NCBI GenBank assembly: GCA_022578605.1
Contig: MU394159.1
Location: forward strand, 23,627 to 87,626
Length of the DNA stretch: 64,000 bases
Direction of reading: 5' to 3'
Source: Camillea tinctor
Lineage: Eukaryota > Ascomycota > Sordariomycetes > Xylariales > Xylariaceae
This document shows positions 1 through 64,000 of this stretch, piece after piece. Positions within the stretch are counted from its first letter, which is position 1; each line of letters starts with the position of its first letter. Below the pieces are notes generated by a model. The model ran no database searches and was not told where the DNA came from. It saw only the letters and a program-made list of their open reading frames with translations. The position numbers and the translations under genes are program-made.

Positions 1-206
1 ACTTACATTTGCATATTATTACCTGATCATTAACCTAAAGTTTTATTCAATTCAACCGGATAAGGCCTTCGTCCCGTCCCACACTGCCACCCATCATCAT
101 CCATTACTTACCTACCTACCCAGTGACGAGGTGTCTAGGTACATGCACATGCTATACCTAGGTAATCTCGTCTCCGCGATGGTTCAATGACTTCAACTCT
201 GCCATC
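1..206. other. 5' flank of DNA2
   Basis: Short non-coding upstream region of the DNA2 gene. It carries one exact copy of the palindrome TACCTAGGTA at 155-164, a motif that recurs in other intergenic regions of this window. No separate gene is seen. Confidence 0.5.
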
Positions 207-3200
207 ATGCCACTTCAGAAATCCTTTTCGGAGCAGAACGGCTCCTCTAGAGTACGTTAACTTATAAAAGTATGGCTGCTGAGAATCCTGGGGTATTTAC
301 TAACCCTTCCTACCGTAGAATCGCTCTCGTTGGCAGAAATCCAAGAGCTGCTCTACTGTCGGCCATTCCGTCGTAACTAATCCAAACACTAGACCCCTCG
401 AACCCGTTTCCGATGTCACAAAAAACAAGCTCAACGCCTTCAACTTCAAGCCTCAGGCGAAGGCCTCCGCAATGCCAAGGGACGAACGCACGCGAGCCGG
501 ATCATCCCGTGGTAGCGATTCTACCGGCCCTAGCCAGCCTATCGAGCATGATACCGACGAGTCGACCCCCCCTGTAGTATCTAAGGATGCCACCACACCT
601 GTGAGTCGCCTAGCGTGGCAGGACCTCATTGGCATGTCCGAGGTTAGGGAAGAAGAGGAAGATGTCAGTCCAAGCGACAGGTTAGGGTGGGATACCCGAG
701 ATCATTCGATCTACAAACTATCGCCCGTGATGCCACGCAAGAAAGGGAAGAAGAGAGCGCGTAGTTCCTCTCCTGCTTCATCACCCGCGACCCGGTCGAA
801 ATCAAACACTCCGGCCGTCAACATCAAGAGGCTTTCAGCAGCCCTCAAATCGCCACACGCAGACCCGGCTCTCGAACTATGGGATCGCTTCTCCCACAGC
901 GACTCCACGTCATCCGCCTCTCTCGGCACTACGAATCCCGCCCTAGCCCAGATAATGGTGTCATGTTCGCCCCGGCCCTCCAGAGTTACAGGAGGTGCGC
1001 CGAGTGAAAGCAGTCTACGAAGAGCAATCAGCTGCGGAGAACACTGGCCAAAACGTCGCAGGATGGAACGAGCCGAATCCGGGACAACAATAATGGCTGC
1101 TATAGTCGACGGCAGTCCGAGTCGCAACTCGAAATCGTCTATGGTCAACGCCTTGCTGCAGAGCGTTACGGGGGAAATCAATAAGTCAAAGGCTATTCAG
1201 ACGCGCCAGGAAGTTCTAAGGTCCCCCTCGCCACGCAAAAAGCGCCAGGGTCCAGCTGTAGAGGCTTCAGGCTCGCCTATTCGACGACGCTCCCCCGCTA
1301 AGCAGCCCCCACAATCTTTTATCGAGGAGCCTATAGAAAAGACAGGGCAGCCAAAGTCGGTCACCCATATGAACATGGATAACTCATCAGATTACGGTGA
1401 CGAAGATTTTGACGACGACGCGCTGATGGAACTTGACGCGAAGCTAAGTTCTACTCAGCAAGAGCCTTCGCTATTTTTGCCCCTACCTCCGGACACAGGA
1501 CAAACGAAGGATCAACCCACAAACCCACAACCTATCCTAAATGACGATGATTTTGCAGACTCAGACGATGACATATTTGCCGCCGCCGAAGATCTTGTCT
1601 CGCAGATCGACTCGGTCCATCGTCCACAGAACATTGCAGATAGCCCGGTGGTTCCGGTTGATGAATCGATGTCAGCCGCCGGTCCCAAAGACATAGCAGA
1701 AGACATATACGAGGATGATTTCAGCGATGACTTTGATTTTGAAGCAGCCGAAATAGCCGCCACACAGTCAGTCAAACAGACCAAGGAGTCCATAACTCTT
1801 GTACGTAGGTGATGGTAGGAACGCGCTCAGACTTTTGCTAAGATGGTTCGTAGCCTGCCCACAAACCTAAAGCAATTCAACGATATCTAGTGACTAAAGT
1901 CCTACAAAGCCAATATACCGATGCCCATGGACGAGAGGCACCGGAAAAGGTAAGATTCCGATGATAATCGTTTTGTGATCTAGCCGCTAAGAGCCTCAGA
2001 TCTTGTTTATTGAACTCGACCGGACCAACATCATGAAGACCGTGCACCTTCGGGAGGATTGGGTCGATACGCCCGCGAGCCCAAAATCATACGTCCACAT
2101 AATAGGCGGCTTCCAGACATCTGGGCAATGCATCATAGACAACTCCCAGAACATCCTCATATTGCATCCAGATCAGTTGATCTCCGCCACGGTAATCGCA
2201 GATAGCTTTACATGTACGCGTAGGGCGGTGCTCCAGGACCGTATCAAGGCGACAGGCGCCCCAAGCCCTCCCCTCGTCTACGGTACTTTGCTTCACGAGA
2301 TATTCCAGGAGGCGCTTTTATCAAACCAATGGAGTCTAGAATTCCTAGGCAGTCTTATTTGCAAGATAACCGAGAAGCATGTGGAAGACCTCTATATGAT
2401 CAAAGTGTCAATGGGCGATGCTCGCGAGCATCTTCGTTCAAAGATGGCTGAGTTGAAGTCCTGGGCAGCAGCATTCGTCACAGCGTTCCCAAGGGTATCA
2501 TTACCTCCCCAGCCATGTTTAGAAGTATTGCACTAACATGATTTAGCCCGACGCCGTCGTCCAAGGCCGAAATGGAGAGAAAGCAAATATGTGCATCACC
2601 AAGCTATTGGATGTCGAGGAACATGTGTGGTCTCCGATGTACGGAATGAAGGGTAATATCGATGCGACTGTGCAAATTATCATGAAAGATGGATCTCAAA
2701 GGCGTACACTTACTGTACCGTTTGAAGTCAAAACCGGCAAACATGCCACGCACAATCACAAAGCCCAAACATCACTTTATAATCTACTCCTGTCGGATCG
2801 CTATGATGTCGAGATTGCGTATGGTGTACTATACTACATGGAAACATCTACGACTATTCGAATCCCCACTGCCCGAAACGAGCTCCGGCATATGATCATG
2901 CAACGCAATCAACTAGCTGGCTATATTCGAGAACGCGGTGTCCAGCTTCCGCCCATGAAACAAAACAAAAATACCTGCGGCAAGTGTTATGCCCAGGTAC
3001 CCTGCTTCATATACCACAAGCTCGCAGATAACGGTGATCAGGAGACCAGTGGGTTAAAAGAACAGTTTGACGAGGTTGTTCAACATTTGACGCCGAAACA
3101 TCAGGAGTTCTTTTTAAAGTGGGAGGATCTGTTGACCAAAGAGGAGAAGGAGAGCCAAAAATTGCGACGGGAATTATGGACAATGGAAAGCACTGAACGA

Positions 3201-5354
3201 GAGAAGGTTGGTCGTTGCTTTGCGAATGTCATCATCGAAGAGGGATCTGCGTTCGAGGATGGCGAGACCCCAAAGATCAATCGGTATCGGTACAGCTTCA
3301 TCAAGGAGAATCCAGAGCCAGGGTTCTCGTTCCTAGACTCGCAGCTTGTAGTTGGCGAGCCTATAGTGGTATCCGATGAAAAGGGTCACTTCGCCCTGGC
3401 TCTTGGATTCGTCACCTCTGTGCGAAAGCAGAGAATAACCGTAGCAGTCGACCGACGCCTCCACAATGCCCGGACCCGCCAGGCCGGGTTCGATGAAATA
3501 AATAACCAAGTCTTTGCTAGCATCATGGAAGTGGTACCTGAAGGGGCGGTGCCTGATCAGTCCCAAGGCAAGAACAAGGAGGCGCCTTTGCGATATCGAC
3601 TGGACAAGGATGAATTCAGCAATGGGATGGCAACAGTCCGAAACAATCTCGTCGAGGTGATGGCAAATGATGTGTTTGGATCAAGGGAGATTCGGCGCCT
3701 TGTAGTTGACCTGGCCCCCCCCAGATTCAAGACAACCACCACACAGTATTCAGTCACCGATCACGCAAGTCTCAACGTCGATCAGAAGCGAGCTATTGAG
3801 AAGGTGATGAGTGCCAACGATTATGCCCTTGTTCTGGGCATGCCAGGTACTGGCAAGACCACTACGATCGCTCATATTATCCGGGCCCTCGTAGGCCAAG
3901 GAAAGAGCGTTCTTCTAACATCATACACACATTCGGCTGTCGACAACATCTTGCTCAAGTTAAAAGCCGATCGGTTCCCAATTCTCCGCCTCGGGGCACC
4001 TGCAAAGGTTCATCCTGAAGTTCAGGAATTTGTTGTGATGGCCGGGAAACCGATGGACACCTTTGAAGAGATCCGGAGCGCTTGGCATGATACTCCCGTA
4101 GTAGCAACAACCTGCCTAGGGGTTAATCATCCTGTTTTTAACGAACGCACCTTCGACTACTGCATTGTCGATGAGGCATCACAGATTACGCTGCCTATCT
4201 GTCTAGGGCCAATTCGAATGGCACAAACCTTTGTTCTAGTTGGAGATCATAACCAGCTTCCCCCTCTTGTCCAGAACGAAGAAGCCCGACTCGGCGGGTT
4301 GGACATCAGTCTTTTCAAACTCCTTTCGGATACACACCCGGATTCAGTTGTCAACCTGGAACATCAATACCGAATGTGTGAAGATGTCATGACCCTTAGC
4401 AACACTCTCATATACGAAGGCCGACTTAAGTGTGGCACTGAAGCCCTCCGCCATCAGAAGCTTGAAGTCCCTCACATGGACTATTTGCGTCGTAAGCACT
4501 ATGATGCCAGTAATGTTATGCGCCCCGGCACTCCTCGATCCTTCTGCACTAGCTGGGGCAATGATCAGTGTTGGCTGCACAACCTCCTAGACCCGGAAGC
4601 CCGCGTTCGGTTCGTCAATACCGACCTTCTCCCCTCAGCTCGCGAGGAGGCCAAAGGCAATCGGATCGTCAACCCATCGGAGGCGCAAATTGTTGTTCAG
4701 CTAGTCGATGCTCTCCTTACCGTCGGGGTGCCAGCGGGCGAAATTGGTGTCATGACGCACTATCGCTCCCAGCTCTCGCTACTCAAGCATGGCCTTCGTG
4801 CCCACGGAAATAGCATCGAGCTCCACACCGCCGACCGATTCCAGGGACGCGACAAGGAAGTCATCGTACTAAGTCTGGTGCGGAGCAACGATGCCCGCAG
4901 TATCGGTGATCTACTCAAGGACTGGCGCCGCATCAACGTTGCTTTCACCCGGGCTAAGACGAAGCTCCTTGTTGTCGGCAGTCGCGACACTCTCAAGGGT
5001 AGCAACAGCGACCAGCAGGAGATGATCAGCCGTTTCGTCGAGCTCATGGAGACTCGCGACTGGGTATATGATCTGCCGCCGGACGCGCTCGACAGCCACT
5101 TCTTTGAGGACAGCATGGGCGCCACGCAGATGACGGACGGTTTCTCTCCAAAGAAGATGCATAGCTCCCCCAAGAACCATAAAGTAGCGCCCGTTAATCC
5201 TTCGAAGAAGAGCAGTGCTATTACCTCTAGTCCGACCGGAAAGGAGAACCAGCGGCCCGGCCCGAAAAGAGGGACTATCACGAGCCAGGCGCTGCTGAAG
5301 AAGAATCTTGTCTCACGCGATATTCTGAATGAAATGATGGATGGAATATTTTAA
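207..5354 (+). CDS. DNA2: DNA replication ATP-dependent helicase/nuclease DNA2
   Basis: Dna2 trims long 5' flaps during Okazaki fragment maturation and resects DNA ends. Five exons are inferred: 207-251, 319-1800, 1854-1949, 2000-2494 and 2547-5354, giving about 1641 residues, normal for fungal Dna2. The start at 207 is preferred because a 45-nt first exon joins in frame through an intron (252-318) with a perfect TACTAAC branch site, and there is an in-frame stop just upstream of exon 2. Residues 1 to about 500 are disordered and acidic or serine-rich. The nuclease core shows the iron-sulfur cysteines (about C613, C850, C853, C859), the LLHE motif (about 640), D745 and E766xK768. The SF1 helicase has Walker A GMPGTGKTT (about 1137), DEAS (about 1248), GDHNQLPP, EHQYRM, DRFQGRDKE and VAFTRAK. 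All catalytic motifs are intact. The family call is secure; the exact N-terminus is inferred. Confidence 0.95.
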
Positions 5355-8300
5355 ATAAGAGTCTTTTCCGCCGTCATGTCTAATTTGAAAGAGGACAAAA
5401 TCATGCATGGCGATCGGAGTTGACGGCTCAAGCTTTTGGAATGAAACACAGGCATTTATATAGTATACACGCATTTTGGTGGAAAGAAAGAGGAAGAGGG
5501 AGGGTGTATAGGTGTTTTAAAGAGATCAATCATGTTATTTTTTCCCCCCATGAACAGCCACCTGTGGAGCAGGACATGGCACTTTTGGATGAGCGGAGCA
5601 AATCGGCATATTTGTTATATACCTAAGCCGGGAATGAGTATGTGGTCGGGAGAACAGTATGATATCCATGTTGTAGTAATTTGCATTTTGGGTTTTGGAG
5701 GAGAGAAGTAGCTGACTCTTTGAGGGTAAGGTCAGCTCTTCTAAGCAGTGTGTGAATGGACATAGATAGATAGGGGCAGTTGGCCCCATCACCATACATA
5801 TTTTGCAATTCGTATACCATTCTTTCTCAACTGCGTATTCTACGAGGTTATTGTCCAACTGGGGTAAATGATACCACAGAAATGATCTCCTGTTCTGTCT
5901 AATAGACGCACTCAAAGGTGACGTAACCATAGGTATGAGGTTGGAAGTGATATACGCCAATTCATAAACGAGATACCTAGGTAGGGTGTTTACGCAGGTA
6001 GTAGGTATCTAAGTTGGCCAAGTGCCGTAGACAGACCAGCCGATCAGAACTTAACGCAGCATGGCCTTCCCGCATTCAGTCGAGCATGATCTAAGAGCTA
6101 GTCGGGGTGGTAGCAGCTACATAGGTTGACGAAAGCTAGACTTGGGGTAGGGTAGGTAAGTACCTAGGTAAGCATGTATATCTTATATTGTTAAGGGTAT
6201 AGAGTATAGTTGGAGCTATTCAGGGGAGAACGAAGCGAATGACTCGAGTCAAGACCATCTCGTATAACTCCCCCGGGGGTCCGAATTTCTTGACGAGAAG
6301 ACTAAAGTTGAATGAGGGTAAGCAGATGGGTGAGGTCTTGGATAACCCTCGATCGGTAAGAGAAACAACTGCCCGCTAATCTAACAGCTATAGGTAGACA
6401 CGGGTAGGTGAATGGGGTACTACTTGTATACTAGGTACCTAGGTTAGTAGCTTACTTACTAACTGACGTCAATTATCCCACGTGAAGATAACTCCTTCCC
6501 CCCCCCTTTCTTCCCCTTTTCTCCCCCTTTTCTCTCCCCAACCCAAAATTTTTTTTTGGACGACAATGGTAAACGACGGAATACGGAGCTGTAAGTTCTG
6601 ACCCAGTGCTAGGTAGGTACTACTAATAGATAAGCTAGGGGTAGGCCTAGTAAGTGTAACAATCTTAAGCACGTGGAAAACTCATTTTCTTTTCTTTTCT
6701 TTTTTTTAAGCTTCTTAGTCATTGTATTGTCTAGTTAGGTTAGTGGAGTAGTACGTGTGTAGCATTTGCTTTTCTCAAACCAGACAGTGGTGAGCGAATC
6801 CCATCCGCCCATCTATCTATTCACATCGTAAAGTTTGACCCGTCAGAGGAGGGGTTAAATAAGAAGAAAAGAAAAGAAAAATATCACATTACATCAATGA
6901 ACATAGTTTGTTTACTGCCTAGATACCCCTTACCTACTTAGGTATACATAATAACAAGAGGTGATCCTTTACAGAAATACATGGCACGTACAACTGCGCT
7001 TCTATGTTCTTCCTATTCTGACCCCTCTTGTCTTTTTGGTTTTCCATATTTGATACATCAGGCTAGAGAGAGCATGGCATGAAGATATCTGTTTAGTCAG
7101 TCAATCGAGGAAGAGGTGTAGTGTCAGTTCCCGGATCGAGGGGAGCACTCCAAGTCTCGTTATTGTTTGACTCCCCTCCATTACAGTGATGGCTAAATTG
7201 AATGGCAGACTACAAACGTGGAAGGGGAGGGTGGTAGTACTAGGTAGTGGTGGCGGCAGCACCTAATACACAGAGAGTTTTGAGCTCATGTAGGCTGCGA
7301 GTCAGAGGGTAGCAGAGTCTAGTGTAGCGTTGAAGCCGGAGAGTTTATATTTTACTTTATTCTTCACCTTGTATTTCATTGGTGGCTAGGTATACCTAAG
7401 GCTACGATGGGACAATAGAACAGGTCGAAGGGCAGGGGGGCAAACGGAGGCAGGCGGTTGCTGGGTGGTGTATACCTACCTAGATACTTAACATAGTAAC
7501 CTAGTGTGTAGTGAATTATATGCGGCGTGTGTAAGTCTGGCAACTCGACTATAGGTAAAGTTTCGAACCTAATAGGTTACCTTAGGTCAGTTAGCTCGCA
7601 AAGCTAGAAAAAAAAAAGAAAAGACCCGATTAGCACACACATATGTATGGGTATATAGATGGCGTGTTCTATGAATTGACGTGAGAGAGCACGCTACCAC
7701 CTAAGTACGTTCTGGGGTATGCAAGGATTAGGAACCTCTAATGACCAAAGCTAGGGCTAGGCTGGACTTGCTGACGGGATGGATGGACGGATGGACGGGT
7801 GTAGTCTGGCAGTCTGGTTCAGGTCGAACCCGATAACCTGGGGGGCTGATGAGCAGAGAAAGGAGAATAAGGGGGGGAAGAGGGGGGGGGGAGAAGAAAA
7901 AGAAAAGGAGTTTGATCAAGATTGTTTTCTCCAAAAGACGCACTCCACAAGGGCCTTCCCTGCCCAACTGGTGCAACCATGACTCCCTATGAGGGTAGGT
8001 TGCATATGTAGACGTAGTCGACGTGCATCATATCTTACCATGAGCCAATGGAACGATGCGCCTTGAGGGAAGAGAAGTTCCGCGCGCGTGATGAGAGGCG
8101 ACAGACAAGGAGAAAGAGACAATAAATATCCCGAGTTTGGGCATTGGGACATCATTGGGAAATTGATCCGAGGAAAGGAAGAATTATAAGGGGCTCATCA
8201 GGTGTTGTATTTGTATTATACACTGCATATGTAGTACCAAGTATATATATTAACGTACATGTTGGTTAAGTGTAAGTTGTAAGCCAACCAACTTGAAAAA

Positions 8301-11300
8301 AAGTCTTAACCCGGAACTTAATGATAGAACTGGCAATCCCTCTTAGCAGTATGAGCTGCATCAAGGTATCTATCTAGCCTACTGCTAGTGTACCGGCTCC
8401 TATAGCACATTTATCTACTAGGTATGTAGTAGTATAAAGATAAGTAGGTACCTTGTAAACAATATGTCAACCCGCATCACCTTTTAATGTTGATTTGTAA
8501 ACCTTAGATACCTTAGACCAAGTTCATCGACCAGGGTGATTAGGCTTCTTTAGATGTCAACCTACTATGTATGTCTGTGTACGTGATCAGGTACATATGT
8601 AGATGGCAGTGCTTCTCGATACATAGGTACCAAGTATATGCAGTCATACTGCTGTATCTAGTAAGTGGTGTACATCGTTGTAGTATCACCTTATGGAGTT
8701 CAACATTCTGCCCATTTGGACGACCCATTTCCCTATTTGTCTTCTTTTTCTTCCCCCCCTTTATTTTATTTTTATTTATCGGATGGTATGAATTATCTGC
8801 ACCACGAACGAACGCATGCGTTACGCTGATTAGCACCATAATAATTCATAACACTAGTAAACAAGTTGAGAATATTTGCCTATGATTCTATTAGCAACGG
8901 TTTCCATCAGACTCCCCAAACTAAACCATGTAGTGTATCCCGGTACCTTTGTAGTTACAGGTTCGGCGAAAATAACATGGAGGTTGGAGCACGGATCATC
9001 GGAAACTGCAGCAGGGTTGTTCACTAGTAGGAAAGTCACCATCGGCATTAACCATGTGGTTTTGTCACAGATCCCTGTTTTTCCTTTTTTTTTTCTCTTG
9101 TTCTTCATCATTTTATCATTTCGCTTTTTTTTTTTTTTTTTTTTTCTCCCACTTACTCCGCACGCACAAAGTTCCCACACCCAAAAACTTTTTTTCCGTT
9201 TAAAAAAATTTTTTTTTTTTCACTTTCCTTTTTGTCCCACCCCTTTCCTCCTTCCCTACTTCTGGCTTTGCTGCTGTTATTTTTTTTCTCATTCTGGAAA
9301 CCCTTTTTTCATTTTTTGTCCTATTCCTTCTAATTAGTTGCATACTGCTATAACACTAGATCATTAGACTGATTTGTTGAATAATTTTTTTTTTCGTTTG
9401 CACTTGGGTTTTAACTGGTGAATTTGCAACCCACCAACAAGTTGCCGCTACCCCCCCTCATCCCTGGCTTGAAACGGGGCCAAACCCGCACTCCCTTTTA
9501 GGTGATGAGGCCCAAGATACACCAATAGGAACGTGGCAATTCTTCTATACTGAATATGTACATCAACCGTGGCACATACAATTGTTTGGGTCTAACCAAC
9601 CCGTCCAGCCAATACTACTGCTTCTAGGACATCCTTCATGCACAATGCCTTACCTGCATTCTTACCGCCTTTTTTTTTTCTCTTCCTGTCGATGCTTTTT
9701 TTCTTTCTCCCATTCCTCGTGTGATTTCCCCTCCAAGTAAACAATGCGAGGCCACAAGGACCGAAGGATAGTCAGGAATGATCAGGAATGAAATGAAAGT
9801 TACGAGGGTTCAGCTACAAGACGCTAGCTAACAATTTGTCTAGTGACTCGTGAGATCACCTAGTGGCAACTTTTGCGTAATGATAATTAAAAGAAAACAT
9901 TAAGACATTCAGAGACCAGGACCCTTAAAAACAAAACAAAACACAGCAACGAACGACAAGACAACTGTGTTAGGTTGTTCCCTATTGGCTGCAAGCTTTG
10001 GATGGGGGGGTAAGTCAAGTAGCAAGGACTGAACCCCTGTTGATGTAACGGGGGGCTAGGAACATGGATGGGGACAAAAAGATACTTGCCTCGCTCGAGG
10101 CTGAGCTTTGGGTTTATATGAGATTTGCTTGTAAATCCAGAACATCTGCAAGGTTTAGCCATGTCACTACTAAAGTCCCTCAACTAACTAGGTACTATCC
10201 CACCACCACTGTACCTACCTTGAAGTTTTTTGAGGAAAGTTTTTTTTTTTTCGTCCATCTCATCCGTAGTAGTACAACCCATATCCTGCCATCCCTCCCT
10301 CCTTCCTCTGTTCTGGCCATTGCCTGGCCTGATATTTACACTAGCTCGCGCTAATGTCGATGTATCGATTCGTGTGTATACGGTACTTCGACTACTAGAC
10401 GTAGGACATACATCATCATGTCTACGCACCAAACTTAACATTAGTCGTGGGAAGTCAATAGAGACAGGCAACTTCTTCCTATTGTCCTATGTACTACTCG
10501 GGACACTTATCTACCTACGTACCTATAGTTACTTACACAAAGTAAAGGTATAAAGTACATATGTAAGTAATGCTTAGTACTGGTGTAGGGGAGAGAGGAG
10601 CATGTAGGTAGGTTATGGTTATGTACTGTACCTAAAGCAAAGTGTCGTGTGAATGTGTAACTTCCTTTTCCTCTTCTCTCTTTCTCTCTTTTTTTTTTCT
10701 CCCCCCCCCTTCCCACTCTTTTCTCCCCTCCCTTCTCCAATCACCTATCACACATAGGCACATAATAGGTACCTACGTAGTATCCAGCAAAAAGCATCCA
10801 CAGCACTACGTCGGTTAGAACTAGCACAATACCTAGTAGCAGCAGCAGTAATAGCGCTATGTACCTTGTATCCTTCAAGCCTCCACCATCCTCCTAGGGT
10901 CCAGCGAACTCTCCCGCTCTCTTCTTTTCCCTCCCCAATTCGTCGCATCAACAACCAACTCTCTGCACGCCATCATCGCCGTCGCAATCTTTCGTCCCTC
11001 CTGTTCCTGTTTCTTCACTCCTTCTTCTCTTCTTCACCCTCCCACCGCCTTTCCCCCAATTCCCCTTCTCTACCTTTCGCCTCCAACCTCATCTGCCATC
11101 GAATCTAATAATACCATTCCCCTCCATCCCATCTCCCCCCCCATCTCCCCGTCTCTTGCATCATACCTCCCGCGTTTAACTCGATTCGTGACTTGGGAAC
11201 CACCGCGCCCCATCCCTCTCTTCTTACTCCTCTTCTACCTCCTCCATCTCCTCCTGCTACCCGATTCATGCAATATAAGACACCCCGACACACTTGTACT

Positions 11301-11333
11301 TAGCCTACTTGATTCCTGCCGCGTTTGCCCATC
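5355..11333. other. 6-kb non-coding intergenic region with polypyrimidine tracts
   Basis: No ORF in this stretch has a convincing family, codon pattern or splice structure. It contains purine or pyrimidine runs (6498-6560, 7868-7905, a 21-T run at 9125-9145, 10663-10740), three TACCTAGGTA-type palindromes (5974-5983, 6161-6170, and a near copy around 6436) and many GGTAGGT/ACCTACC short motifs. The last ~470 bases (10860-11333) are C/T-rich and probably form the promoter and 5' UTR of the winged-helix gene at 11334. Long upstream regions of this kind are common for fungal regulatory genes; that reading is inference. No tRNA or 5S gene was recognised. Confidence 0.5.
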
Positions 11334-12591
11334 ATGCCGTACAACACTCGTCGCAAATCGCTGTCTCTGCCATCTCTTGGTATACACGTCCCGGTTAACC
11401 GTTCCTCGCCAAACAACAACCATAACAATAACAACATGCCGAGTCCTAGGCCATCTTCCGAGAGCTCGCCACACCCCAGCAAGAAGCTTAAGCGCTCTCA
11501 CCATGACTCTCCCTCTGCTTCTGTTACCTTCGCGCCGAGCTCCAAGCCACCGGCCCCCTCGTCTAAGTACGGCAACACCCCGCCGCCTTCGCCTCATCTA
11601 CACGATTCTATCGAGAGCGACGACCCGGAGCCTGTCGAGATCAAGCCAGTTGATCTAGAAGGTATAAATGACGAGATTGTCTCTGCAGTGATCGTGCGGC
11701 TACAGGAAACGCGGAACCGCCCCCATCTAGTCAAGGAATTATCTGCTATCCTTATGAGCCAGGTCAAGATAGTTCAACAGTAAGCTGAGATTCCTACTCG
11801 TGACGTATAAGTCTCCTCCCGTGCTAACTCGAAGCTCTAGATCGGCGAACCCTTGCGCCATTATTTCTTCTCGACTTTCCACATACTTGAAACGGTCATG
11901 CTGGTCTACCACCTCCCCTTGCCCTCTGGCCAAGGAGCTCGAGACTGTCCACCCAAGACGGACCTATTTCTACCTCACTACCTGCCCTCACCTACCTCTC
12001 CCAGACCCCTTGTCTGTCCAACGTTCAATCATCACCCCATCGTTGTCGAGTTCAGCCTCCACATCGGAAGACACCGACAATGAGCGGAGAAGGGAACTCA
12101 GTCTCTCCCCTGAAGTTGACCTTTCTTCGCCCGAATTTGATGACATGGACGAAGATGTCCCGATGCCTGCTACACCTATGGGATCTGTGTCCGGGCGTCA
12201 GCGGGGTGTGTCCAATATACCACGCAACCACAGAGGGGATGAACCCCCCCTGGAAAAAGATGAGAAGGAATTCACACAAACCGCAGATGGGCTGCAGAAG
12301 AGGAAAGCGAGTGGCGGCCTGCTCACTGCTTCCCCAGCTGATCAGGTTTTGATCGATGATGGAATGCAGAACGAGTTTCTCTTTGGCGAACCTCACAGAA
12401 GTTTGGCGCCGAGCCTACTACCACACATGGCGTTTATGACCAGCCCAGCCATGCGCCCGAGTCTAATGCTATCTACGAAAAGAGATGGCGAAGCAGAAAA
12501 TTGGTCCAAGCTGGACGCTCTGCTGGATTGGGACAGAAGTCCTGAGACTGTCGAGCTAGAAGAGCTCGACGGATTGCTTGATGATTTTTAG
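11334..12591 (+). CDS. GDS1-type winged-helix domain protein
   Basis: Two exons, 11334-11779 and 11841-12591, are joined across a 61-nt intron with a GCTAACTC branch site, giving 398 residues. The track-like start a few codons earlier uses TTG; the first ATG at 11334 is chosen. The N-terminus is basic and Asn/Ser/Pro-rich. Residues about 105-205 form a helical domain crossing the exon junction and ending in an ELETVHPRRTYFYLTT segment, which I recognise as the fungal GDS1 winged-helix domain. The remainder is acidic and disordered, with DMDEDVPMP around the middle and a C-terminus of acidic and leucine-rich residues. Yeast GDS1 is linked to mitochondrial function and nitrogen catabolism, but the molecular role is poorly known. 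Probably a nuclear regulator (inference). The unusually long upstream region fits a regulatory gene. Confidence 0.75.
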
Positions 12592-14661
12592 GCGTCTTAG
12601 CTGGACTTATGATACCATTTTTAGTCAGGGGCTTACACAGCTGTTGTTAGACGCGGGTCTGAAAACAATGGCTGGCGCGTCGGGGAAGTATGTGTACGAT
12701 GAAAAAGAGACTTCAGAATTGCGTTTAACACCAAGCGGGGAGTGGGGCGATTGGCGTATTTGTTTCTATGAAAAGAGCCCCGCTTTCTCTCTTATTCCTG
12801 CATTTGGTTTCTCTTCGTTTATCTTGTTGGTCTATCCTGAGTATAGGATGACCAAGATATCTACTCCTTTGGCATTTATTTCGCTAGTTAGAGACAGAAG
12901 ATCTGTACGACTATGCTAGATGAAGCGCTTGGGCTGGCGGTTACAGGTGTTGGGTTAGGTCGCATTAAAAAACGAGCTGCGGGACTTGTCTATAAATGGG
13001 TGGCCAATAATGGCAATCTGGGGGACCCTGCAGCATCCACGCATGCACGATCTCTTGTTTTTTTTTTTTTACATTCTTTTTTCTTTTTTATGAGATTCGG
13101 ATACCATATCATTCGATGTTACGAAAGGACGAATTAAGATGAGAGAAGACAAGAAGAAGAAAAGTTTCAAGAGGGACATCGCAGTGGATAACTAAAAGGA
13201 GCAAAAAAGCGTCTGGTTACTACAAATAAGTGTACATGTAGAGCAAAAACAGAGAGGAAGGTATTGGAGTAGACAAAAGAAAAAAAAAAGCCAAGCTAGA
13301 CGCGAGAACATGCGAATAATAGCTAGAACTCTTCTCATCTAACTAGAATCTATTTTACTACATTAGCGCCAAAAGCGCTCGTACCGAAGAGCGGTCAAGG
13401 TGAATTTATGTATACGTTGGAAGAGGCCAAAAGGAAAAGAAGAAAGAAAGGAGAGAGAGAGAGAAAAGAAAACGGAAAGGAAAACTAGGGCGTATTGGTC
13501 GGTCATCGGGCGACCTGCTCCGTTGATCGGTGTTATTACCATGAGAGTATTAGTTTGGGCGGACTGCCGAAGAAGAAAAATGCTCCAATTCTATTAGTTG
13601 TACGTATATTGTGTAGTATGGGAAATCAACGGGTCTGGGGGGAAGAAAACCTGATTTGACAATGGCTTGCCTAGTTGATGGCTTTTATTTGGCGTTTCTG
13701 ATCTCGGGGGTATGTACAATGTAACCTACACACAACTGACACTACTATTGTCACTACGCACATGGCACTAGAGCCTATCTATAGATACGTACATAAAGTA
13801 AACAACTTGATACATGTATAATTAAACGAGTTCGTTGTGATATATTGGATATCTTTAGCGGACTGGGTTGCCTTTTTTTAATACTTTCTCTTATTGATTT
13901 GGTTGGGGTTTGAGTCTCGGGTTGATCAAGATGATGGATGTGTTGTACATACGTACATTTCTAAATGACGAATTATGGATGTGCCGTACGTAAGGACTTG
14001 GAGCATAACATCAAAGAGAGTAAGGAAGAAGAAGATAGGGAGTAATGGGATAGGAATAGGGCGGCGGGTTGGATTGGGTACTGAGACGAACCTATGAGGC
14101 GGATACACGCACTCACACTTGCATAAATTACCCAGATGGGATGGAAAGGGGGGGGGCAGTTTGAATCCTGTTTGTTTATTCGTTTATCAAGACAAATTAG
14201 ACATATCGTGCGTTAGATATGGAGGCGGAAGACTACGTATGTAATTTCTATCTTATGACTGGTATAAGCTAACTTGATCCCTCTTTATTTGCGCCCATAC
14301 AGTACATCAATTAGCATTTAACCCATGATGTATAGAGGGGGTGAGTAGGAGGCATGTTGGTAAGTATATAGGTAGGTACGTCATGCCTATACCTCCTTTT
14401 TCCATCTATAAGGGCACCTCTACCCCGCTACCCGCTCCCCTTTATTATATACATAGAGTAGGTACATATAAAATATATTTTATATACGTAGGTAAGTATG
14501 GTTATCACTTATGGCAAATGAGAAATAGGTGTAGAACATGCAAGTAGTCTTTTTGTATTCTCCCTCCTCCTTTTTGTACGTCTTACAGTGCACCAAGCCC
14601 GTTCCTACTATGGATAGTTTTAGAAATATACGACTCTTTAGTTACCTATATTTATATACAG
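12592..14661. other. Intergenic region between convergent genes
   Basis: About 2 kb between the 3' ends of the winged-helix gene and the OMS1-like gene. It holds homopolymer T and A tracts (13056-13090, 13276-13290), purine-rich runs near 13435-13485, and short ORFs without recognisable content. Presumably 3' UTRs and spacer; nothing else seen. Confidence 0.45.
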
Positions 14662-16233
14662 TTAATCTTTTGGATCGCCATCTCGTTTCTTCACGGAGAG
14701 AAATGATCCCGAGGAGGATGTGGGAGAAGAGGTAGAAGAAGAAGACGATGATGATGAGGACGACGGTGACAAGAAAGACACCCAACCCTTCTTCTCCCCC
14801 TCCTTCCCCACCTCCACTACCTCCCCACCGCCACTCTTCTTCTCCCCCTCCATCACATGCCTAACCCCCAGTTCGATGAGGACGTGCGTACCTAAGGTGA
14901 TCCACCCAGGTCTCTCTAGGCGACGGACCTCAAGACCGGGAACCCTACGTTCAGCCTCACGCACGATGGCCTCGACATCGCGGTTCCACCAGCAACCAAA
15001 GCGCGCGAAATGACCCCGCGCGCTGCGATCTAGCATCCCATTAACGACCTCCCACCAGTTGCTGCGGCCGTGCTCGAGCAGTAGGATGCGACCCTCGTCG
15101 CCTGGGCGTACGGCACGCGCGAGGTTGGCGATCAGCGCTACCGGGTCGCGCACGCTGCAAAGGCCAAAGGTCTGGAGGATGGTGTCATAGTATTGCGGGG
15201 GAGGGGGAGAAGACAGGTTGGGAGTTGATGGGACAACGGGTGGGGAGGGAAGAGAGGGGGATTGAGCGTCGCTTTGGAAGATGCGAATGCGATTCGAGAC
15301 GAGAGAGACCACAGGGGCTGTAGTAGTAGTAGTAGCCTTGTTGACACCTGTAGTAACAATTGTATTTACAGATGTCACTGTAGAGGCCAATTGTGCAAAG
15401 GAGGGCTTCTTGGGTATGCTATCTACCATGTGTGGGACGACCTGCCTTATCCGTTGCAAGGTGATGTCTAGCATAGATGGAGAGATATCGAGGCCCGTGA
15501 AGCTTAGTATAGCACTTTGGTCCTCTTCATTTGTCTTAGGGGTCTTGTTAACGTGACCCTTCGTCTGCCACCACAGTGCAGCCCTTTGATTCCTCTCTTC
15601 CGGAGAGACCAGTCCTTCGATTACCTTGTCCCAGTTATAGAATTCGAGGTTACGCCCCGTACCGACGGCGATTTCAAGCACGTGGCCCCGCGCTTCGGCT
15701 GCCATATGCCGACGCAGTTTTGTAATTGAATAGCGATACTCGGATTTGTCGAGATGCAGGTCAAACTCATAAGGCGACTGAACCAACGGCCTACCAGTAG
15801 GCACCTCGGGCTCGCAGCCCAGGGGGTAGCTTGGGGCAGGCTCATCAGAGAGCCAGTGTACGACTGAGCTCGCCGTAAAGAAGCCGATGCATATTGTTGC
15901 AGCGCCAACGCCAAACAATGCGAACCATCGGTTCTGTACTAATTCCGCAACAGGCTGCTTTGCGTTGGTGCTAGCTCCCTCATTACCACTGACAGCCTGA
16001 GGCTCCCTCGCAAAGGTCAACTTGAAAGGAAGGGGTTTGTGTGCGGGTGCTTTTGGCCCCCTAGCCCCTCCTCCTTTTACTGGCCGCTCTCCAGTTGATC
16101 GTGATGAGGAAACGTGGCGCCGGCAGCTTATTCTCACCGCCCGAGAGGTGCTGAAGATATCACCACCACGTAGCGCCCGGGACCAGCACCAGGCCACTTT
16201 GACAGCACGACGATGCATGCATTTAGACTGCAT
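14662..16233 (-). CDS. OMS1-like mitochondrial inner-membrane methyltransferase
   Basis: A single exon of 523 residues starting at the ATG complementary to 16231-16233. The Arg- and Ser-rich, acid-poor N-terminus (about 1-50) looks like a mitochondrial presequence. One transmembrane helix lies at about 103-125. A class I SAM-dependent methyltransferase fold follows: motif I VLEIAVGTGRNLEFY near 180, LSFTGLDISPSML near 245, and the post-I region ending in YYDTILQTFGLCSVRDP with ILLLEHGR. Yeast OMS1 is an inner-membrane protein that suppresses OXA1 defects and has been tied to respiratory function; the substrate is not visible from sequence. The C-terminus is a low-complexity serine tract after a Lys/Glu/Gly-rich stretch. 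A Ser/Thr/Pro-rich insertion inside the methyltransferase domain is also unusual. The family call is fairly sure, the role inferred. Confidence 0.85.
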   Translation of the reverse strand: MQSKCMHRRAVKVAWCWSRALRGGDIFSTSRAVRISCRRHVSSSRSTGERPVKGGGARGPKAPAHKPLPFKLTFAREPQAVSGNEGASTNAKQPVAELVQNRWFALFGVGAATICIGFFTASSVVHWLSDEPAPSYPLGCEPEVPTGRPLVQSPYEFDLHLDKSEYRYSITKLRRHMAAEARGHVLEIAVGTGRNLEFYNWDKVIEGLVSPEERNQRAALWWQTKGHVNKTPKTNEEDQSAILSFTGLDISPSMLDITLQRIRQVVPHMVDSIPKKPSFAQLASTVTSVNTIVTTGVNKATTTTTAPVVSLVSNRIRIFQSDAQSPSLPSPPVVPSTPNLSSPPPPQYYDTILQTFGLCSVRDPVALIANLARAVRPGDEGRILLLEHGRSNWWEVVNGMLDRSARGHFARFGCWWNRDVEAIVREAERRVPGLEVRRLERPGWITLGTHVLIELGVRHVMEGEKKSGGGEVVEVGKEGEKKGWVSFLSPSSSSSSSSSSTSSPTSSSGSFLSVKKRDGDPKD

Positions 16234-17246
16234 TGCGATCCTGTCAGGCCAGCTAGCCAGCTCACCTCACAGCAAGGTAATCGCCCCGCCAAGCACTCAG
16301 CCAGGCCGTTACTTGTTCAATGGACCGCACGTGCGGTTCTTACACCGACTTGGAGGGGAAACAAGCCAAGCAGCCCAAGTCAAACCCGACTAATAAGAGA
16401 AGCTTCTGGTCCAAGCTCCTCCCTATACCAGGTTCCCCAAAGGCAGGCAAGACAAGACACAGGATCTGCTTGCTCAAGATGACAATAACGATGATACCGG
16501 GTAAATAGCTAACTCGTCTTCAGATTAGCATGGCTCTCGATCCATTACACGAGAACCCGATAGGCAGCAGCTGGCAGAGATCGTGGCGATCTGCTTTTGG
16601 TTCGGATCCAAGCGAACAGGCGAGGCAGTTAGGCTGGGGTGGCCCCCCCAACCGATTTCAGATCAGTGGGTTGGTTGATCTCACGGACAAATACCCATGC
16701 GGCGGTAGTGTTTGGTTTTGATATATAGTGTATAGGTATATGGAGCCCAGCCCAGTGAGACAGATTGAGTGGCGATCGCTCGAACCAAAAGCCTTGTTGT
16801 GATTTGTTGGTGATGTTTTATAATATATCAGATACAGATCGCCATTGGGTGGAGGGAACTTGGTCCGGGAGATTTTGGAGACAAGATCAAGATACAGTAT
16901 AGGTTTACTGTATGTATAGTCTATATATACTGTCGCCGCAAATACTTACCTAACCTAGTACGTAGAGAGGCTTGAGGGGGGTTCCAGGGGGAGGGGACAG
17001 GCTCCAAACTCAAAATGAGCACGGGCCAATATATGGTAGCTAGTATAATGTATTCATGCAGCTGCTCCCCCGATGACGCACAGTCTTGGCAACATTACAT
17101 AATATGCACCTACATGACCTTCCCGAGGTCCCAAGGTCCCGAGATCTTCAGCTCCTCAACGCGCCCTCCTAAATTTGATCAATACCCACGACACCTTGAT
17201 AACACCATTGATAATAACAACGTGCCGTCGCGGCCAGCCCACACCG
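16234..17246. other. Divergent intergenic region
   Basis: About 1 kb between the divergently transcribed OMS1-like gene and the IMPACT-domain gene, presumably holding both promoters. Overlapping short ORFs on the + strand have no recognisable content and are not called. Confidence 0.45.
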
Positions 17247-18990
17247 ATGGCTTCCCAGCAGGACCTTCAGGACCTTATCCGGCTAATGACCTTGGGCATG
17301 AGAGTTCCCATCAAAGACGCTTTGGTTCGCATCAAGGTTCTCCAGGCCGAAGACCTACGCAGGTAGGTTATGTATGTTATAGACAAGCACAAACTTCGTC
17401 TGAGAACTAACTATATTTAATTCTATCAGCATTCAACAAATCGCCGACAGTTCTCTTGCTCATATCGAATCTGCCCTCAAAGACCCCAAAGCTGCCCGAT
17501 CCCTCCACAATGCCTGCAAAGCCCGGCTGAAGAATCCCAGTGCCTCTTCTGCGATTAAAAGATCCGCATCCGACCTCGCAAGCGATTCGAAACGCACCAA
17601 GTCGTCTAGTCGTAGCGGTCCCCTTGGCGGTCCAGACCCTCTCTCGCCTCAGGAGTTCGAAGCATCCCTAGAGCTCCCCGTAGAAATCGACGAGGATGTG
17701 ATCAGCAATACCATATTATTGACGAACCGTGCCCCCTTGGTGCTCGCCTTCGCCGTAGAGCTTCTACGGTATACAATGCCTGAGCAACCCCCTTCGAGTC
17801 GCTTAAGCTTGGCACAGGCCGTCGTCAGTGCCAATTCACGAAGTAAGGCTGTCAATTTGGGCATAGAGAAAGGGCCGAGTGCCGACGAAGAAGGCTGGGG
17901 TCGAGGGCAGCCGAAGATGAGGGTATTGGGGCGAGAAGTTACAGTATTGAAGAGGAGCGGCTACGAATGGAAGGGGGATGAAGGGGTTGACCGTGAAAAG
18001 AGTCCTTCAGGGACCAAGAGCGAGGATAATATAAAGGATACGTCGAATGCGGCAGAATCGGGAGGCATCGATACCCAAAGCATGCCTTCTAATATACCTG
18101 CAAGTCAAGCACTGAGATGGACTGCAAGTCAGCCCGTCACTCTAAAGGGTTCAAGATTCATTGTTCGTGCGACCAGCCTAACAGAAACCTCTCAACGCCA
18201 GTCGGCGTTGCAATCTCTGTTTTCAGCCATTCCATCACTTGAGACAGCAACACACAATGCCTGGGCATATCGGGTCAAAGTGCCCACGAATTTATTCAAT
18301 GCTACCACGATCAAAGAGGATTCCTTTGATGATGGCGAAACTGGATGCGGTGACTTCCTACTCAAGAATATGCGTGAAACGAATGCTGTCGATACGCTAG
18401 TCGTAATGACGCGTTGGTACGGAGGGGTAATGCTAGGGCCAGATCGCTGGAGGATCATGCGAGATTGCCTGAAGGACGCCCTAGCAGAACGCTTACGAGT
18501 CACTGGGGAGCAGGCAACACTAGGCAACGAGGCTGTCTGGGGTCTCGACCTAGAGGCCATGAAAAATAAATCTGGGTCGACCGAGCTTGCATCCAGTCGG
18601 TCTTATGGATCTGGAGTGGTGGGCATGCCAACCCACAGGCCGGAAGCAGCAAGGGCATATCTATTCAAGAGTCTCGCCACTAGAATCGAAGCTCCCGAAG
18701 AAAGCAACGCTAGTTCAGCCGGAAATGATAAAACAAGAGCACTCCCGAAGAAGAAAACGGCTAAAGTATTAGAGCTTGAAAAGGAGGAAAATGTTGCACG
18801 GCTGCTCGGGGCCATTAGACTATTATTCGAGAGTTGGGCCGGACATCTTAGTGCACCAGACCTCGACCGGCGTGCTTGGAACTGGTACGTTGCGATCCGA
18901 CCAGAAGTCGAAAGTGGACCTTCAGGTTGGGGTGCCAAGGGCCAGCTCAAGTTGGCAGATATTCTAGCGTTGAGACGGAAGGCTGACTGA
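17247..18990 (+). CDS. IMPACT/UPF0029-domain protein (YIH1-related fold)
   Basis: Two exons, 17247-17362 and 17430-18990, joined through a 67-nt intron with a CTAACTAT branch, give 558 residues. The intron restores one continuous frame, which runs well upstream of the first ATG in exon 2. The IMPACT N-terminal domain spans about residues 300-405 and shows the hallmark DDGETGCGDFLL (from about 339) and RWYGGVMLGPDRW (about 368). Proteins with this domain (yeast Yih1, mammalian IMPACT) bind Gcn1 and restrain Gcn2, but this protein lacks a visible RWD domain and carries its own N-terminal helical segment and a long disordered linker. It is therefore a relative with a shared domain, not a clear YIH1 orthologue. 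The basic C-terminal 70 residues (WAGHLSAPDLDRRAWNWYVAI) look conserved. Confidence 0.82.
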
Positions 18991-19305
18991 TCATTGTATT
19001 TTCTTGTTTTCAACACTCGATACCCCCGGTTCATGTATGGTGTTCGGCGTTCACGAGGGTTTGGTAAAGTTCTACATGGGATTCTAATATTAGAAATGGG
19101 ATTGGTGCTAGTGAAAAGAGAACCAACATATTATCATGTCCTCAGGCTTGCTAGTCATCTATAACTGAACCATATCCATGGTCTAGGACGCTGTTACTAA
19201 ACAATAATTCTTAGGATATCGTACCTGCCTACCAGTTTTTGTAAAGCCAAAAATGTTTACGGGCCGGCCTGACTCTTAAATACCGAATCAACAATCATTA
19301 ATACC
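18991..19305. other. 3'-3' spacer between convergent genes
   Basis: About 315 bases between two stop codons on opposite strands. AT-leaning, presumably overlapping 3' UTR and terminator signals. Nothing else recognised. Confidence 0.4.
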
Positions 19306-20697
19306 TCAACTAGACCTACCTTCTACATCCCTTATCACTTCATCGCTGGCAATCTGGATCAGGTGAGACCCAATACCCGCGCCTTTGCCCCAGCCCCGGT
19401 GTGCTTCCTGGATGTCTTCCATCTGCCAGATGCTCTTGATATTGACGTCGATTTTACCCTCCTGCACCAGTGCAAACAAGGAGCGCAGGTTCGGCTGGAA
19501 AGTAGAATCGTCCCGCGTGATATAGTAAAATGATGTACGCCTCTTCGTGAACAAGTTGGTATTACGAAGTAAAAGCTTAACCATTGGACCCACGGTAGAG
19601 AAACCTGAGGGTTTGGTATTGCTGTTCCCACCTGGGGACGACGAAGAGCCGGGAAGTGATTGCAGATTCGATCCGTACCCCACTGTAATAATGGGAGTCA
19701 GCAATTGTCATATTAGGTAGCTTTTGTACTTTTAAGACCGTGTTTCGGGAGTTGAAACTCGTACGAACTTGTACGCTTGGTCGTGATAGGAAATTTTGAC
19801 TCTCGGGCCGGGTCGAGACAGGCCAAAAGGGGGGAATGGACCACTCCAAAAATTGCTTACCGAGAATGCCAGGCTCATCACCCACGGGAAGGATCTCGTA
19901 CGACTCATCCCAGCTCCTAAAGCCGAGCGGATCGAAGACAGCATGCGCGCCTCCGAGCACTTGCATCGCACCTATCCATTCCTTATTGCCGTAGTCGAAG
20001 ACACCGGCTGCTCCTGCGGCTAGCACTGCCTTGTGATTCTTCGGCGATGCCGTCCCGTACACAGAGGCCCCACGCAGCCGACACAACGTGGATAGCGCGG
20101 ACCCTACGGCGCCACTGAGACCGTGCACGAATACCCGCTGTTTCGACTGCACATCTGCTGTCTGGAACACCATAGCATAGGCTGTCGCCCAGTCAAGCAC
20201 AAGTGCGGTAGCGTGCCGTGGGGAGATGCCCGCTGGGACGCGCACAGCGTGCTTGGCGGGCAGGTTCACGAGTGTGGCCTCGGCATCGTAGACGGTGAGG
20301 CTGGCGACAAGGTCGCCTGGCTGGAAGAAGCCAGATGTAGTCTGCACAACGAGCCCCACGAGGCAGTAGCCCGGGGTCAGGGGCGCTTTGCGCTGCACTA
20401 AAATATTGGTGTCAGTAATTATTATACCAAATAACCTCTCGACCCATGAAGCAGACTTAAAGGGGTAATAGGGGGCTTCCGAGATTACTCACTCGGGTAT
20501 ACACCCTGGCGCATGTTAACGTCAGCACCCGAGAAACCGGCATACAGCGGAGCGACTTGGACTTCTCCCTCGCTAGGAGCCGGAATCGTGCTCTCTTCTA
20601 CGTGGACCTTGGAGGCATCGCCGAACTCTGAGATGACAACCTTGCGGATAGGCGTGACTGAGGAGTTAGAGGAAGATTTACTAGGGCAAGTGAACAT
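19306..20697 (-). CDS. Medium-chain dehydrogenase/reductase (quinone-oxidoreductase type)
   Basis: Three exons on the minus strand, 20493-20697, 19861-20397 and 19306-19682, give 372 residues. Exon joins restore the family's expected text (YP-MQRKAPLTPGY and GIL-VGYGSNLQ). The N-terminal GroES-like half contains VVISEFGDASKV and GFSGADVNMRQGVYP. The Rossmann half has GLSGAVGSALSTLC for NAD(P)H binding. The catalytic zinc cysteines and histidine of alcohol dehydrogenases are absent, so this is the zinc-independent quinone oxidoreductase/VAT1-like branch, probably a cytosolic NADPH-dependent reductase of unknown substrate. Intron 2 (19683-19860) is an introner-like element shared with the GFA gene at 47413. 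Intron 1 (20398-20492) may be a shorter relative. A convergent neighbour lies 315 bases away. Confidence 0.85.
19683..19860 (-). repeat. Introner-like element (copy 1), intron 2 of the dehydrogenase
   Basis: A 178-nt spliceosomal intron (minus strand, GTAAGC to ACAG) that matches the 167-nt intron at 47512-47678 along its whole length, by eye at about four of five positions. The main differences are transitions plus a 10-nt insertion after GTCTCG. Shared exact blocks include AAGTTCGTACGAGTTT, TACCTAATATG and CTGACTCCCATTATTA, the last including the branch site. It interrupts a codon in phase 1. Confidence 0.85.
20398..20492 (-). repeat. Possible short introner relative, intron 1 of the dehydrogenase
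   Basis: A 95-nt intron whose first 11 bases (GTGAGTAATCT) equal those of the 47512-47678 element and whose 3' end carries TTACTGACxCC at the same distance from the acceptor. The middle is much shorter and only loosely alike. The ends overlap splice signals, so some of the match may be chance. Confidence 0.4.
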
Positions 20698-21750
20698 ATT
20701 TAATGATGAAGTACTAGATAGAATAATAATGCGATGGTCTTTGAGTGTATTCTGTGATATAGGAGTGTAGTCTTTGGGGTTGATAATGGTAACATTGTGT
20801 GAATACTAAACCCACCCACAATGTTGTCCGCCCATCCTTTTATATATAGATATCTGGCCGCTAGCAGCTTCAGGACAGGATATTGACAATTGACATACGC
20901 ATTCTAATCACTCCGAGCCCGTAACAGATGATCCGATACTAGCAGCTATGGCCATAGCAGCGCCAAAGAATAGACTGAAACGAGAAGGAAGGAGATACAA
21001 TAGGCAGTGCCCAGCCACGGTGCTTAATGCGGAGCAATTTCACTCCGCTACCATAACGCTGACTAGATGAAAGATTCGGAGCTGAACGGTGCTATCGGCT
21101 GATGAGCGTTCGGGATAATATTTGGCGTGTATGCGCACTTTACCATAATTCGCTATATTCCGTACCACTTTAAAGACGATTATGTCTTCCTTTAGTAATG
21201 AATGAACTAGGCTAGCTACTTCATAGATATGCCATGCCAAAGAGAAAAACCAGAACCAACTCCTCTACTATTTAGTCCGCCTATTCAATTACAACATCAG
21301 GATTTCAGTATTCTTTTGTGAGGATTAAAAGCATGGTCGATAAGGGCAGCACTTCAAGGCAACCTGGGTAACCAACATCAACAGCGGTAATGGAACTTCT
21401 AAATCAATCGCGGCGTCCAGCTACACAGATAGTCGACATGCCTATAGCCATATATTAAAAGCTTACAGAATTAGGTATTATACAGATAAGGCAGACGCCC
21501 TAAACGACGAGAATATGATGTAAGTTTACCACCATCCCTTTCTTAGATGCATTACTCAGTAGATAGTCAGTATAGGGCACGAGGAGTCCTATAATCCCAA
21601 GATCGTCATTTTCATTGGCTCGTTAACGAGGCAGTGACTCTACTGTAGTATCTGAGATTATGCGTTGAATCCCTAATAATAACACGGCCTTTCCCATAAT
21701 CTATCTGGTAGTACTCCGCAGTTTCTAGAGTGTCCAGTTTCCTGGTTTAT
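20698..21750. other. Intergenic region
   Basis: About 1 kb between the promoter side of the dehydrogenase and the 3' end of the BAS2-like gene. Contains short ORFs with no recognisable content. Nothing else seen. Confidence 0.4.
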
Positions 21751-22130
21751 CTAGAAGCCCTGTTCCTCAACTTGTTCCTGCGCAGCAGCGATCGTCGCGT
21801 CGGCATTGGGGTCGACGAAGCCGCATCCTGTCTTGCCATTCTGGAATTCGGCACCGATGCCAGAACAGATGCCTACTTCGTTACCAGCCTCATCCTCAGC
21901 TCCACCGGCACAACAGCCCTCAGCACAATCGGCATCTGCAACACAGCCACCCGTAGTGAACTGGGCACCCTGCCCGTTTCCTACGTCTCTTGCACCAGCG
22001 GCATTAGGGGTGAGAGCAAGGGCCGAAGCAGCAACTTGGAAGTCATAGGTCAGTATATCATGTCGTCCAAGTAAACTTAAGTAAAGAGTTGCTTACAGAA
22101 AAGAGCAGTGGCGAGAGTAATGCGAACCAT
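21751..22130 (-). CDS. BAS2-like small cysteine-rich secreted protein (effector candidate)
   Basis: Two exons on the minus strand, 22097-22130 and 21751-22034, split by a 62-nt intron (GTAAGC to CAAG, branch TACTGAC), give 105 residues. Because of the split signal peptide, no long plus-strand ORF represents it. Residues 1 to about 20 are a hydrophobic signal peptide ending in AASALA. The mature part has RDVGNGQGAQFTTGGC, then DADCAEGCC, a further Cys in GICSG and one in TGCGF. This pattern resembles biotrophy-associated secreted protein 2 of Magnaporthe and Colletotrichum homologues, which are expressed in planta. The resemblance is from memory of the family; host interaction is inference. 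It borders a 5-kb gene-free stretch, a usual setting for effectors. Confidence 0.8.
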
Positions 22131-25100
22131 TTTGACTAGGCTTATTGAATGATAGTGAAGTGTGGGAATGAGTGGCTGAAAACAGATGAATTTAGATTAA
22201 GGATTTGTCGTTATAACAAAAGATTCGACACCAGGTCGTTTGAGAACCGAATTTGTGCTTAGGTGATGTGTGAAGATAGGGAACATCTGGATTAGTCGGT
22301 TTGTTGCTGCTGGTCAGCGCTGTTTATATGTTCATCCGAACGGCCTCACACAGGACGATGCACTGGTGATCATTCCCCGGCGGGGAAAACGGCAAATTTC
22401 TTCAAACGAGGAGCCGGCAATTTCAGACGCGATAGATCAGACGAGACGGAGGCGATCAAACGGAGATTGTGTTTTGCACCTCACTCTCGGGTCTTGGCGT
22501 CACGGAGTGAACCGAAACGATGACTCGATTTGCCCTCCAATCTAAGCATAGTAGAGGAGCATGCGGCATTGAATCTCATAACCCGGCACGAAAATCGTAC
22601 AATATATGGTCTATGTAAGGGTCCCTCTTTCTTTACTATATATGTCTAAAATACTGAATGCAGGCGAAATTCGGTCCACGGCACGACATCCCGACCTCAA
22701 CTCCCCCTTGTGAGAGAACTTCCCAATGCATGAGACACGGCATGATATTTTACCAAGTATCCATAGAATCCTTACCAGTACTTTGAGCAGACATGCGACT
22801 AGCAATGACATATTGCCGAGCCTAATGAAACCTCCAAGTATTATCTTAAACCATCCGCACTGACATAATCACCAGTGGTGATTCGAGATCCGCCGGATCC
22901 AGAGTTATGCCGTTAAGTATGTTGCAATTTTATTCTCCGTAGTCAATAGACTCTAGCTCTCAACTATTTACTTAAATATACTATTACTACGCCCAGGTGC
23001 TCCTGAATCCTATCGCAAACGCAGCTTCTTAGACAATAACGAGCTACCTAGTCGATGGGTAAAAAGTGACAAAACAGCCAAGATCGCATCTTAACATGAT
23101 TCATGTATCAATAATTATAGATATAAAACACTGCTGTGTGAGGGAAGTTGTCTATCAAATAGGCAACGGCATATGGAAAGAAACCCCCACGTAAAGTTAT
23201 AGAATAGAACTCGACAGGGCACTTGAATTGGGTATATTTAGTGGGAAAGAGAATATGTATAAGTAGGAAATCCTTTGTCTTATAGTTCAATCCATAAACC
23301 AACCGCCCCATCACTAGATTTTTAAACACACAGACAGTTCGGTGTATAAAATTGACATTTAGGGTTGAACGAACGAATTACTTGAATATATAGTGGAGCA
23401 TGGGTAAGTTCTCCGTGGTCGTTACCAACATTCCGCCATTATTATCGACATAATCAATTTCTACTATGCGGGTTGTGCTAGATATGCAAACTATTGGTAA
23501 ACCATTGGGGTGGACTGGCTGTGTAATAAGGCGCCATGCGTTCCATAATCCACACTGGAAGAAAAGGAAAGAAAAAAAGATAACTCCATTATAACGGATC
23601 GCTCAAATTATTCAAATATAATTCATCTAATAATGAATATTGTTTTCCGTAAGTAATCAGGTAGTGTCGTCAATTTTTCCAAAGCAACCCCCCAAATTCC
23701 CGAAGTTGATCAAAGAGGTTTGTCCTTCACCTAGGGCGAAATGACCGAAGAACATGCTCAAGCGCCTGAACATCAAACCTCTATTGAAATGAAAACTCCC
23801 AGCTGGAATTTCACATAGTAGCTATATTACCATTTTTATACATTGTCGCCTCAATACACGCTATTGCCTGATACTCTAACCCTTCCAAAGTCCATTTGTG
23901 TAGACATAATCAAAATCCCGCCTTAAGGTCATATTATATGAGGATTTTAGAAGTAGTTATGAACTCAAAATGAACCATACTCATATGAGTGTTGTGAGTC
24001 GATTAATAGTCCTAGCCTATGGTTACTTCCATTCCGGCGTCAGCTGGAATGTTATAAACCATGTTCCTGTTCCCGATTCGTAATATGATTTACATGAGGA
24101 GGACGAAGAATACGATAGTAGTCAAGTGTCTAGGAGACTTCCATCAGGTTCTGCCCCAGACTCGTGTTGACCAATATCATAGATTCAAGCGGATGACAAA
24201 AGTATCCAGTGCCTGGAGTTACGATGTCGTGACATCTTATTCGCGTGAAATATTGCTTTATGTGAGACCTACGGTCACTAAGACGTCGACGAGAAGAGAA
24301 TATACAAGGAGAGCTAGGTAATTTCTTAGCGACAGCTTCTATTGGAGCTTAAAACATCATACCCATATCTCCTTATCATCATCGCCCACGCCCCATAGAC
24401 ATTCCTACCGTATGACAATAAAAGTGGGAATAACACACAACTTCCTATATCTGTAGATGGTCATTAAAGATCAGTACAACAAACACCGAAACCGAGTTCA
24501 TAGGCATGAAATCTCCGCTTCTGGATGCAATAATGTATTTATAGCACCTCCAAGTCGCGGGATGGACAATTCGTCTGGTTCTCCTGATTACCTGTTGTGC
24601 TCTCGTCACCTTTTTGTTACCCAATACTATATGAGGTTAATACTAGACCTAAGCTGATGATAGAGGATTATACATACCGGAACTTTTGTTAAACGATAAC
24701 TGTGATGGTGTCATTAATATTAAGCTGACAGAGTAGTATGCAGATATGTGTTTTTTTCTCCTGGATATCTCAATCACTCCACATACATAGTCTAGTAGGT
24801 AATATCAATAGATGACAATAAGAATATTTCTATGGACAATTTCCATGAGTAGGTCTCTGCTTCTAGTCAACTCAAGACTATGTATGTATTGCTAACTTCC
24901 GTTCTAGTGGTATACTATAGGGAAAACTTAAGTCCATGGGAAATCACACCTGATAACTATTGGAGGGCCTATAAAGCATGTAACGACTATATACAATATT
25001 CGTTAATTACTGACAAATATCTCACCTCCTAGTGGATTTTTGCGAATAGTGTACTATACTACCCAACGGCTTTCTTCCTTTGTTACGTCAGTAGATGACT

Positions 25101-25142
25101 CAGCAGGCCTTAGTATTTAGTCCCTTTTTGGGTTTCATCATT

Positions 25143-25143
25143 A

Positions 25144-25184
<41 letters not shown>

Positions 25185-25185
25185 A
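25143..25185. repeat. Compound microsatellite (TC)n(AC)n
   Basis: A run of about ten TC repeats directly followed by about ten AC repeats. Confidence 0.95.
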
Positions 25186-26213
25186 GCATATAGCACAATA
25201 CAGACCATTGTGCCCAGTGCCCGTGTGTGTCATATGGGGTCATCCCCCACATCCCTAAGGAGACATTACTCGTCCTGATATCCTACATATTTGCTGTTAA
25301 GGGAAAGGCGATCCTCAGAAACTGAATCTTCCTCGTAGTTCTAATAACTAGCCTATTCTTTTAAACCAGGGGTAAACATGGTTTTCTGTTGCAGTGCCAT
25401 ATATATGAGCTAATTGTCAAAAGGCAATTAGCATATGCTTTTGTCTGTGATATTTTCCGTATCCCCGTTAATGCATTCTTAGACCTCAACGCAAGGAGTG
25501 GATTGCCTGGATTAGCGTAAAGTCTTCATAGCCGGTATGTGCTAAGTGATCATAACCTATTTTGTTATCCTACTCGTACCGGTCTCCATAACCTTGTCCC
25601 TCAACATGCTATTTGTAGTCAATGTTTGGTAGCACAATTAAAATCACTATCAGTTTAGTTTGTGCCTGGTTACAAAGTCTTGACAGCTCAAGAAAGAAGA
25701 AAAGGGATGGGTGGTTTCTACCTAGCTGCGATCCAAACTCACCACAAAGTAATTTGGACCTAAAAGCGAAGAGGTACTATAACGGACTTTCTATCTAGTG
25801 AAACCCGAGTGTCACTCAACTAACTATAACATCTTCTAGCTATTAGCTATTGACAGCTGAAGGTACACCTTACAACTAATTAGACTTCGATATACATAGA
25901 ACAGCAGAGGCTCTCTAGGAAGCCGATTTGCACGGGTAGGTAGAGCATGTAAACAGTGGTATCCACGGCAGGAACCTGTCACTAGTAAATCCTACAGGAA
26001 GACGGTGGAAAGACTGACAAATATAAGGGAAAGAAATCATAGCTACAGCCATGATAGCAAGTTTGTTAGGTTATAGCTGTAGGATGTGTTAGACAGTGGG
26101 AAGCTTACTACAATCGTCGACTACTGCGGGGAGTGAGTTTCCCCCATCCGATAAAACATCATAGTACATTGTCTATACATATACTTCGTAAGTGAAGGGA
26201 TGCGGCAGCCTAT

Positions 26214-26249
26214 TTCTTTCTTTCTTTCTTTCTTCCTTCCTTCCTTCCC
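26214..26249. repeat. Tetranucleotide microsatellite (TTTC)n(TTCC)n
   Basis: Consecutive TTTC units passing into TTCC units within 36 bases. Confidence 0.95.
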
Positions 26250-27173
26250 TGCATTGATCTGGGCCATGAGAAGACCGTTGTGCAATTTAGATGGATGAAG
26301 TTTCTGGAGGTTGTTTCTTGAAAATCCCATTTTGGTGTCATTCTATACACCCCTTTCCGAACATTTTGCTCGTGTCTCATACGAACGAGGTGCTGAAAAC
26401 ATTATACAAGAACTACAGTTAAAATATATAGCAGGTTTCACATATAATTCAATAGTAACTTAGAATAGAATATCGGGTTAAAACTTGTCAGTAGAGCATG
26501 TGGTAAGTATCCTTATATATAAATGCGTTTATGCGCATTATATTATCTAGAAGGAACTTGCATAGAACAAAGTTCATGGCCTTAATTCCAAGCTAATAGA
26601 CGTACTTATTCAAATAAAGTCGAAGGGTCCAGTGTTTACGAAAGCCCCTTTCCCCTTCCCGATTGCGTACACCTACCGGACTCAAGCCTGTAATGGTTCA
26701 ATACTTAGAGAGGTCTCTTCAATGTCCATGCATATCAAGGCAGGTACTTGAGATACTCCATCTATAAAAATGTAAAGCAATGCTGATCTAATAATTCTTC
26801 AAAATGTAGAATAATAGCCAGTTAAGAAACGGGATTAAGCCCCCCCCCCCCCCCTTTACGTATGTCGGACTACCCCAACCATGGAGGCTTACATAGGTTC
26901 ACTTATGTGCATACTGTCTTAGAATCCATTGGAGATAACGCTTGAGCTTCGGATTCCGAATATACTTGTGCATCGGGTTTGCGGCACAAGCTAGTGGCGG
27001 ATGCGAACCTTACACAGATAGCATTGGATAACATTAGGTAACCCCTCAATATCACCTTCATATAGCGACCCCTCTCACTCATCATACTTCCCCATTACTA
27101 CCATACATTCTTCTCCTTAGACTTCGCTTTCCAATCTGCATTTTGAGAAATATCATATAAGAATCCTCTAACA

Positions 27174-27791
27174 ATGTCAGCCACCCAAAACACCCACGAT
27201 GAATCCGGCAGAGCTACTAAGCCCGTACCTTCAGCTCAACTTGCTCCTGATCTGCCTCAGCCCACCACCTATATAACAACGCACAACGACAAAGGGCTGG
27301 CGACTGTGCATTCAGCTAGACCAGCCAAGTGGACATCTTTTGAGGGCGGTACTATGGGATTCAATCAGGTATACACGAATCCATCTCCCGTGGACCTCAA
27401 CGACGGCACAGACATTAAATTCCACGATGATATCATTGCGGGTGGCAAACTAGGACTTGCAACTAAATCAGGAACCGTTTGCCGCATGGTGGACTTCTCG
27501 CCGGGGTATGTGTGTATGATGCACCGAACGCAATCGCTGGATTTTGGCATCGTAGTTGAGGGAGAAGTAGATATGCTGCTAGACGACGGTAGTTCTACCC
27601 GCATGAAACGTGGTGATATTGCCGTACAGCGTGCAACTATGCACGCCTGGAGGAACGCGAGCACAACTGGCTGGGCTCGCATGGTGTTTGTTTTGCAGGA
27701 CACAAAACCATTGTTCGTTGGTGGGAAACGGTTTGGCGAGGATTATGGGAAAGGTACCGAAGGCCTGCCGCGTAGTGGGAATGACGATTAA
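27174..27791 (+). CDS. Cupin type-2 domain protein
   Basis: A single exon of 205 residues. The first half is a small N-terminal extension with DNKGLATVHSARPAKW-like text that fungal cupins of this group share. The cupin barrel covers about residues 95-185. Motif 1 appears as MHRTQSLDFGIVVEGEVDM with the metal-site histidine and glutamate. Motif 2 appears as RGDIAVQRATMHAWRNAS with a histidine and asparagine. No signal peptide is seen, so it is probably cytosolic. Members of this group often sit beside biosynthetic genes, but no synthase is in this window, so no function is assigned. It lies alone, downstream of a gene-free stretch. Confidence 0.85.
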   Translation: MSATQNTHDESGRATKPVPSAQLAPDLPQPTTYITTHNDKGLATVHSARPAKWTSFEGGTMGFNQVYTNPSPVDLNDGTDIKFHDDIIAGGKLGLATKSGTVCRMVDFSPGYVCMMHRTQSLDFGIVVEGEVDMLLDDGSSTRMKRGDIAVQRATMHAWRNASTTGWARMVFVLQDTKPLFVGGKRFGEDYGKGTEGLPRSGNDD

Positions 27792-28134
27792 GGCGTCGGT
27801 ACCGTGTATTAAGAACACGGCCCAATCCCCAGTACCTAAGATATCATTTTTTTGTTCCTTTTATCTCTCCTGGAGAAATATGGTATAATATGCATAAGCA
27901 GAGATTGATATATACCTTGGCTCAAAGGGGCAAGGAACTAATCGGTCTCGCGAGGCTGATGATGCCACTGGAATAGCTGGGATAAATATGTAAAGGATAT
28001 CAACCTTTAAAACGACGGGTATAAGAAATTTGATACCGTGATGATGTGTAGATTGTGACAGCTATCAGGCAGACTTCATTGTGGGTGATATACCACTACA
28101 GTTGGCCTTTTCGTGACGTTTCGCAAACGCTAGT
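27792..28134. other. 3'-3' spacer
   Basis: About 340 bases between the cupin and arylsulfotransferase-like genes, both of whose 3' ends face it. Nothing recognisable. Confidence 0.4.
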
Positions 28135-29753
28135 CTAACCCCTGATTATAGAGCCAACTGAGTCACCAGAGGAGGTATCGACGACATTAGTTGTGCCGAT
28201 GACATTGCCATCGGCATCAAGAGCGTCCACACGGACAAATGATACGGGCTTAGGGGGAGCAATGGCCGTTTCAAAGCCATTTTTAGGAACTGTAACCAGA
28301 TGCTCGAGTGAGATATGGGATGCGCCGCCAGACTACACAGAAAGCAATAATGTCAGTTAAAAGTCATTTGGAGCAACCTTGACGGACTGGAACTACTGAC
28401 CAGGGACCATGATGCAACTTTGGTAGCACCATTCCAACTAACATAAACATTGGGATCGACGAAAGCGATGCTAGGCGACCAAGTTGGCTCTCCAACCCAG
28501 TCGAGCTTGTAGACACGATATAAAGGGCCACCGCCATCGGGAACACTGTCCCACGGTCGAATCTGAATATCCATTATAACCTCACCAGTCGAGGTAAATT
28601 CGGTAAATGCCGGCACAACCCCCCACCCAATGACAACGTTGCCGTTTGGTAGAAGATGATATCCGCCCTGTGCCCATGCCTGCACGCTCTGTGGGTGGTA
28701 AAGCTCAGAGACAACCTTCACAGTCATAGCGTCGTAATCGAGAGCAATACGTAAACCGCGCGTACAATCCACCGAGCAACCAGATGTAGGGGAGTTCGTG
28801 TGCATATTGTGATTATCGAACAGGGTAATTTCGGTTTGAGACGAGTTGACAAAGCGCGCGTCGTGCTGAAATGCGAAGTTGGTTGCCTTTCCATCACTCA
28901 GATCCAGAAACGAGTTGTGGACGCCACCGACCTGCCAGATTCGACTGCCATCGGTACCGTTGATCAGAGCAACGGTCCTAAGATGCCTGATGGATATCAG
29001 GTAATTCCCCTCAACGGTTTTTGATATAGCGTTCATATGAAACCAATCCCACCCGTGTTGCTGGTCTGGTACGTAGCCGTCGGCCAAGTTCTCCGCCCAG
29101 TCGAAGTGATCACTCGCCTTCCACGTAAAGCGCACTTCGCCTGTTGCGATATCAACTTCCTGGAATGCACAATCTAGTACCTCGGCGTTGACAGGACCAT
29201 TCACGGACGTCAAGTCGGCGAATATGGTATGATAATTGTTCATTATAGCGCCTCCGTCGTTTGTCAAGTGGAAGTCGTGACTGTCAGCACCGGTGTCGAG
29301 GTTAGATGTCGTGATATTTTTGAATAGCCTATACGAAGGATCGATCATCATACCACCTCCCGAACCATGTCCTTTCCAATCAACACCCGACCAAAAAGTC
29401 AAGTATTGGGTGCCATTATACACTTGCATCCTAGTGTCAGTACCTCCATCCCACTTCGGATCAGCGTAGACCAAGCTGAGGTCCTTGCTGTCGAGGATCA
29501 TAGGGCTGCGGCCTTGACCTGGGATTCCAGGTGCTAGAAATATGTGCGAACCTACAGTGGAGGCGCTCTTATTCCATACGTTAACTTGGAACCGTGGAGA
29601 GATCAAGTCGGAAGAGTAATAGGACTGATTAGGGCGTGTCCCGAATACGCCGTCGTTGTAATCAGCATAGGTTTCAAGCAAAGGCAAATCCGCGACCACA
29701 CGCGCGACTCCGTAAACAAGCGAAACGAGTGAATAGAGGCTTAGCGGAGCCAT
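28135..29753 (-). CDS. Secreted arylsulfotransferase (ASST)-like protein
   Basis: Two exons on the minus strand, 28401-29753 and 28135-28332, are separated by a 68-nt intron with a CTGAC branch, giving 516 residues. The start at 29753 is preferred over one 33 bases upstream because it begins directly with a signal peptide (MAPLSLYSL...ARVVA). The body reads as a fungal ASST/PQQ-like beta-propeller: SHDFHLTNDGGAIMNNY, QQHGWDWFHMNAI, GNYLISIRHLRTVALING, FQHDARFVN and LLPNGNVVIGWG are characteristic. Several N-x-S/T sites fit an extracellular protein. Bacterial ASSTs move sulfate between phenols; the fungal secreted branch has no established substrate, so catalysis is not assumed. The C-terminal exon encodes a small Ig-like or carboxy extension. 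Confidence 0.82.
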
Positions 29754-32474
29754 CTTGGTCAGATAATAGGTCGAACACAATCGCACGAGAATTATCAGGT
29801 TGACGTCCGGGCAGGGGGAGGCGATATGAGCATGCTGAAGTACTTGTAAAATATATACTATCTATATTCCAAGGGGAAAAAACCGAATGGGGCAGCTCCC
29901 GTTCAAGACAACGCGGTTTTCCGATGCCAATACGTAATGTGTAGTGGATCGACTGGGGACGAGAACCGGGGCTGGATGGACCGGGCACTTACCAAATTCT
30001 AAGAGATGAAAATCACCATAAATTCACTAACTCGCTTGCATGGGATAAATTGCCACCCTGTAGCACATGAGATCTTCAGCTTTTATCCACTCTCGCGCTG
30101 AACCCAGCTGCCAGGTACCAGCATTAGCAGCTGATCAGTACTGAATCTAGTTATAGACGGAACAGAGGGCTATAGAATTCTAAACTGGGGATTGATCAAA
30201 GATGGAAGGAGATGTTTATGAAACTCCAGTCGCTCAATATACTCACCAAGATAGGTTGCTTTACGGCCTGAACAGTAAGATACTACATATACACACCGTA
30301 ACTGGTTGTGCTAGTATATGGAGTTTTAATTGGAAGATAGCTCGACGTGCATACGCAGGTCTCGTACATGACTAGCAAGATAGGGGCTTTTCTAGGGGGA
30401 AGAGAAGTGTGGAAGTCATGGTTTTTATTAAACTACGGTTACACGCTTACAGCAAACTAGAGAGACGTCCTATATCTCTATCCCTAGCTCTAGCAGGCCT
30501 GTGTCTCCAAAGAGAAAATAATCTACTGTCATATTCACATTCCATGGAAGACTGCTCCACATTGATATCGTGAGGAGTAATTTATAAGCTTTTTCATCCT
30601 GAGCAGGGCTGCAGGGGAGGAGGGCTACATTGATGCACTAGGTGTGTTAACGTGCGACGGAGTTTCGGTGGTGCTTAGACAACCTTGACAGAACACGCGT
30701 CCAACTGTGTGTAAGCTTGTCTCGAGCGAAACAACCAATTAAAACAACGTTAACATGATTTTCCAGTCAAGGGGGATGTTTGTATATTACGTGTGGCTCA
30801 ACACCATAATATATAGCACGTCTTGGCAAGTCTCAAGAGAGCATCCTTTTGCCGAATCGTCTGCCTTCTCTATCTTCTCTTAAGGCTTGGCTTTCAATGT
30901 CATATACTCCGTACTGCCTAGTTAACCCAGGTAGAACTATTCAGTTGCCTCATATAGTAGTGAAGGAAATCCTCCTTTGATTTTTAAATCCAAGACGAGA
31001 CTGGAAGGACACAACCGATTGCAACATCATCTGATCATATACACCGAAACATCTCGGCCAAACTCACGATCGGCTACTTACCTGACTGTTGGAGAAAGAG
31101 ACCTCCGAGTTTTATAATGTTGATCACTCTACCCCTATCCCCAAGCAGCCAAGGCCTGTCTTCTAATCCTACCAATGCCCGCTGAAATGACATAGTAATA
31201 AATAATATGCAACAATGACAACATCGCATTAGCAACTTACAACATTCGGGTCCTCTTGGCGTACATTTCGTTATCTGTCATCATTTCCAAAGCTATACTT
31301 CCACGGCAATGTTCTGCCGACGTGTTGTTTCCCCTCACTCTACCTCATCCATCATCCAGCCCATTTATGCTACTTAACGGTGCCAAGCCAAAGCTAAGAT
31401 TACGAGGCGATGGATCAACGTCAATCTTGTATTCAGATGCGATCGTTTCCGATCCCTAAGTACCTCTAATCAATCTGTATGTACATACCCTCCCGAAGCT
31501 CGGTCCACTGCACATTATGTTGTACACCTCAGAGCCCCCCTGTTCGATGCTGATATCGAGTTTATAAGTCTATTCGTGGAGAATAGGAGTTTCCGATTTG
31601 AGTCAAAGTTCTATCTCAACAAGAATGCTTGTTTTACTTAAGAGCTAATTACTGTAGATAATATCAGGCGTTACTAGGTTTGTATTTTCCCTTAGACTTC
31701 TGGTCAGCACCGACAGTACCTTCTAAATAATTAATGTACATACCTAGGCTGCTAGGTTAGGTCAATATTCTTTTAAGTTGACGCCAGTATTGCTATTCAG
31801 CCAAGACTAATTACATACTTTCCATCCCGCGTTCACCAGTATGGGACCCAATCGGGAATGAAAGTAGTACATGGTTTGTAAATACTTAGCAAAAGGCTAT
31901 TAAAAAGTCAGCATGCTTCAAATTGTTTTCCCGTAAGACAAGGCTACATGCATGTAATAGGTAAGCTTATTATAATACAAACTTTAAGACAATCATCAAA
32001 CGCTAGAGCTCTCAATGGGTGTTGAAGCCCATATACAGACTAACTCTAAGCATGACTACATCTAGTAGGTCGGTATACTCAATATAAATCTTACCTTATT
32101 TGCCTCCATGAGGCTGAACCATGGTGCATGTTCAGCACTAGACATTGAGTCTGCTCTTCAATCTGGTCTGGTATAAGCCAACTCATCATCCTATTTACCG
32201 GTACCCCAATTACCTCCCAATTCCATGCCACAAGGAGTAAGTTGCGATGGTTTGATATAGACCAGCAAATCGATGTTTATCATTGAGTTACTTAGACGAT
32301 GAGCTTAAGATCAGTACATAGACTGTATGGAGCAGAAAACCTTTGGGTGGGCGCTTAACAGCATAAGTGAAGTCGCACAGTGCCTACATCAACTGATTAT
32401 GATATATGTTACGTTCTACCTCCATCTTGGGATATCTCTTTGCTATAAAGGCTAAAATGTAGGAACTTGTCAAC
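29754..32474. other. Intergenic region without recognised genes
   Basis: About 2.7 kb upstream of the ASST-like gene. Mixed-composition DNA with short ORFs of no recognisable content. It ends at the 5S rRNA gene. Confidence 0.4.
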
Positions 32475-32593
32475 ACGTACGACCATAGGACTCAGAATAT
32501 TCGGCATCCCGTCCGCTCTGCCCTAGACAAGCTGGGTACCGCCAGATTAGTAGTTGGGTCGGTGACGACCAGCGAATCCCTGGTGTTGTACGT
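32475..32593 (+). rRNA. 5S ribosomal RNA gene (divergent copy)
   Basis: A 119-nt stretch with the classic fungal 5S blocks: ACGACCATAGGA near the 5' end, ATCCCGTCCGCTCT, TTAGTAGTTGGGT, ACCAGCGAATCCCTGG and TGTTGTACG. Helix I pairs ACGTACGAC with the 3' GTTGTACGT, and helix II pairs ACTCAG with CTGGGT. Both are intact although the bases differ from the usual sequence, suggesting compensatory change. A T-run at about 32595-32601 fits a Pol III terminator. Dispersed 5S genes are normal in Pezizomycotina. Whether this variant is expressed is unknown. Confidence 0.85.
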
Positions 32594-32805
32594 CTTCTTT
32601 TTGGCACGTTTTTGTTCCCTTTTGCCGCCAACTATATATCAACATGTCAACTCAGGTTGTTACTACTCGACGGAAGAGACTCTAGTATTAAAATCATTGA
32701 GATGTTTGTTTATCAACTAGCGAAAGGGGCCTAAGAGAGCCATGTGCTTGAAATAGCCGTCAATAACTTCTCAAACTCACAAGATTAATTTTTGGTCTGT
32801 TAAGT

Positions 32806-33561
32806 TCAAGGTACTAAGCAACTTGTGCTGTGATCTTTTCGTAATAGAAAACCTGCAGAGCATCCGTAATTCTGGCCAAATCGACTTGCCTCCCATACCA
32901 TGCCACAAGCTGGAACACTCATATCAGAACTCGCTCAATAGGCCCACTAAGACGTACCCCCATCTAACTCGTAGCACTTATCAGCAGGGATTCTCTCGCC
33001 CTGATCCCACTGCACCAGGAAGTTAGTATTATGCAATTTTAGTCATGGCAAGATACCTACGTGTTCGTGAACACAACCACCAACCCAGAGCCATCTGTCC
33101 GTAGTCGAGTACTGCGCGTATGACATATTCGTGCTAGCATCGAAGCACCAAGCAGTATTTTGCTCGCTTCCTAGTTTGTTTCCACTACAGAAAAGGGGCC
33201 AGATATTATTAGGTCCTGAAGCGTACCCCGGATGGTGTTGCTGTTGTACGTTCTACTTAGTATATGTCTTCTTCTATTGTAGGAAGTAATAGGGTGAAAT
33301 TAAGTAAAATCGAGAACCAACTGTATAGACTGAATCTATCAGGGAGAACATTGTTCTGGGATCACCATCAACCACAAACGCACGATAGAAATCATACGCC
33401 CTCTGTGCAGTCTCCTCCACAGTAATAGAGTCGTCCGGCTCACAAAGAGCCGGGGGAGCTGATAGATTGCACAGGTTTTCTCTCTTGTCGTGTGCAACCG
33501 GTGCAGCAAGGCCAATGGCGGGCGCCAAGACGCCGGCGCAGAGGAATCGTGAAACCTGCAT
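32806..33561 (-). CDS. Secreted SnoaL/NTF2-like protein with cysteine-rich C-terminus
   Basis: Four exons on the minus strand, 33322-33561, 33061-33240, 32958-33009 and 32806-32909, assemble to 191 residues; only the first exon is a long ORF. Joins use GTTGGT, GTAGGT and GTACGT donors, and the second intron has a TACTAAC branch. A signal peptide covers about 1-20 (MQVSRFLCAGVLAPAIGLAAPV). The middle reads ETAQRAYDFYRAFVVDGD, then Y-x-QHHPGYASGPN across the first junction, as in SnoaL/NTF2-like folds. The C-terminal part is rich in Trp and Cys (WLWVGGCVHEHW, CYELDGACGMVWEASRFG). The exon chain keeps frame through all joins and ends at a stop, which supports it. No function can be assigned; it may be an apoplastic protein. 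Confidence 0.72.
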
Positions 33562-34537
33562 TTTTATCGTGATGTGAATGGCAATGTTAAACATGAGAAA
33601 CTTGCGGGGTTGGTGGAATTCATGGTGATTATATATGTAGCTGTAGGATATATAACAGTCAATGATCCCTCTATGTATTTCGAGGCGGGGAAGTTCTTCA
33701 ACCAAAATTCGCCATGGCTGCATATAGATTTAGCCGCCTTGATGTCAATTTACCATCATCTATACACATCATCCGAACGAAACCTCACCAAGATAATGGA
33801 GGCAGGACTACCCATCTACAACAAACCCTTTTAGTATATGCACTAATGGATAAAGTCTGCTGCCCGGGGAATCCAATCAAGAATGCTTCAAGAGTCTTGG
33901 ATATACTCAGCCAAGGTGAGACCTCCACCTCGCCCTCACACAGAGCTAGTGTTCATATCAATAGGGGTCTTCCCGAGCTCCTAGGGTTATCAGCCTGCCC
34001 CTCTCACGTTATCTGAAAATCAACGTAACTAAATTACGACGTTGTCTTTTTCTTCTTTTATTTCTCTCTCTCTCTCTCTCTTTTTTTCCTTCTTTTTTTT
34101 TTCTCGTTGCGATTAGGCATATATTGAAGACTTTCACCCCCATGCTGTTTAGTCTTTAAGTAGGAGGAGGCTTTCGGGGTAATATTATAATGTTCTTAAG
34201 GGAGCAGAGTTAAGATATGTATGATACATAATTGACTATATATACGGATGGATGATAGGAGGTAGGTTATACTTTTGGGCGTTGCGAGGATGTTGGAGAG
34301 ATAAGTCCTTAGTACATACAACAGAGCTACCGAGATATTAATCTATAGTGGGATACGCCATACGCCATACCCCACTAGTATCTGAACTAATATTGTAGGT
34401 TATGTACGTCATGGGCTCCCATTGATGCATACATGTAAAGTATCGCGGCTATGCAGGCCCCCACTAACTCCATCCCTTTCATCTCACTGTGGGGGAACGA
34501 TATGTTTACTACCTACCTAACCTAGGTACTTCCACTT
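33562..34537. other. Divergent intergenic region with CT microsatellite
   Basis: About 1 kb between two divergent genes. Contains a polypyrimidine stretch with (TC)n and T runs at about 34051-34107. Short ORFs here are not convincing. Confidence 0.45.
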
Positions 34538-36041
34538 ATGACTATGTCTTGTAGGGATATAATAGCCCGGCGGCTACTTGCCTCAGGTGTCCAACCTAAG
34601 AATTTAAGACCGTTTCCTCCTCGCTTTATAGCTTCACCTTTATCTTGTAGGCGCAGGAGTCTGCATAGCACAAGCGTACGCCAGACCGATGGCGTATTCC
34701 GAGGCCTCACCGACACGCGACTACCCATGCCCTGGATAGAAGCATGGAGACTTCAGCAACAACAAGGGAACAGTGCTACAAGGGACGAACCCCAACCGAA
34801 AGAGCGCGATCTAACGCCTAAGAAGATGAGCGACAGTTACCATCGGGTTGTCCTTCCTCTCGGTCGAGACCCTTGGCTTAGCGATACCTATATAAACTCA
34901 TCTGGGCACATAAGGTAGATCATATCCCACGACTCCAGACGGTGCTGGTTTCTAGACATATTATCTAAAACCGGCATAATACAGGCTAGGCACGATATTT
35001 ATGGACTTAGACGCCCTATCAGGTATCATAGTCTATAAACACACCGGCCCAGGCGTAACAACCGTTACGGCAGCGCTGGACCGGATTACCATCGCGCATC
35101 CCCTAACCGAGATATGTGACCTTGAATATAGTGGGCAGGTGACATACGCATCGGGGCGGAGCAGTGTAGAGATAACATGTAAGGTCGCCCGGGCTAGGGA
35201 AGAAGGCGAGCCAAGTAAACCCGAAGATGTGCTGCTCACTTGCACCTTTACCATGGTCGCATTGGATCCTGTTACGAAAAAACCTGTTCACGTACCACGG
35301 CTTCTCTGGTCCACTCCTGAAGAAGAGGAGATATTCCAGGCGGGTGAGGCCAAGGCCCTGGCTAAGAAGAAGCTCCTCAAGACTTCGCTGCTCGAGACCG
35401 AGCCCAACGATGCGGAATCCGCTCTCATACACAAGATTTGGCTGAGGCAGCTCGCTTATCATGACCCGAACAACAGTCTCCGCCAGCCTAATAACGTGAT
35501 CGCCATGTCCAAGACGCAGATCTCAACTGCCTCTATAATGCAGCCGCAGTATCGTAACCGTCACCAGACCATGATTTTCGGCGGCTTTCACCTTAAGCAG
35601 ACGTTTGAGTTGGCCTTCTGCTGTGCGGCTAGCTTCGCGCACGCGCGCCCGACCTTCGTCAGCGCGGACCCGTGCACATTCCGAAACCCGGTGCCAGTAG
35701 GCAGCGTTCTCTACCTCACGGCGACGGTCGTGTACACGGACCCGCCGGTGCTAGAGGAGGACGGCAGCGAGCCCTCGCCCGCAGCGGCGACGCGGCTGCA
35801 CGTGCGCGTCGACAGCAAGGTGCGTGATGTCGAACATGGCAACGCCAAGTCCACGGGCCAATTCAACTACACTTTCCTCGTTCCACGGAGCGTCAAGGTT
35901 CTACCGCATACCTACCAGGAATACATGATGTACATCGACGCGCGGCGACGTGTGCAGCAGGGCGACGACCAGGACCGTCGCAGGCACGTAGACCCTCAGC
36001 AGCGCCTCAGATACGACGAGAATGCCAACTTGACGGAGTAA
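34538..36041 (+). CDS. Mitochondrial acyl-CoA thioesterase, double hotdog (ACOT9-like)
   Basis: Two exons, 34538-34914 and 34985-36041, give 477 residues; the join completes an AGG codon and leads into LGTIFMDLDALSG. A basic N-terminus rich in Arg and Ser (about 1-55) looks like a mitochondrial presequence. The first hotdog domain covers about 120-235 and contains the FMDLDALSGIIVYKH motif. The second covers about 285-430 and contains IFGGFHLKQTFELAFCCA and DPCTFRNPVPVGSVLYL. The enzyme hydrolyses acyl-CoA to free acid and CoA; chain-length preference cannot be read from the sequence. An alternative start at 34544 is two codons downstream. The C-terminal 40 residues are Arg/Asp-rich and probably disordered. 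Confidence 0.88.
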
Positions 36042-36244
36042 GAGGACTAAGAAACATACATATACATTTGTACACAGCATCTTTGCACATACCTAGGTTA
36101 GTAGATTGGTATTATGGCCCATTTCATATTTCCCCTCTATAGGCATTCTACAATGGTACAAGAGGTTCCTGCATGCAACCTGAGTGGTTTGTGATGACTC
36201 CATGCTTGCGAACCCTATATATCATACAGCATTCAGTACCCATT

Positions 36245-37413
36245 TCACATCCCGCCCTGCAGTTGTGCCAGTTCCCTATTCTTCCTAGCAAAACCATGAC
36301 CCTCGAGAGGCAGATCCCTCTTCCTCAACTCTTCCTGCATAAGCTTGAGTCTGCCGAGGGCTTGCTCCTTGTCGCCGCGCGTGACACGCTTCGTAGCCAC
36401 GGTCACATTGGGTAGGTTAATGAGATCCTTCCCCTCCTTCTGGATTTCCTCGGTCAGAGTCTTTGGTTTGGGGGGCTTCTGTACGATGTGCAGCAGGCCC
36501 ACAACGTTGGTCGCATCTGAGAGCGCGTGGTCTGGTACGAGCTGACCTGTGAGTTGGAAAATTCGCTTTGTGACCTGATCACACTCAGTCAGCTCGCTTC
36601 GTCGAATATGAGATACTAACAAAACTTCAAACGTACAGCAAATTTAATCCTCGGGTCTACCAAAGGAACCCTCTTCCAGCTAATATCCCAAGCATTCCTC
36701 AATCGCAACAATTCTGTCGAGTCAAGCCGGGGCGTGGTCTGAGCAGCCTCAGGCGCAGAAGCTTCCCATTGTAGTCCCCGTGCAACTTCGGCCACATCGC
36801 CCTCGAGAGACACATGGCCCGTCTCGGTGGATTTTAAATCTAGCTGGATAACACGACGCAGCTCTTCTACCCCGCCTACGGGCCACACCTGAGTGAGGAT
36901 ATCCTCTTTCCCGACCTGCTGGAGAGCGAAAGCCTCAATGACTGCACGGCGCACAGCAGCCTCAATGGACAGCGAGTCGACGACTTTCTCACGAGGCCGG
37001 AAGCCGACGAAATCGCTCGCCTCGCTCCAGTGCTCGCTCTTGTCCCACCAGCCAGCCAGGTCACCAACGGTCTCCAGGCCGGCCGAAGTAGTGGCGGGAG
37101 CATATGAGGGGTCGGAGACTTCGTCGCTTGGCGAGGCGTAGGAGCGTGGGGGTGGAGGTTTATACAGGTGGTACTGGTGTGATGGTGTATCTTGTAGAGA
37201 ATACTGGGCGGCGACATGATTCTCCTGTTCCTGGGGACTCGGGGCTAGACTCCGAGGGACAGGTTGGTTGTCGGACGAGTAGAGGCGAGCGAGATGTGAG
37301 GGTTTGGAGGGGCTCGATGCTGATCTGGGTTGCGGGGTCGAGGAGAAAGGGTTGATAGAAGAGATAGACAGACCAGAGGCGGAGGGCCTCTTTAATCTAG
37401 GTATTCGGCGCAT
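36245..37413 (-). CDS. Mitochondrial large ribosomal subunit protein mL50-type
   Basis: Two exons on the minus strand, 36637-37413 and 36245-36574, joined by a 62-nt intron (GTACGT to ATCAG), give 368 residues. The join reads RIKFA-VTKRIFQLTGQLVPDH. The N-terminal ~45 residues are Arg/Ser-rich with no acids, a mitochondrial presequence. The family core includes DFVGFRPREKVVDSLSIEAAVRRA, LLRLRNAWDISWKRVPLVDPRIKFA and the basic C-terminus TVATKRVTRGDKEQALGRL. I recognise this as the fungal 54S subunit protein of the mL50 (L50) family. It acts in mitochondrial translation. The middle (about 45-115) is Pro/Ser-rich and probably disordered. Transcribed convergently with the thioesterase, about 200 bases apart. 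Confidence 0.75.
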
Positions 37414-38092
37414 GGTATTATTGTTGTTGTTGTCGTTGTTGTTATGATTATCAATTGAAGATGTTAGTTATTTAAGGTTGACGTTATTTCGCGGGTAATT
37501 GGTTTATAATGTGGCTACCTAGGGTTAGAGATAGAGAGGTTAGATATGTAGCCTAGATAGAATAGTAAATTGTTAGACAAATGCTAGAGTTTAGGTAAAT
37601 TAGATGAAGCTATTTTTTTTTCTCCCTCTTCCTTTTTGGCGGCAGCCAAGATGGGGGCGGGGGAGGAGGATTAAATGTGGGTCAGGTCTGGTACTTAGGT
37701 ACCTTGCAGAAGTAAGAAGTAATAGGTAGGTTAGGTTATATGGTACCCACATGCACATAACCCAGGTGCAAGTCTACAAGTATACTATTACAGAAATATA
37801 TTCTTATAACCCCTCTGCCCACCTGCCCACCTACCCACCTGTCCACCTCCATTTCGTCATGCACAAGAAGGCCGCGTGTAGGTACCGTAGAGTTATGCAT
37901 TGTATCCACTGTGTGTATTAATCCCTAGGTACATACCTAGGTACCTAGTCATTGCACATTACCTAACTTCTCCCTCTTCATCAAATGCGACCGATTATCG
38001 TCGATTATCCTCTCCTCGCTTCCATTTTCCTTTGCACCTTGCCATGAAGATTCCATCCCACGCTGTATCTCTCATGTCCGCTCGATGAGTCC
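37414..38092. other. Intergenic region between divergent genes
   Basis: About 680 bases holding promoters in both directions. Contains an exact TACCTAGGTA at 37934-37943 and a short CCCACCTG-like tandem stretch near 37817-37850. No gene seen. Confidence 0.45.
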
Positions 38093-38672
38093 ATGCCCAT
38101 GATATCTCCGCACATCGTCTTGCTCCTTCTCCTGAGCATCTTTGCCTCTTGTGCAGCAGCAAACTGTAAGACACCAAGAAAATAAAGAAGATCAAAAGAA
38201 AAAGGAAATTAAAGAATCACTGACATCCATCTCAGCTGCTCCCACATTCTGCAAATGTACCTGTTTCAAGAATAGCACCCTGATCCAGCTGGGTCCCCAA
38301 ACCACCTCTTCCTCTCCCGGCACCACCACCATAAACGAGGCCGCCGCTGCGCACCACTCCTTGCGCTCGCTCCACGACCGCGCCGCCTCCTCCTCCTGCA
38401 CCCAATGCACTCGCGCCTTTTGTCTGTCCCTCAACCTCCCCATCTGCAAGGATGCCGAAGAAAACGACGCCTTGGCTATGTGCTTCCAACGGGATAGTCG
38501 CAAAGACCAGTTCATCGTTTGGGGCTTCATCCTTGGCACCACCGGTCTGCTAGGCTGGGCCACCACCAAGAGGGTCGTAGAGATGCGCGAGAACAAAAGG
38601 GCCACCGCTGCTGCTGCTGCTGCCCAGGATAGAGGCGCCTATATACCAATCAGCAGGAACAGCGAGCGATAG
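38093..38672 (+). CDS. Signal-anchored single-pass membrane protein with conserved cysteines
   Basis: Two exons, 38093-38165 and 38236-38672, give 169 residues. The first exon is a clean signal peptide (HIVLLLLLSIFASCAAA) that the long ORF from 38142 lacks, so the spliced form is preferred. The lumenal part has PTFCKCTCFKNST followed by a Ser/Thr-rich stretch and CTQCTRAFCLSLNLPICKDAEEND, eight to nine cysteines in all. A transmembrane segment follows (IVWGFILGTTGLLGWATT, about 125-142), with a short basic Ala-rich tail. It is conserved in type with other filamentous fungal proteins I have seen described only as hypothetical. Probably a type I ER/Golgi or plasma-membrane protein; function unknown. 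Confidence 0.72.
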
Positions 38673-39226
38673 ACCATGCACACTGTCTTCCTTTGTTGTG
38701 TTATTGTACCAGTGTGTATATTATATACTTCGTTATGACTTTCTGAAGGACGGTCACCAATATATGAAGCAGAGGAAGAAAACCCAAATAACACCAAATT
38801 GTTTTCAAAACAAGCTATTTCCCATGCTATGGTGCTGTCATTGGGGGATTTTCTCTCCTTCTCTATTCCCTGTGAATTAGATAGGTCCCTCTCCTGACCA
38901 AAAATTGAAGTCATGCCAACCACAAGCAAAACATCTGACCTCACAACTCTTCAAGTTCAATGCTCAGATACGGAAATATCTCGTCCTGGTTCCTTCTCAA
39001 GGAGTCTGCTAGTCGAAGGCAGGAATGGATACCACGGTATGGGTATTAAGGTTTGTTAGCTCTTCAAAGGTGACGATGCATTCTGCTGTATCTGTTTAAC
39101 CTATCCCTTTCGGACAAATTTCTGTATACCTCCCCCCTTTCTTTTTTCTCTAAACCCGGTAATGCCCAAAATAATAAACCCCCCTTGCGGAGATGACAGA
39201 AGAAATGCGCGATGAATGTGCAAGCA
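38673..39226. other. 3'-3' spacer
   Basis: About 550 bases between two convergent genes; nothing recognisable beyond presumed 3' UTRs. Confidence 0.4.
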
Positions 39227-40665
<1,439 letters not shown>

Positions 40666-42301
40666 TTTGCTATAAATATTCAGTCGAAAAGCGAGAAGTG
40701 AGAAAGGGGCTTTGCAGGGAGCACAGGTAAGTAATAGATACACTCAGTGGTAGGTAACCATATTCCGAAAGGGGACTCGAAATGGATGGACAAGGGCAGG
40801 GGCAGGAATCGGGAAGGAAAAAATGTTTGCCAGAAGAAACAGAACCAAGTCATATGTACGTACACGTAAGTATGAATCGAGCGAATAGATACGGAAACGA
40901 GGTTGTCGTGTAGTAGTTCCCTATTTGGGCACGCAAGGTAGAATGGTGTTTCAGTCAAGTAGGACTGATTATTGACTACCTTCTTCACTTAAGTGGGGGT
41001 AGAGATATCTGAAATCAAAAATTTGCTTGAGGTTGCAAAATAATTCTATGATCATCAAAGTTAGGGTCTGATGTCAACTTCAATGCATGAGAAGGGGTTA
41101 GATTAAGAACAAGGGGAAGGGAAAGAAGAAAAAAAAAAGAAAGAGGAAAAAAGAGAGAGAGAGAGAGAAGAATGACGAAAAGAAGAACCGGTCGATAGGA
41201 TAGTCTAGCACTTGGTAGCTAGATGACAAAAAGAAATAAAATATACAATTAAAAGATACCTATGTCGAATTGGATTTTATGAAACTTATGAAAATAGAAA
41301 TCCTTCTATATGCACGGCGGAATGTGGTTTTTAATTTTATTTTTTTTAATTGTTATTTATTTTTATTTTTTTCTTTATCCGTTGCTCTCCTTGTACTAGA
41401 GGTGAGAGATTGAAATGTCACAAAGGGGGGAGGAATAAAAGAAAAGTAAAAAAAAGGTGGAGGATCGTACCAGTACCTAATAAGTCATAGGTCATCTGTA
41501 GTTTTTTTTTCCTTTGGTGGGGGAGGGGTAAGAAAGAACCTTTTGGCCTTCTTAACCTGAATTGACCAGGTACACACTTGCGCCCACTTGCATACTATAA
41601 AGCTAAGTCACCAAGTTGAGTAAATAAGGTGGTTTTAGCCTTGGCAATACCTTTACTCTGTACTGCTATTTATCCACTTAACCTACTTATTTAGGTCACC
41701 TGAAATAGTTTACATAAACTTAAATGTAGGTATATAAGCATAATTAAGTATAGTAAGTCATTTCTTTAATACTGATTACCTAGGTAAGTATGCTTCAAAA
41801 AATAATAAAAATAAATCATGTTTTATTTTTTTATAATTTATTATTTTTAAAATAACTATTGTTGTTTTACTTTCTTATAGAAGCTCTTCTACTTCTTCAT
41901 TTAATAGAGTTACTATATTATGTCGCACAACGTCGGGAAGCCCTGCAGCCACATCCCAAATATCCGGCAATGCTAATACTTATAGAGAAGCTTCTTCGCG
42001 GCCCGGTCACGGCTTGCCCGAAAATTATGGAACTTTTTCAATTTCTCTATATATGTCTGGGCATATACACAGTTCTAGTTGTTGGTTTACGTTGCAGCTG
42101 ATATATAATCATTCCATGTATAACGCCCCCGTGTTAACAATGCTAGCCAATCTAGTTCTCCCGTAAACTAATTTGGACACGGAAGATAGCTTTCCGAGGC
42201 GAAAGCATCTGTCCGTCTTCTGCTAAGGCTTTAAGAGTTGGAGCGGTGGTCATAAAGGTCTATGGTCCCTTCCGTCCTCATCTTCATTACCATTTGTAAA
42301 C
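40666..42301. other. Intergenic region with AT-rich patch
   Basis: About 1.6 kb upstream of the DAHP synthase. Contains purine runs (41118-41175), an AT-saturated patch (41800-41865) and an exact TACCTAGGTA at 41777-41786. A short ORF at 41859-42101 lacks family support and is not called. Confidence 0.45.
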
Positions 42302-43828
42302 ATGGCTTTATTAGGTGCTCTCAGAATGCTATCAAAATATTTCTCACTCGTGTCTTTGTGTCTGCTATGGATATCATATGTCCACACAGCTCCAATAGAG
42401 CAAGACTCACTCGAGTCGCGCCAGGAAAATAGGCATTGGGTGGCTACGTGGACATCCATGCCACAACTCGTCGAGCCGAGTAATATGCCACCATCCCCGT
42501 TTGTAGGTATCAAGTTATCTCGGTAACAAGTTGGGAGAAGAAAGAAAGCGACTGAAGTTCCAATGAAAATAGTCCGGTTCAGTGACGTTTCGGGATGCTA
42601 CTCTTCGCCAAACATTACACATGTCTATCGGGGCCGAGAGATTACGCTTTCAGATATCGAACACCTTCGGTGGCAGCGATCTCCCCATCACCGAAGCTTC
42701 GATCGCCCTTCCCACCGGTGGAGGTGCTGGCGTCAATAGCATAGATGCTGTCTCTCTAAAAAGCCTTGCTTTCAACGGATCTAGTTCTGTCGTAGTGCCT
42801 CGGGGGCAGGTGGTTTATTCTGACCCCATTGACTTCCAAGTCGACTCCCAGTCAATGATTACCGTAAGCCTCTATTCTGAGTCCGGTCAACCGGGCAGCA
42901 GTATTACTGGTCATCCTGGCAGTCGAACGACATCGTGGATGGTACAGGGAAATCATGTAAACAGTTCTTCTGTCACCGGAGCGAGTACGGCACATTGGTA
43001 CTTTCTAACTGCTGTGGAAGCATGGGTGCCCATGACAACCTCTGCTTTAGTTATCCTTGGTGATAGCATCACAGATGGGCGCGGCAGCACTGATAATGCT
43101 AATAACCGGTTAGGTTCTGCTAACTCCGTTCTCGAGTGCTATCCGCTGACGAACTCATAGCTGGCCAGACCTACTGCTTTCCAGGATGCAAGAGGAGGGC
43201 ATCGTGGACATTGCTGTATGCAACCAGGCAGCCGGTGGCAATACCGTTCTGACCGGTGGTCTCGGTCCCCCGCTGGTGGATCGCTATAAGAGGGATCTTC
43301 TAGCTGTTGCTGGTGTGAAATATGCCATTATTTTTGAAGGTGTCAACGACATTGGCGGCGCCTCTGCGGATTCTAGCACTCAGGCACGCATAGGCGACGG
43401 TCTCACTACGGCGTTCAAGACAATTGCCAACGATGCCAAAGAAGCAGGCTTGGTCGTATTTGGTGCAACTATCACGCCCTTTGGTGGCAGCGGACAGAGC
43501 TATAGCAATCCTACGAGGGACCAAACGAGGCGGGCGATAAACGAGTGGGTTTGTAAGTGACATTCTTTCATTAATGAATGGGAGCTCTCGCCTTCCGCTT
43601 TGGCAAACAGTTTCATGCTTACTATGTATCTCTCTAGTGGCCGGAGGTGATGGTAGTTTCCAGGGAACAATAGACTTTGCCCAGTTCGTTGCCGATCCTT
43701 CGAATGCGGCGAATCTGGCTACCCAATATGACAGCGGTGATCATCTGCATCCAAATGTCGCTGGTTATCAGGCTATGGCAGAGCACTTCCCATTGGGTAT
43801 ATTCAAGAGTAGCGAGTTCACTGGATAA
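42302..43828 (+). CDS. Secreted SGNH/GDSL-family hydrolase (esterase)
   Basis: Four exons, 42302-42502, 42573-43108, 43161-43552 and 43638-43828, give 439 residues. The joins restore PPSPF-SGSVTFRDATLRQTLHM, NNR-WPDLLLSRMQ and INEWV-LAGGDG. A signal peptide lies in the first 35 residues; a start at 42326 would give a tighter one. The SGNH blocks are all present: VILGDSITDGRG (catalytic Ser), the Gly in GGNTVL, FEGVNDIG (Asn) and DSGDHLHPNVAGY (Asp-His). An N-terminal beta-rich domain (LRQTLHMSIGAERLRFQISNTFGG) precedes the hydrolase fold, as in fungal extracellular GDSL lipases. It probably de-esterifies plant cell-wall or lipid substrates outside the cell (inference). Exon 4's acceptor is the least certain join. 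Confidence 0.85.
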
Positions 43829-45844
43829 AAAAACAACTATCATCGATTCAGTAGATCTTGGATTGACAAAATATGTTAGTATTTACCCGATTCTCCACAA
43901 GAAATTGGGAAGAAAGAGCAAGTCACCGAATATAAAACTTGCAGCCCAGCTACAGAACCGACAATGTGTGTACCACGATATTCAACCACGGAAAAAGAGG
44001 AGTATGTGGACCGAGGATATGCACATATACTCTAGATGTCACTAGGGACTAAGCAAGTGCTTAGATAATCGATACGTTGTCGTGCGAGGAACCCAGACTA
44101 TAACTACATAGTACGTATGTCATCGTTACATATATACATAAACATATTCCCTGTTCCTCCTAATCCCTGACACTAGATAATACATGGACCTGTGTTACAC
44201 TACGCGCAAAAAATAAAATCTATTTTAACTATACACCAAGTAATGTGTGCTAGACTTGGGCGGTACCCTTATCGCCTCATCCACTATGTTACAAACAAAC
44301 TATAACCAAGTTCAACTAAAGATAGTAATTTCCGTATTTCCCAACATGATATATAGGGTTGCTTAAAGGACAGTTTTCACGATTCTGAACCCATGAATGT
44401 TCTCAATCAATAGGGCTAGGCAATATAATATGTCACAACTTCGCCCTAGCATCAGTTCCTACAACGTGTCGAAGTTGTAAGAAAGAACCCAGGTACTCTC
44501 CAGAAATATAAGTTGCGCGGTATACACACATTTCCACAATGTTGATACAATGAGGCATGACACTCATTCTCAATTGTACCAAAAGAAGTTTATCGTATCT
44601 TCAATAAATATACTATGTGCAACAGTCTTGATTTTGAATGCAAAGGGATACCCAGACATTATCTATGTCTTGTACCAAAAAGGAAAAAACGTCTATTCTA
44701 TCCCCATCTCTTTATATTGTAAAGAATGTGAGTATGTCTAAGACACTCCGCACGTTATACTACATCGAACATCAAACTATACGACGAAGTATCCTGGCTC
44801 AATATCTAGTTGACCCACCTTTATCATAGGATTATATGTAGTCATCTCATCAAGAAGTTCTACACAAATAAACGTGCATGCATGAATTTCTTAGCCGTTG
44901 GATTGGTATAGGTTACCTGATTTTGTCTTCCATTTGCGGCAAAGTCAATACCAAAATTGAAAATAAGAATAATCTGTCTTGTAATATCCTTAAAAAGAAA
45001 CCAATAAGGTGTCCATAAAAGGGGATCCTGTACTACATCTGGAAAAAAATCAGTCGAAAGTTTAATACTTTCTCCACCTGTCAGCTGGGACCTTGCTGTC
45101 AGCCAAACAAGCTATATTCGAAATATTGTCTGGGGCTCTTGTATGAGAAAAACTAGAGCCGCGCAATCCAAGCGAGTAGGTACAAATGCACTGCACAAAC
45201 ACTGTCTGTCAGGTATTGCAATAGATATATGTATTGAAGGTGTAAAGGTGAGAAGGAGAATGCTAGATCCAGAGATACCTGGAGCTCCCAAATATAAGAG
45301 AGGTACCTATCTTTGCTCCCTAAGGGCTCTTTGTATTATGCACAGGTCCTGTTGTCGTATATGAATAACTTTAAGCGTTCGTCGTCGTGTCTATAATAGG
45401 CAAGGGAAGTCCGGCTACTTACCTTTGCCACTATAGACTTGATATGTGCGGCAATAAGAAGTTACCACCGTGAATAAGTGAATAGGGATCTAAGTGGATC
45501 GATTTTAATCCCATGATCGCCGTTATTAGACTATACTTGCTACTCTAGATGAGTGATATAGGGCCTCAACGCTCTATATACTTCACATCCTATTTGTGGG
45601 CTGGTCATCAAATACCTGCTCCAGTGTAAGTATATGGGTAAATTTAGAAAGTGCACGGAGAAGATTTCGTTATAAATAACCCGTTGACTCTTGAAAATAT
45701 TGATGTTTGTCTTTCCCATCACCATCATTACCACCAAACAGAAGACAGCTACTCTCCAACTTTCCTTCCTCCGCCCTCCCCCCCCCAAAAAAAAACAAAA
45801 TTTAAAAAAATTCGAACATCCGGTTCTGAATTTTGACCATAAAA
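43829..45844. other. Intergenic region with a solo LTR
   Basis: About 2 kb of AT-leaning DNA. It contains the LTR-like insertion at 44037-44172. Other short ORFs have no recognisable content. An A/C-rich homopolymer patch sits at 45780-45810 just before the next gene. Confidence 0.45.
44037..44172 (+). mobile_element. Solo LTR-like insertion, copy A
   Basis: A 136-bp unit beginning TGTCA and ending TGACA, flanked on both sides by CTAGA (44032-44036 and 44173-44177), a perfect 5-bp target duplication. It aligns with 48589-48718 in the same orientation, sharing blocks such as AAGCAAGTGCTTAG and GTGCGAGGAA with mainly C/T and G/A differences. Most likely a solo LTR of an unidentified retrotransposon. 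Confidence 0.75.
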
Positions 45845-46363
45845 ATGCATTTCTTCAACATCATTAAGGTTACCACTGGTGTTATGGTTATCGGAGGAGT
45901 TGACGCTGGCATCGTCATGCCCCAGGCCCGATCAGAGGCTGGCATTGAGCCACGATTCGACTTGGACTGGCGCGGGATTTTTAAGTGTGGTACTTGTATC
46001 GCCGTGGCACAAGGCATGGTTAAGGGTCTAAACCGTGAGGATCACAACGCCCTTGTGGAGGAAGCGGAGAATCTTGGTGTTGGCTACGTCGCCAAGCAGC
46101 TATGCGAGAGAGCAGACGTGTTCGAAAAAATCCATATACATATCCCAGGAGCGCCATTCTGCAAAAAAGATGACGACGTCTCAAAAGACGGATCAACAGT
46201 CAACAACGAAAGCACCTCCAATGAGGTCTCTGCCGCTGATAAGGAACACGATGGCATGATCACTAAGGCTCTTGAACTGGTTGGAACAAAGGTTGTGTCC
46301 AGTATTGTTTCCAGGCTGGTGGAGCGCGCTGTTGTCAAAGTGAGGGGAGATCACGGTTCTTGA
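45845..46363 (+). CDS. Small secreted protein of unknown family
   Basis: A single exon of 172 residues from the ATG at 45845; an earlier in-frame TTG is ignored. Residues 1 to about 25 form a signal peptide (MHFFNIIKVTTGVMVIGGVDA). The mature part has four cysteines, two as a CGTC pair (about residue 49-52) and two further along (AKQLCERAD, GAPFC). The CxxC spacing faintly recalls saposin-like domains, but two of six expected cysteines are missing. A Ser/Asn/Lys/Asp-rich linker (about 110-135) precedes a C-terminal amphipathic helix (ALELVGTKVVSSIVSRLVERAVV). I do not recognise the family. It sits in an accessory stretch between a solo LTR and an AT-rich patch, so an effector-like role is possible. 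Confidence 0.65.
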   Translation: MHFFNIIKVTTGVMVIGGVDAGIVMPQARSEAGIEPRFDLDWRGIFKCGTCIAVAQGMVKGLNREDHNALVEEAENLGVGYVAKQLCERADVFEKIHIHIPGAPFCKKDDDVSKDGSTVNNESTSNEVSAADKEHDGMITKALELVGTKVVSSIVSRLVERAVVKVRGDHGS

Positions 46364-46817
46364 ACTTCAGAATGAGTATCTTAAAAGAAGTACTGACCAC
46401 AGATATATTGTCTATCACATTAAGTTACTATTTTCCTATGTCATGGTTTGGGTTTGGATCAAGGGTCGTTCGTTTATAGAGGGTAGACTGTCTCAGTAGA
46501 GTAAAATCACACGCCTATGTTCTTTACATGGCAAATATTAAAGGATATCTCCTTAACACGATTAATGCTAAAGTGATTTGCTTATATTAAGTTTCCATTT
46601 TCATTTCCATATATAATTATAATGAAAGTTGATTTTTTAATTAACATATTTTAATAAATAATAAAAATGCTAATATTTTTATTATAATTAATGTTAAAAA
46701 AACTTCAAAAATTAATAAACAATAATACTAAATATAAAAATTAAAATAGCACCGATTATAAATAACGTATTAACAGTTTTTTCATTAAAAATATGTTTTA
46801 TACGCTTAAAACTTAAC
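46364..46817. other. Intergenic region with AT-saturated patch
   Basis: About 450 bases, of which 46600-46800 are almost pure A/T with TTAATA-type strings, like the RIP-mutated DNA at the right end of the window. Probably a remnant of a RIP-affected repeat beside the tRNA gene. Confidence 0.5.
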
Positions 46818-46916
46818 CGCCCGAGGGGGGTCTCGAACCCCCAGCCTTCGGATTGGACTTTGATCCATGAGATTAGAGTAAAAGTCCGACGCTCTAGCCA
46901 ATTGAGCTACCCGGGC
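46818..46916 (-). tRNA. tRNA-Lys (anticodon UUU) with intron
   Basis: On the minus strand the 99-nt gene folds fully: acceptor GCCCGGG with CTCGGGC, D-arm GCTC/GAGC, anticodon stem TCGGA/TCCGA, and T-arm GGGGGTTCGAGACCCCC (perfect B box). The anticodon loop reads CTTTTA, then a 25-nt intron, then A, so the anticodon is TTT and the intron lies one base after it, the canonical place. The discriminator base is G. Confidence 0.93.
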
Positions 46917-47412
46917 ATGCAAACTGCCGACTTTAAACGAACATAGCACATGGTCTCCGGTTTTTTTATTGAAATATATGAAGTAAACTAACTCGACTTT
47001 TAGAATTGTATCATTAATATAATAAATATATATAAAAAAAACTCATACTAATACTAATCATTATGCATGTTCAATATGCAAGATGTTACTCATCGCCCTA
47101 CTTAAAGTTCTCGAAAAGGTGATTTGTAAGAATAAAATTCTAGGCGGGAACGTTGCTGAATCAGAACCCGCATCCGTGGTGGTGGTGTGGTTATTATTTC
47201 TCCCTGGCTTGGTCAGCCAGTCAGCGTCGGACTCATCTTCCAGCGTATATACCCATTCAGTTTATGACTCGTAGTATAGTAAGTTGGGCTATCCCGTAAC
47301 ACTCTAGAAAAGTCTATATAAAGGATCCAAGGGACTCAGGTAACATATCAAAAATATCGACAAATTCTGAAGGACTCTCCTTGTTATTGAACTATACTAA
47401 ATTATCATAAAG
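46917..47412. other. Intergenic region upstream of the GFA gene
   Basis: About 500 bases; AT-rich at 46960-47060, then ordinary composition. Presumed promoter of the next gene. A short ORF at 47083-47274 is not convincing. Confidence 0.4.
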
Positions 47413-48174
47413 ATGGCAGCTAACGCCGACAAGACCAAGCCTTATATCCCACTGTCTGGCTGTGCTAGTGGTGGCTGGTCTACTGAAGATGAAGCAACAG
47501 CTACATGCTTCGTGAGTAATCTTTGGAGTCGTTTATTCCCCTCTTTGGCCTGTCTCGCGAGTCAAAATTGCCTATCATGGCTAAACGTATAAGTTCGTAC
47601 GAGTTTTGAGTCCCGAGACAACGGTCTAAGAGTAAAAAAGTTACCTAATATGGCAGTTACTGACTCCCATTATTAAAGTGCGGCGCGGTGCAACTAGCCT
47701 TTGTAAGTCAAACATTACTAGGTCCTTGTTCGATGTTTTACGGGCTATGTACTAATACATGACTTGAACAATACTAAGCCAACCCAAGGTCAAGGCCTTT
47801 TGAATACCTTTGTTTGCAACTGCTCAGACTGTCGTAAGATCACGGCATCTATGTTCGCATCCAATTTTACTGTTGCAGACACACACCTGAAGCATCTGCG
47901 CGGCCACGAAAACCTGAGGACTTATAGTCAACAGCATTCTATTGCCTCTGGAAAAACGATGACCAACTACTTCTGTTCCATTTGTGGCACGCTTATGTAC
48001 CGTGTTGGTGCTGCTTTCCCAGGCAAGAGTATTCTGCGTATCGGGACTGTTGATGACTTCAATCTCCACGAAACAAAGTTACGACCTCAAATGGAACTGT
48101 TTACTAAGGACCGTGTAAGCTGGTTTAGCGGTGTCGAAGGCGCCAAAAAGTTTGAAGCCATGTTTCAAAATTGA
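47413..48174 (+). CDS. GFA/CENP-V-type zinc-binding protein
   Basis: Three exons, 47413-47511, 47679-47702 and 47779-48174, give 172 residues. Exon 2 is only 24 nt and encodes CGAVQLAF, which the family requires. The zinc ligands are complete: Cys in SGCASGG region and CGAVQL, CNCSDC (CxCxxC), and FCSICGTLMYR (CxxC). Other family text includes ITASMFASNF and YSQQHSIASGKTMTNYFC. Proteins of this glutathione-dependent formaldehyde-activating family are small zinc proteins whose catalytic role is doubtful outside a few bacterial enzymes, so no reaction is claimed. Intron 1 (47512-47678) is an introner-like element also found in the dehydrogenase at 19306. The exon 3 acceptor is a weak AAG. The protein is probably cytosolic. 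Confidence 0.87.
47512..47678 (+). repeat. Introner-like element (copy 2), intron 1 of the GFA gene
   Basis: A 167-nt intron (GTGAGT to AAAG) that matches the intron at 19683-19860 from donor to acceptor. It interrupts the gene in phase 0, whereas the other copy is in phase 1. GTCTCG (47552-47557) can pair with CGAGAC (47614-47619), and the shared TCGTACGA is self-complementary, so a hairpin RNA is possible. The branch site lies in the conserved TTACTGACTCCC segment. Confidence 0.85.
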
Positions 48175-49530
48175 AAAGGATGTCGCTTGAAGATATTAGC
48201 TTAAGAACGATGTTTGGTGTGGAAGATGACACTGCTCTTCGGAGACAGCAATGAAGTTGTCCAGCACCAGAATAATGTTTACCTACGAAAATTATGTACT
48301 GCTATATTGATCGACAACCACTCTTCTTAAACGGGATCTTTTGTTTGCACAAATGCTATGGTAGATTGTGAAACTATCGAGCACAGCACGAAGATTAGTA
48401 GCTAGCTCAACTTGTCAGCGTCAAAGAGTCATCAATAACAGCACGCTGCAAGTGTACTCAAGGTGATCCCCGAGTTTCTCAGATTATACATCGACCATTG
48501 GCTCAATACTGTTTGATTAATAATTCAGCTCGATATTGGTGTCTGGAGATCCAGCCAAAGTTGGTGTCCAATAAGGTAGGAAAGCAAATCTCACCAGGGA
48601 CCAAGCAAGTGCTTAGGTAATCAATACGTTGTTGTGCGAGGAACTGACTACAACTATGGAGGTCACTGTTACGGGCTATATACAGGAAACCTTATTTGTT
48701 CCTTCCTAACCCCTGACAGCATAGACTAGCATCGTGCTCAACAGGAAGATGTACTTAAGCATTCTACTAGAATATTATCATGTAGCATTATGCTCTCCGA
48801 CTGGACCTTCTCCCACTAACTAAAAATGTGATACCTAATATATTTTTTATATAGCGGGAATTTGAGAATAGTCTCTGTATGAGTTGTTATTTATGCTTTC
48901 AAACTTAGCCGGCGCATTGACGTATCTAAGTATCAATATGCTGCGTATGTACACTCTGATATCAAATAAAGGCATAATATCAAGGATAGAAATTATATCT
49001 AATATAAGTTGCGACATCCTATTCAATATCGTGTACTCTATGCTTGGGTATTATAGGTTATCAAACGTCTCGAGCTGCCATGAGCAACTTTTTATAGGAA
49101 GGTAGCTGACTCCGATGACATCTATGGCTACTGAGACCAACAATCGTCATGTTTTATTTAAGTTATTTCTTTGATTAGGTACATAAATGAAAGGTTCTGA
49201 GTCGCAAACCAAAAGCTCGCATCAATTTTTTTTGCCTGGTCGAACTGCGACATCTTAGACAGTATTACATCAATCCTAATGGGACCTTCGCATATTCATT
49301 CACCATCAAGGCGAATTCTGTGTTACCTACGACTTGGGGCCGAGAGTTTATATATCAGGAGTATAAAAGACAAGTCGTAAGGAGTAGCTCCCATACAAAG
49401 TATGCTTGGATTGATCACTGACTATTCTAGCTACAAAGGTAATAAATGAGTGTATATATAGAGAGGAGACCGAGCACGCCAGGCTCCGCAGTCCTCGGCT
49501 GGCCGAGCTTCGCAACCATCGGTCCAGTGG
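48175..49530. other. Accessory intergenic region
   Basis: About 1.35 kb holding the second solo LTR-like copy (48589-48718) and otherwise AT-leaning DNA without recognisable genes. It ends at the left target duplication of the SINE. Confidence 0.45.
48589..48718 (+). mobile_element. Solo LTR-like insertion, copy B
   Basis: A 130-bp unit aligning with 44037-44172 in the same orientation, starting TCTCA (a changed TGTCA) and ending TGACA. The flanks are GCAAA and GCATA, an imperfect 5-bp duplication. It is more diverged at its start than copy A. Confidence 0.65.
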
Positions 49531-50051
49531 GGCCACATAGGGCAGTGGCTAAGCACTTGGCTCCCAATAGTGTGGAATACTAATGTGTATGGGTTCGAGT
49601 CCCGCTGTGGTCGCTAATAACCACTCGTTTTCCAGGGCCTGAAACTTTTTATCGCCAACGGTGCCATTGGCGATAAAGCACTATCGTCGATAACCTCGCC
49701 GATTTCAAATCTCTCTCGTTGCCAACAGCCCTTTTCGATAACCTACCTCACTATCGCCAACAGTCCCCACACAACAGGGTATCTATTGCTGACCTAACCC
49801 TCCCCCATCGCCAATAGTCCTATTTCAACAATAGCCGACTATTGCCAACATTCAAAAACCGGCGAGGCCCTGGAGAGGGATAGCCACGGTAGAAGGATTT
49901 CCCGTATGTACTGATAACACGCTGGTACGGGGCCTCCCCTTCCCTGGGTTGAAGCCCTTACTCCAGACGTCCCATACTCTAAATAGGGTCACATGATGTA
50001 GCTAGGTAGTTAGCTCAGATATCTGGACGTTAAATATATCATCATCATCAT
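49531..50051 (+). mobile_element. tRNA-derived SINE with target-site duplication
   Basis: About 520 bp. The head (49531-49612) is tRNA-like: acceptor GGCCACA pairs with TGTGGTC, an A-box-like AGTGGCTAAGCAC lies near the start, and GGTTCGAGTCC is a perfect B box, so it carries an internal Pol III promoter. The anticodon arm does not fold well, so it is not a working tRNA. The body repeats ATCGCCAA several times, including a 9-bp inverted repeat at 49650-49675. The tail is (ATC)n at 50037-50054. CATCGGTCCAGTGG (49517-49530) and CATCGGCCCAGTGG (50052-50065) flank it, a 14-bp target duplication with one mismatch. It sits 60 bp beyond the TPR pseudogene's 3' end. Confidence 0.75.
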
Positions 50052-50127
50052 CATCGGCCCAGTGGGTCAGCGTTGCAAGTTATGTGACTTATAGTCAGAT
50101 GATGAAGTGGTCCGTGGTATTCTGGCC

Positions 50128-52861
50128 CTATGCAATAGCAACCAACTGGCCTGATAACTTCATGTCTCTCTCTCTCTCTCTCTCTCCCTCTTCACCAAAA
50201 AGACGCCTCGTCGTTTCCTGTAATGTTACCTTCCACTCAGGTGACAAGTCCTTCTGTTTCAAAGCTTCTCTTGTGGTTGTGACTAATTCTGGAAGGGTAC
50301 TGGGGGCCTCGTCGTTGTCTTCACCATACAATATGTTGAGTAATTCCCAAATACGGCTTTGTATCTCGTCTGCACGGAACCAGTCGTCGGTTTTCAGGAC
50401 GAAGATTACTTTCTGCTCAATTTCTTTCAATTCGGGGCTCAACTCAACAACCGCTTTGTCTCGTTCTCTATGCAATTCGGGCTCGATGGTTTTCAGCAGT
50501 GAGTCTAGACTTTGCTTGACCCCTTCATCTACCGATTCTTGGCATTGTCTGATTGCCTGTATTATATTGCGTAGGATGGCAGTAGCCTTCACATGTCTGC
50601 CTTTACTCGCATAGATAATTGCAAGTTTACGCTGCATTAGTAAAATTTCCACTGGTCGTTCGTTCCGCGCCTTAGTGCTCCTCAACTCTTTGAGTATGAA
50701 ATTATATATTTCGTTCGGTTCTTGATCTTCTCCGATAAATAGCCGCACCGTAAATTGCCGGAGGTAAGACTCTAACGTCTCGGGATGTGAACGACCTAGC
50801 TGCCACCTATGGTGTGTAGCGATTATGTTCAACGCAGATTCGATCATCAACTAATCTTCGTATGACGGTGAAACTTCTCCTCCATGCTCCCCTTGAGTAT
50901 CCCCAAAGCCAGGCATCTCTTGCTCGATGTCTGGAGCTTCCTTACCATGCTTTCTGTCGTTCGCTGATGCCTTCAGTTCAACGTCAGGATCCGTCCAAAT
51001 TCCCAACATGCAATTGGTCATGATGAGTTCTCTCTTTGCTTTTAGTGTTTCTGGGTGCATGTACCCATATACATTTACACGCTTTTGGTACACATGTTTC
51101 AAATGCTCCAGGGCAAAAAGACGGTGCTTCCTTGTTTCTGATGGTCCTTGGTATAGGACTGCTAGGGTAAATTCTGTTTCCAACGTTATTACGTGGGACG
51201 TACCCAGTGTATCTGCTTGTCTTATTAAAATGGTCTTTAATATACCTACTAGCAATATCTTGTGCAGATTTGCTTTGCTTTTGCCAGTATACTTTGATAA
51301 GAGTATGCAGTGTGAAAACAATGGAAGGATGAATTCGTGATTTTGGTGAGTGAGTTTCGGTGTCATGAAACGTCTGTTCTAGGATCTTCGCAGCATCAGT
51401 TGTCTTCAGAACTTGCATCTTGCGCCATCTTTCCTTCCACCTCTCAACCCGAGATTCACCAACTTCCAGTCCTGAGGCAGAGGCGTCGACTCTATACAAT
51501 ACTCGTTGTTTCTAGAGAACATCCAGTGCAATTGATTCCGCCGCGTTATGTTTACCTCCAAGGTAATATGTCCGCGCTAGCTCGGAACGAAAACGTAACG
51601 TGTCGGGATCCCAAGAGGAATACATATGCTCTGCCAAGTCGCTTATGTCTATTAGTTCAACCTCTGCGGATCTGTATATACCTGCCATGATATATGCCTT
51701 CGCTAAGAAGTACCTAGACCATATCGTTTGAGGGTGTTGGTGGCCTAGTGATCTCTCGGAAACCTCCGAAAGAAAATTTGCTGTGCATACTGCCTCACTA
51801 GGCAAATGCTGCAGGTTAGATATGTAAACACGGAATCCCATGGTCTCTAAGGTTTGTGGATGTTCATGGCCAAGTTCTCTCTCCATTTCTCCCAGTGCTT
51901 GGTTACATGTCCGGCTCGCTTCTGGAATTTTGGAATTGATGGCAAGTAATAAAGACCTCAAACCTGCTGCCTCGAGGGTCCTTATGTGTCTAGTCCCGAA
52001 TTTCTCTTCACTGCTCTTAAAAGCGAGATTACATTTATTTAAGGCCTTATCATACTCACCCTGAATGAGTTCGATAAAGGCAGTAGCCAATGAAAGTGAC
52101 GACCGTTCTGCTTCCAATTGGGAAGGCTCAAGACCACAGCCTGAAGATACCAATAGATTGCCGACTTCATCGGCCATTTGAACCTCATAAACCGTTTCAG
52201 GAGGAACACTTGGGGGGTTTGCTGTACAATCAATATTAGCCTCTTCGAGGCATAAAGACACTTTCGATCTGATCCGCGGGCCCCATATAATCGCCGCGGT
52301 GGGCGTACGCCATCGCAAGATCCCTCCGCACTTTCATTTCCACGATAGTGTTTTTTTGTAATCCGGTCTCGGTGGAGAAGTTTTCTTCTAGAAGGATTTC
52401 TAGACTTTTTGGCTGACTCCTGATACTTCTCTCCCTTAAACAGAGATATCGCGAGCCATCGGGCCGTATCAATCTCGAAGTCCGATCTTTTGTGGCGTCT
52501 ACCGATTTCAAGTGGTTGGAGCAAAGCGAGAACCTTTCTGATACCACGTTCTGCTTCTTTACATTTGCCGCGGTAAAGTCTGATCACTGCGATGTGCATA
52601 CTGATGACACGCTGCATCTGGAACTTTTCCAGCGAATCCGGCTGTTTGTCCAGTATTCTTAAACTTCGCCTGTACAGAGACTCGGCATTTGCAAGCTCTC
52701 CTTGCCAGTAGAAAGATTTTGCCATGCTTGATACATCGCTAAACTCATCTCCAAGAGTTTCGCTCACAACTGAACATGGTCGAGAGAAAGAATGATCCTG
52801 CATGAGGAGTCAGAACGTGCATCCATATTTATTGCATCTGAGCTCTTTTCCCACTCACCAT
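50128..52861 (-). pseudogene. Decayed tetratricopeptide-repeat (TPR) protein gene
   Basis: On the minus strand a TPR protein of about 890 residues can be followed across changing frames. The start is probably an ATG at 52861 with a 61-nt intron (52798-52858). TPR-like text includes AKSFYWQGELANAESLYRRSL, VRRDLAMAYAHRGDY, LEAAGLRSLLLAINSKIPEA and LGHEHPQTLETMGFRVYISN. Frame breaks lie near 52408 (an A-run), near 52260 and near 51270. In-frame TAG stops lie at 51512-51514 and 50851-50853, each one C-to-T change from CAG. Five separate lesions rule out a simple sequencing slip. Homologues occur as C-terminal parts of fungal NLR-like or as stand-alone TPR proteins; no NTPase domain is seen here. 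The C-terminus ends in Glu-Arg repeats from a CT microsatellite. Confidence 0.75.
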
Positions 52862-54328
52862 TGAGGAGCAACGACGGAGACTGGTGACTAGAGGTTTTTC
52901 CAGCTGTATAGCTAAATTTGTAAGTTAGGACCGTCATTCCAAGATAATGATAGTTCAGATTACCTTAGACACCTTGAACAGTGTAAAGATTTGATGGGGT
53001 ATTTGAATGAGAGATATGAGAATGCAAGAGGGGAAATAACTGGGGGAAGAGGGGAGAGAGTATTACCTACAAAACGGTGCGAGTCTGTCTTGTTGGCTTG
53101 CTACGCCACCGTCATAATCAATCTAGTTAGAAGAGGGTTTGTCATGGAAACTTGCCGAGATTATTTCAAAACGAAAAATGTCCGTCACAAGATCCGAACG
53201 TCCCGTTCATTCTACATAGTGAATGGGAGATGATGTTGATCACGACAAGCGAGGGTGTGTTAGCGCTTACGCAATGGAGGACCGATAAACTACCTAACAA
53301 ACAACGGTCGGAGAAAGTCTTTGGTATAACTGCTGAGAGTGGTCCTAGGGGTATTATGATCATTAAGGGTTGTTGTGGATGGTGTCTTGGGGGGTCTGCC
53401 GTCGCAAACTCTTCTAAGACATGGATGGCCGTGGGAAAAGTTGTCGAGACCCTCGAAACGCAGGACAGAAAATCAAGGTGATCTCTCTCTTATGATAGAG
53501 AGCTCGATACGAACAATCACTAGAGCTTGTTCTTGGTCTACCAGTTCGGTTCTGGATTACCCGTGGTATGTGCACGCTTCAAACGATTCTCTGGTTGCTT
53601 CTCCTCACCAATGTTGCAGCCTTGCGCAATGACAAACGTGACAGGAGCCTCGAGCTCTGCTCGACTCTCAACCCCACCCGTCGCATTACTTAAAAGCCCC
53701 TTACTTTGCAATACCAACCTAGAGAATCCTGTGCAGGGGGCTAGGTCTCATTCATCATCCACAGGGATGATCTCGACAATTATCTCAGGGAGGCAATGGC
53801 GACAGCTGATTGGGTCTAAGGATGTGATTTAGCTACTAATGGGGTTTAAAGTAGTTTTTAGCCTATGCTTAAGTTTATATAAACATACCTTACTTGTTAA
53901 GTTGGCAGGCATGAAGTCTGGGGCTCTGCTGCTACCAAAAGCAATGATCTTGTGGATGATGTCATCTTATGAATTAGGTTAAGCAACGAACTGCTTCGAG
54001 ACATGGTGAGACATGCACAATGAAGCTGTGCTTATCGGGCTAAGCAAGTTCTGAAACCTGGATCCAGACACGTCCGGAGTGGTGACGTCAGAGGCTACCC
54101 GTCATATTGAATACATGAGGTAGGTACCTAATCTGTATACCAGGCTATCTCATAAACCGTGTATAGTAATATTATAGCGGGAGATATAAACGGTAGGCCG
54201 CTCTAGGCGACCGCGGTGGATATTATTTGTGCTTCTTTTCACCTACACATATATCGTCTTCAACGTATTCTTCCAGTAGGTACTGATATTCCTCCTGCGC
54301 ACACATCCAACAACCACATAATTCGAAC
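52862..54328. other. Accessory intergenic region
   Basis: About 1.5 kb. Upstream of the pseudogene there are splice-like signals on the minus strand (GTAATC near 52965, TTTAG near 52913) that may belong to its 5' leader. A 109-codon + strand ORF at 53152-53481 is open on both strands and resembles nothing I know. No gene is called. Confidence 0.4.
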
Positions 54329-54715
54329 ATGTTTCACGACGCACTCTCCATCATCTTCCAGCTCTGCCTGGCCACCCTCGCCCTTGCAGCTCCTGTCGCT
54401 CAGGAATCTCAGGAACCAGTGACAACGGCCAGCGCAGCTCCATGGCAATATGGAAGTGGTGGTGGGATTATCGGCCTCATCGTTCTGATCCTGGATATCA
54501 TTGTTTTCGGTGCGTCCCCGCTACAGAACTACCTTGGTGTGGAGGCTAAGCTGACATACAACCTAACAGTCGAGGTCCTGAAATCCAACCGCCCTCCTAC
54601 CGACAAGCTCATCTGGTGTCTGGTTGTTTTCTTCTTCCCCGTCATCGGCATGGTTATCTACTTCTTCTTCTCGAACCGGAAAGCACACAATACCTACGAG
54701 CCAGTTCTACAATAG
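54329..54715 (+). CDS. Small PLDc_N-domain membrane protein
   Basis: Two exons, 54329-54509 and 54570-54715, give 108 residues. The 60-nt intron is stop-free and in frame, so the unspliced ORF (128 aa) also reads through. Splicing is preferred because it has GTGCGT, a CTGAC branch and CAG, and because it restores the compact ILDIIVFVEVLKSNRPPTDKL text. A signal peptide covers about 1-21. A first transmembrane helix (GIIGLIVLILDIIVF) is followed by the PLDc_N signature NRPPTDKLIWCLVVFFFPVIGMVIYFFF. This domain is the membrane anchor of cardiolipin synthases, but no phospholipase D catalytic domain is present, so the protein is only a two-helix membrane protein. It is the last intact gene before the AT-saturated block, whose edge lies about 60 bases downstream. 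Confidence 0.82.
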   Translation: MFHDALSIIFQLCLATLALAAPVAQESQEPVTTASAAPWQYGSGGGIIGLIVLILDIIVFGASPLQNYLGVEAKLTYNLTVEVLKSNRPPTDKLIWCLVVFFFPVIGMVIYFFFSNRKAHNTYEPVLQ

Positions 54716-55737
54716 GTCGCATACAAGAGCCTGTTAGCCTGGGATGTGCTTATGTATAGAAAGGTTTAAAAGTTAAAGTGCTACCAGCCTTTTCGACTTA
54801 TGCTTTTTATTAAAAAGGTTTACTTTTTTACTTAAGAAAAAATATTATATTGTGCTTTTTACGCTTAATTAGTTATTTAAAACTTTTTTAAATTAATAAT
54901 GCTTTTTATTAATATTAGTTATATTATAAATAATAATTAAAGGCTTTAAAGCCTTAATTATTTTATAAAAATTATAAAAAAGTTATTAACGCTTTTAACT
55001 TATAATTAAATAGTTCCTTTTTTAAAAACATTTAAATACATTAATTTTTAACTTTTAACTTTTTATTATTATGTTTTTTTCCTTTTATTTTAGTGCCCAC
55101 GCTTAAACCTCCTTAGCAAACAATGGCCTAAGGCCCCCCCTCTCCGTTTTGCAAGGAAAGCAGCAAGAGTTGCAAAGCATAAATACTAGCTAAAGCACCT
55201 TTTTCTATCCGACCTAATTCTTTACTTAAATAAATTTAAGATTTTAAATACTTACGTTAACTAAAAGTTTGTAGTACATTTACTCTCTTACCTACAACTT
55301 TTTCTTAATTTTTATTAAGACTTTTACATTATATAAACTTACGGCATTGTAAGCCTTACTTTTTTTTTTCTTGCTTTTAAATTAAGTAACCTTTTTTTTA
55401 GAAAAAAATAAAAATATTAGCCTTTTTATTAAACATAAAAACGTTAGTTTTTTTTATTTTATTTTAACACTTTTTTTTTTAAGTTTAAGATAGTTAAAAA
55501 AACGACTTGCTGCTTTATTAGCTACTTTTTTAAACTTAAGATAAAAGATAGTTATTGTTTTTTTTTAGCTTTTTACGGGAATTAAAGCCAAGATAAAAAG
55601 CAACTTTTTTATATTTAAAAAGCGCTAAATAGCGTAAATAGGAAATTATAAACTTATTTCGTTTAAATTTATAAAAAATTTAACAGTTTTTATTTTAACT
55701 TTATTAAAAGTAGTTAAAAAAAAAGTAAAAGTAAATG
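54716..55737. other. RIP-mutated AT-saturated DNA left of the retrotransposon
   Basis: From about 54780 the composition switches abruptly to nearly pure A/T, with a short less mutated island at 55093-55215 (CCTCCTTAGCAAAC, GGCCTAAGGCCCCCC). No ORF is possible. It was probably repeat DNA mutated before the LTR element at 55738 inserted. Its last five bases AAATG (55733-55737) are the left target duplication. Confidence 0.6.
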
Positions 55738-55928
55738 TGATGCAATCACTATATATTAAGGAGTACATAGCACCCTATATAAATAAAATAAAGATTAGTG
55801 CTAACATTAGTAAATAAAATAAAAAAATAGCAATATTTAATGTGCAGCGCAGCTACACATTTAATGTTGCACTTTTTTATTTTTCTATATACTTATAATA
55901 CTACTTTATACTGCTACATTTTGTATTA
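55738..55928 (+). repeat. 5' LTR of the chromovirus
   Basis: 191 bp, beginning TGATGCAAT and ending TTTGTATTA. Terminal inverted ends are TGATGCA/TGCATCA before mutation. It contains a near-palindrome at 55830-55870 (GCAATATTTAATGTG against CACATTTAATGTTGC) that could fold as a hairpin. It aligns without length change to 63711-63901. Confidence 0.9.
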
Positions 55929-56810
55929 TATAGTGCAGTAAGTCTAACTTTAACGCAGTTATAAAAATTTTATTTTTTTATTATTAAATAAACTTTTCAA
56001 CTTAAACTTTTTTAATTAAAAAGCAAATCGAAAATAATATTTTTTTTTAAGCAAGCCGGCTACATTTAACGCTTTTTGCTAAAAATAAGCAAAATTTAAC
56101 GCTTTTTGCTAAAAATTAACAACTTAAGTTAAAAAAACTATTTGCTACCGTAAAGTAAATTTTAATAAAAACATTTTAATTAATAAACAAACCTCTATTT
56201 ATAACACTGCATTTAAGTTAGTAGTTTTATGCTAGCGCTAACGTTTACAGTATTTTAATTAGCACGTTTTTTACAAAACGCCTTAAATTTTTAAAATACA
56301 CAAAATTTTTGCAATTTTTAATTAGAAATTTTATATGTAGCTTCTTTACTTTTTGCTTTACTTTGCTTAAGTTTTTTGCTTAAATTAATATTACGTAAAA
56401 AATACGTACCTTATTAACTTATAAAAACTTAAAATTTTTAAACCTTATTAAAAAAAAAAAAAACAATAAACCTAACTTACATATAATTTATTTTATTATT
56501 TTTACTCATTTTATTATTTTTATTTATTATTAATTTATTTTATTATTTTTATTATTAATTTATCATTTTTATTATCTTTACTTATTAATTTTAATATTTA
56601 TTATCAATAAATAGCGCAATCTCGCTACAAAAAAGCGTTAAAAATAGCTAAAGCTAATCTATATTTAGCAAAGCTTTGCTTAACTATTAAGCTTAAAATA
56701 AACTTACTACTTAGTCCTTTTTAACTTAATCTTTTTTAACCTAGTTTTTTTTAATTAAAACGCTTAGCTTTTAAGCAAACTATAAAAATGCTAAGAAAAT
56801 AGGTACTAAA

Positions 56811-56905
56811 AAATAACTAAAGTATAAATAATAATTAAAGTATAAATAGTAACTAAAGTATAAGTAATAATTAAAGTATAAATAATAACTAAAGCACAAA
56901 TAATA
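56811..56905. repeat. Short tandem repeat inside the retrotransposon
   Basis: About five imperfect copies of a 17-20 bp unit like AAAGTATAAATAATAACT, close to pure A/T. Confidence 0.8.
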
Positions 56906-59900
56906 AAAAAAATTTAAAAAACCTCAAAAAGAAATTTTTTATATATTAATTTAATAATAAACAAACTATATTTACTAAGTTTTTACGAAAATCTAAAACT
57001 TTTTTTGCTAAACTTAAAAATTAAAATAATTTAAAAGATTTAAATATACTTAAAAACATTAAAAAAAATAACAAAATAGCTAAATACTATTATAAGCTAA
57101 TTTAATTTTTTAAAAGTAAATAAAAAGTAATAGCATAATAACAAGCTAAAAACATAGTTAAATAAATAAACTTAATAAAAGCAATGTATAATAATTTAAA
57201 AAATAACATAAAAAACTATATAAACAACATAATAAAAAAGTTTAAATTACAAGCCTTATTTAAACGGTCGTTAGCTCAAAATAGTCTAGTAATTTTTCTA
57301 AACCTTTAAAATAACGTATTAAACTAAGCTAAAGCTTTAAATTAAACAAAAGCTTTAAATTATTAGTTATAAATAAATTTAACATACTTGCTATATATAA
57401 AAAATACTTCGCTATAGCCACTACAAACTAACAATTTATAATAACGTTTAAATAATTTGCAAAATTTAAAAGTATTATCGAAAAACTATTATTAAAATTA
57501 ACTAAAAGCAATTTTTACTTTTATAAAACCTATGCGCTAATTAATTCCGCAAAAAACTTAAAACGCATTTAAAAACCTTACTTAAATACTTTATATAGTT
57601 AAATAACTTATAATATCTTAACGTATTATACATCTTACATTGCACGTTTTTACTATAAAACCTAAAATAATATAACTATACTATAAAGTTTAAACACTAC
57701 AAATCTTTCTTTAATAACCTTTACAATAAATTTTAACTACTATTTAATTTTAAGTTAAAGCTATTAAAAGCTATTTTAACAATTTAAATAATCTAAATAA
57801 TAATAGCTTAAAAAAACCTTTAAAAAACTTTTTACAAAACAAACCATATAGTACTTTAAAACGTATTAAAAACTAAATACTTAGTACTTAAAATTTGCAA
57901 AGTACGTTATAAAGCAGTTTTTTATAAAAAATTAAACATAATAAACTAAGTACTTTTAACCTAAACATAAATAACTTAAATAACATAAAAATAGTTATTA
58001 AAAGTAAAAATAGTGTTTTTATTAATGTAATAATTTATAATTAATAAATTTAATTTTACTTTAAAAACAAAAAAAACGCTTTTAAAAACGCTTGGCAAAT
58101 TATATCTATATTTTAAACCTTACTTATTAAAGCTGCTTTTAAATAATAAACTATAAAATTAACATATTTAAATTAAATATAACTTTAATAAAAAAAATTA
58201 AATAATATTATAAATGCTTTAATTAAAAAATTTGCTTTATAACTTAAAAAAGTAACGTTTAAATTTAATAACATAATTTTAAAATTTAAAAATATTGCTT
58301 TTAACAAGTTTTAACTAATAATATTTATTTAAAAAAAACTTTAATACGCTAAAAGTATAAAAATTTTAAATAAAAATAACTTAAACTAATATAAAGTTAT
58401 AATTTTTATATAATTTAATATAAACTTTTACATTAAACAGTTTTTTTTAAGACCTTTTAAGTTAAAAACGTTATTAAAATATATATAAAAAATATTTAAT
58501 GTAAAACTTTTTATATTAGCCGCTACCGCTAATAAATACTTATATTTAATAAGGAAAAAAAAAAAAGCTATAAAAAAAATAACAATAATTAAAGTTTTAA
58601 TAATTATAATAAAAAATTTTTTTAATTTAAAAATTGTAAACATAATTATAATTATAACCATAATAAAAATAATTAAAAGTTAAAATTATTTAATCGTAAA
58701 AGTAATAAAAAACACTTTAATAAAAAATAAAAGTTTAACAATAAAAAGTAAAAAAAAAATAAAAAAAATAAAAACAATGCTTATTTTGTAAATAAAAAAA
58801 AAAATAAAAAAAGTAAATTAAACTTTAAAAACGAAACTTTAAAAAAAAGTTTATTTAACGTATTATTTAACTTAAGTTATATAATATATAAATTAATAAT
58901 TTAATGTAAATATTATAACTAAACTTTTTAGTTAACAAATAAAAAAAAGTTACATGCATAACAATGTTTAATGCAACTAATTAAAATAATAAATACAAAT
59001 AATACTAAAAAACGCATATGTAAGTACTGCTATTAAATTAAACCTTTTTATAACAAACTTTTTTTATACTTAAAAAAATGCTATAAAACTTAAAATATTA
59101 ATTTAAACAAAACTAAATTTAATATAAAAGTAAAAAATTTTAAGTAAGCTTATAACGTAATAAAGAAAATTTTTTAAAAAATTAAAGAAGCTTTTTTTAT
59201 AGAAAGCTTAAAAAAGTTTTTATTTTTTAGCTATATATACTTATGCATAAAAGTTTAAATAGCGCCAAATTTTAAAAACTTTAAAATTTATTTAAATCTT
59301 AATACAAAACGAACTTTAATCGGAAAATCTTTTTTAAACACTTTTAATTACACTGTAAAAAAACGCTAAGGAAAAGTTAAAGGTATTAAGAAAAAAAAAG
59401 TTCGTTATTTTAAATAAGCAACCTTTATATTATATATGCTTAAAATAAAAAAAAACGATAAAAAAACTTTAATAAAACTTATTAAATAAAAATAGGTTTT
59501 AAAAAATAACTTTAAGCTTAACGTATTTTTAAAAAACGATTTTTTAAAGTTTTATAAAGCAAACATTTTTTATTTAGTAAGCATTATAACATTTAATGTT
59601 TTAAACAAATAGTAAGTATTATTTAAAATTAAGTTTAAATTTTAACTATACAACTAAAAAGTAACTTTAGCTTAAAAAATAACATTGTTTTTTAAATAAA
59701 TAGCTATAATATTAACTTATTATATATTTTTATTAAATAATAAAAGCTTTATGTTTAAAGCTTACTATAAACTAGTTATTAGTGCAGCTATTAGCTTAAT
59801 TATTTTACTATTTATAATCGTTAAAAACAATATTAATAAAAATTAAACCATTAATAAAAATATTAAAATAAAATTTATTTAAAAATGTATAAATAATAGT

Positions 59901-62900
59901 TACTTTGCTGCGTTATGAACTAAGTGTATAAAAGCTTTAACTTTAACTGCAAAATTAACTTATATTTTTGCTATTATAATAACTATTAAAATGTTCTTTA
60001 TGAAAAAAACAAACATACTTAATATAACAAATTAATTAAAAGTAATAAAGCTTAATGCATAGTTTTTTATTACATTTATAATTATAGCTTTTATTATAAA
60101 CTTTATTTTAAACAATACTAAAATAAACATTATTTATACTATAAAAAAACCGTGTTTTTAAACGAAAACGCTATTAATAAATGCTATTTACAATATAATA
60201 TAAAGTATTAAAAAGAAGCAAAATATCGATAATAAGTTAAAAATTTTTAAGCGTATATTTATACTTAAAATTAAAAAATTAAATAATATTTTAAAAATTA
60301 AAACTAATTTAAAACACTATATATACAATAAAAACCTTAAGTTCGCATAAGAAATTATAAGCATAATTAATAAATTTTTCAACGTTTAAAAAAATAAAAA
60401 ATTAATTAATTTTTTTAAAAATTAACAAATAAAAATTTTTTTAGTTAAAAGTTAGTAAAATAAAAAGCTTAATAGTTAACTATATCTTTTTAACTAAAGA
60501 AATTATAAAAAATTAAATAAATAGTTCGATTTATTATATAGCTAAAAATAAATAAAATAAGTAAATAAACCAAGCTTTTTTGCTTACTTTATTTTTATAG
60601 TTTAGAAAATAGTTAATAAATAGTTATATAAACGTTTAGTAATTAATTTAAAAGCGCTTAACTTTTTAGCAGTTCTTAATAATTACTTACTTTTTTTATA
60701 AAAGGAAATTATTAATGCGCTTAAAAAAAAAAAATATGTAACTATAATAAATGCTATTAAGTTTTTTTACTAGTTTTTCGTATACTTAAAATATCGAAAT
60801 AAATTAATAGTAGTTAGTTTAAAAAAATTAAAAAAATACAAGGTCGCTATAATGAAATTTTAAAATTTGCTAGCTTATATTTAAAAATTTATAAATAAAC
60901 TTTTACTTAACTATAAACATTATTATAAAGCTTTTATTAACGATATTATTGTTTTTTTTAATATTAAAGAAAAATACTTTAAGCACTTACGTACTATACT
61001 TAATTTTTTCTAAAAAAAAAAAGTTTTTATATTACTTAAAAAAACGTTTTTTGCATATTTATTCATTACTTTGCTAAGCTTTAAAGTAAATACTTTTAAA
61101 CTTTTTATAACGGAAAATAAACTTAAAGCATTTTGTAAACTAACGTTTTTTAAATAATTAAAAAAGTTAAAATAGTATTTAAATGCTTTTAAATTTTTTA
61201 AAAGCTTTATTTCTTATTATACATAATTAATAAAATTATTATAAAAAAAAAAAACAGCTTTTTTTGCAGCTAAACATAAGAAAAAAAAGCTTTTTATAAA
61301 CAATAAAAAAAAAAAAAATAACTTATATTAAATCTATATATTATAAGCTTATTTTAGCAGAACTTAAATCGTTTAAAAGTTTTTAAAACATAATATATTA
61401 AAATTTAATAATTTATTACTATAATCTTAATAAAACTTTATTTATATAAGTAAACAATTTAATTTATAAAGGATTTAAAGTTATGCTTTTTTATGTTAAA
61501 AATAATTATAAATAAGTGCTTAAAACTTTTATTTTAAAATTAGTAATTTAATTAATAATATTTTTAAGCAAATGTTTTTTATAAGTTAAAATTAAGTATA
61601 AATTATTAAAATTAAAGGTAGTTTGCGTTATTTAAGCTGCTAAAAAACTACGTACTATAATTAAAGTAAATTATTTACTAATAATAGTTTTTACTAACTA
61701 TTTTGTAATTAAAGGTATTTTAAATTAAACATTACTTAACATTATATTAATAAATAAATTTAATATAAAGCTAGTAAACGCTTTTATTTACTTTTTTCGT
61801 TATAAGTTTTAAGTTTATTACTTTTTTAAACGTTTTAACTATATTTTTAATGCTTTAAACAAATTGCACATAATTAATAACAAATACAATGCAAAAAGTG
61901 CTTTAAAAAAAACTAATAAAGAACTTATTTTCGATTAAGTATATATAGTCGAAAGCAGCAAGGCTATTATAAATAAAAATATAGTAACGAAGTTTGTTAA
62001 AAAATATATAAGCAACTTAAAATATCGAAATATAATTATTGCATTAAAAAAAAGTTTTAATAAAAACATTAAATTTTTTTTAAAGTTTAGCTATTTTTTT
62101 AACATTTATAAAAGACTTTTATACAATATTAATTAATAAAAAAACAATTGTTTTTGCATATTTAAATTTATAATTAAAGAAGTTTTAATATTAGCTTATA
62201 ATAATAAATACTATTTTAATATAAATAAAATAATAAAAAAATTAAAAAGGTACGCTATTTAAAAAAAAATAAAGCTAATTAAGCAGTATGTTAAATACTA
62301 TTTAATTTATAAGCTTTATTGCATAAATTAAAATAAGCTATTTAAAAATTATTAACTAATTAAATTAAGCAATTTTAAACTTATAAAAACAATTGCGATT
62401 AATTTTATAATTAAACTTTTTTTAGTTTTTTTTATAAGTACTTTATAGTAATTGTTAAAACCGAAAAAATATAAATTATATTTTAATGCTTTAATAATAA
62501 GTATTTATGCTATATTAAAGCGATTTTTGTTTATATTTAAAAACGTGCGCTATATAGCGGAAAATTAAGTAAAGGCATTAATATAATAATTATTACTATT
62601 TAATTAAAAAGTGCTTAACGAAATTATTTTAAATTAAAACTGCAAATTTACTTTGAAATTTTAAAAAGAAATGTAAAAAGCGCTTAAAGTACGATTTTTA
62701 ATAACAATAGCTTATTACTTTTAAGCAAATAAATTATTTAAAAAAAAAAATTAAATAGTTAAAATAACTATTAAATATTACTACTTTAAAAATTTAAAAA
62801 ACAATTAAATAAAACTATTATTTAAACTGCAGTAAAATTTAAATGTAGCGTATTTAAAAGCAATTTAGTTATTTTTTTATAAGCAATTTTTTAATTATTG

Positions 62901-63710
62901 TTTGCTAAGACTTAATAACGTTTTAATTAAAAACAACACGAAATTTTAGCTATTTAAAAAAATATAATACTTAAAGGAACATTTACGCAAAAATGTAAAA
63001 TTAGCAATAAACTTTGCTATTGTTAAAGCTAAGCAAATTTATAATTAAAAACACTGTTTAGTTAAATTTAACGAAAAAAATTAAGTTTACTTAAAGTTAT
63101 ATTAAAGATATTATTTACTTAAAAAGCCGGCTTAGAAATTCTTTTAGCAACGCGCGAGTTTATAGAAAATTAAAAAAAAAGTAAAACGATTAGCATATAA
63201 ATTAAAATTGCCTAAAACTATAAAAATCTACTTAGTAGTTTTAATTGCTTAATTATTTAAAAAACTTAATAAAAAAAATCTCTTTTATCAAATAGTACCA
63301 TTTCTTAGATCGATTAAGAACGATTAAAAAAACCTTAAAAAAGCAAAAAAATCTTTTAAAATTAAAACTATTGTAAAGCATTAAGTAAGTTAAGAAGATT
63401 TCGAGTATTTAGTAAAATAAAAAGGCTACAGCTATAAAAATAACTAATAAAAGTTAAAATGGCAACTGCAAAATGCTAAAAAATTAGTAAAAGAGTATTG
63501 AAATCGTTAACTAAAAAAAAAACTTATATTGCTATAAAAGGAAGAGGTGTTTAAGTTAAAGAGAGGTTATGGTTAACCTTTTAAAGAAAATTAAAATAGA
63601 AGTTTACTAGCTAAAAATAAACAGCTGCAAAAGAGACCACGAAGAAGGCCTAAAAAGGTTTAAAATAATGTTTAATAAGGGCATTAAGGTTTTTTATCGT
63701 GGCCAGCATT

Positions 63711-63901
63711 TAATGCAATTATTATATATTAAGAGGTGCATAACACCTTACATAAATAAAATAAAGACTAGTGCTAACATTAGTAAATAAGATAAGAAGA
63801 TAGCAATATTTAATATATAGCGTAGCTGCACATTTAATATTGCACCTTCTTATCTTTTTACATACTTATAATACTACCCTATACTGCCACATTTTGCATT
63901 A
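63711..63901 (+). repeat. 3' LTR of the chromovirus
   Basis: 191 bp, TAATGCAAT to TTTGCATTA, the partner of 55738-55928. The two copies differ mostly by C/T and G/A changes in both directions, so each LTR carries its own RIP mutations. Followed immediately by the AAATG duplication. Confidence 0.9.
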
Positions 63902-64000
63902 AAATGTTAAAGTTAAGTTTAATATATTTATTAACTTTTTATTTTATTTAAATATAGCATTTAAAAAGTATATAAAAAACTTTTAAAAAAAATAAGCTAA
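63902..64000. other. RIP-mutated flank right of the retrotransposon
   Basis: Begins with the right AAATG duplication and continues as nearly pure A/T to the window end, so the AT-saturated block extends beyond this window. Confidence 0.6.

What the first reader, a model, noticed from the sequence alone, without database searches (positions are those of the whole stretch)
19683..19860. Two unrelated genes share one intron: introner-like elements
Intron 2 of the dehydrogenase (minus strand, 178 nt) and intron 1 of the GFA gene (47512-47678, + strand, 167 nt) align from donor to acceptor, with 16-base exact blocks (AAGTTCGTACGAGTTT; CTGACTCCCATTATTA). The exons around them are unrelated, the introns lie in different phases (1 and 0), and the genes are 28 kb apart on opposite strands, so neither gene duplication nor common descent of the introns explains it. 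Whole-intron copies are the mark of introner-like elements, described in some Dothideomycetes and other eukaryotes as a source of new spliceosomal introns. Two copies in 64 kb suggests a sizeable family in this genome.
Basis: partly seen in the sequence, partly recalled or inferred. Interest (0 to 1): 0.88.

Follow-up and report, generated by a model that had tools for sequence, protein, structure and literature searches.

The report
Copied introns landing at ATG sites
A fungus carries about ninety or more copies of one intron scattered through unrelated genes, nearly always placed just before a T and very often inside an ATG, which points to a site-seeking step in how new introns are made.

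Summary
Confirmed and extended. The two introns align end to end (79%). They belong to a family matched at 94 genomic places in Camillea tinctor (Xylariales), a host named through annotated proteins identical to my spliced translations. A third, decayed copy (95 nt) is the other intron of the dehydrogenase gene.

The copies are GT-AG introns (donor GTGAGT, branch CTGAC), mostly shown in coding exons in sense. Two features are not random. Target: T follows the intron in 60 of 66 copies and A^TG is hit in 33 of 66, against 9 and 2 of 43 ordinary introns, without target-site duplication. Near-terminal inverted repeats start at nt 5 and end 2 nt before the intron end, the geometry published for Xylariales stwintrons; these copies are not stwintrons.

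Verdict: a new introner family, a variant of a known kind. A survey found ascomycete introners without TIRs or TSDs, and Xylariales stwintrons are reported at random sites; the YA^TG preference is the novel point. An RNA intermediate is likely but unproven; no RNA data or relatives' DNA were available.

The parts
19683..19860 (-). Introner copy 1: intron 2 of a zinc-binding dehydrogenase gene, 178 nt, donor GTAAGC, acceptor CAG, phase 1, target G^TG
   Evidence: annotated protein P0241 identical across the junction
47512..47678 (+). Introner copy 2: intron 1 of a GFA/Mss4-like gene, 167 nt, donor GTGAGT, acceptor AAG, phase 0, target C^TG inside TTC^TGC
   Evidence: annotated protein P0001 identical across the junction
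20398..20492 (-). Introner copy 3, internally shortened to 95 nt: intron 1 of the same dehydrogenase gene, target A^TG in a Met codon
   Evidence: two weak end matches (6.4 and 8.7 bits); seen through the annotated protein; coordinates; best-scoring new hit of the two-ended scan
19309..20697 (-). Host gene of copies 1 and 3: zinc-binding dehydrogenase, 372 aa, three exons (stop codon not included)
   Evidence: tblastn of P0241 on the window; homologues
47413..48171 (+). Host gene of copy 2: GFA-domain (Mss4-like) protein, 172 aa, three exons by my splicing (stop codon not included)
   Evidence: tblastn of P0001 on the window; PF04828 in the precomputed annotation

Best explanation
This is an introner family of Camillea tinctor: one spliceosomal intron of about 178 nt that copied itself into about ninety or more sites in a largely star-like burst and is now decaying. 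Shown: copies are whole introns bounded by GT and AG, in sense in coding exons wherever the frame could be judged clearly, in unrelated genes, inserted at the junctions tested without adding or removing exon bases, with strong preference for a host site YA^TG and with near-terminal inverted repeats. Inferred: the excised intron RNA, its ends held together by the near-terminal stem, is put back into an expressed gene by a step that prefers A^TG (reverse splicing into RNA followed by reverse transcription, or joining of intron RNA at a DNA break), and the new copy is spliced at once, so the host is hardly hurt. Inferred: the shape (repeat geometry, branch-to-acceptor distance, a central AG|TTYGT) suggests descent from the symmetric stwintrons of Xylariales that lost their inner splice sites and now move as plain introns.
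For: Family: 94 places with a match; 90 copies read (77, ten regions, three decayed ones). Anatomy: 66 of 77 copies had clean GT..AG at profile-defined ends, 72 of 77 with ends re-read automatically; donor GTGAGT 65 of 72, branch CTGAC 42 of 72. Coding and sense: after splicing, 51 of 60 copies are open 30 or more codons on both sides in sense, against 29 of 60 antisense and 28 and 29 of 60 after a 1- or 2-nt shift. Annotated proteins match two junctions. Pfam domains run across the junction in six of ten genes tested. Host-derived target: Met at one junction is invariant in 52 of 52 homologues, Cys at the GFA junction in 58 of 59. Target: +1 T 60 of 66, +2 G 49 of 66, -1 A 40 of 66, A^TG 33 of 66; ordinary introns of the same loci +1 T 9 of 43, A^TG 2 of 43; information is confined to -2..+3. 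No TSD. Inverted repeats: best register nt 5 with nt -3, 10.5 of 15 pairs against 6.25 in 44 ordinary introns. Burst: 54 strong copies average 85.5% to consensus, pairwise close to the star expectation; no pair of the 77 above 88%.
Against: No RNA intermediate was seen; nothing here separates RNA from DNA movement decisively. The paired arms show no covariation beyond shuffles (33 to 99 of 500 shuffles reach the five measures), so the stem may be inherited rather than needed; the self-complementarity of the consensus (21) lies below the highest of 60 shuffles (22). A preference for A^TG is not what pairing with the U5 loop would predict (recalled knowledge). Sense placement is strong but not complete: in 9 of 59 copies the antisense frame is longer, 3 ties. 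Presence or absence in relatives could not be tested, as no DNA of relatives is held. Stwintron ancestry rests on geometry; the central AG is not invariant.
Confidence: 0.8

Rival explanations
1. A non-autonomous DNA transposon with terminal inverted repeats that inserts at YA^TG without target duplication and happens to carry both splice sites.
For: Imperfect terminal inverted repeats (12 of 15 consensus pairs), a short and nearly palindromic target CA^TG in 18 of 66.
Against: No TSD. In the two end-pattern lists (up to 3 mismatches; read by eye) I saw no 5' end and 3' end of different copies on one strand within 10 kb that would mark a long element; most tested copies are in coding sense orientation, whereas a DNA element should also sit in intergenic DNA in both orientations; the repeat is imperfect and begins at nt 5, not at the element's end.
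Confidence: 0.2
2. Random capture of intron RNA at double-strand breaks, as proposed by Fekete et al. for Xylariales stwintrons, with no site preference.
For: Seamless insertion where tested, no TSD, same near-terminal repeat geometry.
Against: +1 T in 60 of 66 and A^TG in 33 of 66 against 9 of 43 and 2 of 43 in ordinary introns is not random; the model would need a break-maker with this preference.
Confidence: 0.08
3. Rolling-circle (Helitron-like) insertion between A and T.
For: A^T target without TSD resembles the Helitron target (recalled, no call).
Against: Ends are GTGAGT and mostly CAG or TAG, not the recalled TC and CTRR; -1 is A in only 40 of 66.
Confidence: 0.04
4. Gene duplication or gene conversion spread of one intron between related genes.
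For: Some loci hold two or three copies.
Against: Host genes tested are unrelated; copies within one locus are no more alike than copies elsewhere; flanking exons share nothing beyond -2..+3.
Confidence: 0.01

Closest known systems
Xylariales [D1,2] sister stwintrons (Fekete et al.; PMC8469720 abstract and parts of the results read, PMC9024468 abstract only, PMC12403724 abstract and three sections read)
   Same: Same fungal order; near-identical Xylaria ones are 184-185 nt; seamless insertion without TSD; near-terminal inverted repeats whose 5' arm starts at nt 5 of the donor and whose 3' arm lies 2 nt before the acceptor; branch-to-acceptor distance 14 there (Xylariaceae), 15 in 44 of 72 here.
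   Different: Camillea copies are plain introns, not nested; repeat sequence is different (GUAUAAAAAC there, GTAATTTTTGGAGTC here); 288 stwintrons are reported at random sites without exon bias, here a strong YA^TG bias; the main text of PMC12403724 does not mention Camillea.
Type-2 cropped sister introns of Hypoxylon sp. CO27-5 and EC38 (PMC8469720)
   Same: Canonical introns derived from symmetric stwintrons that spread on their own.
   Different: The one EC38 example whose length I read is 93 nt, and the type carries a central palindrome TTTCTAGAAA in all but one case; here about 178 nt and no close match to that palindrome (2 mismatches at best, in 3 of 66 copies).
Introner-like elements of Dothideomycetes (Collemare et al. 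2015, PMC4457414, parts 1-3 of 4 read)
   Same: Whole-intron copies in unrelated genes, two per gene in places, decay into ordinary introns.
   Different: Different class of fungi; in the parts read I saw no target-site preference reported.
Introners at large (Gozashti et al. 2022, PMC9860276, results and discussion read)
   Same: Meets their working definition: a group of introns alike up to or near both splice boundaries.
   Different: They state that ascomycete families have no TIRs or TSDs; this family has imperfect near-terminal inverted repeats and a sharp target preference, and no TSD.

Membership tests
Introner (Gozashti et al. 2022 sense) | Several introns in one genome alike up to both splice boundaries (their families hold five or more) | tested here: met
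   66 of 77 copies GT..AG at profile ends; 94 places with a match
Introner (Gozashti et al. 2022 sense) | Located in unrelated genes as introns | tested here: met
   Different Pfam families in eight of ten genes scanned, none in two; two annotated proteins match the spliced form. Splicing in RNA itself was not testable here
Introner (Gozashti et al. 2022 sense) | Recent gain: position empty in relatives | not testable with these tools
   No DNA of relatives held. Homologous proteins show no or almost no gap near three of five tested junctions (0 of 52, 0 of 52, 1 of 59); the second hydrolase junction has gaps in 50 of 52 and the dehydrogenase window in 48 of 49
TIR DNA-transposon introner (Huff type) | Target-site duplication | tested here: not met
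   0 of 72 share a first base between intron start and next exon; flank repeats at chance level
TIR DNA-transposon introner (Huff type) | Terminal inverted repeats | tested here: inconclusive
   12 of 15 consensus pairs, starting at nt 5 and ending at nt -3
[D1,2] stwintron | A G before the internal donor that is removed in two-step splicing | tested here: not met
   -1 is G in 12 of 66; nine such copies with long enough flanks were tested: removing the G lengthens the two-sided frame in none, shortens it in six, leaves it equal in three
[D1,2] stwintron | Near-terminal inverted repeat starting at donor nt 5-6 and ending 2 nt before the acceptor (reported for part of the stwintrons) | tested here: met
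   Best register (5,-3) of 81 tried; published geometry read
[D1,2] stwintron | Central AG|T junction at the centre of symmetry | tested here: inconclusive
   Consensus AG|TTYGT at positions 91-97 of 178; T93, T94, T97 invariant in 34 copies but A91 28 of 34, G92 27 of 34
Helitron | 5'-TC and CTRR-3' ends | tested here: not met
   Ends GTGAGT and CAG, TAG or AAG; the Helitron ends are recalled

The most novel reading that the evidence does not exclude
Camillea holds the predicted missing product of the Xylariales stwintron system: a full-length symmetric intron that has lost its inner splice junction and spreads as a plain intron through an RNA intermediate, with an integration step that reads YA^TG. 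That would mean that intron gain in ascomycetes is carried out by a sequence-preferring machinery, not by accident at random breaks.
Probability: 0.4. Interest if true: 0.82.

Novelty: new variant of a known kind. Interest (0 to 1): 0.64.

Why it matters
How ascomycete introners move is open: a large survey found them without TSDs or TIRs (PMC9860276), and Xylariales stwintrons have TIRs but are reported at random sites (PMC12403724). A family with one narrow target (A^TG) gives a concrete handle: any proposed mechanism must produce it, and it can be tested with a reporter carrying or lacking YATG. The family also shows whole introners shrinking toward ordinary intron size (120, 105, 95 and 59 nt examples), with both introns of one gene being introner-derived.

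Tried and rejected
Target-site duplication: several models (TSD GTG, AGTG, CAGTG, TG) were worked through by hand; each would change the reading frame or needs a matching base that is absent; one search tested this by counting and found none. That the exonic TG is brought by the element: rejected at two junctions, where the Met or Cys codon is conserved in homologous proteins. Stwintron status: rejected. RNA structure by covariation: not supported beyond shuffles; RNAalifold gave only a weak fold, -4.45 kcal/mol. Local duplication as source of several copies per locus: not supported. Excess on small contigs: 14 of 52 against an expected 16.5% share estimated by interpolating contig lengths, p 0.06, not claimed. 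A first two-ended scan with fixed 30-nt 3' ends missed the window's 95-nt copy and was replaced by a branch-centred one, whose null (reversed sequence) is 0 against 3 new hits at score 20 but 9 against 19 at score 10, so only its top three are used. Phase: 33 of 51 junctions are phase 1, 29 of 51 by the shorter flanks; the excess beyond the ATG and TG background (p 0.04 and 0.006) is noted, not leaned on. Rfam on the window: only a 5S rRNA and two tRNAs. Paper searches brought nothing closer. Rows dropped: of 88 cmsearch rows I kept 77; dropped were eight opposite-strand matches of the same copies and three weak or partial rows, two of which came back as decayed copies. For the count of 94 places only rows with at most 2 mismatches were used (the tool also listed only the first places of its 110 matches); the 94 are matches, not all read. 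The 66-copy figures use ends set by profile match plus hand extension to the homologous AG; the Fisher tests used 65 of 72 (60 of 66 plus six more ends corrected by hand) and 34 of 72 (automatic ends, which gave +1 T 67 of 72 and probably picked a too early AG in three of the copies shown).

Full report
Observation. My hand-spliced GFA protein is identical to a 172-aa Mss4-like protein of Camillea tinctor, and my spliced dehydrogenase fragment (285 aa) to part of a 372-aa zinc-binding dehydrogenase of the same species, both on an 87,626-bp contig, the length of contig C109 that holds the window. The species lies in Xylariales, Sordariomycetes. The public gene models therefore splice both introns as described; whether RNA reads support them is not known here.

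Family. With the 167-nt copy as query the genome (44.7 Mb, 154 contigs) gives 40 scored matches of 65 candidates, most nearly end to end. Further queries and three patterns bring the number of distinct places with a match to 94. The searches score only the best candidates, so the family may be larger; on the other side not all 94 were read. Reversed-pattern controls gave 4 against 110, 0 against 34 and 0 against 38. I read 77 copies on 63 sources, ten more in short regions and three decayed ones, 90 in all. Of the 77, 66 have GT and AG at the profile-defined ends.

Anatomy. Median length is 175.5 nt (72 copies). Donor GTGAGT is found in 65 of 72, branch CTGAC in 42 of 72, and the branch-to-acceptor distance is 15 in 44 of 72; motif-defined ordinary introns of the same loci have GTGAGT in 9 of 43 and a median length of 66 (that length is bounded by the motif used). 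The consensus carries an internal pair of arms (GGGAGTCAAAA with TTTTGACTCCC) and a near-terminal pair (GTAATTTTTGGAGTC with GACTCCCATTATTAC, 12 of 15 paired). The best of 81 registers for the near-terminal pair is nt 5 with nt -3: 10.5 of 15 pairs on average over 66 copies against 6.25 in 44 ordinary introns. The consensus folds better than shuffles (z -3.7), single copies moderately (median z -2.1; 36 of 66 below -2), and its self-complementarity score of 21 compares with a shuffle mean of 11.9 and maximum of 22 in 60 shuffles. The pairs do not covary beyond shuffles.

Genes and frame. With the intron removed, 51 of 60 copies with long enough flanks are open for 30 or more codons on both sides in sense, against 29 of 60 in antisense and 28 and 29 of 60 with a one- or two-base shift; for 48 codons the figures are 44, 11, 13 and 20. 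Over 300-nt flanks the sense frame is longer in 47 of 59, the antisense frame in 9, with 3 ties. Of ten spliced genes scanned, eight have a Pfam match, of different kinds (methyltransferase, FAD-binding, GST, short-chain dehydrogenase, AMP-binding, HET, peptidase S28, amidase), and in six the best match runs well across the junction; two had no match. No copy was shown to be intergenic, but no full census was possible.

Seamless insertion into host sequence. In the L019 hydrolase gene three copies interrupt one frame; at the first junction the split Met codon is Met in 52 of 52 homologues and no gap lies within ten residues; at the third there is again no gap (0 of 52); the second lies in a region with gaps in 50 of 52 homologues and is uninformative. 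At the GFA junction Cys is conserved in 58 of 59; at the dehydrogenase junction the residue is V or I in 49 of 49, though gaps lie nearby in 48. Met and Cys codons hold TG, so the TG after the intron is old host sequence at least at two sites.

Target. In 66 copies, +1 is T in 60, +2 G in 49, -1 A in 40, -2 C or T in 45; A^TG occurs in 33 and CA^TG in 18. In 43 coding-like ordinary introns of the same loci +1 T occurs in 9 and A^TG in 2; in all 105 motif-defined ones, 17 and 3 (Fisher p 3e-14 and 7e-7 against the 43, with 65 of 72 and 34 of 72 on the family side). Information is 1.69 bits at +1, 0.75 at +2, 0.52 at -1, and at most 0.18 elsewhere within ten bases, over 60 copies. The ten later regions were chosen by patterns that hold intron bases alone; nine of ten show T at +1 (sequences printed; counted by eye). 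The three best decayed copies, found without using exon bases, all sit at A^TG. In frame, 22 of 51 junctions split a Met codon and 7 of the 12 phase-0 junctions precede Trp. There is no target duplication.

Age. Fifty-four strong copies average 85.5% to the consensus, range 80 to 93%, and pairwise identities are near the expectation of a star (mean excess 2 points; some pairs up to 13 points, so there are mild subfamilies). No pair of the 77 exceeds 88%. The burst was therefore probably brief, and no recent copy was seen among those read.

Decay to ordinary introns. Beside full copies there are internally shortened ones keeping both ends: 95 nt in the window (20492-20398), 59 nt in L078, 105 in L077 and 120 in L079; L082 is another, its start not fetched. 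The window copy is the other intron of the same dehydrogenase, so both introns of this gene come from the family.

Several copies per gene. Nine loci hold two or three kept copies on one strand. In L019 (three), L023 (816 and 2077) and L042 (two) they share one open frame; the L036 pair I judge to be one transporter gene from the peptides, without a call. Counting strong copies only, two to three same-gene pairs are seen where about 0.15 is expected if 12,000 genes (an assumed number) were hit at random, p 0.01 to 5e-4; the L023 pair counted there is 2077 and 2384, 128 nt apart, whose shared frame I read from the printed peptide. Copies in one locus are no more alike than others, so certain genes seem to be hit repeatedly, as Collemare et al. 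noted for one gene (PMC4457414).

What it works like and what it is. It meets the working definition of introners in PMC9860276 (results read). It fails the TSD test of the DNA-transposon type. Its geometry is that of the Xylariales sister stwintrons: there the 5' repeat starts at donor nt 5-6, the 3' repeat lies 2 nt before the acceptor and the branch distance is 14 in Xylariaceae (PMC12403724, sections 11, 14 and 16 read). Those authors report 288 stwintrons at seamless, random sites without exon bias. The Camillea copies are not stwintrons: the needed G before the donor is present in 12 of 66, and in none of the nine of these that could be tested does removal of the G lengthen the frame. 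The centre of the consensus reads AG|TTYGT, which looks like a relic of the inner junction; this is inference.

Mechanism. Shown: precise whole-intron copies, mostly demonstrably sense and coding, seamless where tested, YA^TG. Inferred: an RNA intermediate, because the copied unit is exactly the excised intron and sits in sense in genes. I put this at about 0.55 within the overall reading, DNA transposition at 0.2. Random break capture is disfavoured by the target bias. What reads A^TG is unknown.

Print. In the held library no paper holds 'camillea' together with 'introner' or 'stwintron' (four papers hold two of the three terms, all with 'camillea' 0). Other searches, seen as listings: 'introner-like elements', 'introner' from 2022, 'Camillea tinctor' (four papers, not opened), 'Biscogniauxia' with 'intron gain' (none). 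Supplements of PMC9860276 could not be read, so the family may be in its tables. van der Burgt et al. 2012, Torriani et al. 2011 and Huff et al. 2016 are recalled or seen only as cited, not read.

Noticed in passing
window 20398-20492: The other intron of the dehydrogenase gene is a shortened family copy; both introns of this gene are introner-derived.
   Followed up: yes
L019 2031-3087, L023 816-2556, L042 2085-3174, L012 1992-2695, L036 1126-2253: Genes or short stretches with two or three family copies that are no more alike than copies elsewhere, as if certain genes attract insertion.
   Followed up: partly
L077, L078, L079, L082: Short derivatives (59 to 120 nt where measured) keeping both ends of the introner: a visible path from introner to ordinary-size intron.
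   Followed up: partly
L044 2069-2245 (-): A copy whose donor reads AT instead of GT; state of that gene not examined.
   Followed up: no
L045 2084-2208 (-): A copy that lost its 5' third; a GTAAGT lies at the new 5' edge and may serve as donor.
   Followed up: no
window 47413-48171: The GFA-type protein is closer to Coniochaeta (83%) and to Mycena, a basidiomycete (80%), than to the Xylariales in the list (72-73%): paralogy or horizontal transfer, not examined.
   Followed up: no
G000 contig C109: Four family matches in 87.6 kb on this small contig, two of them under 1 kb apart, plus the decayed copy.
   Followed up: partly
window 32475-32594, 46818-46916, 49531-49613: 5S rRNA gene and two tRNA matches; the tRNA at 46818 spans 99 bases, which suggests a tRNA intron.
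   Followed up: no
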